A stretch of DNA of 49,374 bases from Eubacteriales bacterium (lineage in GTDB: Bacteria; Bacillota; Clostridia; Lachnospirales; Lachnospiraceae): NCBI GenBank assembly GCA_030524715.1, contig JAUNGB010000032.1, positions 1 through 49,374 of the forward strand, given 5' to 3'. The position numbers were made by a program, and so were the translations under genes. The notes beneath the pieces were generated by a model. It had not been told where the DNA came from and did no database searches. It saw nothing but the letters and a program-made list of their open reading frames with translations. Positions 1 to 49,374 of the stretch are shown in pieces. Numbering within the stretch: position 1 is the first letter of the stretch; every line of letters starts with the position of its first letter.

Positions 1-266
1 CATGGATGAAGTCTCTATCTCCCTTTCATCCATAGTCCCGAATGGGTGATGCCCGATGTTCGGTTCGGGAAGAAAATTTTTGAAAAATTTTCATATATAT
101 AAAATGCGTCCGACCGGGCAACTGCCCAGCGGACGCATTTTATAACTGATTCAATTATTACCCCTGCTCCGATATAGGTTTTTACCATAGGTACAAGGGT
201 GTTTGACAGAGCGGTTATATCATCAAAGATGACAAAAAAAGCATAAAGCCAACAAAATCACATCAT
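1..266. other. Intergenic region with inverted repeats at window start
   Basis: No gene is visible here. Bases 2-10 and 27-35 form a perfect 9-bp inverted repeat (ATGGATGAA / TTCATCCAT). Bases 37-42 and 64-69 form a second short one (CCCGAA / TTCGGG). A strong terminator hairpin follows at 101-141. The stretch 142-266 is AT-rich and holds nothing I recognise. Confidence 0.5.
101..141. terminator. Bidirectional Rho-independent terminator
   Basis: A 12-bp perfect stem (AAAATGCGTCCG at 101-112, CGGACGCATTTT at 130-141) encloses a second GGGC/GCCC stem (116-119, 124-127). A/T runs flank both sides, so it can stop transcription from either direction. It lies 126 bases past the stop of the leftward ABC permease. 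Confidence 0.75.
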
Positions 267-1031
267 TTATTTTATATCGAGTTTTTGGAATTTCTTCAAT
301 CCAATCCATAATGGTATCAGAGAAATTGTCAGATATATTATGCTATAAATCCACGCAAATCCCGTCGATATTTGATTATCATTATACAAATCAAGAATGT
401 TTGTGGAGTCGCAATATTCTAATATCGGCACAGACTGTATCACCACAAAGGCAAGCAGGGAAATAACAATCCCGGCCAGCGTACAAAAGAAGCTTTTGCG
501 GTACATACAAAGTGCTATCACAATATTTACCACCATGATTACCTGAATGACGATTAGCACATCCGAAGTAATGTTCCAGATAAGTTCCTGTAGACCAGAA
601 CAGAAAAATGTATTTCGCATACTTCTTGCAATCCAAATGTAATAGACACCGACTGCAGTTACATACATCGTCATGTATGACAACACGATCAGGAACACCA
701 CAGACAGATATTTTGCAAAAAAGATCTGTGATCTATTACAATTCCTCAGTATTATAAACTTTATCTGCCCATCATCCTTTTCTTTTCCAAAGAAAAAAAC
801 AGCAAGAATCACAAATAAGATGCCTGCAAATCCTGTAAATCCAAGCAATGCCCAGCAGGATGACGCATAACCCATTGCTGAAATTTCCCCCTCCAGGGTA
901 GCAGCCTGTGAACCACTATTATATGCGATTCCATAAAATAGAGGAAGTGCAATAAAAAGTAAAAACAGTTTAGATGTCTTGCAATGAATCGCCTTATAAC
1001 ATTCCATTCTAAGTGCATAAAAAAAATTCAT
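267..1031 (-). CDS. ABC-2 type transporter permease, second of the pair
   Basis: This is a membrane subunit of an ABC exporter of the lantibiotic-immunity / ABC-2 type. The protein (about 254 residues) starts with a short cytosolic segment containing MECYKAI, followed by a hydrophobic segment (LFLLFIALPLFYGIAY). About five more membrane segments follow, the usual six-helix layout. The start at 1031 is chosen because GGGAGG lies 10 bases upstream; the ATG at 1052 has no ribosome site. It follows the other permease almost without a gap and is the last gene of a leftward run with the ATPase and a two-component system, so it probably exports or protects against a peptide or antibiotic sensed by that kinase. 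The substrate cannot be read from the sequence. Confidence 0.8.
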   Translation of the reverse strand: MNFFYALRMECYKAIHCKTSKLFLLFIALPLFYGIAYNSGSQAATLEGEISAMGYASSCWALLGFTGFAGILFVILAVFFFGKEKDDGQIKFIILRNCNRSQIFFAKYLSVVFLIVLSYMTMYVTAVGVYYIWIARSMRNTFFCSGLQELIWNITSDVLIVIQVIMVVNIVIALCMYRKSFFCTLAGIVISLLAFVVIQSVPILEYCDSTNILDLYNDNQISTGFAWIYSIIYLTISLIPLWIGLKKFQKLDIK

Positions 1032-1052
1032 AATTATCTTGCCTCCCTTCAT

Positions 1053-1796
1053 TCAAGCAATATCTTTTTTGTTAAAAAGCAGTATCGCTGCACAGGACAC
1101 TAATATACACAAAATTCCGCTTATCATAAAACTGCTCACCGCAATTTCTCCACCCGTTACAGACAAATGTTCCATAAGATAATCCGCATAAAATTCTGGA
1201 AATATTCCTTTCAAATCCACCAATTCATTTGCATATCTCAATGCAAACCATACAAAGTAAACAATCACAATCGTATGTATCTGCTTCAAATACATTCCGG
1301 CCAGTATTGCGGCTACACCACACAGCACGAGCATTTCCCAGTACCCAAAGAACATTCCTGCGTAGCTAATAAAGCAGCCTTTTTGCATAATATGAAATGT
1401 AGAACTTCCGATATTGCCAAGATAATACAGGAAAGAATTCACAAGCCAAAATGCAAGCTGAAATAAAAATAAAAGGCTTGCATAGGAAAGTATTTTTGCA
1501 ATTATGATTTTCTTCCTGTTTCCAATCAGTACCATACTGATCCGAAGCTGTCCCTCATCACGTTCGCCTGCAAAAAGATTTCCCGCAAGATATACTGCAA
1601 CCAGAAAATAAAAATATTTCACCAATTCCTGCATATCAGCGCAATAATCAAAAGCACTGGGAAATGAAGATTCCCCAACCATATAAGGCAAACGAAAAAT
1701 AGTACCTATACCAAATAAAAATGGCAGCAGCATCAAAAAACACCATGCCAGAAGATATTTCCGATGGTACATCTTATACAACTCTTGCTTTATCAT
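1053..1796 (-). CDS. ABC-2 type transporter permease, first of the pair
   Basis: This is an integral membrane subunit of the same ABC exporter as the next gene. It is about 247 residues, with an N-terminal motif (KQELYKMYHRKYLL) like its partner's and six predicted membrane segments, the last near the C-terminus (ISGILCILVSCAAILLF). Paired, non-identical permeases after one ATPase are typical of LanFEG-type immunity and related exporters. GTG at 1805, ATG at 1802 and ATG at 1796 are all possible starts. I chose 1796 because AGGTGA precedes it at a sensible distance. The GTG directly abuts the TAG stop of the ATPase gene, so translation is probably coupled. Confidence 0.8.
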   Translation of the reverse strand: MIKQELYKMYHRKYLLAWCFLMLLPFLFGIGTIFRLPYMVGESSFPSAFDYCADMQELVKYFYFLVAVYLAGNLFAGERDEGQLRISMVLIGNRKKIIIAKILSYASLLFLFQLAFWLVNSFLYYLGNIGSSTFHIMQKGCFISYAGMFFGYWEMLVLCGVAAILAGMYLKQIHTIVIVYFVWFALRYANELVDLKGIFPEFYADYLMEHLSVTGGEIAVSSFMISGILCILVSCAAILLFNKKDIA

Positions 1797-1805
1797 GTTC
1801 ATCAC

Positions 1806-2651
1806 CTATACAAATAACTGATAGAGCGCATTCTCAAATACCTCTATCTTTTCTACTGCAAATCCCTTACTACTGTGTTCACTAATGGTATCCTGAAGTT
1901 TCTCCTCATCGTAAGGAATGACAACCGGCAGTTCTTTTCCCTTGAACCATATCTTATATTTTTTGTTCCGGTTCTGTAGTTCCCTTAAAGTTCCGCAATA
2001 TTTGACTGTGCCATCGGAAATCGCAACAATTTCATCCGCCAGATCACCGACTTCATCTAACTGATGGCTGGAAAAAATAATAGATACATTCTTTTGCCTC
2101 TGCATTTCTTTGAGAAAAGATTTCATTTCCTCCATACCTACCGGGTCTAATCCGATAAATGGTTCGTCAAGAATCAGCAGCTCGGCTTCATGGACAAAGA
2201 CCTGTGCTAATGCCAGCCGTTGCTTCATACCAAGAGAAAAGGACCTGACCTTATCATTCCTGTTTTTTTCCAGCCCCACCATTTCAAGCAGTTCTGAAAT
2301 TCTCTGTTTTCTCATGGTTCCTGTCATACGGGGATCAGCCAGTAGGAGATAGTTCAGGTTTTGATATGCCGTCATATCATCATAAAATCTTACATCAACC
2401 AGTGAACCGATCCTGCTCATAACTGCTGCACTTTGACAGTTCATCTTATTGCCATCAAAATAGATTTCTCCATCATACTGACAGAGCAGACCGAGAATTG
2501 TCTTCATCAATGTAGTTTTCCCGGCTCCATTTTTGCCAAGCAGCCCTACAATAGAACCTTTAGGAACGGAAAAAGAAATATCTTTGAGGACTATATTTTG
2601 TCCATATCCTTTTGTCAGATGACGCACTTCCAATACTGTTTGCTGTTTCAT
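1806..2651 (-). CDS. ABC transporter ATP-binding protein
   Basis: This is the ATPase that powers the two ABC-2 permeases encoded after it. Walker A is GLLGKNGAGKTT (about residues 36-47), the ABC signature is FSLGMKQRLALAQ and Walker B is LLILDEPFIGLD. The H-loop is seen in IIFSSHQLDEV. The C-terminal 75 residues (after the AISDGTVKYCG strand) form the extra domain usual in bacitracin/lantibiotic-type exporters. The start at ATG 2651 (MKQQTVLEV) is preferred because GAGGTGG sits 8 bases upstream. A GTG at 2687 would add 12 residues of non-family sequence. A 150-base gap separates it from the response regulator upstream, so it may have its own promoter as well as read-through. Confidence 0.9.
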   Translation of the reverse strand: MKQQTVLEVRHLTKGYGQNIVLKDISFSVPKGSIVGLLGKNGAGKTTLMKTILGLLCQYDGEIYFDGNKMNCQSAAVMSRIGSLVDVRFYDDMTAYQNLNYLLLADPRMTGTMRKQRISELLEMVGLEKNRNDKVRSFSLGMKQRLALAQVFVHEAELLILDEPFIGLDPVGMEEMKSFLKEMQRQKNVSIIFSSHQLDEVGDLADEIVAISDGTVKYCGTLRELQNRNKKYKIWFKGKELPVVIPYDEEKLQDTISEHSSKGFAVEKIEVFENALYQLFV

Positions 2652-2801
2652 CTGCGTATCCACCTCACATTTCTGATTTTTAGCCACCTCATGGTTTCTG
2701 ATAGCTGAATTATCTCAATTTCTCTTTCAAACAACAATAGGACTTTCAGGCATAAATTTTGCCCGAAAGTCCTATTGACAATGCAAATTCTTCTGTTTTC
2801 A

Positions 2802-3395
2802 CTACTGTTCATCAATCAGTCCAAGTTCAATTCCTTTCATGATCGCTCCAACCCTGGAGCGCACCTGCAGTTTGTCTAATATGGATGAAATATGGTTTGT
2901 GACCGTTTTCTCAGAAATATATAATTCAGCCGCAATCTCTTTTCTTCGCTTATCCTGACTGATCAGTTCCAGAACCTTGATCTCCATATCTGTAAGAACT
3001 GCTTTCTCATCTGAACCGGGGAAAACGCTTGCCTGATCAATACACACCTTTCGTATCGTCTGCGTTAATGATGCAATGCTTTCTTCTTTAGAAGCAAATG
3101 CATCCGCAACACTGCTTTTTGCCATATGGCTGATATTATATCCGGACATTAAAATAACTTTGATGTCCGGATTATCTTTTTTTATGACTGCTGCCAGTTC
3201 AATCCCATTATAAGCACCCATCCGGATATCCATCAATACAGCATTCGGCATTGATTTCCGAACTTGTGTGCAGATCATTGACGGCTCCGTAATCGTTTCA
3301 AGCACAGTTATTCCATCCTGCTGTGATAATTGAGCGGCAATTCCCTCTGCAATCATTTTGTGGTCATCCGCAACTATGATTTTTATTTCTTCCAT
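2802..3395 (-). CDS. LuxR/NarL-family response regulator
   Basis: This is a cytoplasmic DNA-binding regulator, 197 residues. The receiver domain spans about residues 4-118, with acidic residues D10/D11 and phospho-acceptor D56 in LMDIRMG. A LuxR-type HTH spans about 133-192 (MEIKVLELISQDKRRKEIA, then SEKTVTNHISSILDKL). The start ATG has GAGGTGAT six bases upstream. It lies four bases after the sensor kinase gene on the same strand, so the two are a coupled two-component system. The likely target is the ABC exporter operon immediately downstream, which is inferred from position only. Confidence 0.92.
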   Translation of the reverse strand: MEEIKIIVADDHKMIAEGIAAQLSQQDGITVLETITEPSMICTQVRKSMPNAVLMDIRMGAYNGIELAAVIKKDNPDIKVILMSGYNISHMAKSSVADAFASKEESIASLTQTIRKVCIDQASVFPGSDEKAVLTDMEIKVLELISQDKRRKEIAAELYISEKTVTNHISSILDKLQVRSRVGAIMKGIELGLIDEQ

Positions 3396-3399
3396 TCCA

Positions 3400-5004
3400 T
3401 CACCTCATTGGTATGTAGATTTGAAATTCGCTTCCTTTTGTATCTGAGAGTATCCGTATGCTTCCGCCAAGCCCGGCAATCTGTTTTTTGATTGTGTATA
3501 TTCCCATATGCGGTGCTTTTATCAGTTCATCATCTTCCGGAATACGAAAGCCTTTTCCATTATCTGAGACAACGCAGGAGATTCCTTCATTCTTTTCAGA
3601 AATTGCAATCTTCATATAGGTACAGCAGGCGTGCTTCATCGCATTATTTACCAGTTCCTTTACTGTACGGTACAGCGTCAGCGAAATCTTCTCAGGTAAA
3701 AGTCCGGCCGGATAAGTATACTGATACTCAATATCTACGTTATAATCTCCCCTTACCTCGTCCAATAAAATCTTTAATGACTCGTCAACTCCTAAATCTT
3801 CTACAATAGTGGGATATAGTTCCTGACTGATCCCCCTGATCTCGCCAATGATTTCTGATAATTTTTCTTTTTCCTCATCTGACCTTACCGTATAGGAAAC
3901 AGCGATCAAGCTCTGAAGCACCTCATCATGAAGAAAAATGGAAAGACGCTGCCGTTCATTTTCTAATACCTCCAGCATTTTACTGTCATATGCTGCTGCT
4001 TTTTGCTTATATGATTTGCATCCATATATAAAAAGCGGGAGTATCACAATCATATTAAACACAACAAATTCTTCTATACCACCACCAAAAAAAACACGAA
4101 ACAATGTATTCGCAACAAGCAAATAACCGGTGCCGCCTATGTACAGTTTTAAGTCATTATCATCACCCAGAGAAATATATTCTCTCTTAATCAGCAGAAA
4201 GGTTGTGGCAGTCACAATTCCAACCAGTATGGCAAGCGGAAAGTGAATTCTCATGAAATCCAGATTATCTAACTGCATCTTTGCATATTGCGGCTCGCCG
4301 GGAGAATCCGAAATGGCGACAACAGCAAACATCGGCAGAAATCGTGAAATTATAAAAATGACAGTTCCCACCAACGTGCCTGTACCCAGCCATAGAATTT
4401 GCCGTCTTGAATAGACCGTTGAATGCTTGTAACTGCCGGCAAGATTTATAAACAGCACGATAATAGTAATTGCATAATCGAGTAAAATCATCTCATTGTG
4501 AAAATCTCTGATAAATTTTTCGCTTATAGCCACAACTCCAATCATCAAAGCCGCAGACAAACAGTATATCACTTTAGATCGTCTAAAAAGGTTCCTTTTG
4601 GTAATCAGCGTCAAGCGGCCAACCAGATGAAAGAAAACCACATTGCTGATTATCAGCAGAATTTCATTCAAGCTATTTACAAAACAGTTGCCGCTGCCAT
4701 AAACGGCTATAAGGCAAGTAACCAAAGTGATAAACAAGAGATATATTGAAAATAATTTTCCAACCAAGTATGACCGCATATGGTTAAACACGCATACCGT
4801 AAATCCCACAAGAAACAGACCTGCCACCATATAAATATACTTGCCAAACGTCATGATAAATAATACGCTGGAAATTCCTGTCTCTTCACCAATGTCTACA
4901 TTGTAAAAGGATTTATACAGTGCCAGATAAATTAAGCAGCTACTGAAAACCAATATACATAGAAGCGCCGCTTCCTTTTTTAACATTTTGAAATTTGCAA
5001 CCAC
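3400..5004 (-). CDS. Multi-pass membrane sensor histidine kinase, HisKA_3 family
   Basis: This is the sensor partner of the LuxR-type regulator that follows. The 534 residues begin with about eight hydrophobic segments (residues 10-330), a layout reminiscent of ComP-like kinases. The HisKA_3 dimerisation helix carries FLHDEVLQSL with phospho-acceptor H359. The HATPase domain covers about 440-534, with N box ELVNNAMKHA and the G-box DNGKGF. The large membrane sensor suggests detection of a lipophilic or peptide signal at the membrane. Together with the exporter at 267-2651 it resembles cell-envelope stress or antimicrobial-peptide response loci; the signal itself is unknown. No long extracytoplasmic domain is present. 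Confidence 0.9.
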   Translation of the reverse strand: MVANFKMLKKEAALLCILVFSSCLIYLALYKSFYNVDIGEETGISSVLFIMTFGKYIYMVAGLFLVGFTVCVFNHMRSYLVGKLFSIYLLFITLVTCLIAVYGSGNCFVNSLNEILLIISNVVFFHLVGRLTLITKRNLFRRSKVIYCLSAALMIGVVAISEKFIRDFHNEMILLDYAITIIVLFINLAGSYKHSTVYSRRQILWLGTGTLVGTVIFIISRFLPMFAVVAISDSPGEPQYAKMQLDNLDFMRIHFPLAILVGIVTATTFLLIKREYISLGDDNDLKLYIGGTGYLLVANTLFRVFFGGGIEEFVVFNMIVILPLFIYGCKSYKQKAAAYDSKMLEVLENERQRLSIFLHDEVLQSLIAVSYTVRSDEEKEKLSEIIGEIRGISQELYPTIVEDLGVDESLKILLDEVRGDYNVDIEYQYTYPAGLLPEKISLTLYRTVKELVNNAMKHACCTYMKIAISEKNEGISCVVSDNGKGFRIPEDDELIKAPHMGIYTIKKQIAGLGGSIRILSDTKGSEFQIYIPMR

Positions 5005-5265
5005 TTATTTTCCATCCTTTATGTGTATAATACCGTTAGGTGCCAATACATGTTTCGATTAGCCCTAATTCCCTATCTTTTCCTATCTTGCGCCTAGTTT
5101 ATTATATATGCTTAAGACGGCAGTTACAACTATGCAGGCATGAACTTTTTATGTTTTATTTCGCATATGTGCCATACAAATCTTTTCTTTTTCGCTGTTA
5201 CCACTCACCTTGAATAATCGTCTTTTATTATGAAGAGCTTTTCTACTTTTTCAGAGCAAGATTCG
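5005..5265. other. AT-rich upstream region of the sensor kinase operon
   Basis: No gene is visible. A TATTAT hexamer about 30 bases upstream of the kinase start on the minus strand is a possible -10 element, but no good -35 is paired with it. The region ends at the left terminal repeat of the MITE. Confidence 0.4.
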
Positions 5266-5431
5266 CTAGAGCGTGTTTGAAAATTGCTTTCTGCAAGATG
5301 TATTCCACAATTTGTGGGAGATTTGTCACAAATGAGGGAGGCGTAGCGGGCTACGGCGACCGAATGCGGGGCAAATATACCGCAAAGTGGGGGATGCAGA
5401 TTGCGGGAATGAATTTTCAAACACACTCTAG
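5266..5431. mobile_element. Full-length 166-bp MITE with 20-bp terminal inverted repeats
   Basis: The ends are CTAGAGCGTGTTTGAAAATT (5266-5285) and AATTTTCAAACACACTCTAG (5412-5431), which match at 19 of 20 positions when inverted. Both ends carry a TA dinucleotide just outside GAG...CTC, consistent with a TA target duplication as made by IS630/Tc1-mariner type transposases. No ORF lies inside; the interior has several small palindromes (for example CGTAGC GG GCTACG). Related copies occur at 9516, 37767, 43050 and 46314. Confidence 0.8.
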
Positions 5432-5770
5432 AGCGGCTACAAACCCACTTTTGTGGTTTTAGCCGTCTAGCAAACTTGATGGGGATTCCGGTCTACGCTC
5501 CGTTTCGGTCGTTGCCAAACGTGTGCCACCGGCACACGGCAACGGTCCGCGCTAAACGGACATCCACCGGATGTCCAGCGCCCCCATACCCTCGAATAAT
5601 GCACATTTATAAGAATGTGCAAATTGGCTCCTGTTAAAAACAGTCGCGGCGTGATAAGATCTCTCACGAAAAATCCCAAAAATCTTGAAAAAAGTTATTT
5701 TCCTGCTACCCATATTTCTCTCTAAATCGGCTTATATATGAGAAGAATATTTTGTAGCAGGAGGAACTTT
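5432..5770. other. Hairpin-rich, oriT-like region upstream of mobC
   Basis: Three stem-loops lie in a row: 5435-5464 (imperfect, TTTT loop), 5511-5543 (GTTGCC, bulge, GTGTGCC, loop ACC, GGCACAC, GGCAAC) and 5558-5576 (GGACATCC, loop ACC, GGATGTCC). The last two share the loop ACC. Such repeats directly upstream of a mobC gene are the usual arrangement of an origin of transfer. The nick site cannot be assigned from sequence alone. The mobC ribosome site is at the right edge. Confidence 0.5.
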
Positions 5771-6163
5771 ATGGCAAGACCTAAAAAAGAAACAGAATTA
5801 AAACATACCCACCGCATTTATCTCCGTCTAACAGATACGGAATATGAAATTGTCTCCAACAATGCAAAAAGCGCAAACCTTCCCCTGGCGGAATATGCCC
5901 GGAAACAGCTTATGAATAAAAAGGTAATCGTAAAATATGAGCTTGTGGCAGATCTGCCGGAGTTAAAGAAACTAATTGCCGAGTTTGGAAAAATTGGCAG
6001 TAACCTCAACCAGATTGCCCGTCACTTTAACACTGGCGGCATCCATTCGCAGGAAATAAGGAAAGCGATCAACGAAGGAATTGCGGATATTTATGAAATG
6101 AAATATGAAGTGATGAAGCTGGCTGGCGATTTCACCACCGCCGCCAAAGATTATCTAAAATAA
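5771..6163 (+). CDS. mobC: MobC-like plasmid mobilisation / relaxosome accessory protein
   Basis: MobC-type proteins bind the origin of transfer and help the relaxase open the DNA. This protein has about 130 residues. Its N-terminal ribbon-helix-helix-like region reads RIYLRLTDTEYEIV, and the family motif region ELKKLIAEFGKIGSNLNQIARHFN follows at about residues 65-90. The start at ATG 5771 is chosen because AGGAGGAA ends just upstream; an ATG at 5738 would add 11 residues and lacks a ribosome site. The relaxase gene that normally follows is absent: the next feature is a terminator and then an opposite-strand gene fragment. I therefore read it as the remnant of a mobilisable or integrative element, with the hairpin region at 5432-5580 as its former oriT. 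Confidence 0.82.
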   Translation: MARPKKETELKHTHRIYLRLTDTEYEIVSNNAKSANLPLAEYARKQLMNKKVIVKYELVADLPELKKLIAEFGKIGSNLNQIARHFNTGGIHSQEIRKAINEGIADIYEMKYEVMKLAGDFTTAAKDYLK

Positions 6164-6216
6164 ATTTTATCTACAGAATCTGTCACTGGCAGCTTCCTCC
6201 GAATGCTTGGCAACAA

Positions 6217-6255
6217 AGAAGTTCCCCGGCTACACAAAATAACCGGGGAACTTCT
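6217..6255. terminator. Strong terminator after mobC
   Basis: A 13-bp perfect stem (AGAAGTTCCCCGG at 6217-6229, CCGGGGAACTTCT at 6243-6255) is followed by GCTTTTTCATTTTTT on the plus strand. It ends mobC and also abuts the stop of the leftward nuclease fragment at 6262. Confidence 0.85.
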
Positions 6256-6261
6256 GCTTTT

Positions 6262-6813
6262 TCATTTTTTCAACAGATTAGAATATTTTCCCTTTTCTGA
6301 ATCCGGGACTTTCAGTGCCGCCATTGCCTGCTCTGCCGTCATTTTTAAGGTTTCCATTAAATTCTGTATGGCACGTAAAGTACCGGCCTCCCTTTCCCGT
6401 TCAATGCCAATCTGAATGCCTTTTTCCTCTACGCCTTTGCTCAAATTGCACATACGCCGCACCTCGCTTTCCAATGTCTTTGTCATTTTAATATCGAAAT
6501 CGTCCTGTAAGATTTTCTTCTTTTCCTCCGGTGCTTTATCCGATGAAAGAAGTACATCCAACAGTTTCAGTATTCCCGCATATTTATCATCACCGGAATG
6601 TCCTAAACATATGATTACCGTTGTAAGCAGATCATAATTTTCTTTTTCTTCCGTCACATCCCCAATCAGATTTTCTTCCTGCACAAAATATCTGTTGATC
6701 GTATTTTCCCGGTATTTGGGAGGATTGGCACACACCCAAATGGAATAGACCTTCTTAAATTTTCCGTTTCCATCTGCCGTTTCTCCCCTCCTGTCTGCCC
6801 GTTTCCTTTTCAA
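6262..6813 (-). pseudogene. 5'-truncated Rpn / PD-(D/E)XK nuclease-family transposase gene
   Basis: The 183-codon frame matches only the C-terminal half of the Rpn-type (recombination-promoting nuclease, once called transposase) family. The recognisable part begins near KKVYSIWVCANPPKYRENTI and runs through LKLLDVLLSSDKAPEEKKKI to a helical tail (RAIQNLMETLKMTAEQAMAAL). The first roughly 20 residues are basic and do not look like family sequence, and the N-terminal part that carries the nuclease core is missing. No good ribosome site precedes the first ATG. I call it a decayed fragment next to other mobile-DNA debris; a short expressed protein is possible but unlikely to be an active nuclease. 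Confidence 0.65.
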
Positions 6814-7228
6814 CCTTATCTTATCATAAATCTATCCAATAATCTATCTGCAGATACTCCTTATAAAATTTTTCATGTTCCCTGTTCTTAAAAATAATTG
6901 TGTGCGAATCTCTTTTGTTTGCTCTTGCCGCTGTGTCTGTCATTTGATTTTCCTTCAATTAAAATATATTTCCGATTTTCGACCATAACAAAAAAGGACA
7001 CTTCCCTAAAATTTCTTTTAGAAAAATGTCCATAAAGCGAAGCATATTTAATTGGATTCCTCAGTACCAACAACGTGATATGCCAGAGCGTCACCTCTGC
7101 CGCTATCGCAGATAAATGTCTGCAAGCAGCCATTTTCGCAATTACAGCGTATTATCACGTATTATTCAACAAAAAATTGTTGTACCTCTGTTGTAGTATA
7201 CAACTTTCATGCCCGCAAACCCTTGATT
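6814..7228. other. Gene-poor stretch between nuclease fragment and lysS
   Basis: I see no convincing gene. A minus-strand open frame at 6888-7133 has neither ribosome site nor family resemblance. A loose inverted repeat lies around 6993-7031 (GGACA ... TGTCC). The region may hold the missing 5' part of the nuclease gene in decayed form. The end nearest lysS shows no clear Rho-independent terminator. Confidence 0.4.
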
Positions 7229-8725
7229 TTACTGGTCTTTTCCGCCAAGTGTTTTCATCGTCGGAAACAGGAGTACATCCCTGATAGCGGCAGAATCCGT
7301 CAGCAGCATCACCATACGGTCAATGCCAAATCCGATTCCGCCTGTGGGAGGCATACCTACCTCCAAGGCGTTCAGGAAATCTTCATCTGTAGTGTTGGCT
7401 TCCTCGTCGCCCTGGGCCAGTTGTTCTTCCTGCGCTTTAAAGCGTTCTCTCTGATCGATCGGGTCATTCAGCTCGGAATAGGCGTTCGCCATTTCCCAGC
7501 CGTTCATGAAGAACTCGAAACGCTCCACATATTCCGGATTATCCGGTTTCTTCTTCGTAAGAGGAGAAATCTCGATGGGATGATCCATCACAAAGGTAGG
7601 CTGAACCAGATGCTCTTCTACATACTCTTCGAAGAACAGGTTCAGGATATCGCCTTTTTTGTGACGATCCTCGTATTCAATGTGGTGTTCTTTTGCCACA
7701 GTTCTCGCTTCCTCCAGGGTGTGGATCTCGTTAAAGTCAACGCCGGAGTATTTCTTAACTGCGTCGAGCATGGTAATCCGCTCAAAAGGTTTCCCAAGAT
7801 CCATCTCTATGCCATTGTAAGTAATGGTAGTGGTTCCCAGAACCTCCTGTGCCACAAAGCGATACAGATTCTCAGTCAGATCCATCATACCATTATAATC
7901 GGTATATGCCTGATAAAGCTCCATCAACGTAAATTCCGGGTTATGTCTGGTGTCCAGACCTTCGTTACGGAATACACGCCCGATTTCGTAAACCCGCTCC
8001 AAGCCGCCTACGATCAGTCTCTTCAAATACAACTCCAGAGAAATACGCAGCTTAAAATCCTCATCCAACGCATTGAAATGTGTTTCAAAAGGACGTGCAG
8101 CAGCGCCTCCGGCATTTGCAACCAATATAGGAGTTTCCACTTCCATGAAGCCTTCATTATTTAAATATTTACGGATTGCGCTTATAATTCCGGAACGCTT
8201 GATAAAGGTATCCTTTACCTCCGGATTCATGATAAGATCCACATATCTCTGGCGATAACGGGTATCCGTGTTTGTCAGGCCATGGAACTTTTCCGGAAGC
8301 ACCTGAAGGCTCTTGGACAGCAAAGTAACTTCGGTTGCGTGAATGGAAATCTCTCCTGTTTTGGTTTTGAACACTTCGCCTTTAACGCCGACAATATCAC
8401 CTACATCCAGCTTCTTAAACTCTTTATATGGTTCGTCGCCCAGATTATCTCTTGCCACATAGGACTGAATGGTTCCTTCCAGATCCTGTACATGACAGAA
8501 GGATGCCTTACCCATAACACGTTTAGACATCATACGTCCTGCGATGGTTACTGTCTGGTTCTCCAGCTCTTCGAAATGATCTTTGATTTCCTGACTATGA
8601 TGGGTTACATCATATTTTACAATCTTAAAAGGATCCTTACCGTTTGCCTGTAATTCTGCCAGCTTCTCGCGGCGGACCTTAAGCAACTGGTTTAAATCCT
8701 GTTCCTGCTTTTTCTGCTCTGCCAC
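7229..8725 (-). CDS. lysS: Lysyl-tRNA synthetase, class II
   Basis: This cytoplasmic enzyme charges tRNA-Lys with lysine using ATP. It has 498 residues, the normal bacterial length. An N-terminal OB-fold tRNA-binding domain (about 60-150, with [18 protein letters not shown]) is followed by the class II catalytic core. Motif 2 is visible as [16 protein letters not shown] and motif 3 as [13 protein letters not shown] near the C-terminus. The start is GTG with AAAGGAGG eight bases upstream. The gene lies 52 bases after greA on the same strand and shares its promoter at 9401-9429; greA-lysS pairing is common in Clostridia. Nothing unusual was seen in the conserved motifs. Confidence 0.98.
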
Positions 8726-8777
8726 CTTTGTGCCTCCTTTAAGGTTTAATGGTTATTATCTCTAAAAATCTTTAGAG

Positions 8778-9260
8778 TTAAATATTTCTCTGAATTTCCA
8801 GAACTTTATATTTCATGATGCCTGCAGGCATCTCTACTTCCACGATATCGCCTGTATGAGCGCCGATCAAAGCCTTTCCTACCGGAGATTCGTTAGATAT
8901 CTTGCCCTGCAGGCTGTTAGCTTCGGTAGATCCTACGATTTTCAGTTCAATATCTTCCTCAAACTCAAAATCATGAACCTTTACTTTACAGCCTACGCTG
9001 ATTTTATCTAAATCAACCTCGTCTTCAACAACAACTTCTGCGTTCTTCAGGATTTTTTCGATTTCTTCAATACGTGCTTCAATATCTCTCTGTTCATCTT
9101 TAGCTGCATCGTACTCTGCATTTTCAGATAAGTCGCCCTGTTCTCTGGCTTCCTTGATTTTACCTGCTACTTCTTTTCTTTTTACTACCTTTAAATCATG
9201 CAGCTCTTCTTCTAATTTTTTAAGTCCTGCATAAGTTAGTAAGTTCTTCTTTTCTTCCAT
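8778..9260 (-). CDS. greA: Transcription elongation factor GreA
   Basis: GreA rescues backtracked RNA polymerase by stimulating cleavage of the transcript 3' end. The 160-residue protein has the expected N-terminal coiled coil (about residues 8-75), with the acidic tip in EAREQGDLSENAEYDAAKDE. The C-terminal FKBP-like domain (about 85-160) ends VEMPAGIMKYKVLEI. The segment SNESPVGKALIGAHTGDIVEV is the conserved GreA/GreB signature. ATG has GGGAG upstream. It is the first gene of the greA-lysS operon. Confidence 0.97.
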   Translation of the reverse strand: MEEKKNLLTYAGLKKLEEELHDLKVVKRKEVAGKIKEAREQGDLSENAEYDAAKDEQRDIEARIEEIEKILKNAEVVVEDEVDLDKISVGCKVKVHDFEFEEDIELKIVGSTEANSLQGKISNESPVGKALIGAHTGDIVEVEMPAGIMKYKVLEIQRNI

Positions 9261-9400
9261 ATTCCTTACTCCCTTTCAACATCCGAATTGGGCGTGCCGT
9301 TTTGCCAAATGGCAGCCCGAAAATCACATTGGACATTTTCCTGTAGTACCCCTTTCCCTGTAAAAGGGTAGAAATACCCCAGGATATTCACAATTCCAGT

Positions 9401-9429
9401 ATTATACCTAAAAGAGACACTCTTGTCAA
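9401..9429 (-). promoter_or_regulatory. Perfect sigma-A promoter of greA-lysS
   Basis: On the minus strand TTGACA (9424-9429) and TATAAT (9401-9406) are separated by exactly 17 bases. The -10 ends about 140 bases before the greA start, giving a moderately long leader. A short palindrome in the leader (around 9345-9380, TACCCCTTT ... AAAGGGTA) could form a hairpin. Confidence 0.85.
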
Positions 9430-9515
9430 GATATTTATTGCGCAGAAGATCAAACCTGATCAGAAGAGTATCAGATATCGGAAGCGGATCAGAAGGCGCG
9501 TAAAAAAAGTCATTG

Positions 9516-9534
9516 AATTTTCAAACACGCTCTA
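9516..9534. repeat. Solo right end of the MITE family
   Basis: The sequence AATTTTCAAACACGCTCTA is identical over 19 bases to the inverted left end of the full element at 5266. It ends in the same CTC-TA boundary. No partner end lies nearby, so this is a remnant. Confidence 0.7.
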
Positions 9535-9551
9535 ATGTGTAAATCGTCGTA

Positions 9552-9587
9552 AAAATAAGGCTGAAGCACTATATCAGTGCAACAGCC
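9552..9587 (-). terminator. Terminator of the TetR gene
   Basis: On the minus strand GGCTG TT GCACT, loop GATAT, AGTGC TT CAGCC is followed by TTATTTTTA. The stem is at 9559-9587, ten bases past the stop of the TetR gene. Confidence 0.8.
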
Positions 9588-9596
9588 CCGAAGCTT

Positions 9597-10133
9597 TCAG
9601 AGGATGTCTTTCATGAGCCGATATTGGCAGGAGGCCAGGGTTTCTTTTGAGAGCTTATAACCGCTTTTGATCCAACGAAGAGTCATACCTACAAGGCCGC
9701 TTACATAGAAAGCAGTCACGGACTCAACAGGACCAGGCAGTAAAGCGCCTCTGGCAAGCTTTTCTTCCAATACAAGGGTGATATACCGGCTGAAGAACTG
9801 ATAAAACATTTCTAACAATTCTGCGTTTAGTTCAGTTTCAAAGATATTAAAAAAAATTTTTTCTTTTTCCTGGAAGTTGCTCAATAGTACAACAAAAAAA
9901 TCTTTTGGCTCATGTGTCTCCATTAAAGCCTCTAATTCCTTTGAGGTCTTATCCAGACAATAAGCCAGCAATTCATATTTATCCTGAAAATGCAGATAAA
10001 ACGTACTGCGGACGATCATGGATTTTTCACACAGCTCGTTTACGGTGATTTTGGGAAATGGTTTACTTTTTAATAAATCCAATAGTGTGTTGGCCAGTAT
10101 CTGTTTCGTTTCGGGCTGGTTATTTTTATTCAT
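9597..10133 (-). CDS. TetR/AcrR-family transcriptional regulator
   Basis: This is a dimeric DNA-binding repressor type, about 178 residues. The N-terminal HTH (about residues 9-55) reads ITVNELCEKSMIVRSTFYLHF, followed by DKYELLAYCL, the usual third-helix and linker region. The C-terminal helical domain would hold the ligand pocket. The start at ATG 10133 is chosen because AAAGGAG lies seven bases upstream; the longer frame from 10169 adds 12 residues with no ribosome site. It stands 98 bases downstream of a second TetR gene on the same strand, and no obvious target gene (pump or enzyme) is adjacent. The target is unknown. Confidence 0.88.
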   Translation of the reverse strand: MNKNNQPETKQILANTLLDLLKSKPFPKITVNELCEKSMIVRSTFYLHFQDKYELLAYCLDKTSKELEALMETHEPKDFFVVLLSNFQEKEKIFFNIFETELNAELLEMFYQFFSRYITLVLEEKLARGALLPGPVESVTAFYVSGLVGMTLRWIKSGYKLSKETLASCQYRLMKDIL

Positions 10134-10231
10134 GAATACACTCCTTTGTAAGATTAATAGAGACATCATAAAGGATTTTTCTGCAGGGATAAAATTAACG
10201 ATGCCCCTTCATCATTATGATATCTTAAAAT

Positions 10232-10798
10232 TTAATTATCGGAAGGCTCATCCGGATTTTCCATAGGAGCCATAAAAGGAAGAAGCATCTGCGCCATTTG
10301 TTCAGGAGTCTCTTTGTATCCGCTTTCACTCCAGAGGATCAGCGCAAAGGACAGGCCGCCTGCGTTAAAGTGCAGATGGTAATTCTCAGAAGCGCTTAAT
10401 TGATGGTTTCCGGAAAGTTCCGTATAAAAATACTTCAGATTATCTATAAAATTCTGGAAGATCAGTTCAAGCAGGTTTGCTTTTTTTAATGTAGGAAGCA
10501 GGCTGCCATGTTCTTTAAAAAAGGTAAGAAAATGCACGGCGAACTGGTGAAGCGTGATATCCGGGCGGGACTTTATCTCCTGCATAAAATCATGGGCAAG
10601 GCTGTTAAAATACTGGATAAGGATATCTTCTTTTGAAGAATAAGTGCGATAATAGGTCATCCGTGAAACGCCGGCCTTTTTCGCAATGTCTGTGACAGTG
10701 ATGCTTTGGTAATCATTTTGCTCCATGAGAAGAAGCAATGCGGTAGAAATATAATTTTTGACTAATGCAGCGTCATGTTCATCTTTTTTTCTTCCCAT
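10232..10798 (-). CDS. TetR/AcrR-family transcriptional regulator
   Basis: This is a 188-residue TetR-type regulator, different in sequence from its neighbour. The HTH is at about residues 20-65 (ITVTDIAKKAGVSRMTYYRTY, then SSKEDILIQYF). The C-terminal helices include a segment near ENYHLHFNAGGLSFALILWSE, typical of the TetR_C_33-like group. The start is ATG 10798 with GGAGGTGT upstream on the minus strand. A 13-bp perfect palindrome at 10828-10840 lies about 30 bases upstream and is a candidate autoregulatory operator. It is divergent from the DUF5685-Hsp70 operon, so it might regulate that operon; this is inferred from position only. Confidence 0.88.
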   Translation of the reverse strand: MGRKKDEHDAALVKNYISTALLLLMEQNDYQSITVTDIAKKAGVSRMTYYRTYSSKEDILIQYFNSLAHDFMQEIKSRPDITLHQFAVHFLTFFKEHGSLLPTLKKANLLELIFQNFIDNLKYFYTELSGNHQLSASENYHLHFNAGGLSFALILWSESGYKETPEQMAQMLLPFMAPMENPDEPSDN

Positions 10799-10827
10799 TA
10801 TACACCTCCGATTTCTAAAAATTCGTT

Positions 10828-10840
10828 CATAAAGTTTATG
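10828..10840. promoter_or_regulatory. Candidate TetR operator palindrome
   Basis: CATAAA G TTTATG is a perfect dyad around a central G. A wider GTTCAT (10825-10830) to ATGAAC (10849-10854) repeat surrounds it. It sits between the TetR start at 10798 and the plus-strand promoter at 10892, where a TetR dimer could control both directions. Confidence 0.45.
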
Positions 10841-10891
10841 CTTTTTTAATGAACAGATTGAATGAATATGTCACAAATGCGTTTTGGCATA

Positions 10892-10919
10892 TTGTAAAAA
10901 AAATTGAAACCTTTATACT
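10892..10919 (+). promoter_or_regulatory. Candidate promoter of the DUF5685-Hsp70 operon
   Basis: TTGTAA (10892-10897) and TATACT (10914-10919) are 16 bases apart, about 70 bases upstream of the 29-codon gene. No CIRCE element (HrcA operator) is visible here, unlike a standard dnaK operon. Confidence 0.5.
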
Positions 10920-10989
10920 TTTTATTGTTGCAAGTGTAACATAAAAACAGACAGATTTCCAGAAGAAAATAACCACAGGAGGATTATAA

Positions 10990-11079
10990 ATGCCCGCTTA
11001 TTACTGTTACACCTGCGGGGCAGAAAGTAACGTCCGTTTTAGAGAAAACAGAGAAAGAGATTTTCAGAAGATCTTATAA
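10990..11079 (+). CDS. 29-residue CxxC small protein
   Basis: This short gene has an excellent ribosome site (AGGAGG, seven bases before ATG). It encodes 29 residues beginning MPAYYCYTCGAESN, with one CxxC pair (C6, C9) as in half a zinc ribbon or a rubredoxin-like knuckle. The C-terminal half is charged (FRENRERDFQKIL). It ends 13 bases before the DUF5685 gene and lies inside the operon leader. It could be a metal-binding microprotein, a leader peptide, or the relic of a longer zinc-ribbon protein. The start signal is better than that of the TTG-initiated gene after it, which favours real translation. Confidence 0.5.
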   Translation: MPAYYCYTCGAESNVRFRENRERDFQKIL

Positions 11080-11092
11080 AGGAAGTGATTAA

Positions 11093-11917
11093 TTGTTCGG
11101 GTACATTGTATGTAATAAAGAAAAACTTGCGAAACAGGAAATAGACCGTTATCAGAGCGTCTATTGCGGATTGTGCAAGGCGCTGGAGCGTCGGTTTGGA
11201 CAATTGTCCAGAATGAGCCTGAATTATGATATGACATTTTTAATCCTGTTTTTATCCTCGTTGTATGAGCCGCCGGAGGAAGAGAAGGATTTCCGATGTG
11301 CTGTCCATCCGCTGCATATGAAAAAGGCGACGGCAAATAAGTATACGGATTACGCGGCGGATATGACCATAGCCCTTTCGTATTATAAATGTCTGGACGA
11401 CTGGCAGGACGAGCATAAGCATTTACAGCGCCATTATGCGGAAAAAATAGAAAAAAATTATCAGGATGTAAAAGCGCGCTGTCCGAGACAATGCAAAGCC
11501 ATCGAAACAGAAATTGCCAGGCTTTCAGAGATTGAAAAATCGGCGTCGTCTTTACCGGACGACGCGGTAAACTGTTTTGGACGGTTAATGTCAGAGTTGT
11601 TTGTATATGAAGAGGATTTTTGGAGCAGCAGCTTAAGAACCTTTGGATATGAGCTGGGAAGATTCATTTATCTGATGGACGCCACCATGGATTATAACAA
11701 AGATTTGAAGAAAGGAAATTATAATCCGCTGGTTTCCATGGGGAAAAATCCGGAGGAGATGGAAGATTTTCTGACTATGATCATCGGCAGGGCTGCATAT
11801 CAGTTTGAAAAACTGCCGTTGGTCCAGGATTCTCATTTGCTGAGAAACATTCTGTATGGCGGTGTGTGGCAGCAATACTATGCCCGCAAAGCCAGAAAGG
11901 AGCGTACGCATGATTGA
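11093..11917 (+). CDS. DUF5685 family protein
   Basis: The family has no assigned function. The 274-residue protein is predicted to be almost wholly helical, with no signal peptide. Visible features are C7 and the pair C25/C28 (YCGLC), an aspartate-rich DDWQDE at 102-107, C130/C134, and near the C-terminus [18 protein letters not shown] (196-213). The two Asp-rich motifs loosely resemble the metal-binding motifs of class I isoprenoid synthases; this is my inference, not an established annotation. It starts with TTG, with AAAGGAAG upstream. Its last eight bases overlap the J-domain gene, so translation is coupled. The constant neighbours (J protein, Hsp70) suggest a client or partner of a dedicated chaperone. 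Confidence 0.8.
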
Positions 11918-12635
11918 CGATCCGTATAAAGTCCTGGGAGTATCTGAGGATGCTTCAAAGGAGGAAATTAAGAAAGCGTACCGGCAAAAGGCAAAACAGT
12001 ATCATCCTGACTTACATCCGGACGATCCGGACGCCGCAAAAAAGATGAATGAGATCAACGAAGCCTATGATATGCTGAATAATCCGCAGAAATATAAAAA
12101 AGAGGAACAGAGAAATTCTTCAGCAAACAGAGAATACAGAAATCCATACGGCCAAACCGGAGACAGTTGGAACGGAAGCGGGCAGCAAGGGGGCTTCGGG
12201 GACTTTGGAGGATTTGATTTTGAAGATATTTTTGGCTTTAGAAGAAATTATGAGCCGGTAAAACCAACGGTCCAGGCAGGGGACAGCCAGGAGATACGGC
12301 AGGCCATCGATCTGATCAGTATGGGACAGTTCGGATATGCGAATACTACGCTGAATGGTATCGTCAGCAGCCAGAGAAATGCCAGGTGGTATTATTTAAG
12401 CGCTCTTGCCAATCAGGGGCTGGGAAACACGATACTGGCGGCGGAGCAGATCGACAAGGCAATTCAGATGGAGCCGGGGAATCCGGATTACCGGAAAATG
12501 AAACAAAATTTATATAGAACAGAGAATACATACAGTGAAGCAGGACAGGAATTTCAAAAATATACGGAGAGTATGGGAAAATTCTGCATGGGATTTTTTG
12601 CCGTTCAGTTTTTCTGTATGTTTTGCTGCAGGTAG
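11910..12635 (+). CDS. J-domain co-chaperone with TPR-like region and cysteine-rich tail
   Basis: J proteins stimulate Hsp70 ATPase activity and bring clients. This 241-residue protein has a J-domain at about residues 4-63 with the HPD triad at 32-34, then a Gly/Phe-rich linker (about 80-110). A helical, TPR-like section follows (about 125-200; [20 protein letters not shown]). The end is hydrophobic and cysteine-rich ([17 protein letters not shown]), perhaps a membrane or metal contact. The DnaJ zinc fingers and C-terminal substrate domains are absent, so it is a specialised J protein rather than DnaJ. The start at 11910 overlaps the DUF5685 stop and has AAAGGAG upstream. The Hsp70 gene follows after 15 bases. 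Confidence 0.9.
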
Positions 12636-12650
12636 AGAGGAGATATATTA

Positions 12651-14426
12651 ATGAGTAAAGTAATTGGAATCGATCTGGGAACTACAAATAGCTGTGTGTC
12701 GGTAATAGAGAATGGAGAACCGGTCATTGTACCGACCGGTTCCGGCAATCGGACGACTCCCAGTGTTGTAGCATTTACAAAGAACGGAGAGCGGTTGGTA
12801 GGAGAAGCTGCCAGCCGTCAGGCAGTAACAAATCCGGAGAGGACCATCACTTCCGTAAAAAGGCATATGGGAACGGAATGGAGCGTCCGTATCGATGGGA
12901 AAGAATATAAGCCGCAGACGATCAGCGCTATGATATTGATGCAGCTGAAAAAAGACGCGGAAGCCTTTCTTGGAGATACGGTGACAGAAGCCGTTATTAC
13001 GGTACCTGCATATTTTAATGATATTCAGAGACAGGCTACCAAGGACGCCGGCCGGATCGCGGGGTTGAATGTAAAAAGAATTATTAACGAACCCACCAGC
13101 GCGGCGCTTTCCTATGGATTAAACCACGGGGAGCCGCAGAAGGTTATGGTTTATGATCTTGGCGGCGGTACGTTTGACGTTTCCATTATTGAGATCGGCG
13201 AAGGCGTCATAGAGGTACTGGCAACGGCCGGGGATAATCATTTGGGCGGGGACGATTTTGACTCCAGGATTACTGATTGGATCATCAGGGAATTTAAAAG
13301 GGAACACAGGATCGACCTGTCCCGTGATTTTGCTGCGCTGCAGCGTGTGCAGGAAGCGGCGGAGCAGGCAAAAAAGGAATTATCTTCATCAGAAAGCACG
13401 CACATTGTACTGCCGTATCTGGCTAACAGTAAAGGAGAGGCCATACATCTGGATATGACCTTGTCCCGCAGCCAGTTCAATGATCTGGTAAAGGATCTGA
13501 TAGAACGTACGGCAGGACCGGTGCAAAGCGCGCTGAGCGACGCAGGAATCGCGGCGTCTGAGCTTGGACGCGTACTGCTGGTGGGAGGCTCTACAAGAGT
13601 TCCGGCAGTACAGGATAAAGTAAGAGCTTTGACGGGAAAGGAACCGTCCAGAAATATCAATCCTGATGAATGTGTGGCAAAGGGAGCCGCGATTCTGGGA
13701 AGTACACTGGAAGGAAAGGCTCTTCCGGCCGCAGGAACCGGGCAGGACTTACTGCTTTTGGATGTGACGCCGCTCAGCTTGTCCATAGAAACGGTGGGCG
13801 GAGTTGCCACCAGGCTGGTAGAACGCAATTCAACCCTGCCTACCCGTTATTCCCGTGTGTTTTCAACGGCGGCGCCATATCAGCGAGACGTGGAGATTCA
13901 TGTCCTGCAGGGAGAACGTCCGATGGCAAAGGATAATAAGACTGTGGGGAAATTTAAGCTGAAGGGAATCCGCAGGGCGCCGGCAGGAGTTCCTCAGATC
14001 GAAGTTACCTTTGATATTGACGCAAACGGAATCCTGAAGGTATCGGCGAAGGATCTGGACACCGGAAAGGAACAATCCATTACGATTACAGCAGACGACA
14101 GAATGTCCGAGGCGGAAATCGAGCAGGCCATTCGGGACGCGCAGCAATACGCGGGACAGGATTCCATGCGGCGGGACGCAATGGAACTGAACAGCGAAGC
14201 GCAAAGCCTTCTGGCAAAGACGCAGCAGGCGCTGAAAAATGCCGGAAAGCAGTTGGATAAGGCGGAAAAGAAGCAGATCAAGCATGACTGTAATGCATTA
14301 CAGAAGCTTCTTATGAAGTTCCGGGTAGATAAGGTTTCTGAAGCCGATATGGAGAATATCCGAAACGCGAAGCAGCAATTGGAAAATTCCAGCGCAAGAG
14401 TCAGGGAGCTTTATGGTGAAAAATAA
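12651..14426 (+). CDS. Hsp70 chaperone (DnaK family), probable second paralogue
   Basis: This ATP-driven protein-folding chaperone has 591 residues. The nucleotide-binding domain shows [15 protein letters not shown] at the N-terminus, the phosphate-2 motif [12 protein letters not shown] and the adenosine motif [11 protein letters not shown]. The substrate-binding beta domain includes [16 protein letters not shown] and the linker region is intact. The helical lid ends at residue 591 without the usual long disordered tail. It is not accompanied by hrcA or grpE, and no CIRCE operator is visible, so this is probably not the main heat-shock dnaK. The partner J protein and DUF5685 protein come from the same transcript. 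AGAGGAGA precedes the ATG. Confidence 0.93.
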
Positions 14427-14524
14427 GAAACCGGTGTGAAAAAGGGAGCCTTATCCATTAACATACTCCATTACCCTCTCCTGCGATGTAACAAGCAATC
14501 CGCTCTTTCCGTGGGCGTTCAGCG

Positions 14525-14552
14525 TTGACAAAACTGAAAAAGAGAATATAAT
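14525..14552 (+). promoter_or_regulatory. Promoter of the DUF234 ATPase gene
   Basis: TTGACA (14525-14530) and TATAAT (14547-14552) are separated by 16 bases. The ATPase start is 55 bases downstream of the -10, so the ATPase is transcribed separately from the Hsp70 operon. Confidence 0.75.
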
Positions 14553-14607
14553 AAACTCATAATACACCAACTCGTGAGTAAGCAAAATGCAGATTAAGGA
14601 GGAAATC

Positions 14608-15999
14608 ATGTTTTATTGCCGGGAAGAAGAGCTTCGTACCATGAACCGCCGTTACGAAAAAGGACGGTTTGAGTGCATTGTTATATATGGAAGAAGGCGT
14701 GTAGGGAAAACGGCATTGATCAACGAATTTTGCAAAGGGAAGCCTACCGTTTATTTTTCTGCTTTGAACGCCTCATCCCGTGAAAACCTGGAGGCGCTCT
14801 CAAAGGCGATCTACACCTGCCAGAATCCGGACAGCGCCAGCGCGCCTGCCTACCGCAGCTATGCAGACGCCTTAGATGAGATCACAGTGATGTCTTCCCA
14901 AAAGCGTCTGGTCTTCGTGATTGACGAATACCCTTATTTGGCCAAGGCGGAAAAGGCGATTTCTTCCCAGCTCCAGCACATCATCGATCATCAGTGGCAG
15001 GATGGGCAGCTTTATCTGATTTTATGCGGTTCCTCTATGAGCTTTATGGAATATCAGGTGTTAGGGTATGAAAGTCCGCTATATGGACGCCGCACAGCGC
15101 AATTTAAGATTCAGGCCCTGACTTATCGGGAAATGACCGTGTTCCACCCGGAATTGTCCTTTCCAGATCAGGCGCTTTTGTACGGCGTGACCGGTGGAAT
15201 CCCTCATTATATCAATAAGCTGGATGTGGAAACCGATTTGGATGAGGCACTTCTGGAGAATTTGTTCAATACCTCCAGCTATTTGTTTGAGGAACCGGAA
15301 AATCTGTTGAAGCAGGAACTGCGGGAACCCGGTATTTATAATTCTGTGATTTCTGCCATTGCCGGCGGAGCCAGCCGCGCCAACGAGATTTCCACGAAGG
15401 TAGGGTTGGAATCCGGCGTATGCGCAAAATATCTGAAAGTCCTTCTGGATTTGGGCATTCTTAAAAAAGAAAACCCCATCACAGAGAAGCCCGGGCGGAA
15501 AACGATCTATGCTATCGACGATAACTTTTTCAGGTTTTGGTATCGGTTTGTCCCCCGGAATATGTCTGTGATCAGCGCCGGTCGTATGCGTCTTGTATAT
15601 GAACAGGCTGTCCGGCGGTTCTATCCGGACTACATGGGACTGATTTTTGAGAAAATGTGTCAGCAGTATCTGCTCCGTTATGCTGACAATCTTCCTATCC
15701 TGCTAAGGGATGTGGGACAATGGTGGGGAACAGACCCCAAAACCCGCAGGGAAGTGCAGATTGATATTGTAGGCACGCCGGTGGAAGGAAACGAATATCT
15801 CATTGCTTCCTGTAAATATCGGAATGAGAAAATAGGGATTGAGGAACTGGAATTGCTGCGCAGATATGCCGCAGTGTTCCGGCAAGCCGGAACATTTCAC
15901 TATTATATCTTTTCCAAAGGCGGCTTTACACCGGCGCTTTACGAAGCGGAAAAACAAGGGGAGGTAACGCTTCTGTTGTTGGAGGATCTCTATCGATAG
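14608..15999 (+). CDS. AAA-type ATPase with DUF234 nuclease-like C-terminus
   Basis: This protein of about 463 residues belongs to the archaeal-type ATPase/DUF234 family common in prokaryotes, whose role is not settled. Walker A is YGRRRVGKTAL (about 27-37) and Walker B is LVFVIDEYPYL (D106, E107). A sensor-like region LYLILCGSSMSFM follows, then a winged-helix region (about 245-295). The DUF234 C-terminus resembles a PD-(D/E)XK nuclease, with E349, D386 in VQIDIV and C402-K403 in IASCKYR. The start at ATG 14608 is preferred because AAGGAGG lies five to six bases upstream. It has its own promoter and no obvious partner. A role in defence or in controlling a mobile element is possible but unproven. 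Confidence 0.88.
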   Translation: MFYCREEELRTMNRRYEKGRFECIVIYGRRRVGKTALINEFCKGKPTVYFSALNASSRENLEALSKAIYTCQNPDSASAPAYRSYADALDEITVMSSQKRLVFVIDEYPYLAKAEKAISSQLQHIIDHQWQDGQLYLILCGSSMSFMEYQVLGYESPLYGRRTAQFKIQALTYREMTVFHPELSFPDQALLYGVTGGIPHYINKLDVETDLDEALLENLFNTSSYLFEEPENLLKQELREPGIYNSVISAIAGGASRANEISTKVGLESGVCAKYLKVLLDLGILKKENPITEKPGRKTIYAIDDNFFRFWYRFVPRNMSVISAGRMRLVYEQAVRRFYPDYMGLIFEKMCQQYLLRYADNLPILLRDVGQWWGTDPKTRREVQIDIVGTPVEGNEYLIASCKYRNEKIGIEELELLRRYAAVFRQAGTFHYYIFSKGGFTPALYEAEKQGEVTLLLLEDLYR

Positions 16000-16145
16000 G
16001 AGACTGCCGTATCGGACAGGAAAATAGAAAAAATTGTTATGCTCCGCGAGGATGTGCAGGGATTCAGTTGGGAATTATGTCAGTATAGCTGACCCGAATC
16101 CCCGGTGCAACGAGCGTATGCCGGAGTTTACAGATATGCGCGGCA

Positions 16146-16688
16146 TCAGGGATTATATAAAATCATGTGCAGAATGGCGGTTTCAGTTCCGGTGTTCCGG
16201 TAGGAATGAACCGTATCCCCCTTAAAGCGTATACTTTCTCCTTTTGTAACGGAAAAGCATTTGACGTCAGCTTCTATTTCCAAAATTCCGGAAAAAACAG
16301 TGATAAATTCTGTTGTTCCATGAAGGTGCGGCTCGGACTGCCAATAGCTGCCGGGTTCCAGTTCCAGATAATAAACGGCAAATCTGCGGTTTTCATCATC
16401 CGGAAAAATAGAATAATTCTTTACTTTGCCGCCATCTTCTAAGAGCGGCTGTATTTCAGACGTTTTTACAATCTCATAAGCAATCTTTGGGCGGACAGTC
16501 AGGGCGTCAAACGGTACTTTCATGCCGTTTGATAATTTCCATAATGTGGAGATGGTTGGATTCCCTTCTCCGCGCTCAATCTGCGCCAGCATACTTTTGC
16601 TGACGCCGCTTAATTTAGAAAGCTCGTCCATACTTAATTTGTTTTCTTCCCGCAGACGTTTGATATTCTTTGCAACGATCTGATTCAT
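16146..16688 (-). CDS. XRE-family regulator with cupin domain
   Basis: This is a transcription factor with an N-terminal HTH (about residues 4-60; MDELSKLSGVSKSMLAQIERG) and a C-terminal cupin (about 100-180; EPHLHGTTEFITVFSG and GESIRFKGDTVHSYRN). Such proteins usually sense a small metabolite and control a neighbouring transporter or catabolic gene. The start at 16688 fits the family (MNQIVAKNIKRLREE) but has a weak ribosome site; an upstream TTG at 16721 is the alternative. It is divergent from a LysE-type exporter, with 40-bp tandem repeats between them, so the exporter is the likely target. The cupin ligand may be an amino acid, as inferred from the LysE neighbour. Confidence 0.9.
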   Translation of the reverse strand: MNQIVAKNIKRLREENKLSMDELSKLSGVSKSMLAQIERGEGNPTISTLWKLSNGMKVPFDALTVRPKIAYEIVKTSEIQPLLEDGGKVKNYSIFPDDENRRFAVYYLELEPGSYWQSEPHLHGTTEFITVFSGILEIEADVKCFSVTKGESIRFKGDTVHSYRNTGTETAILHMILYNP

Positions 16689-16714
16689 TGTATCCAGAAA
16701 AATCACTCTCCATA

Positions 16715-16743
16715 TTGACAATATAATGTACTTAATGTATTAT
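16715..16743 (+). promoter_or_regulatory. Plus-strand promoter reading toward the LysE gene
   Basis: TTGACA (16715-16720) and TATTAT (16738-16743) are 17 bases apart. The -10 lies inside the first 40-bp repeat. The transcript would start near 16750 and carry a leader of about 240 bases before the LysE start. Confidence 0.6.
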
Positions 16744-16830
16744 TATATTGCACATAAACGATATAATACGCTTAATGTATTATTATATTGCACATATACG
16801 ATATAATGCACTATATGTAGTATTATATAA
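16721..16830. repeat. 40-bp tandem repeats between XRE-cupin and LysE genes
   Basis: Unit 1 is 16721-16760, unit 2 is 16761-16800 and a diverged third unit runs from 16801 to about 16830. Each begins ATATAAT and units 1 and 2 share CTTAATGTATTATTATATTG. The block lies between two promoters that point at each other, which suggests a multi-site operator for the cupin regulator. Confidence 0.8.
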
Positions 16831-16850
16831 TTTCCTTCTGTGCTTGTAAA
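16822..16850 (-). promoter_or_regulatory. Minus-strand promoter of the XRE-cupin regulator
   Basis: On the minus strand TTTACA (16845-16850) and TATAAT (16822-16827) are 17 bases apart. Transcription would begin near 16815 and run through the repeat block into the regulator gene. Confidence 0.6.
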
Positions 16851-16903
16851 GGGAAAAGAGTAAAAATACTGACTATACAACTTCAATATAACTTCAAAAA
16901 AGT

Positions 16904-16936
16904 GTTACTGTTCACATCTACGGTGCAAACAGTAAC
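16904..16936. repeat. Dispersed palindrome, GTTACTGTT family
   Basis: GTTACTGTT (16904-16912) and AACAGTAAC (16928-16936) are a perfect 9-bp inverted repeat with a 15-base loop. A further half site GTTACTG follows at about 16941. A related palindrome is at 37722-37753. It lies in the leader of the LysE gene. Confidence 0.65.
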
Positions 16937-16992
16937 AAAAAGTTACTGTCAGCTATATGTTTCACAATAAAATTTTCTGAGAGGTGGTTAAA

Positions 16993-17574
16993 ATGTTTCC
17001 TGTATCTGATTTTTTGATCTATTGTTTTGTTACTGCTTACACACCGGGAGCGAATAATCTGCTGTCTATGAGTAATGCGGCGCGTCTTGGTTTTAAAAAG
17101 AGCGTTCGTTTTAATCTGGGGATTACGATGGGGTTCCTGATTGTAATGAGTGTATGCACGATTTTTAGCGGGGCTTTGTATGGGGCGCTTCCGAAAATTA
17201 AAATCTTTATGCAGGTTTTAGGAGCGGCTTATATGGTGTATCTTGCGTGGAAAGTCTGGAAAACATCCTCTGATCTTGAAATGAAAAATGGCAAAGAATC
17301 CAGTTTCCTTGCAGGTATGGTGCTGCAATTTATGAATCCCAAGATTTACATTTATGCGATTACCGCGATGTCCCTTTATATACTGCCGTTGTTTCAGTCG
17401 CCGGTCGCTTTGATCTGCTTTACCCTTATCCTGACCGTTATAGGCGCCTCCGGCTCTTACGTATGGGCGCTGTTTGGCTCTGCTTTCTGCAAATTTTTTG
17501 CCCGGCACACAAAAGCGGTCAATCTGGTTATGGCATTGCTGCTTTTGTATTGCGCGGTATCGCTGTTCTTGTGA
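16993..17574 (+). CDS. LysE/RhtB-family amino-acid exporter
   Basis: This small integral membrane protein (about 194 residues) has six predicted membrane helices. LysE-family proteins export amino acids or related compounds using the ion gradient. The family motif near the N-terminus appears as TPGANNLLSMSNAARLGFKKS, with the second half-repeat around FMNPKIYIYAI. ATG 16993 is preferred over a GTG at 16984 because GAGGTGG lies about six bases upstream. It is divergent from the cupin-XRE regulator and probably controlled by it. The substrate is unknown. Confidence 0.9.
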   Translation: MFPVSDFLIYCFVTAYTPGANNLLSMSNAARLGFKKSVRFNLGITMGFLIVMSVCTIFSGALYGALPKIKIFMQVLGAAYMVYLAWKVWKTSSDLEMKNGKESSFLAGMVLQFMNPKIYIYAITAMSLYILPLFQSPVALICFTLILTVIGASGSYVWALFGSAFCKFFARHTKAVNLVMALLLLYCAVSLFL

Positions 17575-17967
17575 ACGGGATAATCATTGCTGGATTGTGG
17601 TGATTTTAAAATTAAAGAGGAGTCGGATTTCCCCGACTCATCCAAGGATGCGTCCGCAAATACATCCCCCAATTGCTATCTATACTATACTACCCGAAAA
17701 TATGCAAGAATTATACCGTATACATTTTTGCTTGACATCATGAAAAAGATATAATAAGATTTTCCTACAGATGATGCGCGCTATAGAGAGGTCATCCGGT
17801 GTTTCAATTCTAAAACATCTTAAATAAAATTCATATCCTGTATTCCAGGAAAATTCCAATCTGTTGTTTTATGAAAATTTAGTGGAAAGTCATTGTCTGT
17901 CCGTATTGTTTTTGATATAGTTAAATCGGAGGATTTCTCTTTATAGCTTCCACGGAAAGGATGCCAT
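17575..17967. other. Intergenic region with weak terminator
   Basis: A 7-bp stem (GAGTCGG 17620-17626, CCGACTC 17633-17639) follows the LysE gene but lacks a T-run. TTGACA at 17733 and TATAAT at 17749 are too close (about 12 bases) to act together. No gene is seen in the remainder, which is AT-rich and leads into the nuclease-like gene. Confidence 0.4.
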
Positions 17968-18849
17968 ATGGAAGAAATGCAGACGACAAAAGAGAAAAAA
18001 TCAGAAACCGTGTCTCGTGCGGCCCAACATGAGGACGCCGCAATGAAAGTGATGATGCAGTTTTTTGCGGACGAACTTCTGGGGCAGTTTGGGATTGAAG
18101 GCAAGGTACAAGGCTTCGCTCCCACAGAGAATGTCTATCTGGAGCTGAAAAAACTGTATGAAGATTTCAATCTCGTCATGGAGGACGGGACATGGAAGCA
18201 CTTTGAATTTCAGAGTACGAATGAGGGAAAAGAAGGTTTGCGGCGTTTCCGCTCCTATGAGGCGGTCGCCAGCTATCAGCATGGCGTGGAAATTACTACA
18301 TATGTTTTGTATTCCGGTACGATCAAGTCTCCTGTGACAGAGTTGCGGGAGGGCGTGAATACATACCGGGTCGTGCCGATCATCATGCAGGACAGAAATG
18401 CGGATCTTCTGATTGAAAAACTGAAAGAAAAAGCAGCCGTAGGGGAAGAGATCACGAGAGCGGATCTGGTTCAGCTAACCCTGTGCCCATTGATGGCGGG
18501 AGAGACATGCCAGAAGGACCGAATCAGGGCTGCTTATGAAATCACAAAAGAAGCAGCGGGGATTTCCCCGGAGGAAAAGCGAAAGATAGAGGCGGTGATA
18601 TACACAATGGCAGACAAATTTCTGGACAATGTCAGTATGGAAGAGATTAAGGAGGCGGTCAGTATGACAAAGCTGGGACAGATGCTGGTGAATGATGGAA
18701 TCGAGAAGGGAATCGAGAAGGGAACAGAAAAAGCGAAACTGGAAAGCGCCAGAAACCTTCTGGACTTACTGGACGAAGCGACCATTGCCGAGAGGATCGG
18801 CTTATCCCTGGAAACGGTAAAAAGATTAAAAGAAGAGAACGAAAAGTAA
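17968..18849 (+). CDS. Rpn-like / PD-(D/E)XK nuclease-family protein
   Basis: This 293-residue cytoplasmic protein belongs to the broad Rpn-type group found in many copies in Lachnospiraceae. The likely nuclease core lies at about residues 20-130. The segment WKHFEFQSTNEGKEGLRRF gives the E-x-Q motif of the PD-(D/E)XK fold, and YEAVASYQHGVEITTYVLYSG follows. The C-terminal third is helical and ends in repeats (GIEKGIEKGTEKAK) and a small HTH-like tail (ATIAERIGLSLETVKRL). Such proteins have been shown to promote recombination in E. coli (RpnA), but the role here is unknown. AAAGGATG precedes the ATG. It stands alone with its own terminator. Confidence 0.7.
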   Translation: MEEMQTTKEKKSETVSRAAQHEDAAMKVMMQFFADELLGQFGIEGKVQGFAPTENVYLELKKLYEDFNLVMEDGTWKHFEFQSTNEGKEGLRRFRSYEAVASYQHGVEITTYVLYSGTIKSPVTELREGVNTYRVVPIIMQDRNADLLIEKLKEKAAVGEEITRADLVQLTLCPLMAGETCQKDRIRAAYEITKEAAGISPEEKRKIEAVIYTMADKFLDNVSMEEIKEAVSMTKLGQMLVNDGIEKGIEKGTEKAKLESARNLLDLLDEATIAERIGLSLETVKRLKEENEK

Positions 18850-18881
18850 CAACAAGAAAAATTCAACAGATTGATATGTAC

Positions 18882-18908
18882 AGGCAGGAGATTGAAGTTC
18901 TCCTGCCT
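18882..18908 (+). terminator. Terminator after the nuclease-like gene
   Basis: AGGCAGGAG (18882-18890) pairs with CTCCTGCCT (18900-18908), with a nine-base loop and TTTGACTT after it. Confidence 0.65.
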
Positions 18909-19041
18909 TTGACTTATCAGATGAGCAGCGACCTGCGCTCATGAGCATGCAGCAAAGCGGAATGCGAATGTCCGTTTTACACTTTGTAAGAATAATGAAC
19001 CGAATCCCGTTCTAAGACTTGCCCACGAGTCCTGAACTGTA

Positions 19042-20370
19042 TCAGGATTTCGGAAGCTGGCTTGTATATTGTTTTATTTTGATAATGACAAATACAGCTA
19101 CTACCAGCTCCGTGATCGGCATAGCGAACCAGATCGCGTCTGCTCCTGCCACGGCAGGCAGCAGATAAATGAGGCATCCGCTGATCACCGCCCCTCTTGC
19201 TACGGATACGATGAAGGAAGTATGTGGTTTCATCAGCGCCTGAAAATAGTAGGTGGAAAAAATATTAAGCGGCAGCAGGAGAAAGCTGATGCCATAGCTG
19301 CGGATAATGCCCGGGGCAATCGCAAGTATTTCGTCTGTTGGGGTCATAAAAATGCGGATGAACAGGTTGGGGAAAAGTTCCGCAAGCGCTGTCCAGATCA
19401 GGCCAAATACGGCTGCCGTTCCTAATGCGTATTTTAAGATCTGGCTGATCCGCTTCCCTTTACCGGCGCCGAAATTCGTTGAAATGATCGGCTGGGACGC
19501 CTGCCCGATGCTGTAGGCGCAGCACTGGACAAAGGTACTGATATTAATGATAATACCGTAAACAGACAATGCGTTTGTGCCGAGATATTTCAAAATCTGC
19601 CGGTTAAAGAGCATAGTCAGTATTCCCATTGCCACGTCGATAAAGAATGTGGAAAAACCGGTCACACTGATAGTCTTCAATTTGGAAAACAGGTTTGTTG
19701 GTTTTTCTAACCGCAGCGTGTTCCGTTTGCTCCGGAAATGGGTAAGCATCATCAACAGAGAAAATACGGAACCCATGGCGGTAGCAAGCCCGGCGCCCAT
19801 GATCCCCATATTCAGGACGAACACAAAGAAATAATCTCCGAATACATTGAAAATCCCTCCAAACAGGACTGATTTGGTGGCCAGTCCCGGATTTCCGTCG
19901 TTACGCAGAAAAGCCGCCAGCATCTGTGTAAATAAAAAACTTGGAGCCACAAATTTTACCGGGAGCAGGTAGCTTTTGGCTAAGGGAAGCAAGGTTTCTT
20001 CCGCCCCGAATAACTTCAATAAGCCGGTATCGAAAAAAATAATGCCGATCCAGGAAATGGCGGCCAGTATCACAACGCCGATCAAAGCGGCGGTAAAATA
20101 TTCGTTCGACGCTTTCCGGTTGTTTTCCGATCGGCCCCGCAGGGTGGAAAAAAGCACGGAGCCGCCGATTCCCATCAGGAGTCCCAGGCTGTATATGATA
20201 TTCCAGATGGGAGCGACAACGGCAAGGGCCGCGGTACCGTTCGGTCCCTGGTACTGGCCGACCATCGCCATATCCACGACGCCATAAATAGAAGAGATCA
20301 GCGCGCTGCCAAAGGCTGCGGCCAGATACTTAAAATACATAGACTTGATATTACCTGTGAGAAAATCCAT
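19042..20370 (-). CDS. MATE-family efflux transporter
   Basis: This is a twelve-helix membrane pump of 442 residues that exports drugs or metabolites using Na+ or H+. The N-terminal half begins NIKSMYFKYLAAAFGSALI and has the MATE features VDMAMVGQYQG and MGIGGSVLFSTLRGR. The second half repeats the fold from about residue 235 (FFIDVAMGILTMLFN, then ASQPIISTNFGAGKGKRI). AAGGAGG lies eight bases before the ATG. The gene is preceded by a consensus promoter and a leader ending in a terminator-like hairpin, so expression is probably attenuated. It is divergent from an AraC regulator, the likely controller. Confidence 0.93.
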   Translation of the reverse strand: MDFLTGNIKSMYFKYLAAAFGSALISSIYGVVDMAMVGQYQGPNGTAALAVVAPIWNIIYSLGLLMGIGGSVLFSTLRGRSENNRKASNEYFTAALIGVVILAAISWIGIIFFDTGLLKLFGAEETLLPLAKSYLLPVKFVAPSFLFTQMLAAFLRNDGNPGLATKSVLFGGIFNVFGDYFFVFVLNMGIMGAGLATAMGSVFSLLMMLTHFRSKRNTLRLEKPTNLFSKLKTISVTGFSTFFIDVAMGILTMLFNRQILKYLGTNALSVYGIIINISTFVQCCAYSIGQASQPIISTNFGAGKGKRISQILKYALGTAAVFGLIWTALAELFPNLFIRIFMTPTDEILAIAPGIIRSYGISFLLLPLNIFSTYYFQALMKPHTSFIVSVARGAVISGCLIYLLPAVAGADAIWFAMPITELVVAVFVIIKIKQYTSQLPKS

Positions 20371-20487
20371 ACTGCATCCTCCTTATAATAAAAATAAAAA
20401 AGGCCGGATAAAGTCTTACAGGCATCGCAGCCTGTTGCCTTATCCAGCCTATCATTTCTAAAGAATGATATGCCCTCCGAGCAAGCC
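20371..20487 (-). promoter_or_regulatory. Attenuator-like leader of the MATE gene
   Basis: From the predicted start near 20487 the leader forms a small hairpin (TATCATT / AATGATA) and then a strong terminator. The terminator pairs GGCTGGATAA (plus-strand 20440-20449) with TTATCCGGCC (20402-20411), with an inner ACAGGC/GCCTGT stem, followed by TTTTTTATTTTT. Only about 17 bases remain to the ribosome site. A full intrinsic terminator inside a 5' leader means regulated read-through. The first hairpin and terminator share a GG-C region that could be exclusive. I could not match it to a named riboswitch class. Confidence 0.65.
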
Positions 20488-20492
20488 TCTTC

Positions 20493-20521
20493 AGCATACA
20501 GTATTAAATCGGATTTGTCAA
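20493..20521 (-). promoter_or_regulatory. Promoter of the MATE gene
   Basis: TTGACA (20516-20521) and TATGCT (20493-20498) on the minus strand are 17 bases apart. The 22-bp direct repeats begin three bases upstream of the -35. Confidence 0.75.
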
Positions 20522-20523
20522 CC

Positions 20524-20566
20524 TATTTCGAAGGATATTTTAGGATATTTCGAAGGATATTTTAGG
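20524..20566. repeat. Two 21-bp direct repeats between divergent promoters
   Basis: A 21-bp unit containing TTTCGAAGGATATTTTAGG occurs at 20524-20544 and again at 20546-20566, a 22-bp period or two helical turns. Each copy holds the palindrome TTCGAA. The pair sits exactly between the -35 boxes of the MATE and AraC promoters, the classic place for an AraC activator. Confidence 0.8.
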
Positions 20567-20595
20567 TATACAAGCTGCTTTTTTCAAGGTATAAT
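20567..20595 (+). promoter_or_regulatory. Promoter of the AraC-type regulator
   Basis: TATACA (20567-20572) and TATAAT (20590-20595) are 17 bases apart. The weak -35 abuts the direct repeats, as expected of an activator-dependent or autoregulated promoter. Confidence 0.55.
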
Positions 20596-20675
20596 GAAAA
20601 ATAACGCCTGATAAATATATTGATATTACAAATACGCTTTATTATGAATTGAGGACAGAGGAAAATAAGCCGTCT

Positions 20676-21458
20676 ATGGATGAATTAGGGAAGAGAAACG
20701 GAATTGAAGAATTGGATATTGCCCAGGCGAAGAGTCAGGTATCAGAGGTGATTTTTCAGCGGCAGGAATGGGAGCTTCCCCATAATCCTTACGACCAGGA
20801 GCTGCGGGAAATGGACAGTATCCGCCGCGGAGATGTAGAAATGCTTAAGCAGAGTCTGTCTGAAGCCTACCGGGGAGAGATAGGGCAGCTTGCCAGAGAC
20901 CCGATAAGGCAGGCAAAAAATATTGCCATATGCGTTATCACACTTGCATCCCGTGCCGCCATTGAGGGAGGAATGCTTCCGGAAGAGGCTTTTTCAATGG
21001 TAGACGGATACATTTTGAAGATCGAAGATATGGACAATTCTGTGAAAATTCAGGTCATGGCGCGTCAGGCTGAATACCAGTTTGCGGAGCGTGTGGCGGA
21101 AATCCATGAAAATACTCAGAAAAATGAACTTGTGGAAAGAACCAAAAATTATATTTTCCAAAATCTCCACAGTGAAATAATCATAGGGGAGATTGGCAGG
21201 AAGATCGGAGTGAATACCAGCTATCTTTCCAATCTGTTCCATAAAACAGAAGGAATTACCATTCAGCAGTACATCCGCAGGGAAAAGATCCGCCTTGCGG
21301 AAAATATGCTTCGCTACTCTGAGTATGATTCGAAGGAAATTGCTAATTACTTGTCTTTTTGTTCCCAGAGCTATTTTGGAAGCGTTTTTAAGGAGCATAC
21401 CGGTATGAGCCCTGTAAAGTACAGAAATAAATACGGAAGAAGAAAGGAAACAAAATAA
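20676..21458 (+). CDS. AraC-family transcriptional regulator
   Basis: The protein (about 260 residues) ends in a two-HTH AraC domain (about 160-258). The first HTH reads EIGRKIGVNTSYLSNLFHKTEG and the second EIANYLSFCSQSYFGSVFKEHTGMSP. The middle part (LREMDSIRRGDVEMLKQSL, CVITLASRAAIEGGMLPEEAFS) matches a helical domain common in Lachnospiraceae regulators of about 400 residues that also carry an N-terminal cupin-like domain, which is missing here. The start is uncertain. ATG 20676 has AGAGGA at a rather long 13 bases; a TTG at 20649 lacks a ribosome site. It probably controls the divergent MATE pump through the direct repeats, and possibly the beta-galactosidase downstream. Confidence 0.85.
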   Translation: MDELGKRNGIEELDIAQAKSQVSEVIFQRQEWELPHNPYDQELREMDSIRRGDVEMLKQSLSEAYRGEIGQLARDPIRQAKNIAICVITLASRAAIEGGMLPEEAFSMVDGYILKIEDMDNSVKIQVMARQAEYQFAERVAEIHENTQKNELVERTKNYIFQNLHSEIIIGEIGRKIGVNTSYLSNLFHKTEGITIQQYIRREKIRLAENMLRYSEYDSKEIANYLSFCSQSYFGSVFKEHTGMSPVKYRNKYGRRKETK

Positions 21459-21527
21459 AACAGTATAGAGAACAAAATAAAAAGAGAAAATACAGGATAA
21501 AAAACAAAATAAACGATATTTACCTAA

Positions 21528-21560
21528 AACAAATGATATAATATGCAGAGAATATTTGTT
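21528..21560 (+). promoter_or_regulatory. Extended -10 promoter and dyad upstream of the beta-galactosidase
   Basis: TGATATAAT (21534-21542) is an extended -10. A perfect 7-bp inverted repeat, AACAAAT (21528-21534) and ATTTGTT (21554-21560), brackets it, so a repressor or activator could bind across the start site. No convincing -35 is seen. Confidence 0.5.
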
Positions 21561-21602
21561 AAGATAAATCCATAATAAAACAAATACGGGAGGATTTTTA
21601 AA

Positions 21603-23612
21603 ATGAAAGAACTTCTTTTCGGAGCAGCATATTATGATGAATATATGCCGTATGACCGTCTGGATCAGGATATTGCCATGATGAAAAAAGCCGGTATTAA
21701 CACAGTAAGAATCGCGGAGTCCACATGGAGCACCTGCGAGCCTCAGGAGGGCGTCTTTGATTTCTCGCATGTGGAAAGGGTGATGGACGCCATGGAGCAG
21801 GCCGGGATCCATGTGATCATCGGAACTCCCACCTATGCCGTCCCTACATGGATGGTAAAATCCCATCCGGATGTGATCGCGGAGACTATACATGGAAGGG
21901 GAATTTACGGTGCACGCCAGATCATGGATATTACCCATCCTGTATATCTTTTTTATGCGGAACGTATTATTCGTGAGTTAATGAAGCGTACTGCGCACAG
22001 GAAATGTGTGATCGGTTTTCAGGTAGATAATGAAACAAAATATTACGGGACCGCCGGAAAAAATGTTCAGGAAAGATTTGTAAAATATCTGCGCAGAAAA
22101 TTTAATAATGACCTGGACGCGATGAACTATGAGTTTGGCCTGGATTACTGGAGTAACCGGATTAATGCATGGGAAGATTTTCCGGATGTACGCGGAACGA
22201 TCAATGGAAGCCTTGGCGCGGAGTTCGAGAAATTCCAGAGAACACTGGTTGATGAATTTTTAAGCTGGCAGGCGGATATTGTGAATGAATACCGCAGAGA
22301 GGATCAGTTTATCACACATAATTTTGACTTTGACTGGCGGGGATATTCCTATGGAGTACAGCCGGATGTGAATCAGTATCATGCTTCCAGATGTCTGACA
22401 ATTGCCGGTACGGACATTTATCATCCCTCCCAGGACGCGCTGACAGGTACGGAAATTGCATTCGGAGGCGATTTGACCCGCTCCCTGAAGCAGGACAATT
22501 ATCTGGTTATGGAGACAGAAGCACAGGGATTTCCCGCATGGACTCCTTATAAGGGCCAGTTAAGGCTGCAGGCATACAGCCATCTGGCCAGCGGCTCCAA
22601 TAGTGTGATGTATTGGCACTGGCATTCCATCCATAATTCCCTGGAAACCTATTGGAAAGGACTTTTAAGCCATGATTTTCAGGAAAATGCCACTTACCGC
22701 GAGGCCTGTGTGATCGGCAGGGAGTTTTCAGAAATCGGAAGCCGTCTTGTGAATCTGAAAAAGAAGAATGATGTGGCCATTCTTGTGAGCAACGAGGCTT
22801 TAACTGCACTGAAATGGTTCGGAATCCAGGCAATGGTAGGTGAAAATAATGGAATCGGGTATAATGATGTGGTACGCTGGATTTATGATGCGCTGTACCA
22901 GATGAATATAGAGTGTGATTTCATATGGCCGGAATCAGAGGATTTAAACCGGTATAAGGCTATTTTTGTTCCGGCTTTGTATGCGGCGCCGGATTCGCTT
23001 CTGGAGAAGCTGAAGCAGTATGTGACTGATGGCGGAACCCTGGCGGCTACCTTTAAAACGGCATTTGCCAATGAGAGTGTTAAGGTAAGCTATGAGGTAC
23101 AGCCCCATATTCTGAATAACTGCTTTGGCGTGAAATATCACCAGTTTGCTTTTCCGAAAAATGTGGGATTGTCCGGAAGCGTTATTGGAGAAAATACTGA
23201 TGCGGAAGCGAAAGTTTTTATGGAACTGTTAATATCGGAGGGAGCAGAGGTACTGGCTTCCTACAAGCATTATAACTGGAAGGATTACGCTGCGATCACC
23301 AAAAATCATTTCGGCAGGGGAACAGCCGTGTATCTGGGCTGTATGACAGATCAGAATACCCTGAAAGCAGTGATCACAGATGTTCTTCGGAGCGCACAGG
23401 TTGCGATACCTGAATGCAATTATCCTGTTATTGTGCGGAAAGGAACCAATGATTTCGGTAAGAATGTGAGGTACTTTTTAAATTACTCAGCCGAGGTGCA
23501 GAAGGCGCCATACCTCTATGGAAACAGCGTGGAGCTGTTATCAGGGAAGAGGATAGAAAGCGGAGAAATCATGGAGATTCCGGCCTGGGATTTAAAAATT
23601 ATCGAGGAATAA
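21603..23612 (+). CDS. GH42 beta-galactosidase
   Basis: GH42 enzymes hydrolyse terminal beta-galactosides of oligosaccharides. The 669-residue protein has the TIM-barrel catalytic domain first (about 1-390), with acid/base E144 in GFQVDNETKYYG and nucleophile E304 in YLVMETEAQGFPAWTP. The trimerisation domain (about 390-600) begins VAILVSNEALTALKWFG and a small beta domain completes the protein. There is no signal peptide, so it works on imported sugars. GGGAGGAT precedes the ATG. It follows the AraC gene by 144 bases and has its own promoter. It lies beside a GH5 gene and an ABC sugar importer, which suggests use of galactose-containing plant or host glycans. Confidence 0.95.
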   Translation: MKELLFGAAYYDEYMPYDRLDQDIAMMKKAGINTVRIAESTWSTCEPQEGVFDFSHVERVMDAMEQAGIHVIIGTPTYAVPTWMVKSHPDVIAETIHGRGIYGARQIMDITHPVYLFYAERIIRELMKRTAHRKCVIGFQVDNETKYYGTAGKNVQERFVKYLRRKFNNDLDAMNYEFGLDYWSNRINAWEDFPDVRGTINGSLGAEFEKFQRTLVDEFLSWQADIVNEYRREDQFITHNFDFDWRGYSYGVQPDVNQYHASRCLTIAGTDIYHPSQDALTGTEIAFGGDLTRSLKQDNYLVMETEAQGFPAWTPYKGQLRLQAYSHLASGSNSVMYWHWHSIHNSLETYWKGLLSHDFQENATYREACVIGREFSEIGSRLVNLKKKNDVAILVSNEALTALKWFGIQAMVGENNGIGYNDVVRWIYDALYQMNIECDFIWPESEDLNRYKAIFVPALYAAPDSLLEKLKQYVTDGGTLAATFKTAFANESVKVSYEVQPHILNNCFGVKYHQFAFPKNVGLSGSVIGENTDAEAKVFMELLISEGAEVLASYKHYNWKDYAAITKNHFGRGTAVYLGCMTDQNTLKAVITDVLRSAQVAIPECNYPVIVRKGTNDFGKNVRYFLNYSAEVQKAPYLYGNSVELLSGKRIESGEIMEIPAWDLKIIEE

Positions 23613-23907
23613 TAATCTTTACGTATCGTATCCGCATCACAGTTACTGCTCGCAGGTTAGCTTACATTACATTAGAAAAAGAAAGGTATAGATTTATCCG
23701 GAGGATAGGTATTGTACTATTTTGCCTATCGTTCCTTTGTGCCCTCGCGGAGAGTATATCAGATGGGGGATTGACTCCCACCATTGATATGAATTTGTTA
23801 TTCACTGCCTATAGAGGCGGGAGCCATCTCACATCTGATATAATGACTTTGCGTTCATGGTAATTAAACATCGGAAACCGACTGCAGGAAAATAGAACAG
23901 GTATTTT
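23613..23907. other. Convergent intergenic region with palindromic element
   Basis: The region separates the converging GH42 and GH5 genes. Its centre holds the inverted repeat at 23755-23842. No gene is visible. GTTACTGCTCGCAGG near 23651 resembles half of the GTTACTG palindrome family. Confidence 0.45.
23755..23842. repeat. Inverted-repeat element, TATATCAGATG family
   Basis: TATATCAGATG (23755-23765) and CATCTGATATA (23832-23842) are perfect 11-bp terminal inverted repeats. The similarity continues inward with one gap (GACTCCCACC versus GGCTCCCGCC). Single-arm relatives lie at 32420-32461 and 43350-43400. Here two arms face each other, making an 88-base foldback that could stop transcripts from both converging genes. 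Confidence 0.7.
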
Positions 23908-24999
23908 TTATATATGGTTGTTGGAAATGACAGCTTTCAGAAGTTTTTCTGAAACAATCTCTCTGTTCAATGTCAGAAGTCCGAAATCCAGTGCCTTATA
24001 GTTCCACAGTGCATGCCCGATTTTATTTGTGTCTAAAATTGATATTAAATCATTAATCCATTTGACAGCTTCGGCTGGTGGTGCTGAGTCAATAACACCG
24101 AATTCTCCACAATAAAGCTGGCGGCCTGAATATTGTGTGAAATTAATAGCGTTTTTCAAAAGCCTTATCATAAGCTCCCGGTCATTGTTAGTTTCGGAGG
24201 CCACAAGAGAATATTTTATCTGATATTTAGGATGCTTTTTCAAATACTGTACAAAATCAGAAATATCACCCGGGTATGTGACTGTTTGATTGTATTCTTT
24301 CATTTCTTCAGAAAAATGAGCCTTCTGATGGGTAAACACCTGTGGATCGTAATAATGAAAATTATAGAAAACAAAAGGATCCTCAATCAGGTAAAGCTGA
24401 TTGAGATAAGCCACGCTGTTTTGGCAGTTACTTCCTACCAAAATCGGACGTTTTTCATCAATCATCCGTATTCTTTTTATTGCTTCCTTATACATTCTGT
24501 TCCAGAGATATCCGGTTGCGTCAGAAACTTCATTTAAAAGTTCGAACATTAAAACAATATTGCCTGCGTCTGTATTTGCTATATCTTGAAAATGCTCTGT
24601 TAGTTGTTCCCAAATAGAAAAGAAATTTTTTTGAAGTTCTTTATCCGTAAGAAGAGGCATGGGAACATCCATGGCTCCGTATATATTTCCCCATAAGTCA
24701 TGAAGATCAAGAATCAGATTAAGATGATGTTTTTTACACCAGCTTACACAAGTATCTATGTAAGATAAAACATTATCTTTAATCTGTAAGGTTTTAGGAT
24801 CAAAAAGAAGATAGCCGCTTACAGGAAGCCTTACATGGTCAAACCCCCAATCTGCAATTTGGCTGATATCTGTTTCTGTGATAAAAGAAGTAAAATGTCT
24901 TTCTAAGCTTGCTTCTGTGAGAGGCTGCTCTGCGAGAAATTCATACTGAGACAGCCAGCCGCCAATATTGATTCCATTATGAAACTTTGTGTATAGCAT
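23908..24999 (-). CDS. GH5-family glycosidase (cellulase family)
   Basis: This retaining endo- or exo-acting beta-glycosidase has a TIM-barrel fold and 363 residues. The acid/base is E157 in FELLNEVS and the nucleophile E299 in YCGEFGV. Other family features are NIGGWLSQYEFL at the N-terminus, DHVRLPVSG (about 54-62), ILDLHDLWG (about 96-104) and HYY near 215. No signal peptide or carbohydrate-binding module is present, so it is cytoplasmic and probably trims oligosaccharides taken up by the neighbouring ABC importer. GGGGG ahead of the ATG is the ribosome site. It is divergent from the importer operon, and both probably answer to the same YesN regulator. Confidence 0.9.
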   Translation of the reverse strand: MLYTKFHNGINIGGWLSQYEFLAEQPLTEASLERHFTSFITETDISQIADWGFDHVRLPVSGYLLFDPKTLQIKDNVLSYIDTCVSWCKKHHLNLILDLHDLWGNIYGAMDVPMPLLTDKELQKNFFSIWEQLTEHFQDIANTDAGNIVLMFELLNEVSDATGYLWNRMYKEAIKRIRMIDEKRPILVGSNCQNSVAYLNQLYLIEDPFVFYNFHYYDPQVFTHQKAHFSEEMKEYNQTVTYPGDISDFVQYLKKHPKYQIKYSLVASETNNDRELMIRLLKNAINFTQYSGRQLYCGEFGVIDSAPPAEAVKWINDLISILDTNKIGHALWNYKALDFGLLTLNREIVSEKLLKAVISNNHI

Positions 25000-25221
25000 T
25001 ACTGTATACCCCCTTCTTATGTTCTATGTTAAAAAGAATAATAAAAAGCCGACAGGAATGTCATTGTAATAATTCCAGAGAATAAGTGGAAGATTTAGTT
25101 ATCAGACAAATAAAACATTCCGGATTTCTAAAAAATACAGTAATTGTGACGGATTTATTAGGTTTTGCATTAAGTTTGGGAAATGTTATTCTTGGAATAT
25201 CAAAAAAAGAGGGGTGATAAG

Positions 25222-26157
25222 ATGAAAAAAACCAAGGAAAAGCAAATTTATCAATCACAGGTAAAAGAAAGTAAAAAAATGTTTTTGTATATACTTCCGT
25301 TTTTGCTGTTGTGTGCTTTGTTTTGCTATTTTCCACTCCATGGCTGGATTTATGCATTTTTTGATTATAAACCGCCATTAAAGCTGAGCCAGTGCGAATT
25401 TGTTGGATTACAGTGGTTTAAAACATTGTTTTTCAGTCCTACACAGGTGGCACAGATATTACAGGTAATGAAAAACACTTTTGCAATGAGCTTGTTAGGA
25501 ATTGCTTCTTCTATCCTGCCACTGTTTTTTGCAATTTTTCTTAATGAAATAAATTGTAAATGGTACAGAAAATTAGTGCAAACACTGACAACGCTTCCAA
25601 ATTTCATAAGCTGGGTTCTTGTATATGCGATTGCATTCTCATTTTTTGCCAGCGATGGAATGGTAAATAATCTTCTGATGGATGCGGGAATCATTGAAAA
25701 TCCTATTAAATTTCTTGATGCAGATACTCATGTTTATTTAACCATGATTGTGTGGCAGATATGGAAAACTGTTGGATGGAATGCCATTATGTATCTGGCA
25801 TCTTTATCAGGAATAGATCAGGAACTCTATGACGCGGCAAAAGTTGACGGTGCAGGAAGATTTCAGCTTATGAGACATATTACACTTCCGTGCCTTCTTC
25901 CTACATTTTTTGTACTTTTAATGCTGGCAGTTGCAAATTTTCTGAATAACGGAATGGATCAGTACTATGTATTCCAGAATGCATTTAACAAAGATAAGAT
26001 TCAGGTTTTGGATTTGTATGTTTATAATGTAGGTATGACAGGAGGCAGTGTTTCGCTGGCTACAGTAATCAGTATGATGAAAAGCATTGTAAGTGTTACG
26101 CTTCTGACTGTGGTAAATTGGATATCTAAAAAAATCCGCGGTGAATCTATAATGTAA
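25222..26157 (+). CDS. Sugar ABC transporter permease, LplB/UgpA type
   Basis: This is the first membrane subunit of a carbohydrate importer. The protein (about 311 residues) has a charged N-terminus, then six helices beginning MFLYILPFLLLCALFCYF. The ATPase-contact EAA loop reads ELYDAAKVDGAGRFQLMRHITLP. The start at ATG 25222 is chosen for the AGAGGGG eight bases before it; the frame is open to 25183. It leads a three-gene operon with the second permease and the binding protein. No ATPase is encoded, so it must share one (MsmX-like) encoded elsewhere, as usual for this type in Firmicutes. Confidence 0.93.
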   Translation: MKKTKEKQIYQSQVKESKKMFLYILPFLLLCALFCYFPLHGWIYAFFDYKPPLKLSQCEFVGLQWFKTLFFSPTQVAQILQVMKNTFAMSLLGIASSILPLFFAIFLNEINCKWYRKLVQTLTTLPNFISWVLVYAIAFSFFASDGMVNNLLMDAGIIENPIKFLDADTHVYLTMIVWQIWKTVGWNAIMYLASLSGIDQELYDAAKVDGAGRFQLMRHITLPCLLPTFFVLLMLAVANFLNNGMDQYYVFQNAFNKDKIQVLDLYVYNVGMTGGSVSLATVISMMKSIVSVTLLTVVNWISKKIRGESIM

Positions 26158-26167
26158 GGAGGGGATA

Positions 26168-27070
26168 TTGTTGAAAAAGAAAAGATTAAAGCCGGGAGAC
26201 ACAGCTTTTTCTATAGCAAATTACATATTTTTCGGACTTTTTACAATTGTATGTTTCTATCCGTTTTATTATTTGATCATAAACTCAATCAGTGCAAATG
26301 ATTTAAGCGCGGCAGGAAAAATCATTTTATTTCCGCAAAATATTCATTTTGGAAATTATGAAAAGGTATTGAAACTTTCCGGATTAGTTCAAGCTGTTAT
26401 TATATCTGCCGCAAGAACTGTGATAGGCACTTTATGTACAGTGCTGACATCTGCATTTCTTGGATTTATGTTCACTCAGGAACGACTTTGGAAACGAAAA
26501 CTATGGTATCGTTTTGTAATGGTGACCATGTATTTTAATGCAGGAATGATTCCAATGTATATTACCATGAAAAATCTGCATCTTACGAATACTTTCTGGG
26601 TCTACATTCTGCCTGTAGTTGTACAGCCATTTAACATTATTCTTGTAAAAACTTATGTGGAGTCTATACCACGATCCTTGCAGGAAGCAGCAGAAATGGA
26701 CGGTGCAGGCCTGTTGACCGTATTTGGAAAGATTATTCTCCCAACAAGTAAGCCGATTCTGGCAACTGTGGCAATTTTTGCTGCTGTAGGACAATGGAAC
26801 TCCTTCCAGGATACCTTACTTTATGTAACAGATCAGAAACTGTATTCGCTGCAGTACCTGCTCTATACTTATATCAATCAGGCGAATTCCATTGCCGCTA
26901 TGGCAAAAAGCAGCGGAACTGCTAATCTGGCAAATGTGGCAACTACACTTACGGCTACATCTGTACGCATGACAGTTGCTGTTGTAGTAGTGCTTCCAAT
27001 TTTGTTTGTATACCCGTTTTTCCAGAAATATTTTGTAAAAGGTATCATGATTGGATCTGTTAAAGGTTAA
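26168..27070 (+). CDS. Sugar ABC transporter permease, YtcP/UgpE type
   Basis: This is the second membrane subunit of the importer, about 300 residues. Six helices are predicted, the first IFFGLFTIVCFYPFYYLIINS. The EAA loop is SLQEAAEMDGAGLLTVFGKIILP. The C-terminus ends FFQKYFVKGIMIGSVKG, the standard ending of this family. Two TTG codons in a row (26168 and 26171) are possible starts; the second is spaced better from AAGGAGGGG. Ten bases separate it from the first permease. It is co-transcribed with the binding protein 41 bases later. Confidence 0.93.
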   Translation: MLKKKRLKPGDTAFSIANYIFFGLFTIVCFYPFYYLIINSISANDLSAAGKIILFPQNIHFGNYEKVLKLSGLVQAVIISAARTVIGTLCTVLTSAFLGFMFTQERLWKRKLWYRFVMVTMYFNAGMIPMYITMKNLHLTNTFWVYILPVVVQPFNIILVKTYVESIPRSLQEAAEMDGAGLLTVFGKIILPTSKPILATVAIFAAVGQWNSFQDTLLYVTDQKLYSLQYLLYTYINQANSIAAMAKSSGTANLANVATTLTATSVRMTVAVVVVLPILFVYPFFQKYFVKGIMIGSVKG

Positions 27071-27111
27071 CCTAAAATTAAATCATACAATTAATAAAGG
27101 AGGATTTTATA

Positions 27112-28854
27112 ATGAAAAGAAGAATTATGGCAATCTGTATAGCTGCATGCATGGCTTCCGGATTATTAACCGGTGTAACTGTACAGGCGGAAGAAGGTGC
27201 GAACAAATACGAAGACCCCATAACAGTGGATGTATTTGCGTCAGAAGCAAACTATCAGGGTATGCAGGCTGGATGGTTTGGCAAAATGGTAAAGGACAAA
27301 TTTAATATGGAACTGAATATTATTGCGCCAAATGTAGCAGGAGGCGGTGATACTCTTTTCCAGACAAGGTCGGCGGCAGGAGATCTGGGAGATCTGATCA
27401 TCTGTAATACAAGTAATGGAATACTTGCACAGCTTGTAAAAGCGGGACTTGTTCAGGATATGACGGATCTACTTAAGGATGCCCAGTATGTAACACAGTA
27501 TTCAGATGCCATCGAAAGTATGAAGGACTTGTCAGGGGCTGAAGGTATTTTCGCAATTCCGACAGAAGTTTCTTCTAATTCTCCGACTACTCCTTCGCAA
27601 GGACTGGAACCTGGATATGCACCGTATATCAGATGGGATGTTTACGAAGAAATAGGATGCCCGGAAATCAATAATACGGATGAGCTTCTTGACGTATTAA
27701 AGCAGATGCAGGAAGCACATCCCACCAGTGACAGCGGCAATAAAGTTTATGCAATTTCACTGTTCAGTGACTGGGACAGAAATATGATGACACTTGCCAG
27801 AAATATAACATGTATGTATGGCTATGATGAAGCAGGAATTACATTGTTGGCAAATGATGGCTCAGAAGTTCAGAGCCCTATAGCAGATGATTCTATTTAC
27901 CGAAAAGGTTTGGAATTCCTTTACAAAGCAAATCAGATGGGGCTTGTGGATCCGGATTCTACAACCCAAAACTATGATACGATGTATCAGAAAATGCAGG
28001 ATGGAGCCGTTTTGTTTTCCTTCTGGTCATGGATGGGGCAGGGTGCATATAATACTACAGAGCATACTGCTGAGGGAAAAGGCTTTAAGATGGTTCCTGT
28101 AAAAGATATGAAAATAGGAGTTGGCGGATGTAAAATGCTCGGGTATCAGGAAATCGGCGTAATGATTGGAAGTAATGCAGAAGATCCTCAGAGATTAGCT
28201 GATTTTATTGATTGGTTGTACTCTCCGGAGGGTGTCATGGCAAGTCAAGCATCGGGAAATTCCAGTGCATGCGGACCGGAAGGACTGACCTGGGAACTGA
28301 AGGACGGAAAACCTGTGCTTACTGAATTTGGGCAGAAAGCTCTTGGCGGTTCAGAAGTGAATGTTCCGGATGAATGGGGCGGAGGTGCATGGAAAGAAGG
28401 TGTATGTGCACTGAATATTACCTTTGTAAATACATTGGATCCAAATCCGGAGACAAATGAGCCATATATGTACACTCTTTGGAATTCTACTATCGAGGAT
28501 AATAAAACAAAGCTGGATGAAGACTGGACAGCAGTTACGGGAGCAGTTTCTGCCATGGAATATTTGGAGAATAACGATATGCTGGAAGTAGCTCCTGGAG
28601 ATTCTTACGTGACTCCTGACGAGGATTCACAGATTTCCAATCTTCGTACTCAGTGCGGTGCAAGTCTTACAGATTATTCATGGAGAATTGTATTCTCTGA
28701 AGATGATGACCAATTCAACACTCTTTATAAAGAAATGCAGGATACAGTAGAAGGGCTGAATTTTAAGGATGTATTTGAATACGATAAAGAGCGTGCATTA
28801 GAGAAAGCAAAGGCAAGAGAAGAAGTTGTAGAACTTTATAATAAAGCAGAATAA
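27112..28854 (+). CDS. Extracellular sugar-binding protein of the ABC importer
   Basis: This family 1 solute-binding protein (580 residues, the large LipO-like type) catches the sugar outside the cell and delivers it to the permeases. The N-terminal signal (MKRRIMAICIAACMASGLL) could be cleaved after VQA. A lipobox-like IAAC occurs at residues 10-13, but the hydrophobic stretch before it is very short. Either a Sec-cleaved protein or a lipoprotein is therefore possible, and anchoring is unclear. The mature part begins with the fold's first strand (PITVDVFASEANYQG). AAAGGAGG precedes the ATG and a strong terminator follows. The substrate is probably an oligosaccharide for the GH5 and GH42 enzymes; this is inferred from position. 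Confidence 0.92.
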   Translation: MKRRIMAICIAACMASGLLTGVTVQAEEGANKYEDPITVDVFASEANYQGMQAGWFGKMVKDKFNMELNIIAPNVAGGGDTLFQTRSAAGDLGDLIICNTSNGILAQLVKAGLVQDMTDLLKDAQYVTQYSDAIESMKDLSGAEGIFAIPTEVSSNSPTTPSQGLEPGYAPYIRWDVYEEIGCPEINNTDELLDVLKQMQEAHPTSDSGNKVYAISLFSDWDRNMMTLARNITCMYGYDEAGITLLANDGSEVQSPIADDSIYRKGLEFLYKANQMGLVDPDSTTQNYDTMYQKMQDGAVLFSFWSWMGQGAYNTTEHTAEGKGFKMVPVKDMKIGVGGCKMLGYQEIGVMIGSNAEDPQRLADFIDWLYSPEGVMASQASGNSSACGPEGLTWELKDGKPVLTEFGQKALGGSEVNVPDEWGGGAWKEGVCALNITFVNTLDPNPETNEPYMYTLWNSTIEDNKTKLDEDWTAVTGAVSAMEYLENNDMLEVAPGDSYVTPDEDSQISNLRTQCGASLTDYSWRIVFSEDDDQFNTLYKEMQDTVEGLNFKDVFEYDKERALEKAKAREEVVELYNKAE

Positions 28855-28861
28855 GATAGTG

Positions 28862-28892
28862 AAAAAGAGCTCCTGATGTGGGAGCTCTTTTT
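28862..28892. terminator. Bidirectional terminator between importer and YesN gene
   Basis: AAAAAGAGCTCC (28862-28873) and GGAGCTCTTTTT (28881-28892) form a 12-bp perfect stem with a seven-base loop and A/T runs on both sides. It serves both converging operons. Confidence 0.9.
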
Positions 28893-28906
28893 GATAAGAA
28901 TTTACT

Positions 28907-30445
28907 TTATTCAGAAAGCAACGATTTCCTATATTCAGCAGGTGTCATATTTGTATATTTTTTAAATTTCTTGTGAAAATAATCAGTATTTTTGTATCCC
29001 ACTTTTTCTGAAATTTCATATATTTTATAATCCTTTTCAGCCAGAAGCCTTTTTGCATTTTCTATACGTGTTCGTTCAAGATAGGAATTAAAACTTTCAC
29101 CTGTTTTGCGCGAAAATAGTTTTCCAAGATAAGAACTATTATAACCAAAAAGAGGAGAAATGGATTCCAGCTTCAGGTTTTCCATATAATTATGCTTGAT
29201 ATAGTAAAGAATATCGTCCATAATATCCTGACTTGTAGGATATCCTACAGCTTTAATACACATTTCAAACTGTTCTGAGAAAAATTGTATAATCTCATAC
29301 AAATAATACTTTCCCATGACAAAATCAATAACGGACGCATTGTTAGGGAAAGGGATATCCACAGTACTGTACGTATTACATATAATCTGTTTTATCTGCA
29401 GAAAAATATCGATCAGGTTATGCTTCAGGCTTACGACACTGTCGCCGGAATAATATAATAGTTTTTCCATTTCCATAAGAGTTTCAGCCAACATGGAGCG
29501 GTTATGGGACTGAATATATCCTGAAATTATTGCAGGATATTTTTGCAGTTCGTTAACAATGCAAGTAAGCTTACTTTTTTCCGGAAGATCATCAGAGCTT
29601 AATACATGCTGTTTTTCATCGCAGAAAAAACGTCTGTTCATGAGAGACAGGACATTACAGTAGGAGTCCTTTAGTTCATGAATATAGCTTACAGGATTGT
29701 CATAGACAAGAAAGAGAGAATCCAGAGGCGAGCCTTCTTCTGGTCCGGAACTGTAGTGTTGCAGGACATGATAAAATTTTTGTATTGCTCCTGTGCCTTT
29801 GAGTAATATCAACTCCTGTCCGTCAAGGGATATATGTTCATAGGAAGAATGATTCTGATTACCTACTCGCAGTAATTCAGAAAAACTCCAATAATGTCGG
29901 AAAGAATTCTGATCATAGCGTTCAGACATTATAAGCATATACTGATCTGCAATAAGATTTAAATCTTTAAGGTCGAAAAGAGATAATTCTTCTTTTCCTA
30001 TAATAAGATTCATAATCATGGTAGTACGTGCATTTTCCTTGTATTTATTAAGCATAAGAGTTTTCTGTTGGCGTTCTGTGATTGCTTTTTGTACATCTTT
30101 TACAGAACTTTCCAGTTCTTCTTCATCCACAGGTTTTAAAAGATAATTATTGACGCCAAGTTTAACTGCAGATTTGGCATAATCAAAATCTGAATATCCG
30201 CTTAAAATAATGAAATGTCCCTGAAATTTGAAATCTTTGCAATGTTCTATGATTTCCAGCCCTGAAAGACCGGGCATTCGGATGTCCATGAGAACAAGAT
30301 CAGGTTTCAGTATCTGTATTTTCTGAAGCGCTTCTAAACCGTCGGTCGCTTCTCCACAAATGGTAAAGCCCAGATTATTCCAGTTAATAATTCTTTTTAA
30401 TCCTTTTAAGACATCAAGTTCATCATCCACAATAAGAACTTTCAT
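28907..30445 (-). CDS. AraC-type response regulator (YesN-like)
   Basis: This cytoplasmic regulator has 512 residues. The receiver domain (about 1-120) has D8/D9 and phospho-acceptor D54 in LMDIRMPGLSG, and K103 lies in LLKPVDEEEL. A long middle region (about 130-400) of unknown fold is typical of YesN proteins. Two HTH of AraC type close the protein (about 405-510; SYLGKLFSRKTGESFNSYL and YKNTDYFHKKFKKYTNMTPAEYR). AGGAGGTT precedes the ATG. It follows the YesM-type kinase by 12 bases, so the two form one system. By position it should control the sugar importer and GH5 gene. Confidence 0.93.
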   Translation of the reverse strand: MKVLIVDDELDVLKGLKRIINWNNLGFTICGEATDGLEALQKIQILKPDLVLMDIRMPGLSGLEIIEHCKDFKFQGHFIILSGYSDFDYAKSAVKLGVNNYLLKPVDEEELESSVKDVQKAITERQQKTLMLNKYKENARTTMIMNLIIGKEELSLFDLKDLNLIADQYMLIMSERYDQNSFRHYWSFSELLRVGNQNHSSYEHISLDGQELILLKGTGAIQKFYHVLQHYSSGPEEGSPLDSLFLVYDNPVSYIHELKDSYCNVLSLMNRRFFCDEKQHVLSSDDLPEKSKLTCIVNELQKYPAIISGYIQSHNRSMLAETLMEMEKLLYYSGDSVVSLKHNLIDIFLQIKQIICNTYSTVDIPFPNNASVIDFVMGKYYLYEIIQFFSEQFEMCIKAVGYPTSQDIMDDILYYIKHNYMENLKLESISPLFGYNSSYLGKLFSRKTGESFNSYLERTRIENAKRLLAEKDYKIYEISEKVGYKNTDYFHKKFKKYTNMTPAEYRKSLLSE

Positions 30446-30457
30446 TGCAATAACCTC

Positions 30458-32254
30458 CTAATCTTTTTTTACGTATGGTATATGTAGAGAAACACAGGTT
30501 CCGCTTCCAAGCTGGCTTTCTAACTGAAGTCCAAAAGAAAAGCCGTAACAAAGCATTATTCGTTGGTTAATATTATACAGACCAATGCTCTTGGTTCTGG
30601 CAACATCTTTGGTTCGTATTGTCCGGCGAAGAGTTTCCAGAGTCTCTCTATCCATCCCTTTGCCATTATCTTGTACACTGAGACAGAGAAAATCATTTTC
30701 TGTGTATATTTTTATTTCAATCAAACCATAATTTCCTGATTTTTCCAAACCGTGCAACATAGCATTTTCTACAATGGGCTGAAGCAAAAAAGGAAGTACA
30801 TAGCATTTCTCAGGATCCAGTCCCGGCTCCACATGTATAGTGTAATTGACTCTGTCTTTAAAACGCAGTTTCTGGATTTTCAGATAAAGTTGGATATAGT
30901 ATAACTCTTTATCAAGAGTTGTTGAAGTAGTTCCTATATTTTCCAGAGAATAATGCATAAAACGTCCTAACAGTTTAGCTGCTTCTGCCACTTCAAAATT
31001 ATCTTCATTAAATGCCTTCATACGTATTGTTTCCAGAGTGTTATACAAAAAATGAGGATTGATCTGGCTTGTAAGCATTTTAAATTCAATTTGTTGTTGT
31101 TTATTTTCCAGTTCCTGCTGGCGGTTGATAAGTTCCTGCTCTCGCAGTTTTGTTTTGTAAACCATAGCTTCTTTTTCTTCAATTTTTTGTATCATAATCT
31201 GCAGATCCGAAAAAGTTTCCGATAGTTCATCATTTCCTTTGAAAGAATTGATAATGTTATAATCGTCCTGGCTTGCCTGATGCATAGCCTGTCTGAGAAG
31301 ATAAATACGCGCACTGAAATATCCCGTGTAAAAATACAGAAGGGCACAAGGAATAAACAGTGCCAGGAGGACTACAAAGAAACAAGTCATGGTAATGCGG
31401 AAGATATAAGGAATCGACCGTACGCTGTAAGAAAATATGTAAACGTAATCGTCGGTTCTGTATGGTTGAAGTGTAGAAACTACTGCAATCGTCTTTTTTC
31501 CATTGACTTCAATACCTTTATATATTTTGTTATAAAATTCCTGAAACTGCAGTGACTCAGGCATGGTATGTTCAGGAGATGTGCTGTTCAGATCATAAAA
31601 AAGCGGCTCATTATTTACACTTGCCATACTTGGAATGGAATGGTTATCCAGTCGATTTTTCAGGTAATTATCGCTAACTGTAATGACCAGAATTGCAAAA
31701 TCTTTCACAAGAGGAAGTGGGACTTTTCGGTACATGGTCAGTTCATAGCATGTATAACCGTGTTTTGTACGAATATCTGTCTGCCAAAAAAGGTTTTTAT
31801 CGGATGCCATGCTTTTATACCAGTTCTTTTCTTTGATTTCTGGGGTGCAATATATAAAGTGACTATAACTTTGAATGGTAGGATTATTTGTATAAATCTG
31901 TATTTCGTTTATAGATGTTTGCTGTTCCAGAATGGTATCAATGTCCTTATAGGAATCAAAATGTTTGCGGATATCATTGATATCGCTGTATCTGGAAGAA
32001 AGTAGTTCAGTGAGTTTTGAATCCAGAATAAAATTGTTGGATATATTGTAAAGGTTTGTGGTTAAGTCAAAAAGTACGGAGCGAACTCTTATATTCTCAG
32101 AGGTTACCTGTTCTGTGTAATGCTTTGTTAGTGTAGTGTGAGTATATAATACAAGAATAATGCCAATTGATAAAACAGGAACGGAAAAAATAAGAAGCAG
32201 GGTGGAAAAAAGCTTCTTTTGGATTTTGACATTGCGGAACATCTTAATGTTCAT
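30458..32254 (-). CDS. YesM-type sensor histidine kinase
   Basis: This membrane sensor of the YesM/LytS-like His_kinase family has about 598 residues. TM1 spans about 15-38 and an extracytoplasmic sensor domain about 40-280. TM2 is at about 284-310, followed by a HAMP-like region and a coiled coil (about 355-395). The phospho-acceptor is H401 in QINPHFLYNTLE, and the HATPase domain carries LQPIVENAMLHGLE and DNGKGM. The start ATG 32254 with AGAGAG upstream is chosen; a TTG at 32278 would add eight residues. It pairs with the YesN-like regulator and probably senses the importer substrate or its binding protein. Confidence 0.92.
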   Translation of the reverse strand: MNIKMFRNVKIQKKLFSTLLLIFSVPVLSIGIILVLYTHTTLTKHYTEQVTSENIRVRSVLFDLTTNLYNISNNFILDSKLTELLSSRYSDINDIRKHFDSYKDIDTILEQQTSINEIQIYTNNPTIQSYSHFIYCTPEIKEKNWYKSMASDKNLFWQTDIRTKHGYTCYELTMYRKVPLPLVKDFAILVITVSDNYLKNRLDNHSIPSMASVNNEPLFYDLNSTSPEHTMPESLQFQEFYNKIYKGIEVNGKKTIAVVSTLQPYRTDDYVYIFSYSVRSIPYIFRITMTCFFVVLLALFIPCALLYFYTGYFSARIYLLRQAMHQASQDDYNIINSFKGNDELSETFSDLQIMIQKIEEKEAMVYKTKLREQELINRQQELENKQQQIEFKMLTSQINPHFLYNTLETIRMKAFNEDNFEVAEAAKLLGRFMHYSLENIGTTSTTLDKELYYIQLYLKIQKLRFKDRVNYTIHVEPGLDPEKCYVLPFLLQPIVENAMLHGLEKSGNYGLIEIKIYTENDFLCLSVQDNGKGMDRETLETLRRTIRTKDVARTKSIGLYNINQRIMLCYGFSFGLQLESQLGSGTCVSLHIPYVKKD

Positions 32255-32377
32255 AATAGTAGTCTCTCTTTCATACAAAATTATTTTTAATATAGCATAA
32301 TCAGTGCAGACATGTCAGTGTAAAAATTTGAAGAATAATACATAAATAATTTGAGGTCTATATTGCACAGCTAAACA

Positions 32378-32407
32378 TTGACTTTACCGGTATAAGGGGA
32401 TTATAAT
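32378..32407 (+). promoter_or_regulatory. Promoter of the NifX-SlyD fusion gene
   Basis: TTGACT (32378-32383) and TATAAT (32402-32407) are 18 bases apart. The leader of about 140 bases contains the hairpin repeat at 32420-32461. Confidence 0.65.
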
Positions 32408-32419
32408 ATGTTTCACAAG

Positions 32420-32461
32420 TATATCAGTTGTGAGATGACTTCCGTCTTTACAGGCGGGAAG
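32420..32461 (+). repeat. TATATCAGATG-family hairpin repeat
   Basis: The copy begins TATATCAGTTGTGAGATGAC and ends with a CTTCCGTC / GGCGGGAAG hairpin. It lies in the leader of the fusion gene. It is related to 23755-23842 and 43350-43400. Confidence 0.6.
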
Positions 32462-32550
32462 AAATCGGTATTGCATTTGATAGTGATTAATCTAATGCTG
32501 TACTTGGTTAAATTTACCCAGTGTGGATGGAAACAAGGAGATCGAAGAAT

Positions 32551-33399
32551 ATGAAAATTGCAGTAACGTATGATAATGGAAACGTTTTTCAGCATTTTGG
32601 AAAAACAGAAACATTTAAGATTTATGAGGTGGAAGATAACAAGGTCATTTCCAGTGAAGTGATAGGCTCCAATGGAACAGGGCACGGCGCCCTTGCCGGT
32701 CTTTTGGCTCAGAACGGTATTGACATTCTGATCTGTGGAGGAATCGGAGGAGGCGCGCAGAATGCACTGGCAAATGCCGGTATTGAATTGTGCGCCGGAG
32801 CTCAGGGAAATGCAGACCAGGCTGTAGAGGCATACTTAAAAGGAGAACTGGTATCTGCCGGGGTGACCTGCGGTCATCATCACGGAGAGGGCCATGACTG
32901 CGGCAGCCACGGAGAAGGTCACGACTGCGGCGGCCATGACGGATGCTGCGGCGGTTCAAAGAGTGCACTAACAGGCCGGAATGTGGGCAAGACCTGCCGG
33001 ACGCATTACAGAGGCACCTTTAATGACGGTACCCAGTTTGACTCTTCCTATGATCGTGGCGAGCCGCTTGAATTTGTGTGCGGCGCAGGCATGATGATCA
33101 AAGGCTTTGATGCAGCCGTAGCAGATATGGAAGTGGGACAGGTGGTAGACGTCCATTTGCAGCCGGAAGAGGCTTATGGAATGCCGGACCCGAATGCGAT
33201 CTTTACCATTGAGGTAAGCCAGCTTCCCGGTTCAGAGAATCTTACTGTAGGCCAGCAGGTTTATTTATCAAATTCCTCCGGCCAGCCTTTTCCGGTGAAG
33301 GTTATTGCAAGAGAAGGTACCGGGATTACCTTTGATGCAAACCATGAAATGGCAGGAAAAGAACTGAATTTCAGGATAGAGCTTGTTGAGGTTAAGTGA
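32551..33399 (+). CDS. NifX/NafY-type cofactor-binding domain fused to SlyD-like FKBP
   Basis: This 282-residue protein joins three parts. Residues 1-100 are a NifB/NifX-like iron-cluster-binding domain (MKIAVTYDNGNVFQHFGKTE, then DILICGGIGGGAQNAL). Residues 105-136 are a His/Cys-rich linker, with HHH at 109-111, repeated GEGHDCG units and a GCCGG end. Residues 145-282 are a SlyD-type peptidyl-prolyl isomerase, with YRGTFNDGTQFDSSYDRGEP, GFDAAVADMEVGQ and the hallmark DANHEMAGKELNF. SlyD proteins bind nickel through His/Cys tails; here the metal-rich stretch is internal. The protein is probably a metal-cluster or nickel handling chaperone. ATG 32551 is chosen with AAGGAG upstream. The nitroreductase-like gene follows after 48 bases. 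Confidence 0.88.
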   Translation: MKIAVTYDNGNVFQHFGKTETFKIYEVEDNKVISSEVIGSNGTGHGALAGLLAQNGIDILICGGIGGGAQNALANAGIELCAGAQGNADQAVEAYLKGELVSAGVTCGHHHGEGHDCGSHGEGHDCGGHDGCCGGSKSALTGRNVGKTCRTHYRGTFNDGTQFDSSYDRGEPLEFVCGAGMMIKGFDAAVADMEVGQVVDVHLQPEEAYGMPDPNAIFTIEVSQLPGSENLTVGQQVYLSNSSGQPFPVKVIAREGTGITFDANHEMAGKELNFRIELVEVK

Positions 33400-33447
33400 T
33401 GATTTCCAACCGCACAGTTGGAATGTTTCTTATGCGGAGGTTGAAAG

Positions 33448-34107
33448 ATGGATTTAATAGAGGCAATTCAGGAAAGACATTCCGTCAGAAAATATAAAGA
33501 TAAAAAAATTGAGGAAGAGATACGGGTTCAACTGGATGGATTCGCAGAGCAGTGTAATGAGGAAAGCGGACTGCATATCAGTATCCACTATGATGATCCG
33601 GAAGGGTTTGATTCCAGGATGGCTCATTATGGAAGCTTCAGCAATGTAAACAATTTTATTGTACTTGCCGGCAAAGACTGTCCGGATTTTGATGAGAGAT
33701 GCGGATATTATGGGGAAAAGCTTGTATTAAAGGCACAGCAGCTTGGATTAAATACATGCTGGGCGGCGCTCACCTATAATAAAAAAATGGTCAAAAAGCT
33801 TGTTGCCGACGGAGAGAAGCTTTGTATGATCATCGCTTTGGGCTATGGCGAGACATCAGGCGTTCCGCATAAAAGCAAGAGCATGGATGCGGTACTGGCA
33901 ACAAAGGGAAACATGCCGGAATGGTTTCGCAAAGGCGCTGAAGCAGCCCTGCTTGCGCCGACTGCAGTAAATCAGCAGAAATTTAAGTTGGGAATCATAG
34001 ATGGGGAACCCGCGGCAAAGGTATCCGGCATAGGCTTTTATACAAAGGTGGATCTCGGGATAGTAAAATATCATTTTGAGATTGCTTCAGGTAAAAAAGT
34101 AAGATAA
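33448..34107 (+). CDS. Nitroreductase-family protein
   Basis: This 219-residue FMN-binding-fold protein has the nitroreductase opening MDLIEAIQERHSVRKYKDK, where the SVR segment normally contacts the FMN phosphate. GYYGEKLVLKAQQLGLNTCW covers the conserved helix, and the half around APTAVNQQKFKLGI matches the TM1586-like subgroup, in which the protein may use or sense flavin rather than reduce nitro compounds. GCGGAGG precedes the ATG. Its stop is 35 bases before the next small gene, so it may belong to the same transcript as the fusion gene upstream. The substrate is unknown. Confidence 0.88.
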   Translation: MDLIEAIQERHSVRKYKDKKIEEEIRVQLDGFAEQCNEESGLHISIHYDDPEGFDSRMAHYGSFSNVNNFIVLAGKDCPDFDERCGYYGEKLVLKAQQLGLNTCWAALTYNKKMVKKLVADGEKLCMIIALGYGETSGVPHKSKSMDAVLATKGNMPEWFRKGAEAALLAPTAVNQQKFKLGIIDGEPAAKVSGIGFYTKVDLGIVKYHFEIASGKKVR

Positions 34108-34142
34108 GGAAATGCTAAAATAAGGAAATGCGGAGTGAGCAT

Positions 34143-34385
34143 ATGAAAAGTACACTGATCAAAGACACTACAAAGGAAGAGAGGATTGCGTTAATACGGG
34201 AATGGATCCCTGATGATGATGGTTTGGAGGATGACGGCGGGATCGATCTCTGGGAAATGTATGATCCATACATCAGGGGAGAGAAAGAGATTGCGGAGAT
34301 TAACATGGAATTCAACGCCGGATTCTATGAAGAACAGGATATGCAGCAGGCTCCCGGCTGCGGGCAGGGAAACAGCAGAAGATAG
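34143..34385 (+). CDS. Small acidic protein of unknown function, first gene of kinase module
   Basis: This 80-residue acidic protein has no signal or membrane segment. It includes KDTTKEERIALIREWIPDDD and IDLWEMYDPYIRGEKEIAEI. Similar short proteins in Clostridia carry misleading database names (purine biosynthesis), but nothing here supports an enzyme. ATG 34143 has GGAG upstream; the frame is open to 34128. It lies 48 bases ahead of an XRE gene and then a HipA-like kinase. This raises the chance that it is an extra subunit of that module; it is not recognisable as HipS. Confidence 0.6.
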   Translation: MKSTLIKDTTKEERIALIREWIPDDDGLEDDGGIDLWEMYDPYIRGEKEIAEINMEFNAGFYEEQDMQQAPGCGQGNSRR

Positions 34386-34432
34386 TGAAAGCATGGGTCA
34401 CCAGCAGGAGCGTGGAGAAGGGAGTGAGGGCG

Positions 34433-34855
34433 ATGATCCTGGACACACTGTTGAAAAAGAAAAACATGACAAAACAACGTCTTGCGGTGGAGGCAGGCAT
34501 TCCTCATGAAACGCTGAGCGATATCTGCAGCGGCAGGATCCGGCTGGAAAAATGCCCGGCTGAAACCATCTATAAAATCGCAAAGGCGCTTGGCGTTTCC
34601 ATGGAGTTTCTGACGGAGGATGGAATCCGGGAAACAGAAAGAGAACGCACCTATGAGCAGGGATTGCCGGAATACCTGCAGCATGATCTGGATGCGTATA
34701 AGGACGGCTTGAAAAAGGGGGTGTCCTATCTGGACTGCCTGTGGGGAGAACTGTATGGCAGCATCAATATTGCACAGATCGACGACGGCGCGATTACACC
34801 GGAACATGCAGAATATCTGCGGCAGAAATATTTGTGGAGGAAACAAGGGATATGA
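34433..34855 (+). CDS. XRE-family HTH protein, likely antitoxin or regulator of the kinase
   Basis: This 140-residue protein has an N-terminal HTH (about 5-62; NMTKQRLAVEAGIPHETLSDICSG, then KIAKALGVSMEFLTED). A C-terminal extension of about 75 residues (LPEYLQHDLDAYKDGLKKGVSY) is conserved with HipA-like kinase partners of Clostridia. The start at ATG 34433 has GGGAGTGAGG ahead; the frame stays open to a GTG at 34385. The stop overlaps the kinase start (ATGA at 34852), so the two are translationally coupled. By analogy with HipB it should bind DNA and hold the kinase inactive; this is inference. Confidence 0.8.
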   Translation: MILDTLLKKKNMTKQRLAVEAGIPHETLSDICSGRIRLEKCPAETIYKIAKALGVSMEFLTEDGIRETERERTYEQGLPEYLQHDLDAYKDGLKKGVSYLDCLWGELYGSINIAQIDDGAITPEHAEYLRQKYLWRKQGI

Positions 34856-35754
34856 ACAGGATCATTGATTTCACAAACTGCAGACGGATGCCCGGGCGGG
34901 CTTATAACGGGGCAAACGGTAAAAAGATCGCAGTGGAATTTGAAGGAGAGCAGTATATGCTGAAATTTCCTCCTTCCGGAGAGGGAAAGCCTACAGAACT
35001 GTCCTATACCAACAGTTGCCTGAGCGAACATATTGGCAGCAGTATTTTTAATTTTCTCGGTATAGAGGCACAGAAAACGATGCTGGGTACGTTTACTGTT
35101 GCCGGAAAGACGAAGGTAGTGTGCGCCTGTCTGGATTTTACGGCGGAAGGGAAGCGACTTTTTGATTTTTGCTCCATTAAGAACACCATTTTGGATTCTG
35201 ACTCCAACGGGAGCGGAACAGAGCTTGCTGATGTCTTGGAAACTATTGATAAGCAGCAATTTGTTGATCCTGTCCAGCTAAAGGCTCATTTTTGGGATAT
35301 GTTCGCGGCAGATGTGCTGCTTGGAAATTTTGACCGCCACAATGGAAATTGGGGATTCCTTTATGATCCGGCAGAAAGAAAGAGCAGTATTGCTCCGGTC
35401 TTTGACTGCGGAAGCTGTCTGTTGCCCCAGGCGGATGAGGATGTGATGCGTAAGGTACTGACTGATCCGACAGAAAGGGATATGAGGATCTTCCGTTTTC
35501 CCACGTCTGCACTTAAGCAGCAGGGACGGAAAATTAATTATTATGATTTCCTGCTCCGGGCAGAGGATGAGGATTGCTGTCAGGCTATCAGGCGAATCTA
35601 TGAGAGAGTGGACATGAAGCAGATCGGGGCGTTTATTGACGAAGTTCCGTATCTGACGGATCTGCAGAGGCAGTTTTATAAGAGTTATATCGCAGCAAGA
35701 CTTGATCTGATTCTTCGCCCCGCTTATGAAATGGCAACCCAAGAGAAAAGTTGA
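34852..35754 (+). CDS. HipA/CtkA-like serine/threonine kinase
   Basis: This 300-residue protein kinase is of the HipA toxin family. It is shorter than HipA (about 440) and close in size to Helicobacter CtkA. The ATP-contact lysine is K38 in YMLKFPP. The catalytic loop is GNFDRHNGNWGF (D161, N166) and the metal-binding segment is VFDCGSCL (D185). The SYTNSCLSEHIGSSIFNFLG helix (about 51-70) is typical of this group. The N-terminal HipA_N subdomain is missing. ATG 34852 overlaps the upstream XRE stop. In the HipBA system the kinase phosphorylates glutamyl-tRNA synthetase; the target here is unknown. A strong terminator follows. Confidence 0.83.
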   Translation: MNRIIDFTNCRRMPGRAYNGANGKKIAVEFEGEQYMLKFPPSGEGKPTELSYTNSCLSEHIGSSIFNFLGIEAQKTMLGTFTVAGKTKVVCACLDFTAEGKRLFDFCSIKNTILDSDSNGSGTELADVLETIDKQQFVDPVQLKAHFWDMFAADVLLGNFDRHNGNWGFLYDPAERKSSIAPVFDCGSCLLPQADEDVMRKVLTDPTERDMRIFRFPTSALKQQGRKINYYDFLLRAEDEDCCQAIRRIYERVDMKQIGAFIDEVPYLTDLQRQFYKSYIAARLDLILRPAYEMATQEKS

Positions 35755-35811
35755 GGCACCGGAACAGGACGAGCCGACGCTTACGCTGTAACAATCAAAT
35801 ATCAGATTTAT

Positions 35812-35839
35812 GACGCCGTGAAAATGCGGCGTCTTTTTT
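35812..35839 (+). terminator. Terminator of the kinase module
   Basis: GACGCCG (35812-35818) and CGGCGTC (35827-35833) with an eight-base loop are followed by TTTTTTC. Confidence 0.85.
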
Positions 35840-35907
35840 CGTTAAGAATTGGAGGAACCTATATCGATCTGAAGCTGGAAAAATTGCGCCTAAGAGCAAA
35901 TTCACCC

Positions 35908-35938
35908 TTGACTCTACATTCGATATAGAGTTTATGAT
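35908..35938 (+). promoter_or_regulatory. MerR-type promoter with 19-bp spacer
   Basis: TTGACT (35908-35913) and TATGAT (35933-35938) are separated by 19 bases. A dyad ACTCTA, nine bases, TAGAGT (35911-35931) fills the spacer. The overlong spacer with a central dyad is the hallmark of promoters that MerR proteins untwist to activate. The MerR-type gene itself is second in the operon. Confidence 0.8.
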
Positions 35939-35972
35939 AATAGGGATGAAAAATCAAGGAGGTTCCTTATTT

Positions 35973-37346
35973 ATGGAAAAAAATTTGACCAGCGGCAGCG
36001 TATTTAAGAATATTCTGATTTTTTCGCTGCCTTATCTTTTATCGTATCTGCTTCAGACGCTTTACGGTATGGCAGACCTTTACATCATTGGACAATTTGG
36101 AACTGTTGCAGAAACAACCGCTGTTTCTATCGGTTCCCAGGTCATGCATATGCTGACTGTTATGATTGTCGGTCTTGCCATGGGCGCAACAGTTTTTATC
36201 GGACAATCCATAGGCGGCAATGACAAAAAGAGAGCCGCCAGAGGTATCGGAAATACTGTGACCATCTTTATGGCAGTGTCGCTTGTACTGACGGTTATTC
36301 TTGTTTTGTTGGTTGATCCTGTCATTGCACTGATGTCCACCCCAACAGATGCCGTCCCCGGAACAGTTAACTACCTGACCATCTGCTTTATTGGCATTCC
36401 GTTTATTACAGCGTATAATGTGATCAGCGCTGTTTTCCGTGGCATGGGAGACTCGAAAAGCCCCATGTATTTTATTGCTATAGCCTGTGCTGTAAATATC
36501 GGACTGGACTATGTTTTTATGGGGATTTTTCACTTAGGGCCTGCCGGAGCTGCGCTTGGTACAACACTTTCTCAGGCAACCAGTGTTGTGGTATCTCTTG
36601 TCGTAATTTTGAAAAGGAAAACAGGCATTCCCATGTCTAAAGCAGATTTCAGGCCCTATCGCCCGGTAATGAAAAATATACTGAAAATCGGTATCCCTGT
36701 AGCGCTTCAGGATGGGTTGATCCAGATTGCTTTTATCGTAATTACCGTCATTGCTAATCACCGGGGATTGAATGATTCTGCGGCAGTAGGGATTGTGGAA
36801 AAGGTTATGAGTTTTCTGTTCCTTGTCCCTTCTTCCATGCTTTCCACCGTATCTGCGCTTGGCGCTCAGAATATTGGAGCCGGAAAGCATGAGCGTGCGA
36901 CAGACACTTTACGGTATGCTATTTTCCTTGCGGCAGGATTTGGTTTTGTTGTCGCTGTGACAATGCAGTTTTTGGCAGAGCCTGTAGTATCCATCTTTAC
37001 TGATCCATCTACAGCGGAAGGGGCAGAAGTTGTGAAATTGGGAGGACAGTATTTGCGCGGTTATGTATGGGACTGCATCTTTGCGGGCATCCATTTCTGT
37101 TTCAGTGGATATTTCTGTGCTGTGGGTAAGTCTGAAATTTCTTTCCTGCATAATATCATTGCCATTGTACTTATGCGTATTCCCGGCGTATATATCACCT
37201 CAAAGTTATTCCCGGCGACACTACTGCCCATGGGTCTTGCTACAGCTTCCGGTTCCATTATTTCTGTGGTGATTTGTGTGATCGCCTTTAAGGCGCTTAT
37301 GCGAAAAAATAGGGTGAGAGCAAATAAAGGAGTACAGCATGGATAA
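35973..37346 (+). CDS. MATE-family multidrug efflux transporter
   Basis: This is a twelve-helix pump (about 457 residues) of the NorM/DinF group. It begins EKNLTSGSVFKNILIFSLP and shows MADLYIIGQFG, GLAMGATVFIGQSIGG and, in the second half, ALGAQNIGAGKHERATDTL. The start is ATG 35973 with AAGGAGG upstream; the in-frame ATG at 35934 overlaps the -10 element and cannot be the start. The last eight bases overlap the MerR gene. The MerR-type promoter ahead suggests induction by a drug or toxic metabolite. It is not closely similar to the MATE protein at 19042. Confidence 0.93.
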   Translation: MEKNLTSGSVFKNILIFSLPYLLSYLLQTLYGMADLYIIGQFGTVAETTAVSIGSQVMHMLTVMIVGLAMGATVFIGQSIGGNDKKRAARGIGNTVTIFMAVSLVLTVILVLLVDPVIALMSTPTDAVPGTVNYLTICFIGIPFITAYNVISAVFRGMGDSKSPMYFIAIACAVNIGLDYVFMGIFHLGPAGAALGTTLSQATSVVVSLVVILKRKTGIPMSKADFRPYRPVMKNILKIGIPVALQDGLIQIAFIVITVIANHRGLNDSAAVGIVEKVMSFLFLVPSSMLSTVSALGAQNIGAGKHERATDTLRYAIFLAAGFGFVVAVTMQFLAEPVVSIFTDPSTAEGAEVVKLGGQYLRGYVWDCIFAGIHFCFSGYFCAVGKSEISFLHNIIAIVLMRIPGVYITSKLFPATLLPMGLATASGSIISVVICVIAFKALMRKNRVRANKGVQHG

Positions 37347-37653
37347 ACAAAATCTTTTTTCCATTGGAGATGTGGCAAAGCTATTTCATTTGAGTGTCAG
37401 CAGTCTCCGCCACTATGAAGATGTCGGACTGATCACGCCGGAATATACCGATCCGAACAGCGGCTATCGCTATTACGGCGCCAGACAATTTGAGGTGCTT
37501 AATAGTATTCGGTACCTTCGTGCTTTAGATATGCCCTTGAGTGAAATTGCGGATTTTCTTGGGAACCGGGATGTGGAACGTATTGAGGAAAAGCTGTTAA
37601 GTCAGAAAAAAGCTGTAATTGCAAAACAGGAGGAATTGAAAGAGCAAATATAG
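37339..37653 (+). CDS. MerR-family regulator lacking an effector domain (probably truncated)
   Basis: The 104-residue product has the MerR winged HTH (about 6-75; FSIGDVAKLFHLSVSSLRHYEDVGLITP and GYRYYGARQFEVLNSIRYL) and the start of the dimer coiled coil, then stops after EELKEQI. Relatives beside MATE pumps are about 270 residues with a C-terminal ligand-binding domain, which is absent. The downstream 300 bases show no frame continuing it. It may be a 3'-truncated gene or a natural short form such as an always-on activator. The start overlaps the MATE stop. A GTTACTG palindrome and a MITE end lie within 125 bases of the stop, where a deletion could have happened. Confidence 0.8.
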   Translation: MDKQNLFSIGDVAKLFHLSVSSLRHYEDVGLITPEYTDPNSGYRYYGARQFEVLNSIRYLRALDMPLSEIADFLGNRDVERIEEKLLSQKKAVIAKQEELKEQI

Positions 37654-37721
37654 CTTTTGAGCAAACGCTTTTATAAAATACAGGGCGGGAATCTGAATAT
37701 CTGCTTTTACGGAAACGGATA

Positions 37722-37753
37722 TTACTTGTTCACACCGCAGGTGTGAACAGTAA
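37722..37753. repeat. Dispersed palindrome, GTTACTGTTCAC family
   Basis: GTTCACACC (37728-37736), loop GCA, GGTGTGAAC (37740-37748), extended by TTACT and AGTAA on the outside with one extra base. It is related to the copy at 16904-16936. With few T residues after it, it is a poor terminator. Confidence 0.7.
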
Positions 37754-37766
37754 CCCGTTTGACGAT

Positions 37767-37778
37767 TAGAGCGTGTTT
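37767..37778. repeat. Solo left end of the MITE family
   Basis: TAGAGCGTGTTTG matches the left end of the element at 5267 and then diverges. The TA boundary is preserved. Confidence 0.5.
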
Positions 37779-37938
37779 GGAATGATGAAAATATCTCTTT
37801 ACACGATACCAAAATTATTGTATGATAGTGCTACGGTAGTTTCTGCCGTATTTTATAATTCTATTCCAGTTCTTCAGCATATCGCTGTAGTTTCCGAAAC
37901 AAATTTCCAGATACATTTCAAAAGGAGGGATCTATCAT

Positions 37939-37971
37939 ATGAAGGACGACTTCTGCCCCTGCAGACAATGA
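37939..37971 (+). other. Possible ten-codon remnant with strong ribosome site
   Basis: AAAGGAGGGA precedes an ATG by about eight bases. The frame reads MKDDFCPCRQ and stops. The CPC opening resembles the N-terminus of small Cys-rich proteins seen in Firmicutes (CPCKRKKC type), so this may be a decayed start or a leader peptide for the gene at 38066. Confidence 0.3.
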
Positions 37972-38065
37972 GCGCTAAATCAATATCTGATATAAAAAAT
38001 GATTTATGCTGCTATTTTATACTTTTAAACAGCACAAAAAAATATTATAATAGGAGTGTACATAC

Positions 38066-39052
38066 ATGAGTAAGGATAATAAAAAGGATAAATCCATTCA
38101 TGAATTACAGGAATCTCAGATTCCCTATACTCCGGATGAAAGCATATATGTGCGAAGAACACACAAAGATAAATTGTTCCGGTTTATTTTCCGGGACAAG
38201 AGAAAGCTGTTACAATTATATAACGCTATCAACGGAACGTCATATGAGGATGTCGAAGGGCTTATCATCAATACACTGGAAAACGTGATCTACCTTGGAT
38301 ACAAAAATGATATTTCCTTTTTGCTTGACTGGGCTCTGTGCTTAATGGAGCACCAATCTACCTGGAATCCCAATATTCCTTTGCGCGGGATGTTGTATTT
38401 TGCCAGATTATATAGAAACTATATAGAAACAATGGATTTAAATCTTTATGGAACAAAACAGATTGAACTTCCATTTCCTCAATTTGTAGTTTTTTATAAT
38501 GGAACGACTGAAAAACCGGAGAGGCAGGTTCTCTGTCTTTCCGATGCTTTCAGAAAGCCGGATAATCTTTCCGGGGAATTGGCATCTCCTGCCCTGGAAT
38601 GCAGAGCTGTAATCCTCAATATCAATTATGGGAAAAACCAGAGATTGATGGAAAAGTGTAAGCCTCTTTTAGATTATTCGCGCTTTATCTATTACATCCG
38701 CGAAAATATATCGAAAGGCCACAGTCCGCAAAAAGCAGTAGAACTGGCAGTAGATCGGTGCCTGGAGGAAAATATCCTTGTCGACGTGCTGAAAGAGCAT
38801 CGTAAGGAGGTTGTCTCTATGTTTCTGGATGAATATGATGACGAATTATTTACCAAAAGAATGTACGAAAATATCGCAAAAGAGAGCGCTGAAGCCGGAA
38901 GAAAAGCCGGAATGGAAGCCGGACAGAAAGCCATTAATACTTTGGCTACGTGTTTATTAGACGATAAACGGCAGGATGAATTGATGCGCTCCTTTACTGA
39001 TTCCGCCCTCCAGAAAAAACTTCTGAGAGAATACCATCTTTTAGAAGATTGA
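38066..39052 (+). CDS. Rpn-family recombination-promoting nuclease / putative transposase
   Basis: This 328-residue cytoplasmic protein is complete by family standards. The PD-(D/E)XK core begins at about residue 30 (HKDKLFRFIFRDKRKLLQLY), followed by the strand-helix pair ISFLLDWALCLMEHQSTWNP, where E and Q are the expected catalytic residues. IPLRGMLYFARLY comes next. The C-terminal part (MYENIAKESAEAGRKAG) is a charged helix. The family was first annotated as transposase, but E. coli RpnA acts as a nuclease that promotes recombination. AGGAGTG precedes the ATG. It is monocistronic with a terminator after it. Confidence 0.85.
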   Translation: MSKDNKKDKSIHELQESQIPYTPDESIYVRRTHKDKLFRFIFRDKRKLLQLYNAINGTSYEDVEGLIINTLENVIYLGYKNDISFLLDWALCLMEHQSTWNPNIPLRGMLYFARLYRNYIETMDLNLYGTKQIELPFPQFVVFYNGTTEKPERQVLCLSDAFRKPDNLSGELASPALECRAVILNINYGKNQRLMEKCKPLLDYSRFIYYIRENISKGHSPQKAVELAVDRCLEENILVDVLKEHRKEVVSMFLDEYDDELFTKRMYENIAKESAEAGRKAGMEAGQKAINTLATCLLDDKRQDELMRSFTDSALQKKLLREYHLLED

Positions 39053-39082
39053 ATTTTTCGTTTCAACTATCACAGATAAGCA

Positions 39083-39121
39083 TTCCCCCGCTTCAGGTGC
39101 ATAGAGGCTCTAGCGGGGGAA
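39083..39121. terminator. Terminator between nuclease gene and acyltransferase operon
   Basis: TTCCCCCGCT (39083-39092) and AGCGGGGGAA (39112-39121) form a perfect 10-bp stem with a 19-base loop. Both flanking genes converge on it. Confidence 0.65.
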
Positions 39122-39133
39122 CTGGCTGTCATG

Positions 39134-40333
39134 CTATTCATCCTGCTGGCCGCCTTGTTGCTCATCCTGTTGATTTTCCTGAGGCGCCAGGCACATCTCC
39201 AGGGATGTATCCGAAAAAAACGTATTTGCATTATACAGATAGAGAACATCCTGAACATTTTCCACCTGAATCAGTTCTTCCAAATTTCCGTAGTAGTATC
39301 GGGGATCCACCATGATAATAGTACGGTAATGAGGCGCAAGGAACGGTACCAGGCTGTTCGCGTAGGAATCCTTTAATACAAGCAGCGTCCTGTTATCCTC
39401 AACAGGGGTGCTGATTTTTATCTGAGGATGGTTTCCATTAAAAAACAAGCCGTATTTGTCTCGTTCAGAAAGCTTTTCCGTGGCATAAAAGCTGCCTGTT
39501 TTTTTCTGCTGCTGGACATAATTTACCACAGAACTTGGGGAATCGCCCTGGGGAAGAAAAACGTCAAGTTCTTCTTTTGTTCCGGAACGGAAGCCGCTTC
39601 TGGCAGACAGAGTACCCTGGAAGGAATAAGAAACAGGAACCTTTTCATAAGAAATCTCTTCTCCGTTTAAATTCATGGTATCTGCTGCCTGCAGATATGC
39701 GTAATAAGCGCCCTGAGTGGTCCAGTGATGATCCGTATGATAATAAATCCCTTCCTCCTTATGTTCATTTAAGGTATCGCGGACATCAATAAAGGTCACG
39801 CCGACTTCTTCCAGAGAGCTTTTTAAAGCGTCAATATATGGATTCTGATCCTGCGCCGGTGCAAATGCAGGAAGACGATCCTTTAAAATGCTGACCGCAT
39901 TGGGCGCAATCAGGGCATATTGGTTTAGATCGGAATGTCTTTTGGCAAAAGCGGTCATGGCGTTTACAGTGGCAGACAGCTGCTCCTGGGGCGGAGCCTG
40001 GAAGGCTTCCATGAGGTATCCGTCTTTTCCGAGATAAACACCGTTTTCTTCAACCTTGCCTGTCAGACGGTCTGTTCCGGCCTTTAAGGCGACCCAGAAA
40101 TCCCGAAGAGGGAACTGATCATTTACGTAAGTTTCATAGTTCTTTTCATACTGTCCTGAGAGCATCTGGGAAATCCCTATCTTTGGGCGGGATGCCAGGA
40201 TCCGGTTTTCTTTTTCAGAAAAGCTTCTGTCCGGAAGGAGGATGCTGATAAGCATTACGACGGGTAAAGCCAAGAAGAAAAAGGATCCCGTCCATTTAAA
40301 AAAATTTCTGTAATTTCTTTTTTTATTTTTCAT
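39134..40333 (-). CDS. DHHW-family protein (AlgJ/AlgX-like acyl-transfer partner)
   Basis: This probably extracytoplasmic protein of about 399 residues has one N-terminal membrane anchor (about 15-34; GSFFFLALPVVMLISILLP). The name-giving motif D201-H202-H203-W204 (YYHTDHHWTTQGAYYAY) marks an SGNH-like fold, as in AlgJ and AlgX, that works with an MBOAT protein to O-acetylate a polysaccharide. LVLKDSYANSLVPFLAPHY carries the expected S. The tail is Gln/Glu-rich (QENQQDEQQGGQQDE). The start is ATG 40333 with AAAGGTG upstream; the frame is open to 40402 but overlaps the MBOAT gene. It is last in the SGNH-DUF4358-MBOAT-DHHW operon. Confidence 0.88.
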   Translation of the reverse strand: MKNKKRNYRNFFKWTGSFFFLALPVVMLISILLPDRSFSEKENRILASRPKIGISQMLSGQYEKNYETYVNDQFPLRDFWVALKAGTDRLTGKVEENGVYLGKDGYLMEAFQAPPQEQLSATVNAMTAFAKRHSDLNQYALIAPNAVSILKDRLPAFAPAQDQNPYIDALKSSLEEVGVTFIDVRDTLNEHKEEGIYYHTDHHWTTQGAYYAYLQAADTMNLNGEEISYEKVPVSYSFQGTLSARSGFRSGTKEELDVFLPQGDSPSSVVNYVQQQKKTGSFYATEKLSERDKYGLFFNGNHPQIKISTPVEDNRTLLVLKDSYANSLVPFLAPHYRTIIMVDPRYYYGNLEELIQVENVQDVLYLYNANTFFSDTSLEMCLAPQENQQDEQQGGQQDE

Positions 40334-40344
40334 GCTCACACCTT

Positions 40345-41736
40345 TTAAAATTTCATGTATAAGAACGGTGAATACGAGTTGTAAACCATAAACGCAACAC
40401 ATAAAGCCGCAAGGATAATGTTTACCGCTGCGGCGGTTCTGGGCCGCCTGTGCATCATTTTCTTAAAATGCTTATAGAGTCCGGGACGGCAGGCCAGAAT
40501 ACTGATGATAAAGAGTATCAGGCCGGTTTTCAGATAATAGAATGCCGTACTGTCAATAAATCCGCTGGCGCCGATTCCAAACATGTTCAGGAAGTATTTT
40601 CCCATGGAGCCGAAATCTGTCTGTGAAAAAAATACCCATCCGATCATGACCGCGATCATGGTATAGATATTTGCCGCCCATTTCGGGAGCCGGGGAAGCA
40701 CGTTGGATAAGGCGTATTTTTCCAGAAGGAGCAGCAGACCGTAATAGAGTCCCCAAAGTACAAAGTTCCAGCTCGCTCCATGCCATAATCCGGTCAGGGC
40801 CCAGACGACCAGAATATTCCGGATGTGTTTGGGGACGGATACCCGGTTTCCCCCAAGGGGAATATAGACATAGTCGCGGAACCAGCTTCCCAGGGAAATA
40901 TGCCATCTCCGCCAGAATTCCGATACGCTGGTTGAGGTATATGGGTAGTCGAAGTTCTTCTGGAAATCAAAGCCCAGCATCTTTCCAAGGCCGATAGCCA
41001 TATCCGAATAGCCGCTGAAATCAAAATAGATTTCCATTGTGTAGGCAAAAATACCTATCCAGGTGGTCACTACGGACGTACTGCCGGCCCCAGAGGCGAT
41101 GCCGGAGTAAATGGCCGCCAGGTTATCTGCCAGCAGGATTTTTTTGGCAAGTCCCTTTATAAAATATTCTGTACCCAGACCAAAACGCAGGATGTTGACC
41201 GGCCGCCTGGTAAGCTGTTCCTCGATATCTGCATACCGTACAATAGGGCCTGCAGCCATATGAGGAAACATGGTGCTGTATACGGCAAAGGTAAGAAAGC
41301 GGCGCTGGGCGGAAATTTTTCCTTTATATATATCAAAAATATAGGAAAGATTCTTGAAAGTGTAAAAGGAAATTCCAATGGGTAGCGAAAGCTGGGGGTG
41401 GGAGATGGCAACGCCGAATAAATTTCCCACCGTATCCAGCAGAAAACCATAATATTTAAAGAAACCAAGGATCCCCAGATTTACTGTGACAGTAAAAATC
41501 AGGTTTCTTTTCCGGGAGTTCGGGTCTTCGGCCAGAGATTCCAGTTCCATTCCCATATAATAGTTAAAGAAAGCGGAAAAAACCATAAGGATCAGATAGA
41601 CCGGCTCACCCCAGGCGTAAAAAAACAGGCTTCCCAAAACCAGCGCCGGATTTTTAAGTTTTCTCGGCGCCAGATAATACACAAGCACAAATATGGGCAG
41701 AAAGCTGAAAATAAAGAAAATACTGTTAAATACCAT
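40345..41736 (-). CDS. MBOAT-family O-acyltransferase (AlgI/DltB-like)
   Basis: This polytopic membrane enzyme (463 residues) passes acyl groups from the cytosol to a surface polymer. The signature runs WRRWHISLGSWFRDYVYIPLGG (about 276-296) and the catalytic His is H319 in TGLWHGASWNF. About ten membrane helices are predicted, beginning SIFFIFSFLPIFVLVYYLAP. Together with the SGNH protein encoded first in the operon and the DHHW protein encoded last, it makes a complete acetylation set. The polymer (teichoic acid, capsule or peptidoglycan) cannot be told. Confidence 0.93.
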   Translation of the reverse strand: MVFNSIFFIFSFLPIFVLVYYLAPRKLKNPALVLGSLFFYAWGEPVYLILMVFSAFFNYYMGMELESLAEDPNSRKRNLIFTVTVNLGILGFFKYYGFLLDTVGNLFGVAISHPQLSLPIGISFYTFKNLSYIFDIYKGKISAQRRFLTFAVYSTMFPHMAAGPIVRYADIEEQLTRRPVNILRFGLGTEYFIKGLAKKILLADNLAAIYSGIASGAGSTSVVTTWIGIFAYTMEIYFDFSGYSDMAIGLGKMLGFDFQKNFDYPYTSTSVSEFWRRWHISLGSWFRDYVYIPLGGNRVSVPKHIRNILVVWALTGLWHGASWNFVLWGLYYGLLLLLEKYALSNVLPRLPKWAANIYTMIAVMIGWVFFSQTDFGSMGKYFLNMFGIGASGFIDSTAFYYLKTGLILFIISILACRPGLYKHFKKMMHRRPRTAAAVNIILAALCVAFMVYNSYSPFLYMKF

Positions 41737-41751
41737 AATTTTTTCTCCGTT

Positions 41752-42225
41752 TTAAATTAAGGACAGAAGCTTTTTCCGCCAGGCGGCAGCGTCTGCTCCG
41801 CACATATAATACACATAATTGCCGCGTCTTTCTGTCACGGCATTATTTAAAAGCGCCATCTGATCTGTTCCGTAACCCTCAAAGATGTTCTTCTGGCTGG
41901 AAAGATGGCTGCGGACCGCTTCCAGAAAGGAATCCGCCTGCCCCCTGTCCGGCGCTTTTACGATCAGGATCTCATCCACTGCCATGGGTGATTCCGCTTT
42001 ATAAAAGAAATACCCGTCGGTATCTTTTTCTTCGATTTGATAGAAACGCTTCAGGTCCACACGTCCTTTTTTGGAAAGAGCGGTGACAGATGAAGTTTCC
42101 TCCATTGCAGCAGAGATTTGGTCAATTGGTATATTTTTGGCGTTGTCGGAAGTGTACAGCAGCCCCAGATAACATACCAGAAATAAAACCATTAGTATTT
42201 TAATCAACAGATGCTTTTTATTCAT
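41752..42225 (-). CDS. DUF4358 domain protein
   Basis: This 157-residue protein has an N-terminal membrane anchor or signal (about 5-25; LLIKILMVLFLVCYLGLLY) and a DUF4358 domain (about 35-155). The domain includes YFFYKAESPMAVDEILIVKA and ends NYVYYMCGADAAAWRKKLL. The family has no known function but is repeatedly found with surface acyltransferase genes in Clostridia. It lies between the SGNH and MBOAT genes with gaps of 3 and 15 bases, so it probably serves the same extracellular modification. Confidence 0.85.
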   Translation of the reverse strand: MNKKHLLIKILMVLFLVCYLGLLYTSDNAKNIPIDQISAAMEETSSVTALSKKGRVDLKRFYQIEEKDTDGYFFYKAESPMAVDEILIVKAPDRGQADSFLEAVRSHLSSQKNIFEGYGTDQMALLNNAVTERRGNYVYYMCGADAAAWRKKLLSLI

Positions 42226-42228
42226 AAT

Positions 42229-43011
42229 TTATAACCCCGCTGTTTTTGCCATAAGAGTGAGCCATTTAGGGTAATAATCCCGGATAACGTGCTCACCGTC
42301 CGGCTCATACATACTTTCTCCGTCGTTTACCAGATAAGCAGTATCAATATAGGTATAGCCCATTTCCATGCAAAGCTCCTGCAAGGCCTGGTTGAACTGA
42401 GGATAATAGCCAAGAGCAGGAACTTCATCGATCGTAGACTGCAGGATAGGCAAAATTCCGTTTATATAAACAGGAGAATCCGGCAGAGCCTCCGAAAGCT
42501 TCTGAAGCTGCGTACGGTAGGCGTCTATGAAGGACGCGGAATCGCTTTCGTAGATTTCCAGGTCGTTGGAGCCAAATGCCATGAAGATCGTGGAGGGATG
42601 AAGCCCAATGGCCGTCTGAATCTGCTCGTCCGCATTTACAATGCTCAGGCCGCGCTTGCTGACAACCACGTCCGTATCTAAAAAGCCGTACTCTACAATG
42701 GATTCTGTAATGGAATCACCGATGATGACGCTGCCCTGAAAGGCCTGTTTGATCTCCACGTCGCTGAGGATACCGCCTTCCTCCAGAAGGGTTGCCGTAG
42801 CTGTGGACTGATCCTGTTTCTTTAATTCATTAAGCTGTTTTTCTATGGATGAGATATCTGCTGTTTCCATTTCCTGAAGGCGTGCGACATTTTCGGCACA
42901 GGCGGTCTCCCTGGAAGATGGAGTACGGGTCAGCAAAACGACAGCGCCTGTGCCTGCGGCTAATATGGCGCAGAGAGCTGAGAGAAGTATGATTATATGT
43001 TTCTTTTCCAA
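42229..43011 (-). CDS. SGNH/GDSL-type hydrolase or acetyltransferase
   Basis: This surface-anchored protein has 260 residues. One N-terminal membrane segment (about 5-27) is followed by a coiled-coil-like stalk (about 40-70). The SGNH domain carries nucleophile S100 in VIIGDSITES, the Gly and Asn blocks (about 130-155, FMAFGSNDLEIY) and the Asp-His pair D238/H241 in PDGEHV. SGNH enzymes of such operons move acetyl groups on polysaccharides. It is the first gene of the operon, behind a consensus promoter and a leader of about 255 bases. Confidence 0.9.
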   Translation of the reverse strand: MEKKHIIILLSALCAILAAGTGAVVLLTRTPSSRETACAENVARLQEMETADISSIEKQLNELKKQDQSTATATLLEEGGILSDVEIKQAFQGSVIIGDSITESIVEYGFLDTDVVVSKRGLSIVNADEQIQTAIGLHPSTIFMAFGSNDLEIYESDSASFIDAYRTQLQKLSEALPDSPVYINGILPILQSTIDEVPALGYYPQFNQALQELCMEMGYTYIDTAYLVNDGESMYEPDGEHVIRDYYPKWLTLMAKTAGL

Positions 43012-43268
43012 TTTAGATCCTTCCCTGGGACTTATATGCGCTGATAATCTAGAGTGTGTTTAAAAATTGCTTTCTGCAAGATGTATTTCACAATTGCACT
43101 CTAGTACATCATTGCACTAATTCTCGAGTAATAAGCACTCGCCTTTTGTGCCAGAACTGCGTTGTTGTCAGTCGACAATGCTGCCGCATTCCCCGCTTCA
43201 AGTTAAGCAGGTATGGGGGATGTCGGCCGCATTTTTACAGAAATTTCGTCCCAATCCGATTTATTTCG
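43012..43268 (-). other. Long structured leader of the acyltransferase operon
   Basis: The presumed transcript from the promoter at 43274-43302 carries about 255 bases before the SGNH start. It includes an internally deleted MITE copy (43050-43103), a CGAGT/ACTCG hairpin at about 43124-43142, a TTGTC/GACAA hairpin near 43167 and a GC-rich palindromic block at 43185-43230. No small ORF stands out. Confidence 0.5.
43050..43103. mobile_element. Internally deleted MITE copy
   Basis: Between two TA dinucleotides (43050-43051 and 43102-43103) lie 44 bases matching the left part of the element at 5266 (41 of 44 identical), followed directly by GCACTC as the right end. The middle of the full element is missing. 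Confidence 0.7.
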
Positions 43269-43273
43269 GCTTT

Positions 43274-43302
43274 ATTATAATACCCGGAAGGAAAAATGGC
43301 AA
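43274..43302 (-). promoter_or_regulatory. Promoter of the SGNH-DUF4358-MBOAT-DHHW operon
   Basis: On the minus strand TTGCCA (43297-43302) and TATAAT (43274-43279) are 17 bases apart. Confidence 0.75.
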
Positions 43303-43314
43303 CATAAATTATTC

Positions 43315-43344
43315 TTGACCGCAACGGGTATCATGGCGTAAAGT
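43315..43344 (+). promoter_or_regulatory. Possible promoter of the OmpR-type two-component system
   Basis: TTGACC (43315-43320) and TAAAGT (43339-43344) are 18 bases apart; the -10 matches four of six consensus positions. It is nearly back to back with the minus-strand promoter at 43274. Confidence 0.4.
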
Positions 43345-43349
43345 AGTTT

Positions 43350-43400
43350 TATACCAGATGTGGGATGACTCACGCCTCTATAGGTGGTGAGTAACGAGTC
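43350..43400 (+). repeat. TATATCAGATG-family hairpin repeat
   Basis: The copy begins TATACCAGATGTGGGATGAC and carries the imperfect hairpin CTCACGCC / GGTGGTGAG. It sits in the leader of the OmpR-type regulator, as its relative does in the leader at 32420. Confidence 0.6.
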
Positions 43401-43461
43401 TTGAACAGATACTTTTGTACCGTAAATGTGAACCGTTTTATCAGAGACAAGGAGGGATGGT

Positions 43462-44136
43462 ATGAGACTGCTGCTTGCGGAAGACGAAAAGGATTTAAAC
43501 CGTATTATTACAAAAAAACTGGTTTCCGGGGGATATTCGGTGGATAGCTGCTATGACGGGGAGGAAGCGCTTCTGTATCTCTCTTCAGCGGAATATGATG
43601 GAATTATACTGGATGTTATGATGCCGAAGGCGGATGGCTTCGCGGTGCTTGGGAAGCTGCGGGCACAGGGCATTCACACGCCGGTTTTGATGCTGACCGC
43701 GCGGGATGCGGTGGAGGATCGGGTTGCGGGGCTTGATCTGGGGGCAAATGATTATCTGGTCAAGCCTTTTGCTTTTGCGGAACTGATGGCAAGAATACGG
43801 GCCATGACACGAGTTGCGGGAAAGCAGTCTGACAGTACGTTAAAGGCTGCGGATCTGATCCTTGACTGCGCCAGCCATAAGGTGACCCGAGCAGGCTGTG
43901 AAATCGCTCTTTCCGCCAGGGAATATGCCATATTAGAATATCTGATGCGGAATAAGGACATTGTGCTTTCCAGGGAAAAGATAGAAAATAATATCTGGAA
44001 TTTTGACTACGAGGGCGGCACCAATGTTGTGGATGTGTATATCAGCTACCTCCGCAGAAAAATCGATAACGGCCACGAGGTAAAGCTGATTCATACGGTT
44101 CGGGGAAGCGGCTATGTTTTAAGGGAGGGCAAATGA
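43462..44136 (+). CDS. OmpR/PhoB-family response regulator
   Basis: This 224-residue regulator has a receiver domain (about 1-115) with E7/D8, phospho-acceptor D51 in ILDVMMPKADGF, T79 and K101. A winged-helix DNA-binding domain follows (about 128-222; LSAREYAILEYLMRNKDIVLS, ending LIHTVRGSGYVLREG). AAGGAGG precedes the ATG. The stop overlaps the kinase start (ATGA). The likely target is the PepSY gene downstream, whose upstream region holds 11-bp direct repeats of the kind this family binds, and possibly its own operon. Confidence 0.96.
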   Translation: MRLLLAEDEKDLNRIITKKLVSGGYSVDSCYDGEEALLYLSSAEYDGIILDVMMPKADGFAVLGKLRAQGIHTPVLMLTARDAVEDRVAGLDLGANDYLVKPFAFAELMARIRAMTRVAGKQSDSTLKAADLILDCASHKVTRAGCEIALSAREYAILEYLMRNKDIVLSREKIENNIWNFDYEGGTNVVDVYISYLRRKIDNGHEVKLIHTVRGSGYVLREGK

Positions 44137-45548
44137 GAACGCTGACGATTCGGAAGAAAATCACCCTCTGGTTTGCCGCCGCTCTTGTACTGCTTGCCGG
44201 ACTTACCATGGTGGTGGTAATGCTGATCAGCAATGCTGTCATCCAGAAGGGAATCCGTGATGACTTGGTGGAGCGGGTAGAGGAAAACATGGATGAGGTG
44301 GAATTTTTCAGCGATATCCGGGATTCTGACTGGATGGACGGCGACGACCTTTATATGAAATACCAGGAAGGATATCTGGAGATCGACGATGATTTTCTGA
44401 ATCGGGTAAACGGAATTTACACCTCTTTGTATAATAGCGACGGAACCTTGCTGTACGGTGAGAATCCCATTGCCAGGGAATCAGGGGAATATCCGTTTGT
44501 GGATTCCCAGGTACAGAGGATCCGTGCAGACGGAAGCAGATATTATATTTATGATCGTGCACTGTCCGGTGAGGGTCTGGAGGAGCTGTGGATGCGGGGA
44601 ACTGTTTCTGAGACACAGGGGGATTCCCAGATCCATACCATTGTCAGGCTTACGCTGTGGCTTGTGCCCCTTCTTGTGGTTTTGGCTATAATCGGCGGTT
44701 ATGTGATTGCCGGGCGGTTTTTGCTTCCCATCAAGCAGATCGGGGAAGCTGCGGAAAGTATCCGTGAGGGAAATGACCTTACTAAGCGGATCGCCCTTGG
44801 AAAAGGGGAGGATGAACTGCACCAGCTTGCCAATACGTTTGACCGGATGTTTGACAGGCTGGAAAACTCCTTTAAAGCGGAACAGCAGTTTACCTCGGAT
44901 GCCTCTCATGAGCTTCGTACTCCCATAACGGTGATCCTTTCTGAGTGTGAATACACGCTGGAGGAACCGCGTGAAGCGGAAGAGTACGTGGAAGCCCTTG
45001 AAGTCATTGAGCGCCAGGGAAGAAGAATGTCTGTTTTGATCGGGGAAATGCTGGAATTTACACGGCTGGAGCAGAATGCAGGGCGGTTTGTAAAGGAAAT
45101 GGTTGACCTGTCGGGGCTTTGCGGGGCAGTCTGTGATGATATGGAGTTGGTTTTGGAACGGGGAATTACTTTGAAGCGGGAGATCACGCCGGAAATCACG
45201 GTAAATGGAAATCCTATTCTGCTTAACCGCCTTTTAGTGAACCTGATATCCAATGCAGGCAGATATGGGAGGGAAAACGGGCATATTGTGGTAAAGCTTG
45301 AAAAAAAAGAGAAAACGGTCAGGCTGTCCGTATCAGACGATGGGATCGGTATCGAAAAGGAACAGCAGGAAAAAATATGGAACCGTTTTTATCAGGTGGA
45401 TCCGTCCCACAGCGGGACAGGCGCGGGCCTGGGGCTTGCAATGGTAAAAAGCATCGCGGAATTTCATGGAGGTTCCGTATCGGTGGAAAGCAGCCCGGGA
45501 TGCGGCAGCACCTTTATTTTTCTGATGAATCAGGAAAATGGAAAATGA
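44133..45548 (+). CDS. Sensor histidine kinase, EnvZ/CusS-like
   Basis: This 471-residue two-TM kinase has TM1 at about 10-33 and an extracytoplasmic acidic sensor domain at about 35-170. TM2 (about 172-193) precedes a HAMP domain (about 195-245). The HisKA helix carries H259 in DASHELRTPITVI and the HATPase domain shows NLISNAGRYG, DDGIGI and GAGLGLAMVKSI. It is translated with the response regulator. The acidic loop (DSDWMDGDDLYM, YLEIDDDFLN) suggests a cation or cationic peptide as a signal. The PepSY protein encoded next may modulate it. Confidence 0.95.
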   Translation: MRTLTIRKKITLWFAAALVLLAGLTMVVVMLISNAVIQKGIRDDLVERVEENMDEVEFFSDIRDSDWMDGDDLYMKYQEGYLEIDDDFLNRVNGIYTSLYNSDGTLLYGENPIARESGEYPFVDSQVQRIRADGSRYYIYDRALSGEGLEELWMRGTVSETQGDSQIHTIVRLTLWLVPLLVVLAIIGGYVIAGRFLLPIKQIGEAAESIREGNDLTKRIALGKGEDELHQLANTFDRMFDRLENSFKAEQQFTSDASHELRTPITVILSECEYTLEEPREAEEYVEALEVIERQGRRMSVLIGEMLEFTRLEQNAGRFVKEMVDLSGLCGAVCDDMELVLERGITLKREITPEITVNGNPILLNRLLVNLISNAGRYGRENGHIVVKLEKKEKTVRLSVSDDGIGIEKEQQEKIWNRFYQVDPSHSGTGAGLGLAMVKSIAEFHGGSVSVESSPGCGSTFIFLMNQENGK

Positions 45549-45568
45549 ATATAGAAAAAATTATCAGC

Positions 45569-45590
45569 TTTAATCTTGCTTTAATCTTGC
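45569..45590 (+). promoter_or_regulatory. 11-bp direct repeats, likely response-regulator boxes
   Basis: TTTAATCTTGC occurs twice in tandem (45569-45579 and 45580-45590). A one-turn (11-bp) period with TTTAA starts is characteristic of OmpR-family binding sites such as CiaR boxes. The pair lies 114 bases before the PepSY start and just after the kinase stop. Confidence 0.65.
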
Positions 45591-45598
45591 AGTTTTAA

Positions 45599-45638
45599 TA
45601 TATAAGCATCATAACTGATATATAAGCATCATAACTGA
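45599..45638. repeat. Perfect 20-bp tandem duplication
   Basis: TATATAAGCATCATAACTGA occurs twice back to back (45599-45618, 45619-45638). It falls in the presumed promoter region of the PepSY gene and may duplicate a -10 element (TATATAAG). Confidence 0.85.
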
Positions 45639-45703
45639 GGGCGGAAGAAGCTGCCCGCGTAACAGTTAGTATTTTCCAACAATTAAAACAGGAGGTAGTT
45701 ATC

Positions 45704-46303
45704 ATGAAAATAAAGAAAATGTTTACAGGAAGAAAAATGACAGGAGCGATCGGGGCGTTTTTCCTTTTCATAGGCGCCGGAGCTGTGGTTCTGGCAGCAG
45801 GCGGCACGGTTGACGCGGCGGGAGCGGAAGAGCTTGCGCTTATGGACGCGGGAGTCAGTGCGGAAGAGGCTGAGCGTCTGAGAACGGAAACGGAACGTGA
45901 GGATGGCGAAAACGTTTATGAAGTAAGCTTCCAGGTAGACGGGATCGAATATGAATATCTCATCCGGGAAGCGGACGGAGAGATCCTTGAATGGGAAATC
46001 GACGGACGGAATGTGAATGATGTAGTGGCGGAGGAAAGCCTTCGTGCAGACATAGATAAGAGTGACGGGGATAAGAACGAAGCTCAGAATGACGGAGATA
46101 CACTGATCGGCATGGAAGAAGCGAAGAATATTGCCCTTTCGGATGAAGGTGTTACGGAAGACGAGGTTGTTTTCTCCACACTTAAATATGAAAAGGAGCA
46201 CAGAAGAACTGTCTATAAAGTAGAATTTTATCAGGGAAACAGGGAAGTTGAATATGAAATCGATGCGTACAGCGGAGACATCCTTGAGGTGGACCGCGAT
46301 TGA
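45704..46303 (+). CDS. PepSY-domain protein, membrane-anchored or secreted
   Basis: This 199-residue protein has an N-terminal hydrophobic segment (about 13-33; GAIGAFFLFIGAGAVVLAAGG) and two PepSY-type domains. The first spans about 42-105 (VYEVSFQVDGIEYEYLIREADGEIL) and the second about 135-199 (VYKVEFYQGNREVEYEIDAYSGDIL). A highly acidic linker joins them. PepSY proteins are thought to inhibit or bind peptidases and to act in envelope stress. AGGAGG lies eight bases upstream. It follows the two-component genes and is probably their regulated output. Confidence 0.92.
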   Translation: MKIKKMFTGRKMTGAIGAFFLFIGAGAVVLAAGGTVDAAGAEELALMDAGVSAEEAERLRTETEREDGENVYEVSFQVDGIEYEYLIREADGEILEWEIDGRNVNDVVAEESLRADIDKSDGDKNEAQNDGDTLIGMEEAKNIALSDEGVTEDEVVFSTLKYEKEHRRTVYKVEFYQGNREVEYEIDAYSGDILEVDRD

Positions 46304-46313
46304 ACGCGGACGG

Positions 46314-46331
46314 ATTTTCAAACACGCTTTA
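46314..46331. repeat. Solo right end of the MITE family
   Basis: ATTTTCAAACACGCTTTA differs from the right end at 5412-5431 by two bases and ends with TA. It abuts the terminator at 46332. Confidence 0.55.
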
Positions 46332-46365
46332 GGCAGGAAACCGGCAAAACTGCCGGTTTCCTGCC
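46332..46365. terminator. Strong bidirectional terminator
   Basis: GGCAGGAAACCGGCA (46332-46346) and TGCCGGTTTCCTGCC (46351-46365) form a 15-bp perfect stem with an AAAC loop. It separates the PepSY gene from the converging YesN-like gene and touches that gene's stop codon. Confidence 0.9.
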
Positions 46366-47963
46366 TATTTCTGATTCAGATTCAGAAAATCTCTTGGGGA
46401 GCAGCCCTCTATTTTTTTGAAAACTCTGCTGAAATAAAAGGCATTTTCAAAGCCCAGTTCGTCCGCGATTTCGTAAATTTTCAGATTTCCCTGCTTCAGA
46501 AGCTTCTTTGCCTGCTCGATTTTTTTCAGTGCTACATATTCATTGAAGCCGATTTCCGTATTCTTTTTGAATAGCTGACTGAGGTAATTGGCACTGATGT
46601 TAAAGGTCATCGCGGTGTTCTGGAGAGTCAGGCGCTGATTGAGATTGCAGGCAATATATTTTTTGACATTTTCCACAAGATAATTATTTGGTTTTTTGGC
46701 CTGCTCTGCCAGTGTTTCCAGAAGACCGTTTTCCAGCTTCAAAAGCCAGCTCAGAATCTGAGGAACAGTTGTCAGCCGGTAAAGAGACTGGTATCCGTCT
46801 GCGTCATCCTGAAAGATTTCAGTTACTGCAGAGGATCCGTCTTCCATAAGATTAATGGAAAGGTACAGAATGCTGCTTGCGGCATCTAACGCCTGAGCGG
46901 TAGAAACCCGGTTTTGGGACAAAAGCTCCCGGATATTATCCAGGATTTCCCGGAGGGCTTCCGTGTTTGATTCCTCAAAAGCCCTTCTGATATCTTCACG
47001 GAACAGGGAGAGATTAAAAACATTATGCTCCCTGAAATACTGCAGCCGTTCTTCAGCAAATATAAGCTGTTCAGTCCCGGCGGAGGAAATAAACTGCTTT
47101 GCGTCCTGATAGGATACCGGGATTTCCAGGGGAGCGGAAACCATAGTACCGATACTGCATAACAATGTGACAGAGTAATATTTATACAGCATATTCAATG
47201 TCTGGCCTAAGGCTTCCCTCAGATAGCTTACAGGGTCGCCGACATGATCGGAGGAAATAAAGAAAACGGCGGCAAAATACTGGATATCAAGGGAAATAAC
47301 CTGGCAGTGAAGATACTTGGACATCATTTCCTGGAACATTTCCAGAGTACTCTTATTGAGGAGAAGCTTCTGCTCTCTGGTCAGAGGCTTTTGATCATTT
47401 TCTATAACACGGATGTAGGCAGCGATATAACCGGAAGCCTCGAAGGTGATCTGGAACTCCTGGCTTTGGCGCTCAAACTGCTCCGGCCCTTCAAATAATC
47501 CGTTCAGAAGACGTATAAAAAAGCGGTCTCTGTAATAACTTAAATCAAGAAGAGATGAGTTATCAGGAACGGAAAGCTTCCGATATTCCAGAACAATCTG
47601 CTGCGCCTTCTTCAGCGCCCTGTCCAGTTCGTCATTTGTTAATTCCATTTTGATCAGATAGTCTACGGCCTGAAAGCTTAATGCCTCACGGGCAAACTGG
47701 AAATCTTCATAACCGGTAAGAATAATAAAAGCAGGAATTCGCCCAAACTCGTGATGACACTTTTTGGCCAGCTCCAGCCCGCTCATCAGCGGCATTTTAA
47801 TATCGGAAATAACAACATCAGGTTTACTTTCCACGATCATCTGATATGCCTGTTCTCCGTTTGATGCAGTACCGCAGATCTGCAGATCAAGAGAAGAATC
47901 CGACAGCATGGACTTTAATCCGATCTGGACAAGGGGTTCGTCATCGGCTATGAGCACTTTCAT
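46365..47963 (-). CDS. AraC-type response regulator (YesN-like), second copy
   Basis: This 532-residue regulator has a receiver domain (about 1-120) with D7/D8 and D54 in ISDIKMPLMSG. A long middle region follows, and two AraC-type HTH lie at the end (about 430-528; ISANYLSQLFKKNTEIGFNEYV and LGFENAFYFSRVFKKIEGCSPRDF). It overlaps the start of the upstream kinase gene by four bases (ATGA) and is preceded by GAGGAAAA. It is similar in layout but not in detail to the copy at 28907. Its target operon is likely beyond the window edge. Confidence 0.93.
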   Translation of the reverse strand: MKVLIADDEPLVQIGLKSMLSDSSLDLQICGTASNGEQAYQMIVESKPDVVISDIKMPLMSGLELAKKCHHEFGRIPAFIILTGYEDFQFAREALSFQAVDYLIKMELTNDELDRALKKAQQIVLEYRKLSVPDNSSLLDLSYYRDRFFIRLLNGLFEGPEQFERQSQEFQITFEASGYIAAYIRVIENDQKPLTREQKLLLNKSTLEMFQEMMSKYLHCQVISLDIQYFAAVFFISSDHVGDPVSYLREALGQTLNMLYKYYSVTLLCSIGTMVSAPLEIPVSYQDAKQFISSAGTEQLIFAEERLQYFREHNVFNLSLFREDIRRAFEESNTEALREILDNIRELLSQNRVSTAQALDAASSILYLSINLMEDGSSAVTEIFQDDADGYQSLYRLTTVPQILSWLLKLENGLLETLAEQAKKPNNYLVENVKKYIACNLNQRLTLQNTAMTFNISANYLSQLFKKNTEIGFNEYVALKKIEQAKKLLKQGNLKIYEIADELGFENAFYFSRVFKKIEGCSPRDFLNLNQK

Positions 47964-49351
47964 AATTGTTTTTCCTCCTCATTAAGAATTTTGTGCGGAA
48001 GAAGGGTGCTGACTGTGGTATACTGCCCGACTTCGCTTTCTATATGGAGACCGTACGGTTCTCCATAAGTATACTGCAGGTATCTGTGTACATTGCTGAT
48101 CCCCACATTACGGAAAAAGGAACTGTGATCCGGCACATCTTCCGTGAGAAGGCGTATGATCTTTTCACGGGACATCCCCACTCCGTTATCTGTTACGTCA
48201 ATACAAACCATATCTTTTGGAACTGAGTACAGCTTTATTTTTATGATTCCTGCCCGGCCCTTTGGTTCAATGCCGTGAAAGATGGCGTTTTCCACAATAG
48301 GCTGAAGGCTGAAACGGGGAATTTCATTGAGCAGGAGCTCTTCATCTGTAATTTCGTATTCCATTGAAATAGCGCCTCCATAGCGGTATTTTTGAATGGT
48401 AAAATAGTCCTCCAAAAGATCAAATTCCTGCCGGATGGATACAAGAATATTGGCGCCTTTGGAAATATTTTTGAATAACCTGGATAAGGCCAGGGTCATT
48501 TCGGCGATTCCGTCTGCTTTCTGTATGGTTGCCATCCATTTGATGGAATTCAGGGTGTTATATAAAAAATGCGGATTGATCTGGCTCTGCAGAAGCTGGT
48601 ATTCATAGTTCCGTTTTTGGTTTTCAGCAGTCAGGCGGTTGTCAATCAGGGTTTTGATATCCAGAGAGAGCTGATTGATATCCCGTCCCATATCCCCAAG
48701 CTCATTATCCCAGAGAATAGTGTCGTCCTGAGTAAAATCACCGCCGGCGATCAGGCTGATACGTTTACGCAGGCGGATGACCGGCTGGGTAAAAAGCCGG
48801 GACAGCATTCCGGTGAGAAACAGCCCGATGATCAGAACTACAACAAAGATCAGAATGCCGAGAAAGACATATCTGTGAAGCTGCTGAAGGAAGGAACCAG
48901 GCGTAATGGTCTGGATCACGGAGCAGGAATGAAAGGACAGAGGCCGGGATATGGCAACGCTCTTTGAGCCGTTGTTTTCAAGGTAAAAAACTTCCGTGTC
49001 ATTTTGTATCTGATAATGTTCGCTGAAATCCTGAAATTCAAGCGAGGCTTCCAGAGGAATCATGCTGTCTTCTTTTAGCTGGTAATAAACATCTCCGATT
49101 TTCAGAAAAAGAGTGCTCTTGTCATCAAGGGTGTAGTTGGCCATTTCATGAATGAACATCTGCTGTGAAATGGAGAGATAGACAAATCCGGCGTTTTTAT
49201 TGCTGTAGGGATGCTGGACAGGCCGGATGACAGGAATGACCATCGCCGGACGGTGGGCAAAATCCTCTTTTGTGATCTGATAATCATACAGTGTTGGATC
49301 GGAAGCTTCCATATAAATATCTATAAATGAGCAAATTTGAAATTTTACCAA
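47960..49351 (-). CDS. YesM-type sensor histidine kinase, 5'-broken or partial
   Basis: The visible 463 codons start inside the extracytoplasmic sensor domain (VIPVIRPVQHPYSNKNAGFVYLSIS, about 38-62). They contain a single membrane segment (about 161-182), a HAMP region (about 183-240), H261 in QINPHFLYNTLN and the HATPase domain (SLQPIVENAIFHGIEPKG, DNGVGM). Family members have about 590 residues with a first TM helix at the N-terminus. Here an in-frame TAA at 49358-49360 cuts the frame just before a TTG at 49351; the first internal ATG is at 49312. Neither has a good ribosome site. The gene is either truncated by a mutation near this point, or the stop reflects an assembly or sequencing problem near the end of the window. 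Confidence 0.75.
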   Translation of the reverse strand: MVKFQICSFIDIYMEASDPTLYDYQITKEDFAHRPAMVIPVIRPVQHPYSNKNAGFVYLSISQQMFIHEMANYTLDDKSTLFLKIGDVYYQLKEDSMIPLEASLEFQDFSEHYQIQNDTEVFYLENNGSKSVAISRPLSFHSCSVIQTITPGSFLQQLHRYVFLGILIFVVVLIIGLFLTGMLSRLFTQPVIRLRKRISLIAGGDFTQDDTILWDNELGDMGRDINQLSLDIKTLIDNRLTAENQKRNYEYQLLQSQINPHFLYNTLNSIKWMATIQKADGIAEMTLALSRLFKNISKGANILVSIRQEFDLLEDYFTIQKYRYGGAISMEYEITDEELLLNEIPRFSLQPIVENAIFHGIEPKGRAGIIKIKLYSVPKDMVCIDVTDNGVGMSREKIIRLLTEDVPDHSSFFRNVGISNVHRYLQYTYGEPYGLHIESEVGQYTTVSTLLPHKILNEEEKQL

Positions 49352-49374
49352 AATTACTTAAAATTGCTTAAAAC

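Follow-up and report, generated by a model that had tools for sequence, protein, structure and literature searches.

The locus and its neighbours

The window, by which we mean the whole stretch of 49,374 nucleotides that was analysed, belongs to a genome of 5.28 Mb in 210 contigs and contains on its plus strand adjoining genes for a DUF5685 protein, a J protein and an Hsp70, which are given here together with the features around them (contigs are numbered C, loci L and genomes G).

9597-10169 and 10232-10798, minus strand: two TetR-type regulators (TetR_C_8), divergent and just upstream of the operon (annotation of the flanks)
10990-11079, plus strand: 29-codon CxxC open reading frame, doubtful as a gene (no counterpart found in relatives)
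11093-11917, plus strand: DUF5685 gene, TTG start (PF18937, E 4e-98, Pfam)
11910-12635, plus strand: J protein gene, ATG at 11910, stop ending at 12635 (Pfam, AlphaFold and TPR fold matches)
12585-12632, plus strand: Cys tail of the J protein, residues 226-241 with four Cys, proposed lipidation site (sequence and tail comparison)
12651-14426, plus strand: Hsp70 paralogue without an acidic C-terminal tail (Pfam, NCBIfam, tree and tail check)

The DUF5685 and J protein genes overlap by 8 bp and a gap of 15 bp separates the latter from the Hsp70 gene, in agreement with a preliminary description of this DNA, according to which the genes overlap or nearly touch. The same description counted four genes in the operon, of which DUF5685, J and Hsp70 stand, whereas for the CxxC open reading frame, which does exist, no counterpart was found in relatives: it has no Pfam or NCBIfam match, phmmer found no match to it among open reading frames of at least 25 residues in loci L045-L224, and nothing corresponding was seen 5' of DUF5685 in 15 close relatives, where the sole open reading frame with CxxC (L110) forms the terminal part of a zinc-ribbon gene. 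The CxxC peptide is on these grounds unlikely to be a conserved component of the operon and was rejected as such. Zinc-ribbon genes with putative membrane helices, judged by eye, lie just 5' of the DUF5685 open reading frame at 60 of 178 loci described below and 3.8-4.0 kb away, past the Hsp70, at L077, L117, L152, L154 and L156; one example (L065:4515-4919) has putative N-terminal membrane helices and no Pfam model over cut-off, and no such gene was found in the window.

The operon is flanked by the two TetR regulators on the minus strand and by a DUF234/AAA ATPase, and GTTCAT and ATGAAC half-sites seen by eye before position 10990 could be an operator. In line with the preliminary description, to which no grpE, hrcA or CIRCE was visible, a scan of the window that tolerated as many as 3 mismatches found no CIRCE, and there is no grpE or hrcA among the annotated genes directly adjoining the operon. 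The genome has a second DUF5685 gene on contig C127, which is likewise followed by a Cys-tailed J protein, and no Hsp70 match was found on C127. A search of viral contigs found no relative.

The J protein and the Hsp70 as neighbours of DUF5685

The J protein has a DnaJ domain in residues 4-62 (PF00226, E 3e-22) and its tail Cys are residues 226, 236, 239 and 240. A TPR-like region and a Cys-rich tail had been described for it, and the tail is indeed present, while the TPR region is matched weakly by Pfam and appears as a TPR pair (127-187) in the AlphaFold model (pLDDT 82, pTM 0.50), between a J domain (5-68) with a disordered linker (71-111) and a single long helix (192-239) that takes in the Cys tail. 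Solved structures match mainly the TPR part of the model, Fis1 being among the matches listed. The HPD motif is present in 57/57 aligned J proteins and two or more CxxCxGxG repeats, the DnaJ class A feature, in 0/57, which upholds the claim that the zinc repeats of DnaJ are missing.

DUF5685 was found at E 0.001 in 34/299 phylum, 154/250 family, 56/60 genus and 205/393 class genomes, in 201 of the last over the family cut-off, and among 14 control genomes in Thermotoga maritima only. The loci that were read comprise 98 from the family and phylum (L045-L065, L068-L144), chosen by score rank and interest and not randomly, 80 named loci (L145-L224), which are the best 80 matches to the window and partly overlap the 98 (L117 and L156 have identical Hsp70s, and the contigs of L080 and L207 are equally long), and 13 class picks, chosen partly for a seemingly missing J. 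A match to the J/TPR profile was found no further than 300 bp away on the DUF5685 strand, or in the same frame, at 89/98, 80/80 and 10/13 of these DUF5685 loci respectively, with the qualifications that some neighbours go unseen where the flanks (1.5-6 kb) or the contigs end, that the 80/80 includes a doubtful fusion (L155) and that a few partners (L136, L341) were matched by their TPR part alone. Full-length DUF5685 and J are joined in one open reading frame at L111; the apparent fusion of L155 was left out of the evidence, as it is without the C-terminus of DUF5685 and the start of J and looks like a deletion or an assembly join. No convincing Cys-tailed partner was found at eight DUF5685 loci (L107, L139, L141, L142, L143, L340, L343, L348), the locus L076 stops at a contig edge, and at L120 DUF5685 lies beside a J-like protein with a transmembrane (TM) tail and without HPD.

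At least four Cys occur in the last 45 residues of 88/89, 76/76 and 10/10 complete DUF5685 partners from the family and phylum loci, the named loci and the class picks, in that order, as compared to 63/1565 other open reading frames of at least 200 residues from the same loci, a control in which real and unreal frames are mixed. Among 173 Cys-tailed open reading frames, 42 have an acidic CxCxGGD-type motif and 131 do not; a Cys is found in the last three residues of 42/42 and 104/131 of these, and CC is the commonest ending (61). The acidic tails resemble a metal site more than a greasy anchor. The tail is furthermore kept by TPR partners without a J-domain match at L341 and L144, and by eye at L140, and at L074 DUF5685 pairs with an unclassified Cys-tailed protein. 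The TPR protein adjoining DUF5685 at L341 (3761-4198, minus strand) has 19 Cys in its last 45 residues, in runs that include one of six and one of four.

The Hsp70 is a far less constant neighbour, as it lies near DUF5685 on the same strand at 17/178 loci only, namely 8/98 (L070, L077, L098, L105, L117, L125, L129, L132) and 9/80 (L145, L152, L154, L156, L157, L184, L188, L193, L219), upstream at L125, L184, L188 and L219 and about 1 kb from J at L129. The expectation that a J-Hsp70 pair follows DUF5685 thus holds for J, nearly always, and fails for Hsp70.

The window Hsp70 is short-tailed as described, with 591 residues against the 635 of the canonical DnaK open frame of the same genome and without the acidic C-terminal tail. 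It scores 822.9 bits with PRK00290 (cut-off 648) and 806.4 with TIGR02350 (cut-off 822.55), while the NCBIfam models of HscA (551.3 against 708.55) and HscB (16.8 against 46.75) both stay under their cut-offs. The genome has three long Hsp70 genes, the canonical one on C148, that of the window and a divergent one on C163, and a short match on C125. A separate standard dnaK is therefore present, as the preliminary description required, and a perfect CIRCE lies upstream of it on C148; a second long Hsp70 is likewise present in 8/8 tested genomes with a linked Hsp70. In a tree of 39 rows, 18/20 linked Hsp70s, that of the window included, form one group with weak support (80/75), which lies apart from 15 canonical Lachnospiraceae DnaKs; one of the 18, that of L192, is encoded on the other strand. 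The Hsp70s near L141 and L143 were left out of the evidence, as they are encoded on the opposite strand and branch at a distance from this group. By a strict pattern the DYKEV-like tail occurs in 0/18 grouped linked Hsp70s against 15/17 canonical ones, and a looser acidic C-terminal stretch is seen in L188, L192, L193 and perhaps L219.

Within the family sample, 12 non-self Hsp70s have at least 65% identity to that of the window, and of these three adjoin DUF5685-J (G360, G441, G382), another three (G395, G456, G435) adjoin a J of the same type with no DUF5685 in sight, and the remaining six (G427, G403, G351, G484, G322, G464) have neither next to them. The fact that half of the closest Hsp70s are found away from this J type argues against a strictly dedicated Hsp70 partner and, together with the 17/178 loci, led us to reject DUF5685-Hsp70 as a conserved unit. 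Of the dedicated Hsp70 of the preliminary description, the separate grouping is supported, if weakly, and an operon built for Hsp70 is not supported.

Three further arrangements were observed on the way. In G427 (L253:3987-9128) a window-like Hsp70 lies directly 3' of a canonical dnaK-dnaJ pair; in the source genome itself the third, divergent Hsp70 on C163 (L067:7251-10349) is followed by a 461-residue J-like protein, the C-terminal Cys motif of which we take to be SEC-C-like; and at L354 (4042-6416), away from DUF5685, a TM-tailed J of 181 residues precedes an Hsp70 with 871 bits to that of the window, possibly a DUF5685-independent version of the module.

Fold and motifs of DUF5685

The window protein matches PF18937 with 328.5 bits (cut-off 26.7), and across 99 DUF5685 sequences the conserved residues C25, C28, C69 and H72 form a C-C-C-H site that likely binds Zn. 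A first Asp-rich motif, D102-D103-x-x-D106, and a second, D196-x3-D200-x3-D204, are near-invariant in the same 99 sequences. The AlphaFold model has in fold searches the overall fold of the class I isoprenoid synthase (trans-IDS) superfamily; MoeN5 heads the Foldseek matches listed, of which none reaches E 0.001, and D196 was put on the second Asp motif of such enzymes by two non-significant alignments, from HMMER with 4jxy and from hhalign. Sequence profiles show no kinship: the hhalign score against prenyl synthases (18.5) is within the range of the controls (12.5, 13.5, 16.1 and 22.7), 4jxy was found by HMMER among PDB chains at E 0.3 and ranked after three unrelated helical proteins, and a Pfam scan of 61 members gave SQS_PSY in one (E 0.037) and DUF2600 in two (E 0.01), amid chance families of like score. 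Homology to prenyl synthases consequently rests on the fold and the order of the motifs, and on these we regard DUF5685 as a putative trans-IDS-fold prenyltransferase, the chemistry of which would be prenyl transfer.

The GGKR motif is found in 1/99 and 1/61 DUF5685 sequences against 26/27 prenyl synthases from related genomes and RRG in 0/99 and 0/61 against 27/27, the 27 being those from 29 loci that passed a filter on two motifs and length. The lack of these IPP-site motifs speaks against a synthase that elongates chains, though a terpene synthase would be compatible with it. Furthermore Y193 is invariant (99/99), where the weak 4jxy alignment has Gln.

The fold and Asp motifs, taken with the tight pairing to J, would also suit an isoprenoid enzyme that makes small molecules, a terpene or prenyl synthase which the J protein and Hsp70 fold, stabilize or deliver. 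We consider this unlikely, as Hsp70 is so seldom near DUF5685 and as such a client relationship predicts neither the loss of tail Cys in the absence of DUF5685 that is reported below nor partners that lack a J domain and keep the tail. The preliminary description inferred that DUF5685 is the client or enzyme served by the chaperone; DUF5685 as client is weaker than the reverse reading, because it is the Cys tail, not the J domain or Hsp70, that tracks DUF5685. What had been observed at the locus is confirmed and its interpretation partly supported.

Tail exchange, a proposed mechanism and related systems

When 80 of 96 DUF5685-negative family genomes were searched, this J type was found in four and absent in 76, the latter being an upper limit because the J search missed genes later found directly (G707, G739, G900, G957, G843). 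In the DUF5685-negative genomes G395 and G456 the J tail is hydrophobic and Cys-free and the Hsp70 is kept, and in G372, also negative, two Cys are present in a hydrophobic helix. The fourth, G435, combines a Cys-tailed J with no DUF5685 found, the gene upstream of J being unseen because a contig end cuts J. Our expectation was then that more DUF5685-negative genomes would be without the Cys string. Within the class sample, 120 genomes (122 rows) give a J-profile match of at least 126 bits. Four of the 120 are without a DUF5685 row (G852, G953, G978, G683, all of one genus), and in 4/4 the J tail ends in a Cys-free KLF(I/L)GFYAIQF helix, a test in which the genomes were picked by DUF5685 status and which was partly non-blind, two J matches having already stopped before the tail. 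A 14-residue stretch of the window's tail aligns with KLFIGFYAIQFLLS, in which Phe and Leu take the Cys positions, and DUF5685-positive G825 of the same family as the four has a Cys tail. Cys tails without an adjoining DUF5685 occur in G638 and G406, both of which carry DUF5685 elsewhere, and in 8/9 TM-tailed J genes the flanks that were fetched contain no DUF5685. A genome can nevertheless have both, as G964 carries a pair of TM-tailed J and Hsp70 at some other place than its DUF5685. The seven DUF5685-less cases, among which a single genus accounts for four, may represent three independent events.

That a hydrophobic helix stands in for Cys where DUF5685 is missing suggests that DUF5685 attaches a lipid to the tail, which would thus behave as a membrane anchor needing DUF5685 if made of Cys and not if made of Leu, Ile or Phe. 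The same exchange fits poorly with a tail that binds a metal or Fe-S cluster, loaded or received by DUF5685 with its own C-C-C-H site and with J-Hsp70 acting like HscB-HscA, since a Cys-free hydrophobic helix at the same place is not what a cluster would lead one to expect; the fold of prenyl synthases and the scores of the HscA and HscB models point away from it as well, and in spite of the Cys conserved in both DUF5685 and J and the 42/173 acidic CxCxGGD tails we hold it to be rather improbable. Another view is that DUF5685 is a targeting factor without catalysis, the hydrophobic cavity of which shields a greasy Cys tail until membrane insertion, and the prediction of the tail within one long helix, its correspondence to the hydrophobic helices of DUF5685-less genomes and the pairing and fusion with J all agree with this. 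A holder has however no need for the near-invariant Asp that a Mg-diphosphate enzyme requires and should suit TM tails too, most of which have no DUF5685 nearby, and we therefore give it little credence. The tail evidence would serve equally if another enzyme lipidated the Cys by acyl transfer, with DUF5685 in a supporting role, yet DUF5685 adjoins nearly every tail examined, albeit at loci selected by DUF5685, and this seems to us very improbable.

With a tail of such behaviour and a prenyl-synthase fold lacking the IPP site, S-prenylation of the tail becomes the simplest mechanism. DUF5685, which lacks the IPP site of chain-elongating enzymes and has a Cys/His site, likely with Zn, would bind an allylic prenyl diphosphate by Mg2+ held at the two Asp-rich motifs and would move the prenyl group onto the thiols of Cys within the adjoining J protein's C-terminal tail. 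The prenylated tail would then be a membrane anchor, and the anchored J protein would, by its TPR pair and J domain, recruit Hsp70 to membrane clients, the Hsp70 presumably being the paralogue in the window and ordinary DnaK in most relatives. Taken as a whole, from prenylation to clients, we rate the chances of this explanation as about even. That DUF5685 and the Cys-tailed J make up a bacterial system of cysteine protein prenylation, with metal-activated Cys thiols as acceptor, common in Clostridia and a counterpart by an unrelated enzyme to the lipid-anchored J proteins of eukaryotes, is put forward more tentatively, at a little under an even chance. Weighing against the explanation as a whole are the sequence profiles without kinship, the acidic tails, L120, G435, the eight loci without a convincing Cys-tailed partner, the reduction of the DUF5685-less cases to perhaps three events, and the fact that the characterised trans-IDS-like peptide prenyltransferases (such as ComQ, PalQ and the P domain of ChrPC) all act on Trp, as stated in section 9 of PMC13290415.

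If DUF5685 does prenylate Cys, about half of the sampled class genomes would encode, in what has been a domain of unknown function, an enzyme that lipidates proteins, and the action of Hsp70 at the membrane in gut Clostridia would be open to experiment; even with another chemistry, a fold and a partner can now be named for DUF5685, together with a tail to study. Among top-ranked open PMC papers we found none on this DUF5685-J system, DUF5685 being a bare domain name in one.

Compared to known systems, DUF5685 shares with the FPP, GGPP and polyprenyl synthases (PF00348) the fold and two Asp-rich motifs in the same order, but differs in being without GGKR and RRG, in having no significant sequence match and in its extra conserved Cys and His. 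MoeN5 is a prenyltransferase of the same fold with an acceptor other than IPP, a small molecule, and we know of no J protein partner for it. J proteins held at the membrane by lipidated Cys are DNAJC5 (cysteine string protein) and farnesylated DnaJA/Ydj1, which resemble what is proposed for the window J but are eukaryotic and lipidated by enzymes of other folds. In HscB-HscA, too, a J protein is paired with a short Hsp70 of its own, whereas here the models of both miss their cut-offs and Hsp70 is optional. ComQ-ComX, in which according to PMC5331326 a trans-IDS-like enzyme acts on a peptide encoded next door, offers a parallel for an enzyme gene adjoining that of its substrate, the J protein being the putative substrate of DUF5685. 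ComQ, PalQ and the P domain of ChrPC also resemble what is proposed for DUF5685 in the prenyl-synthase fold, the DDxxD first motif and an acceptor other than IPP, but where these modify Trp in peptides and, according to PMC13290415, have Gln shortly before the second Asp motif, DUF5685 has the invariant Y193 at that spacing, carries a C-C-C-H site and is paired with a co-chaperone that has a Cys tail.
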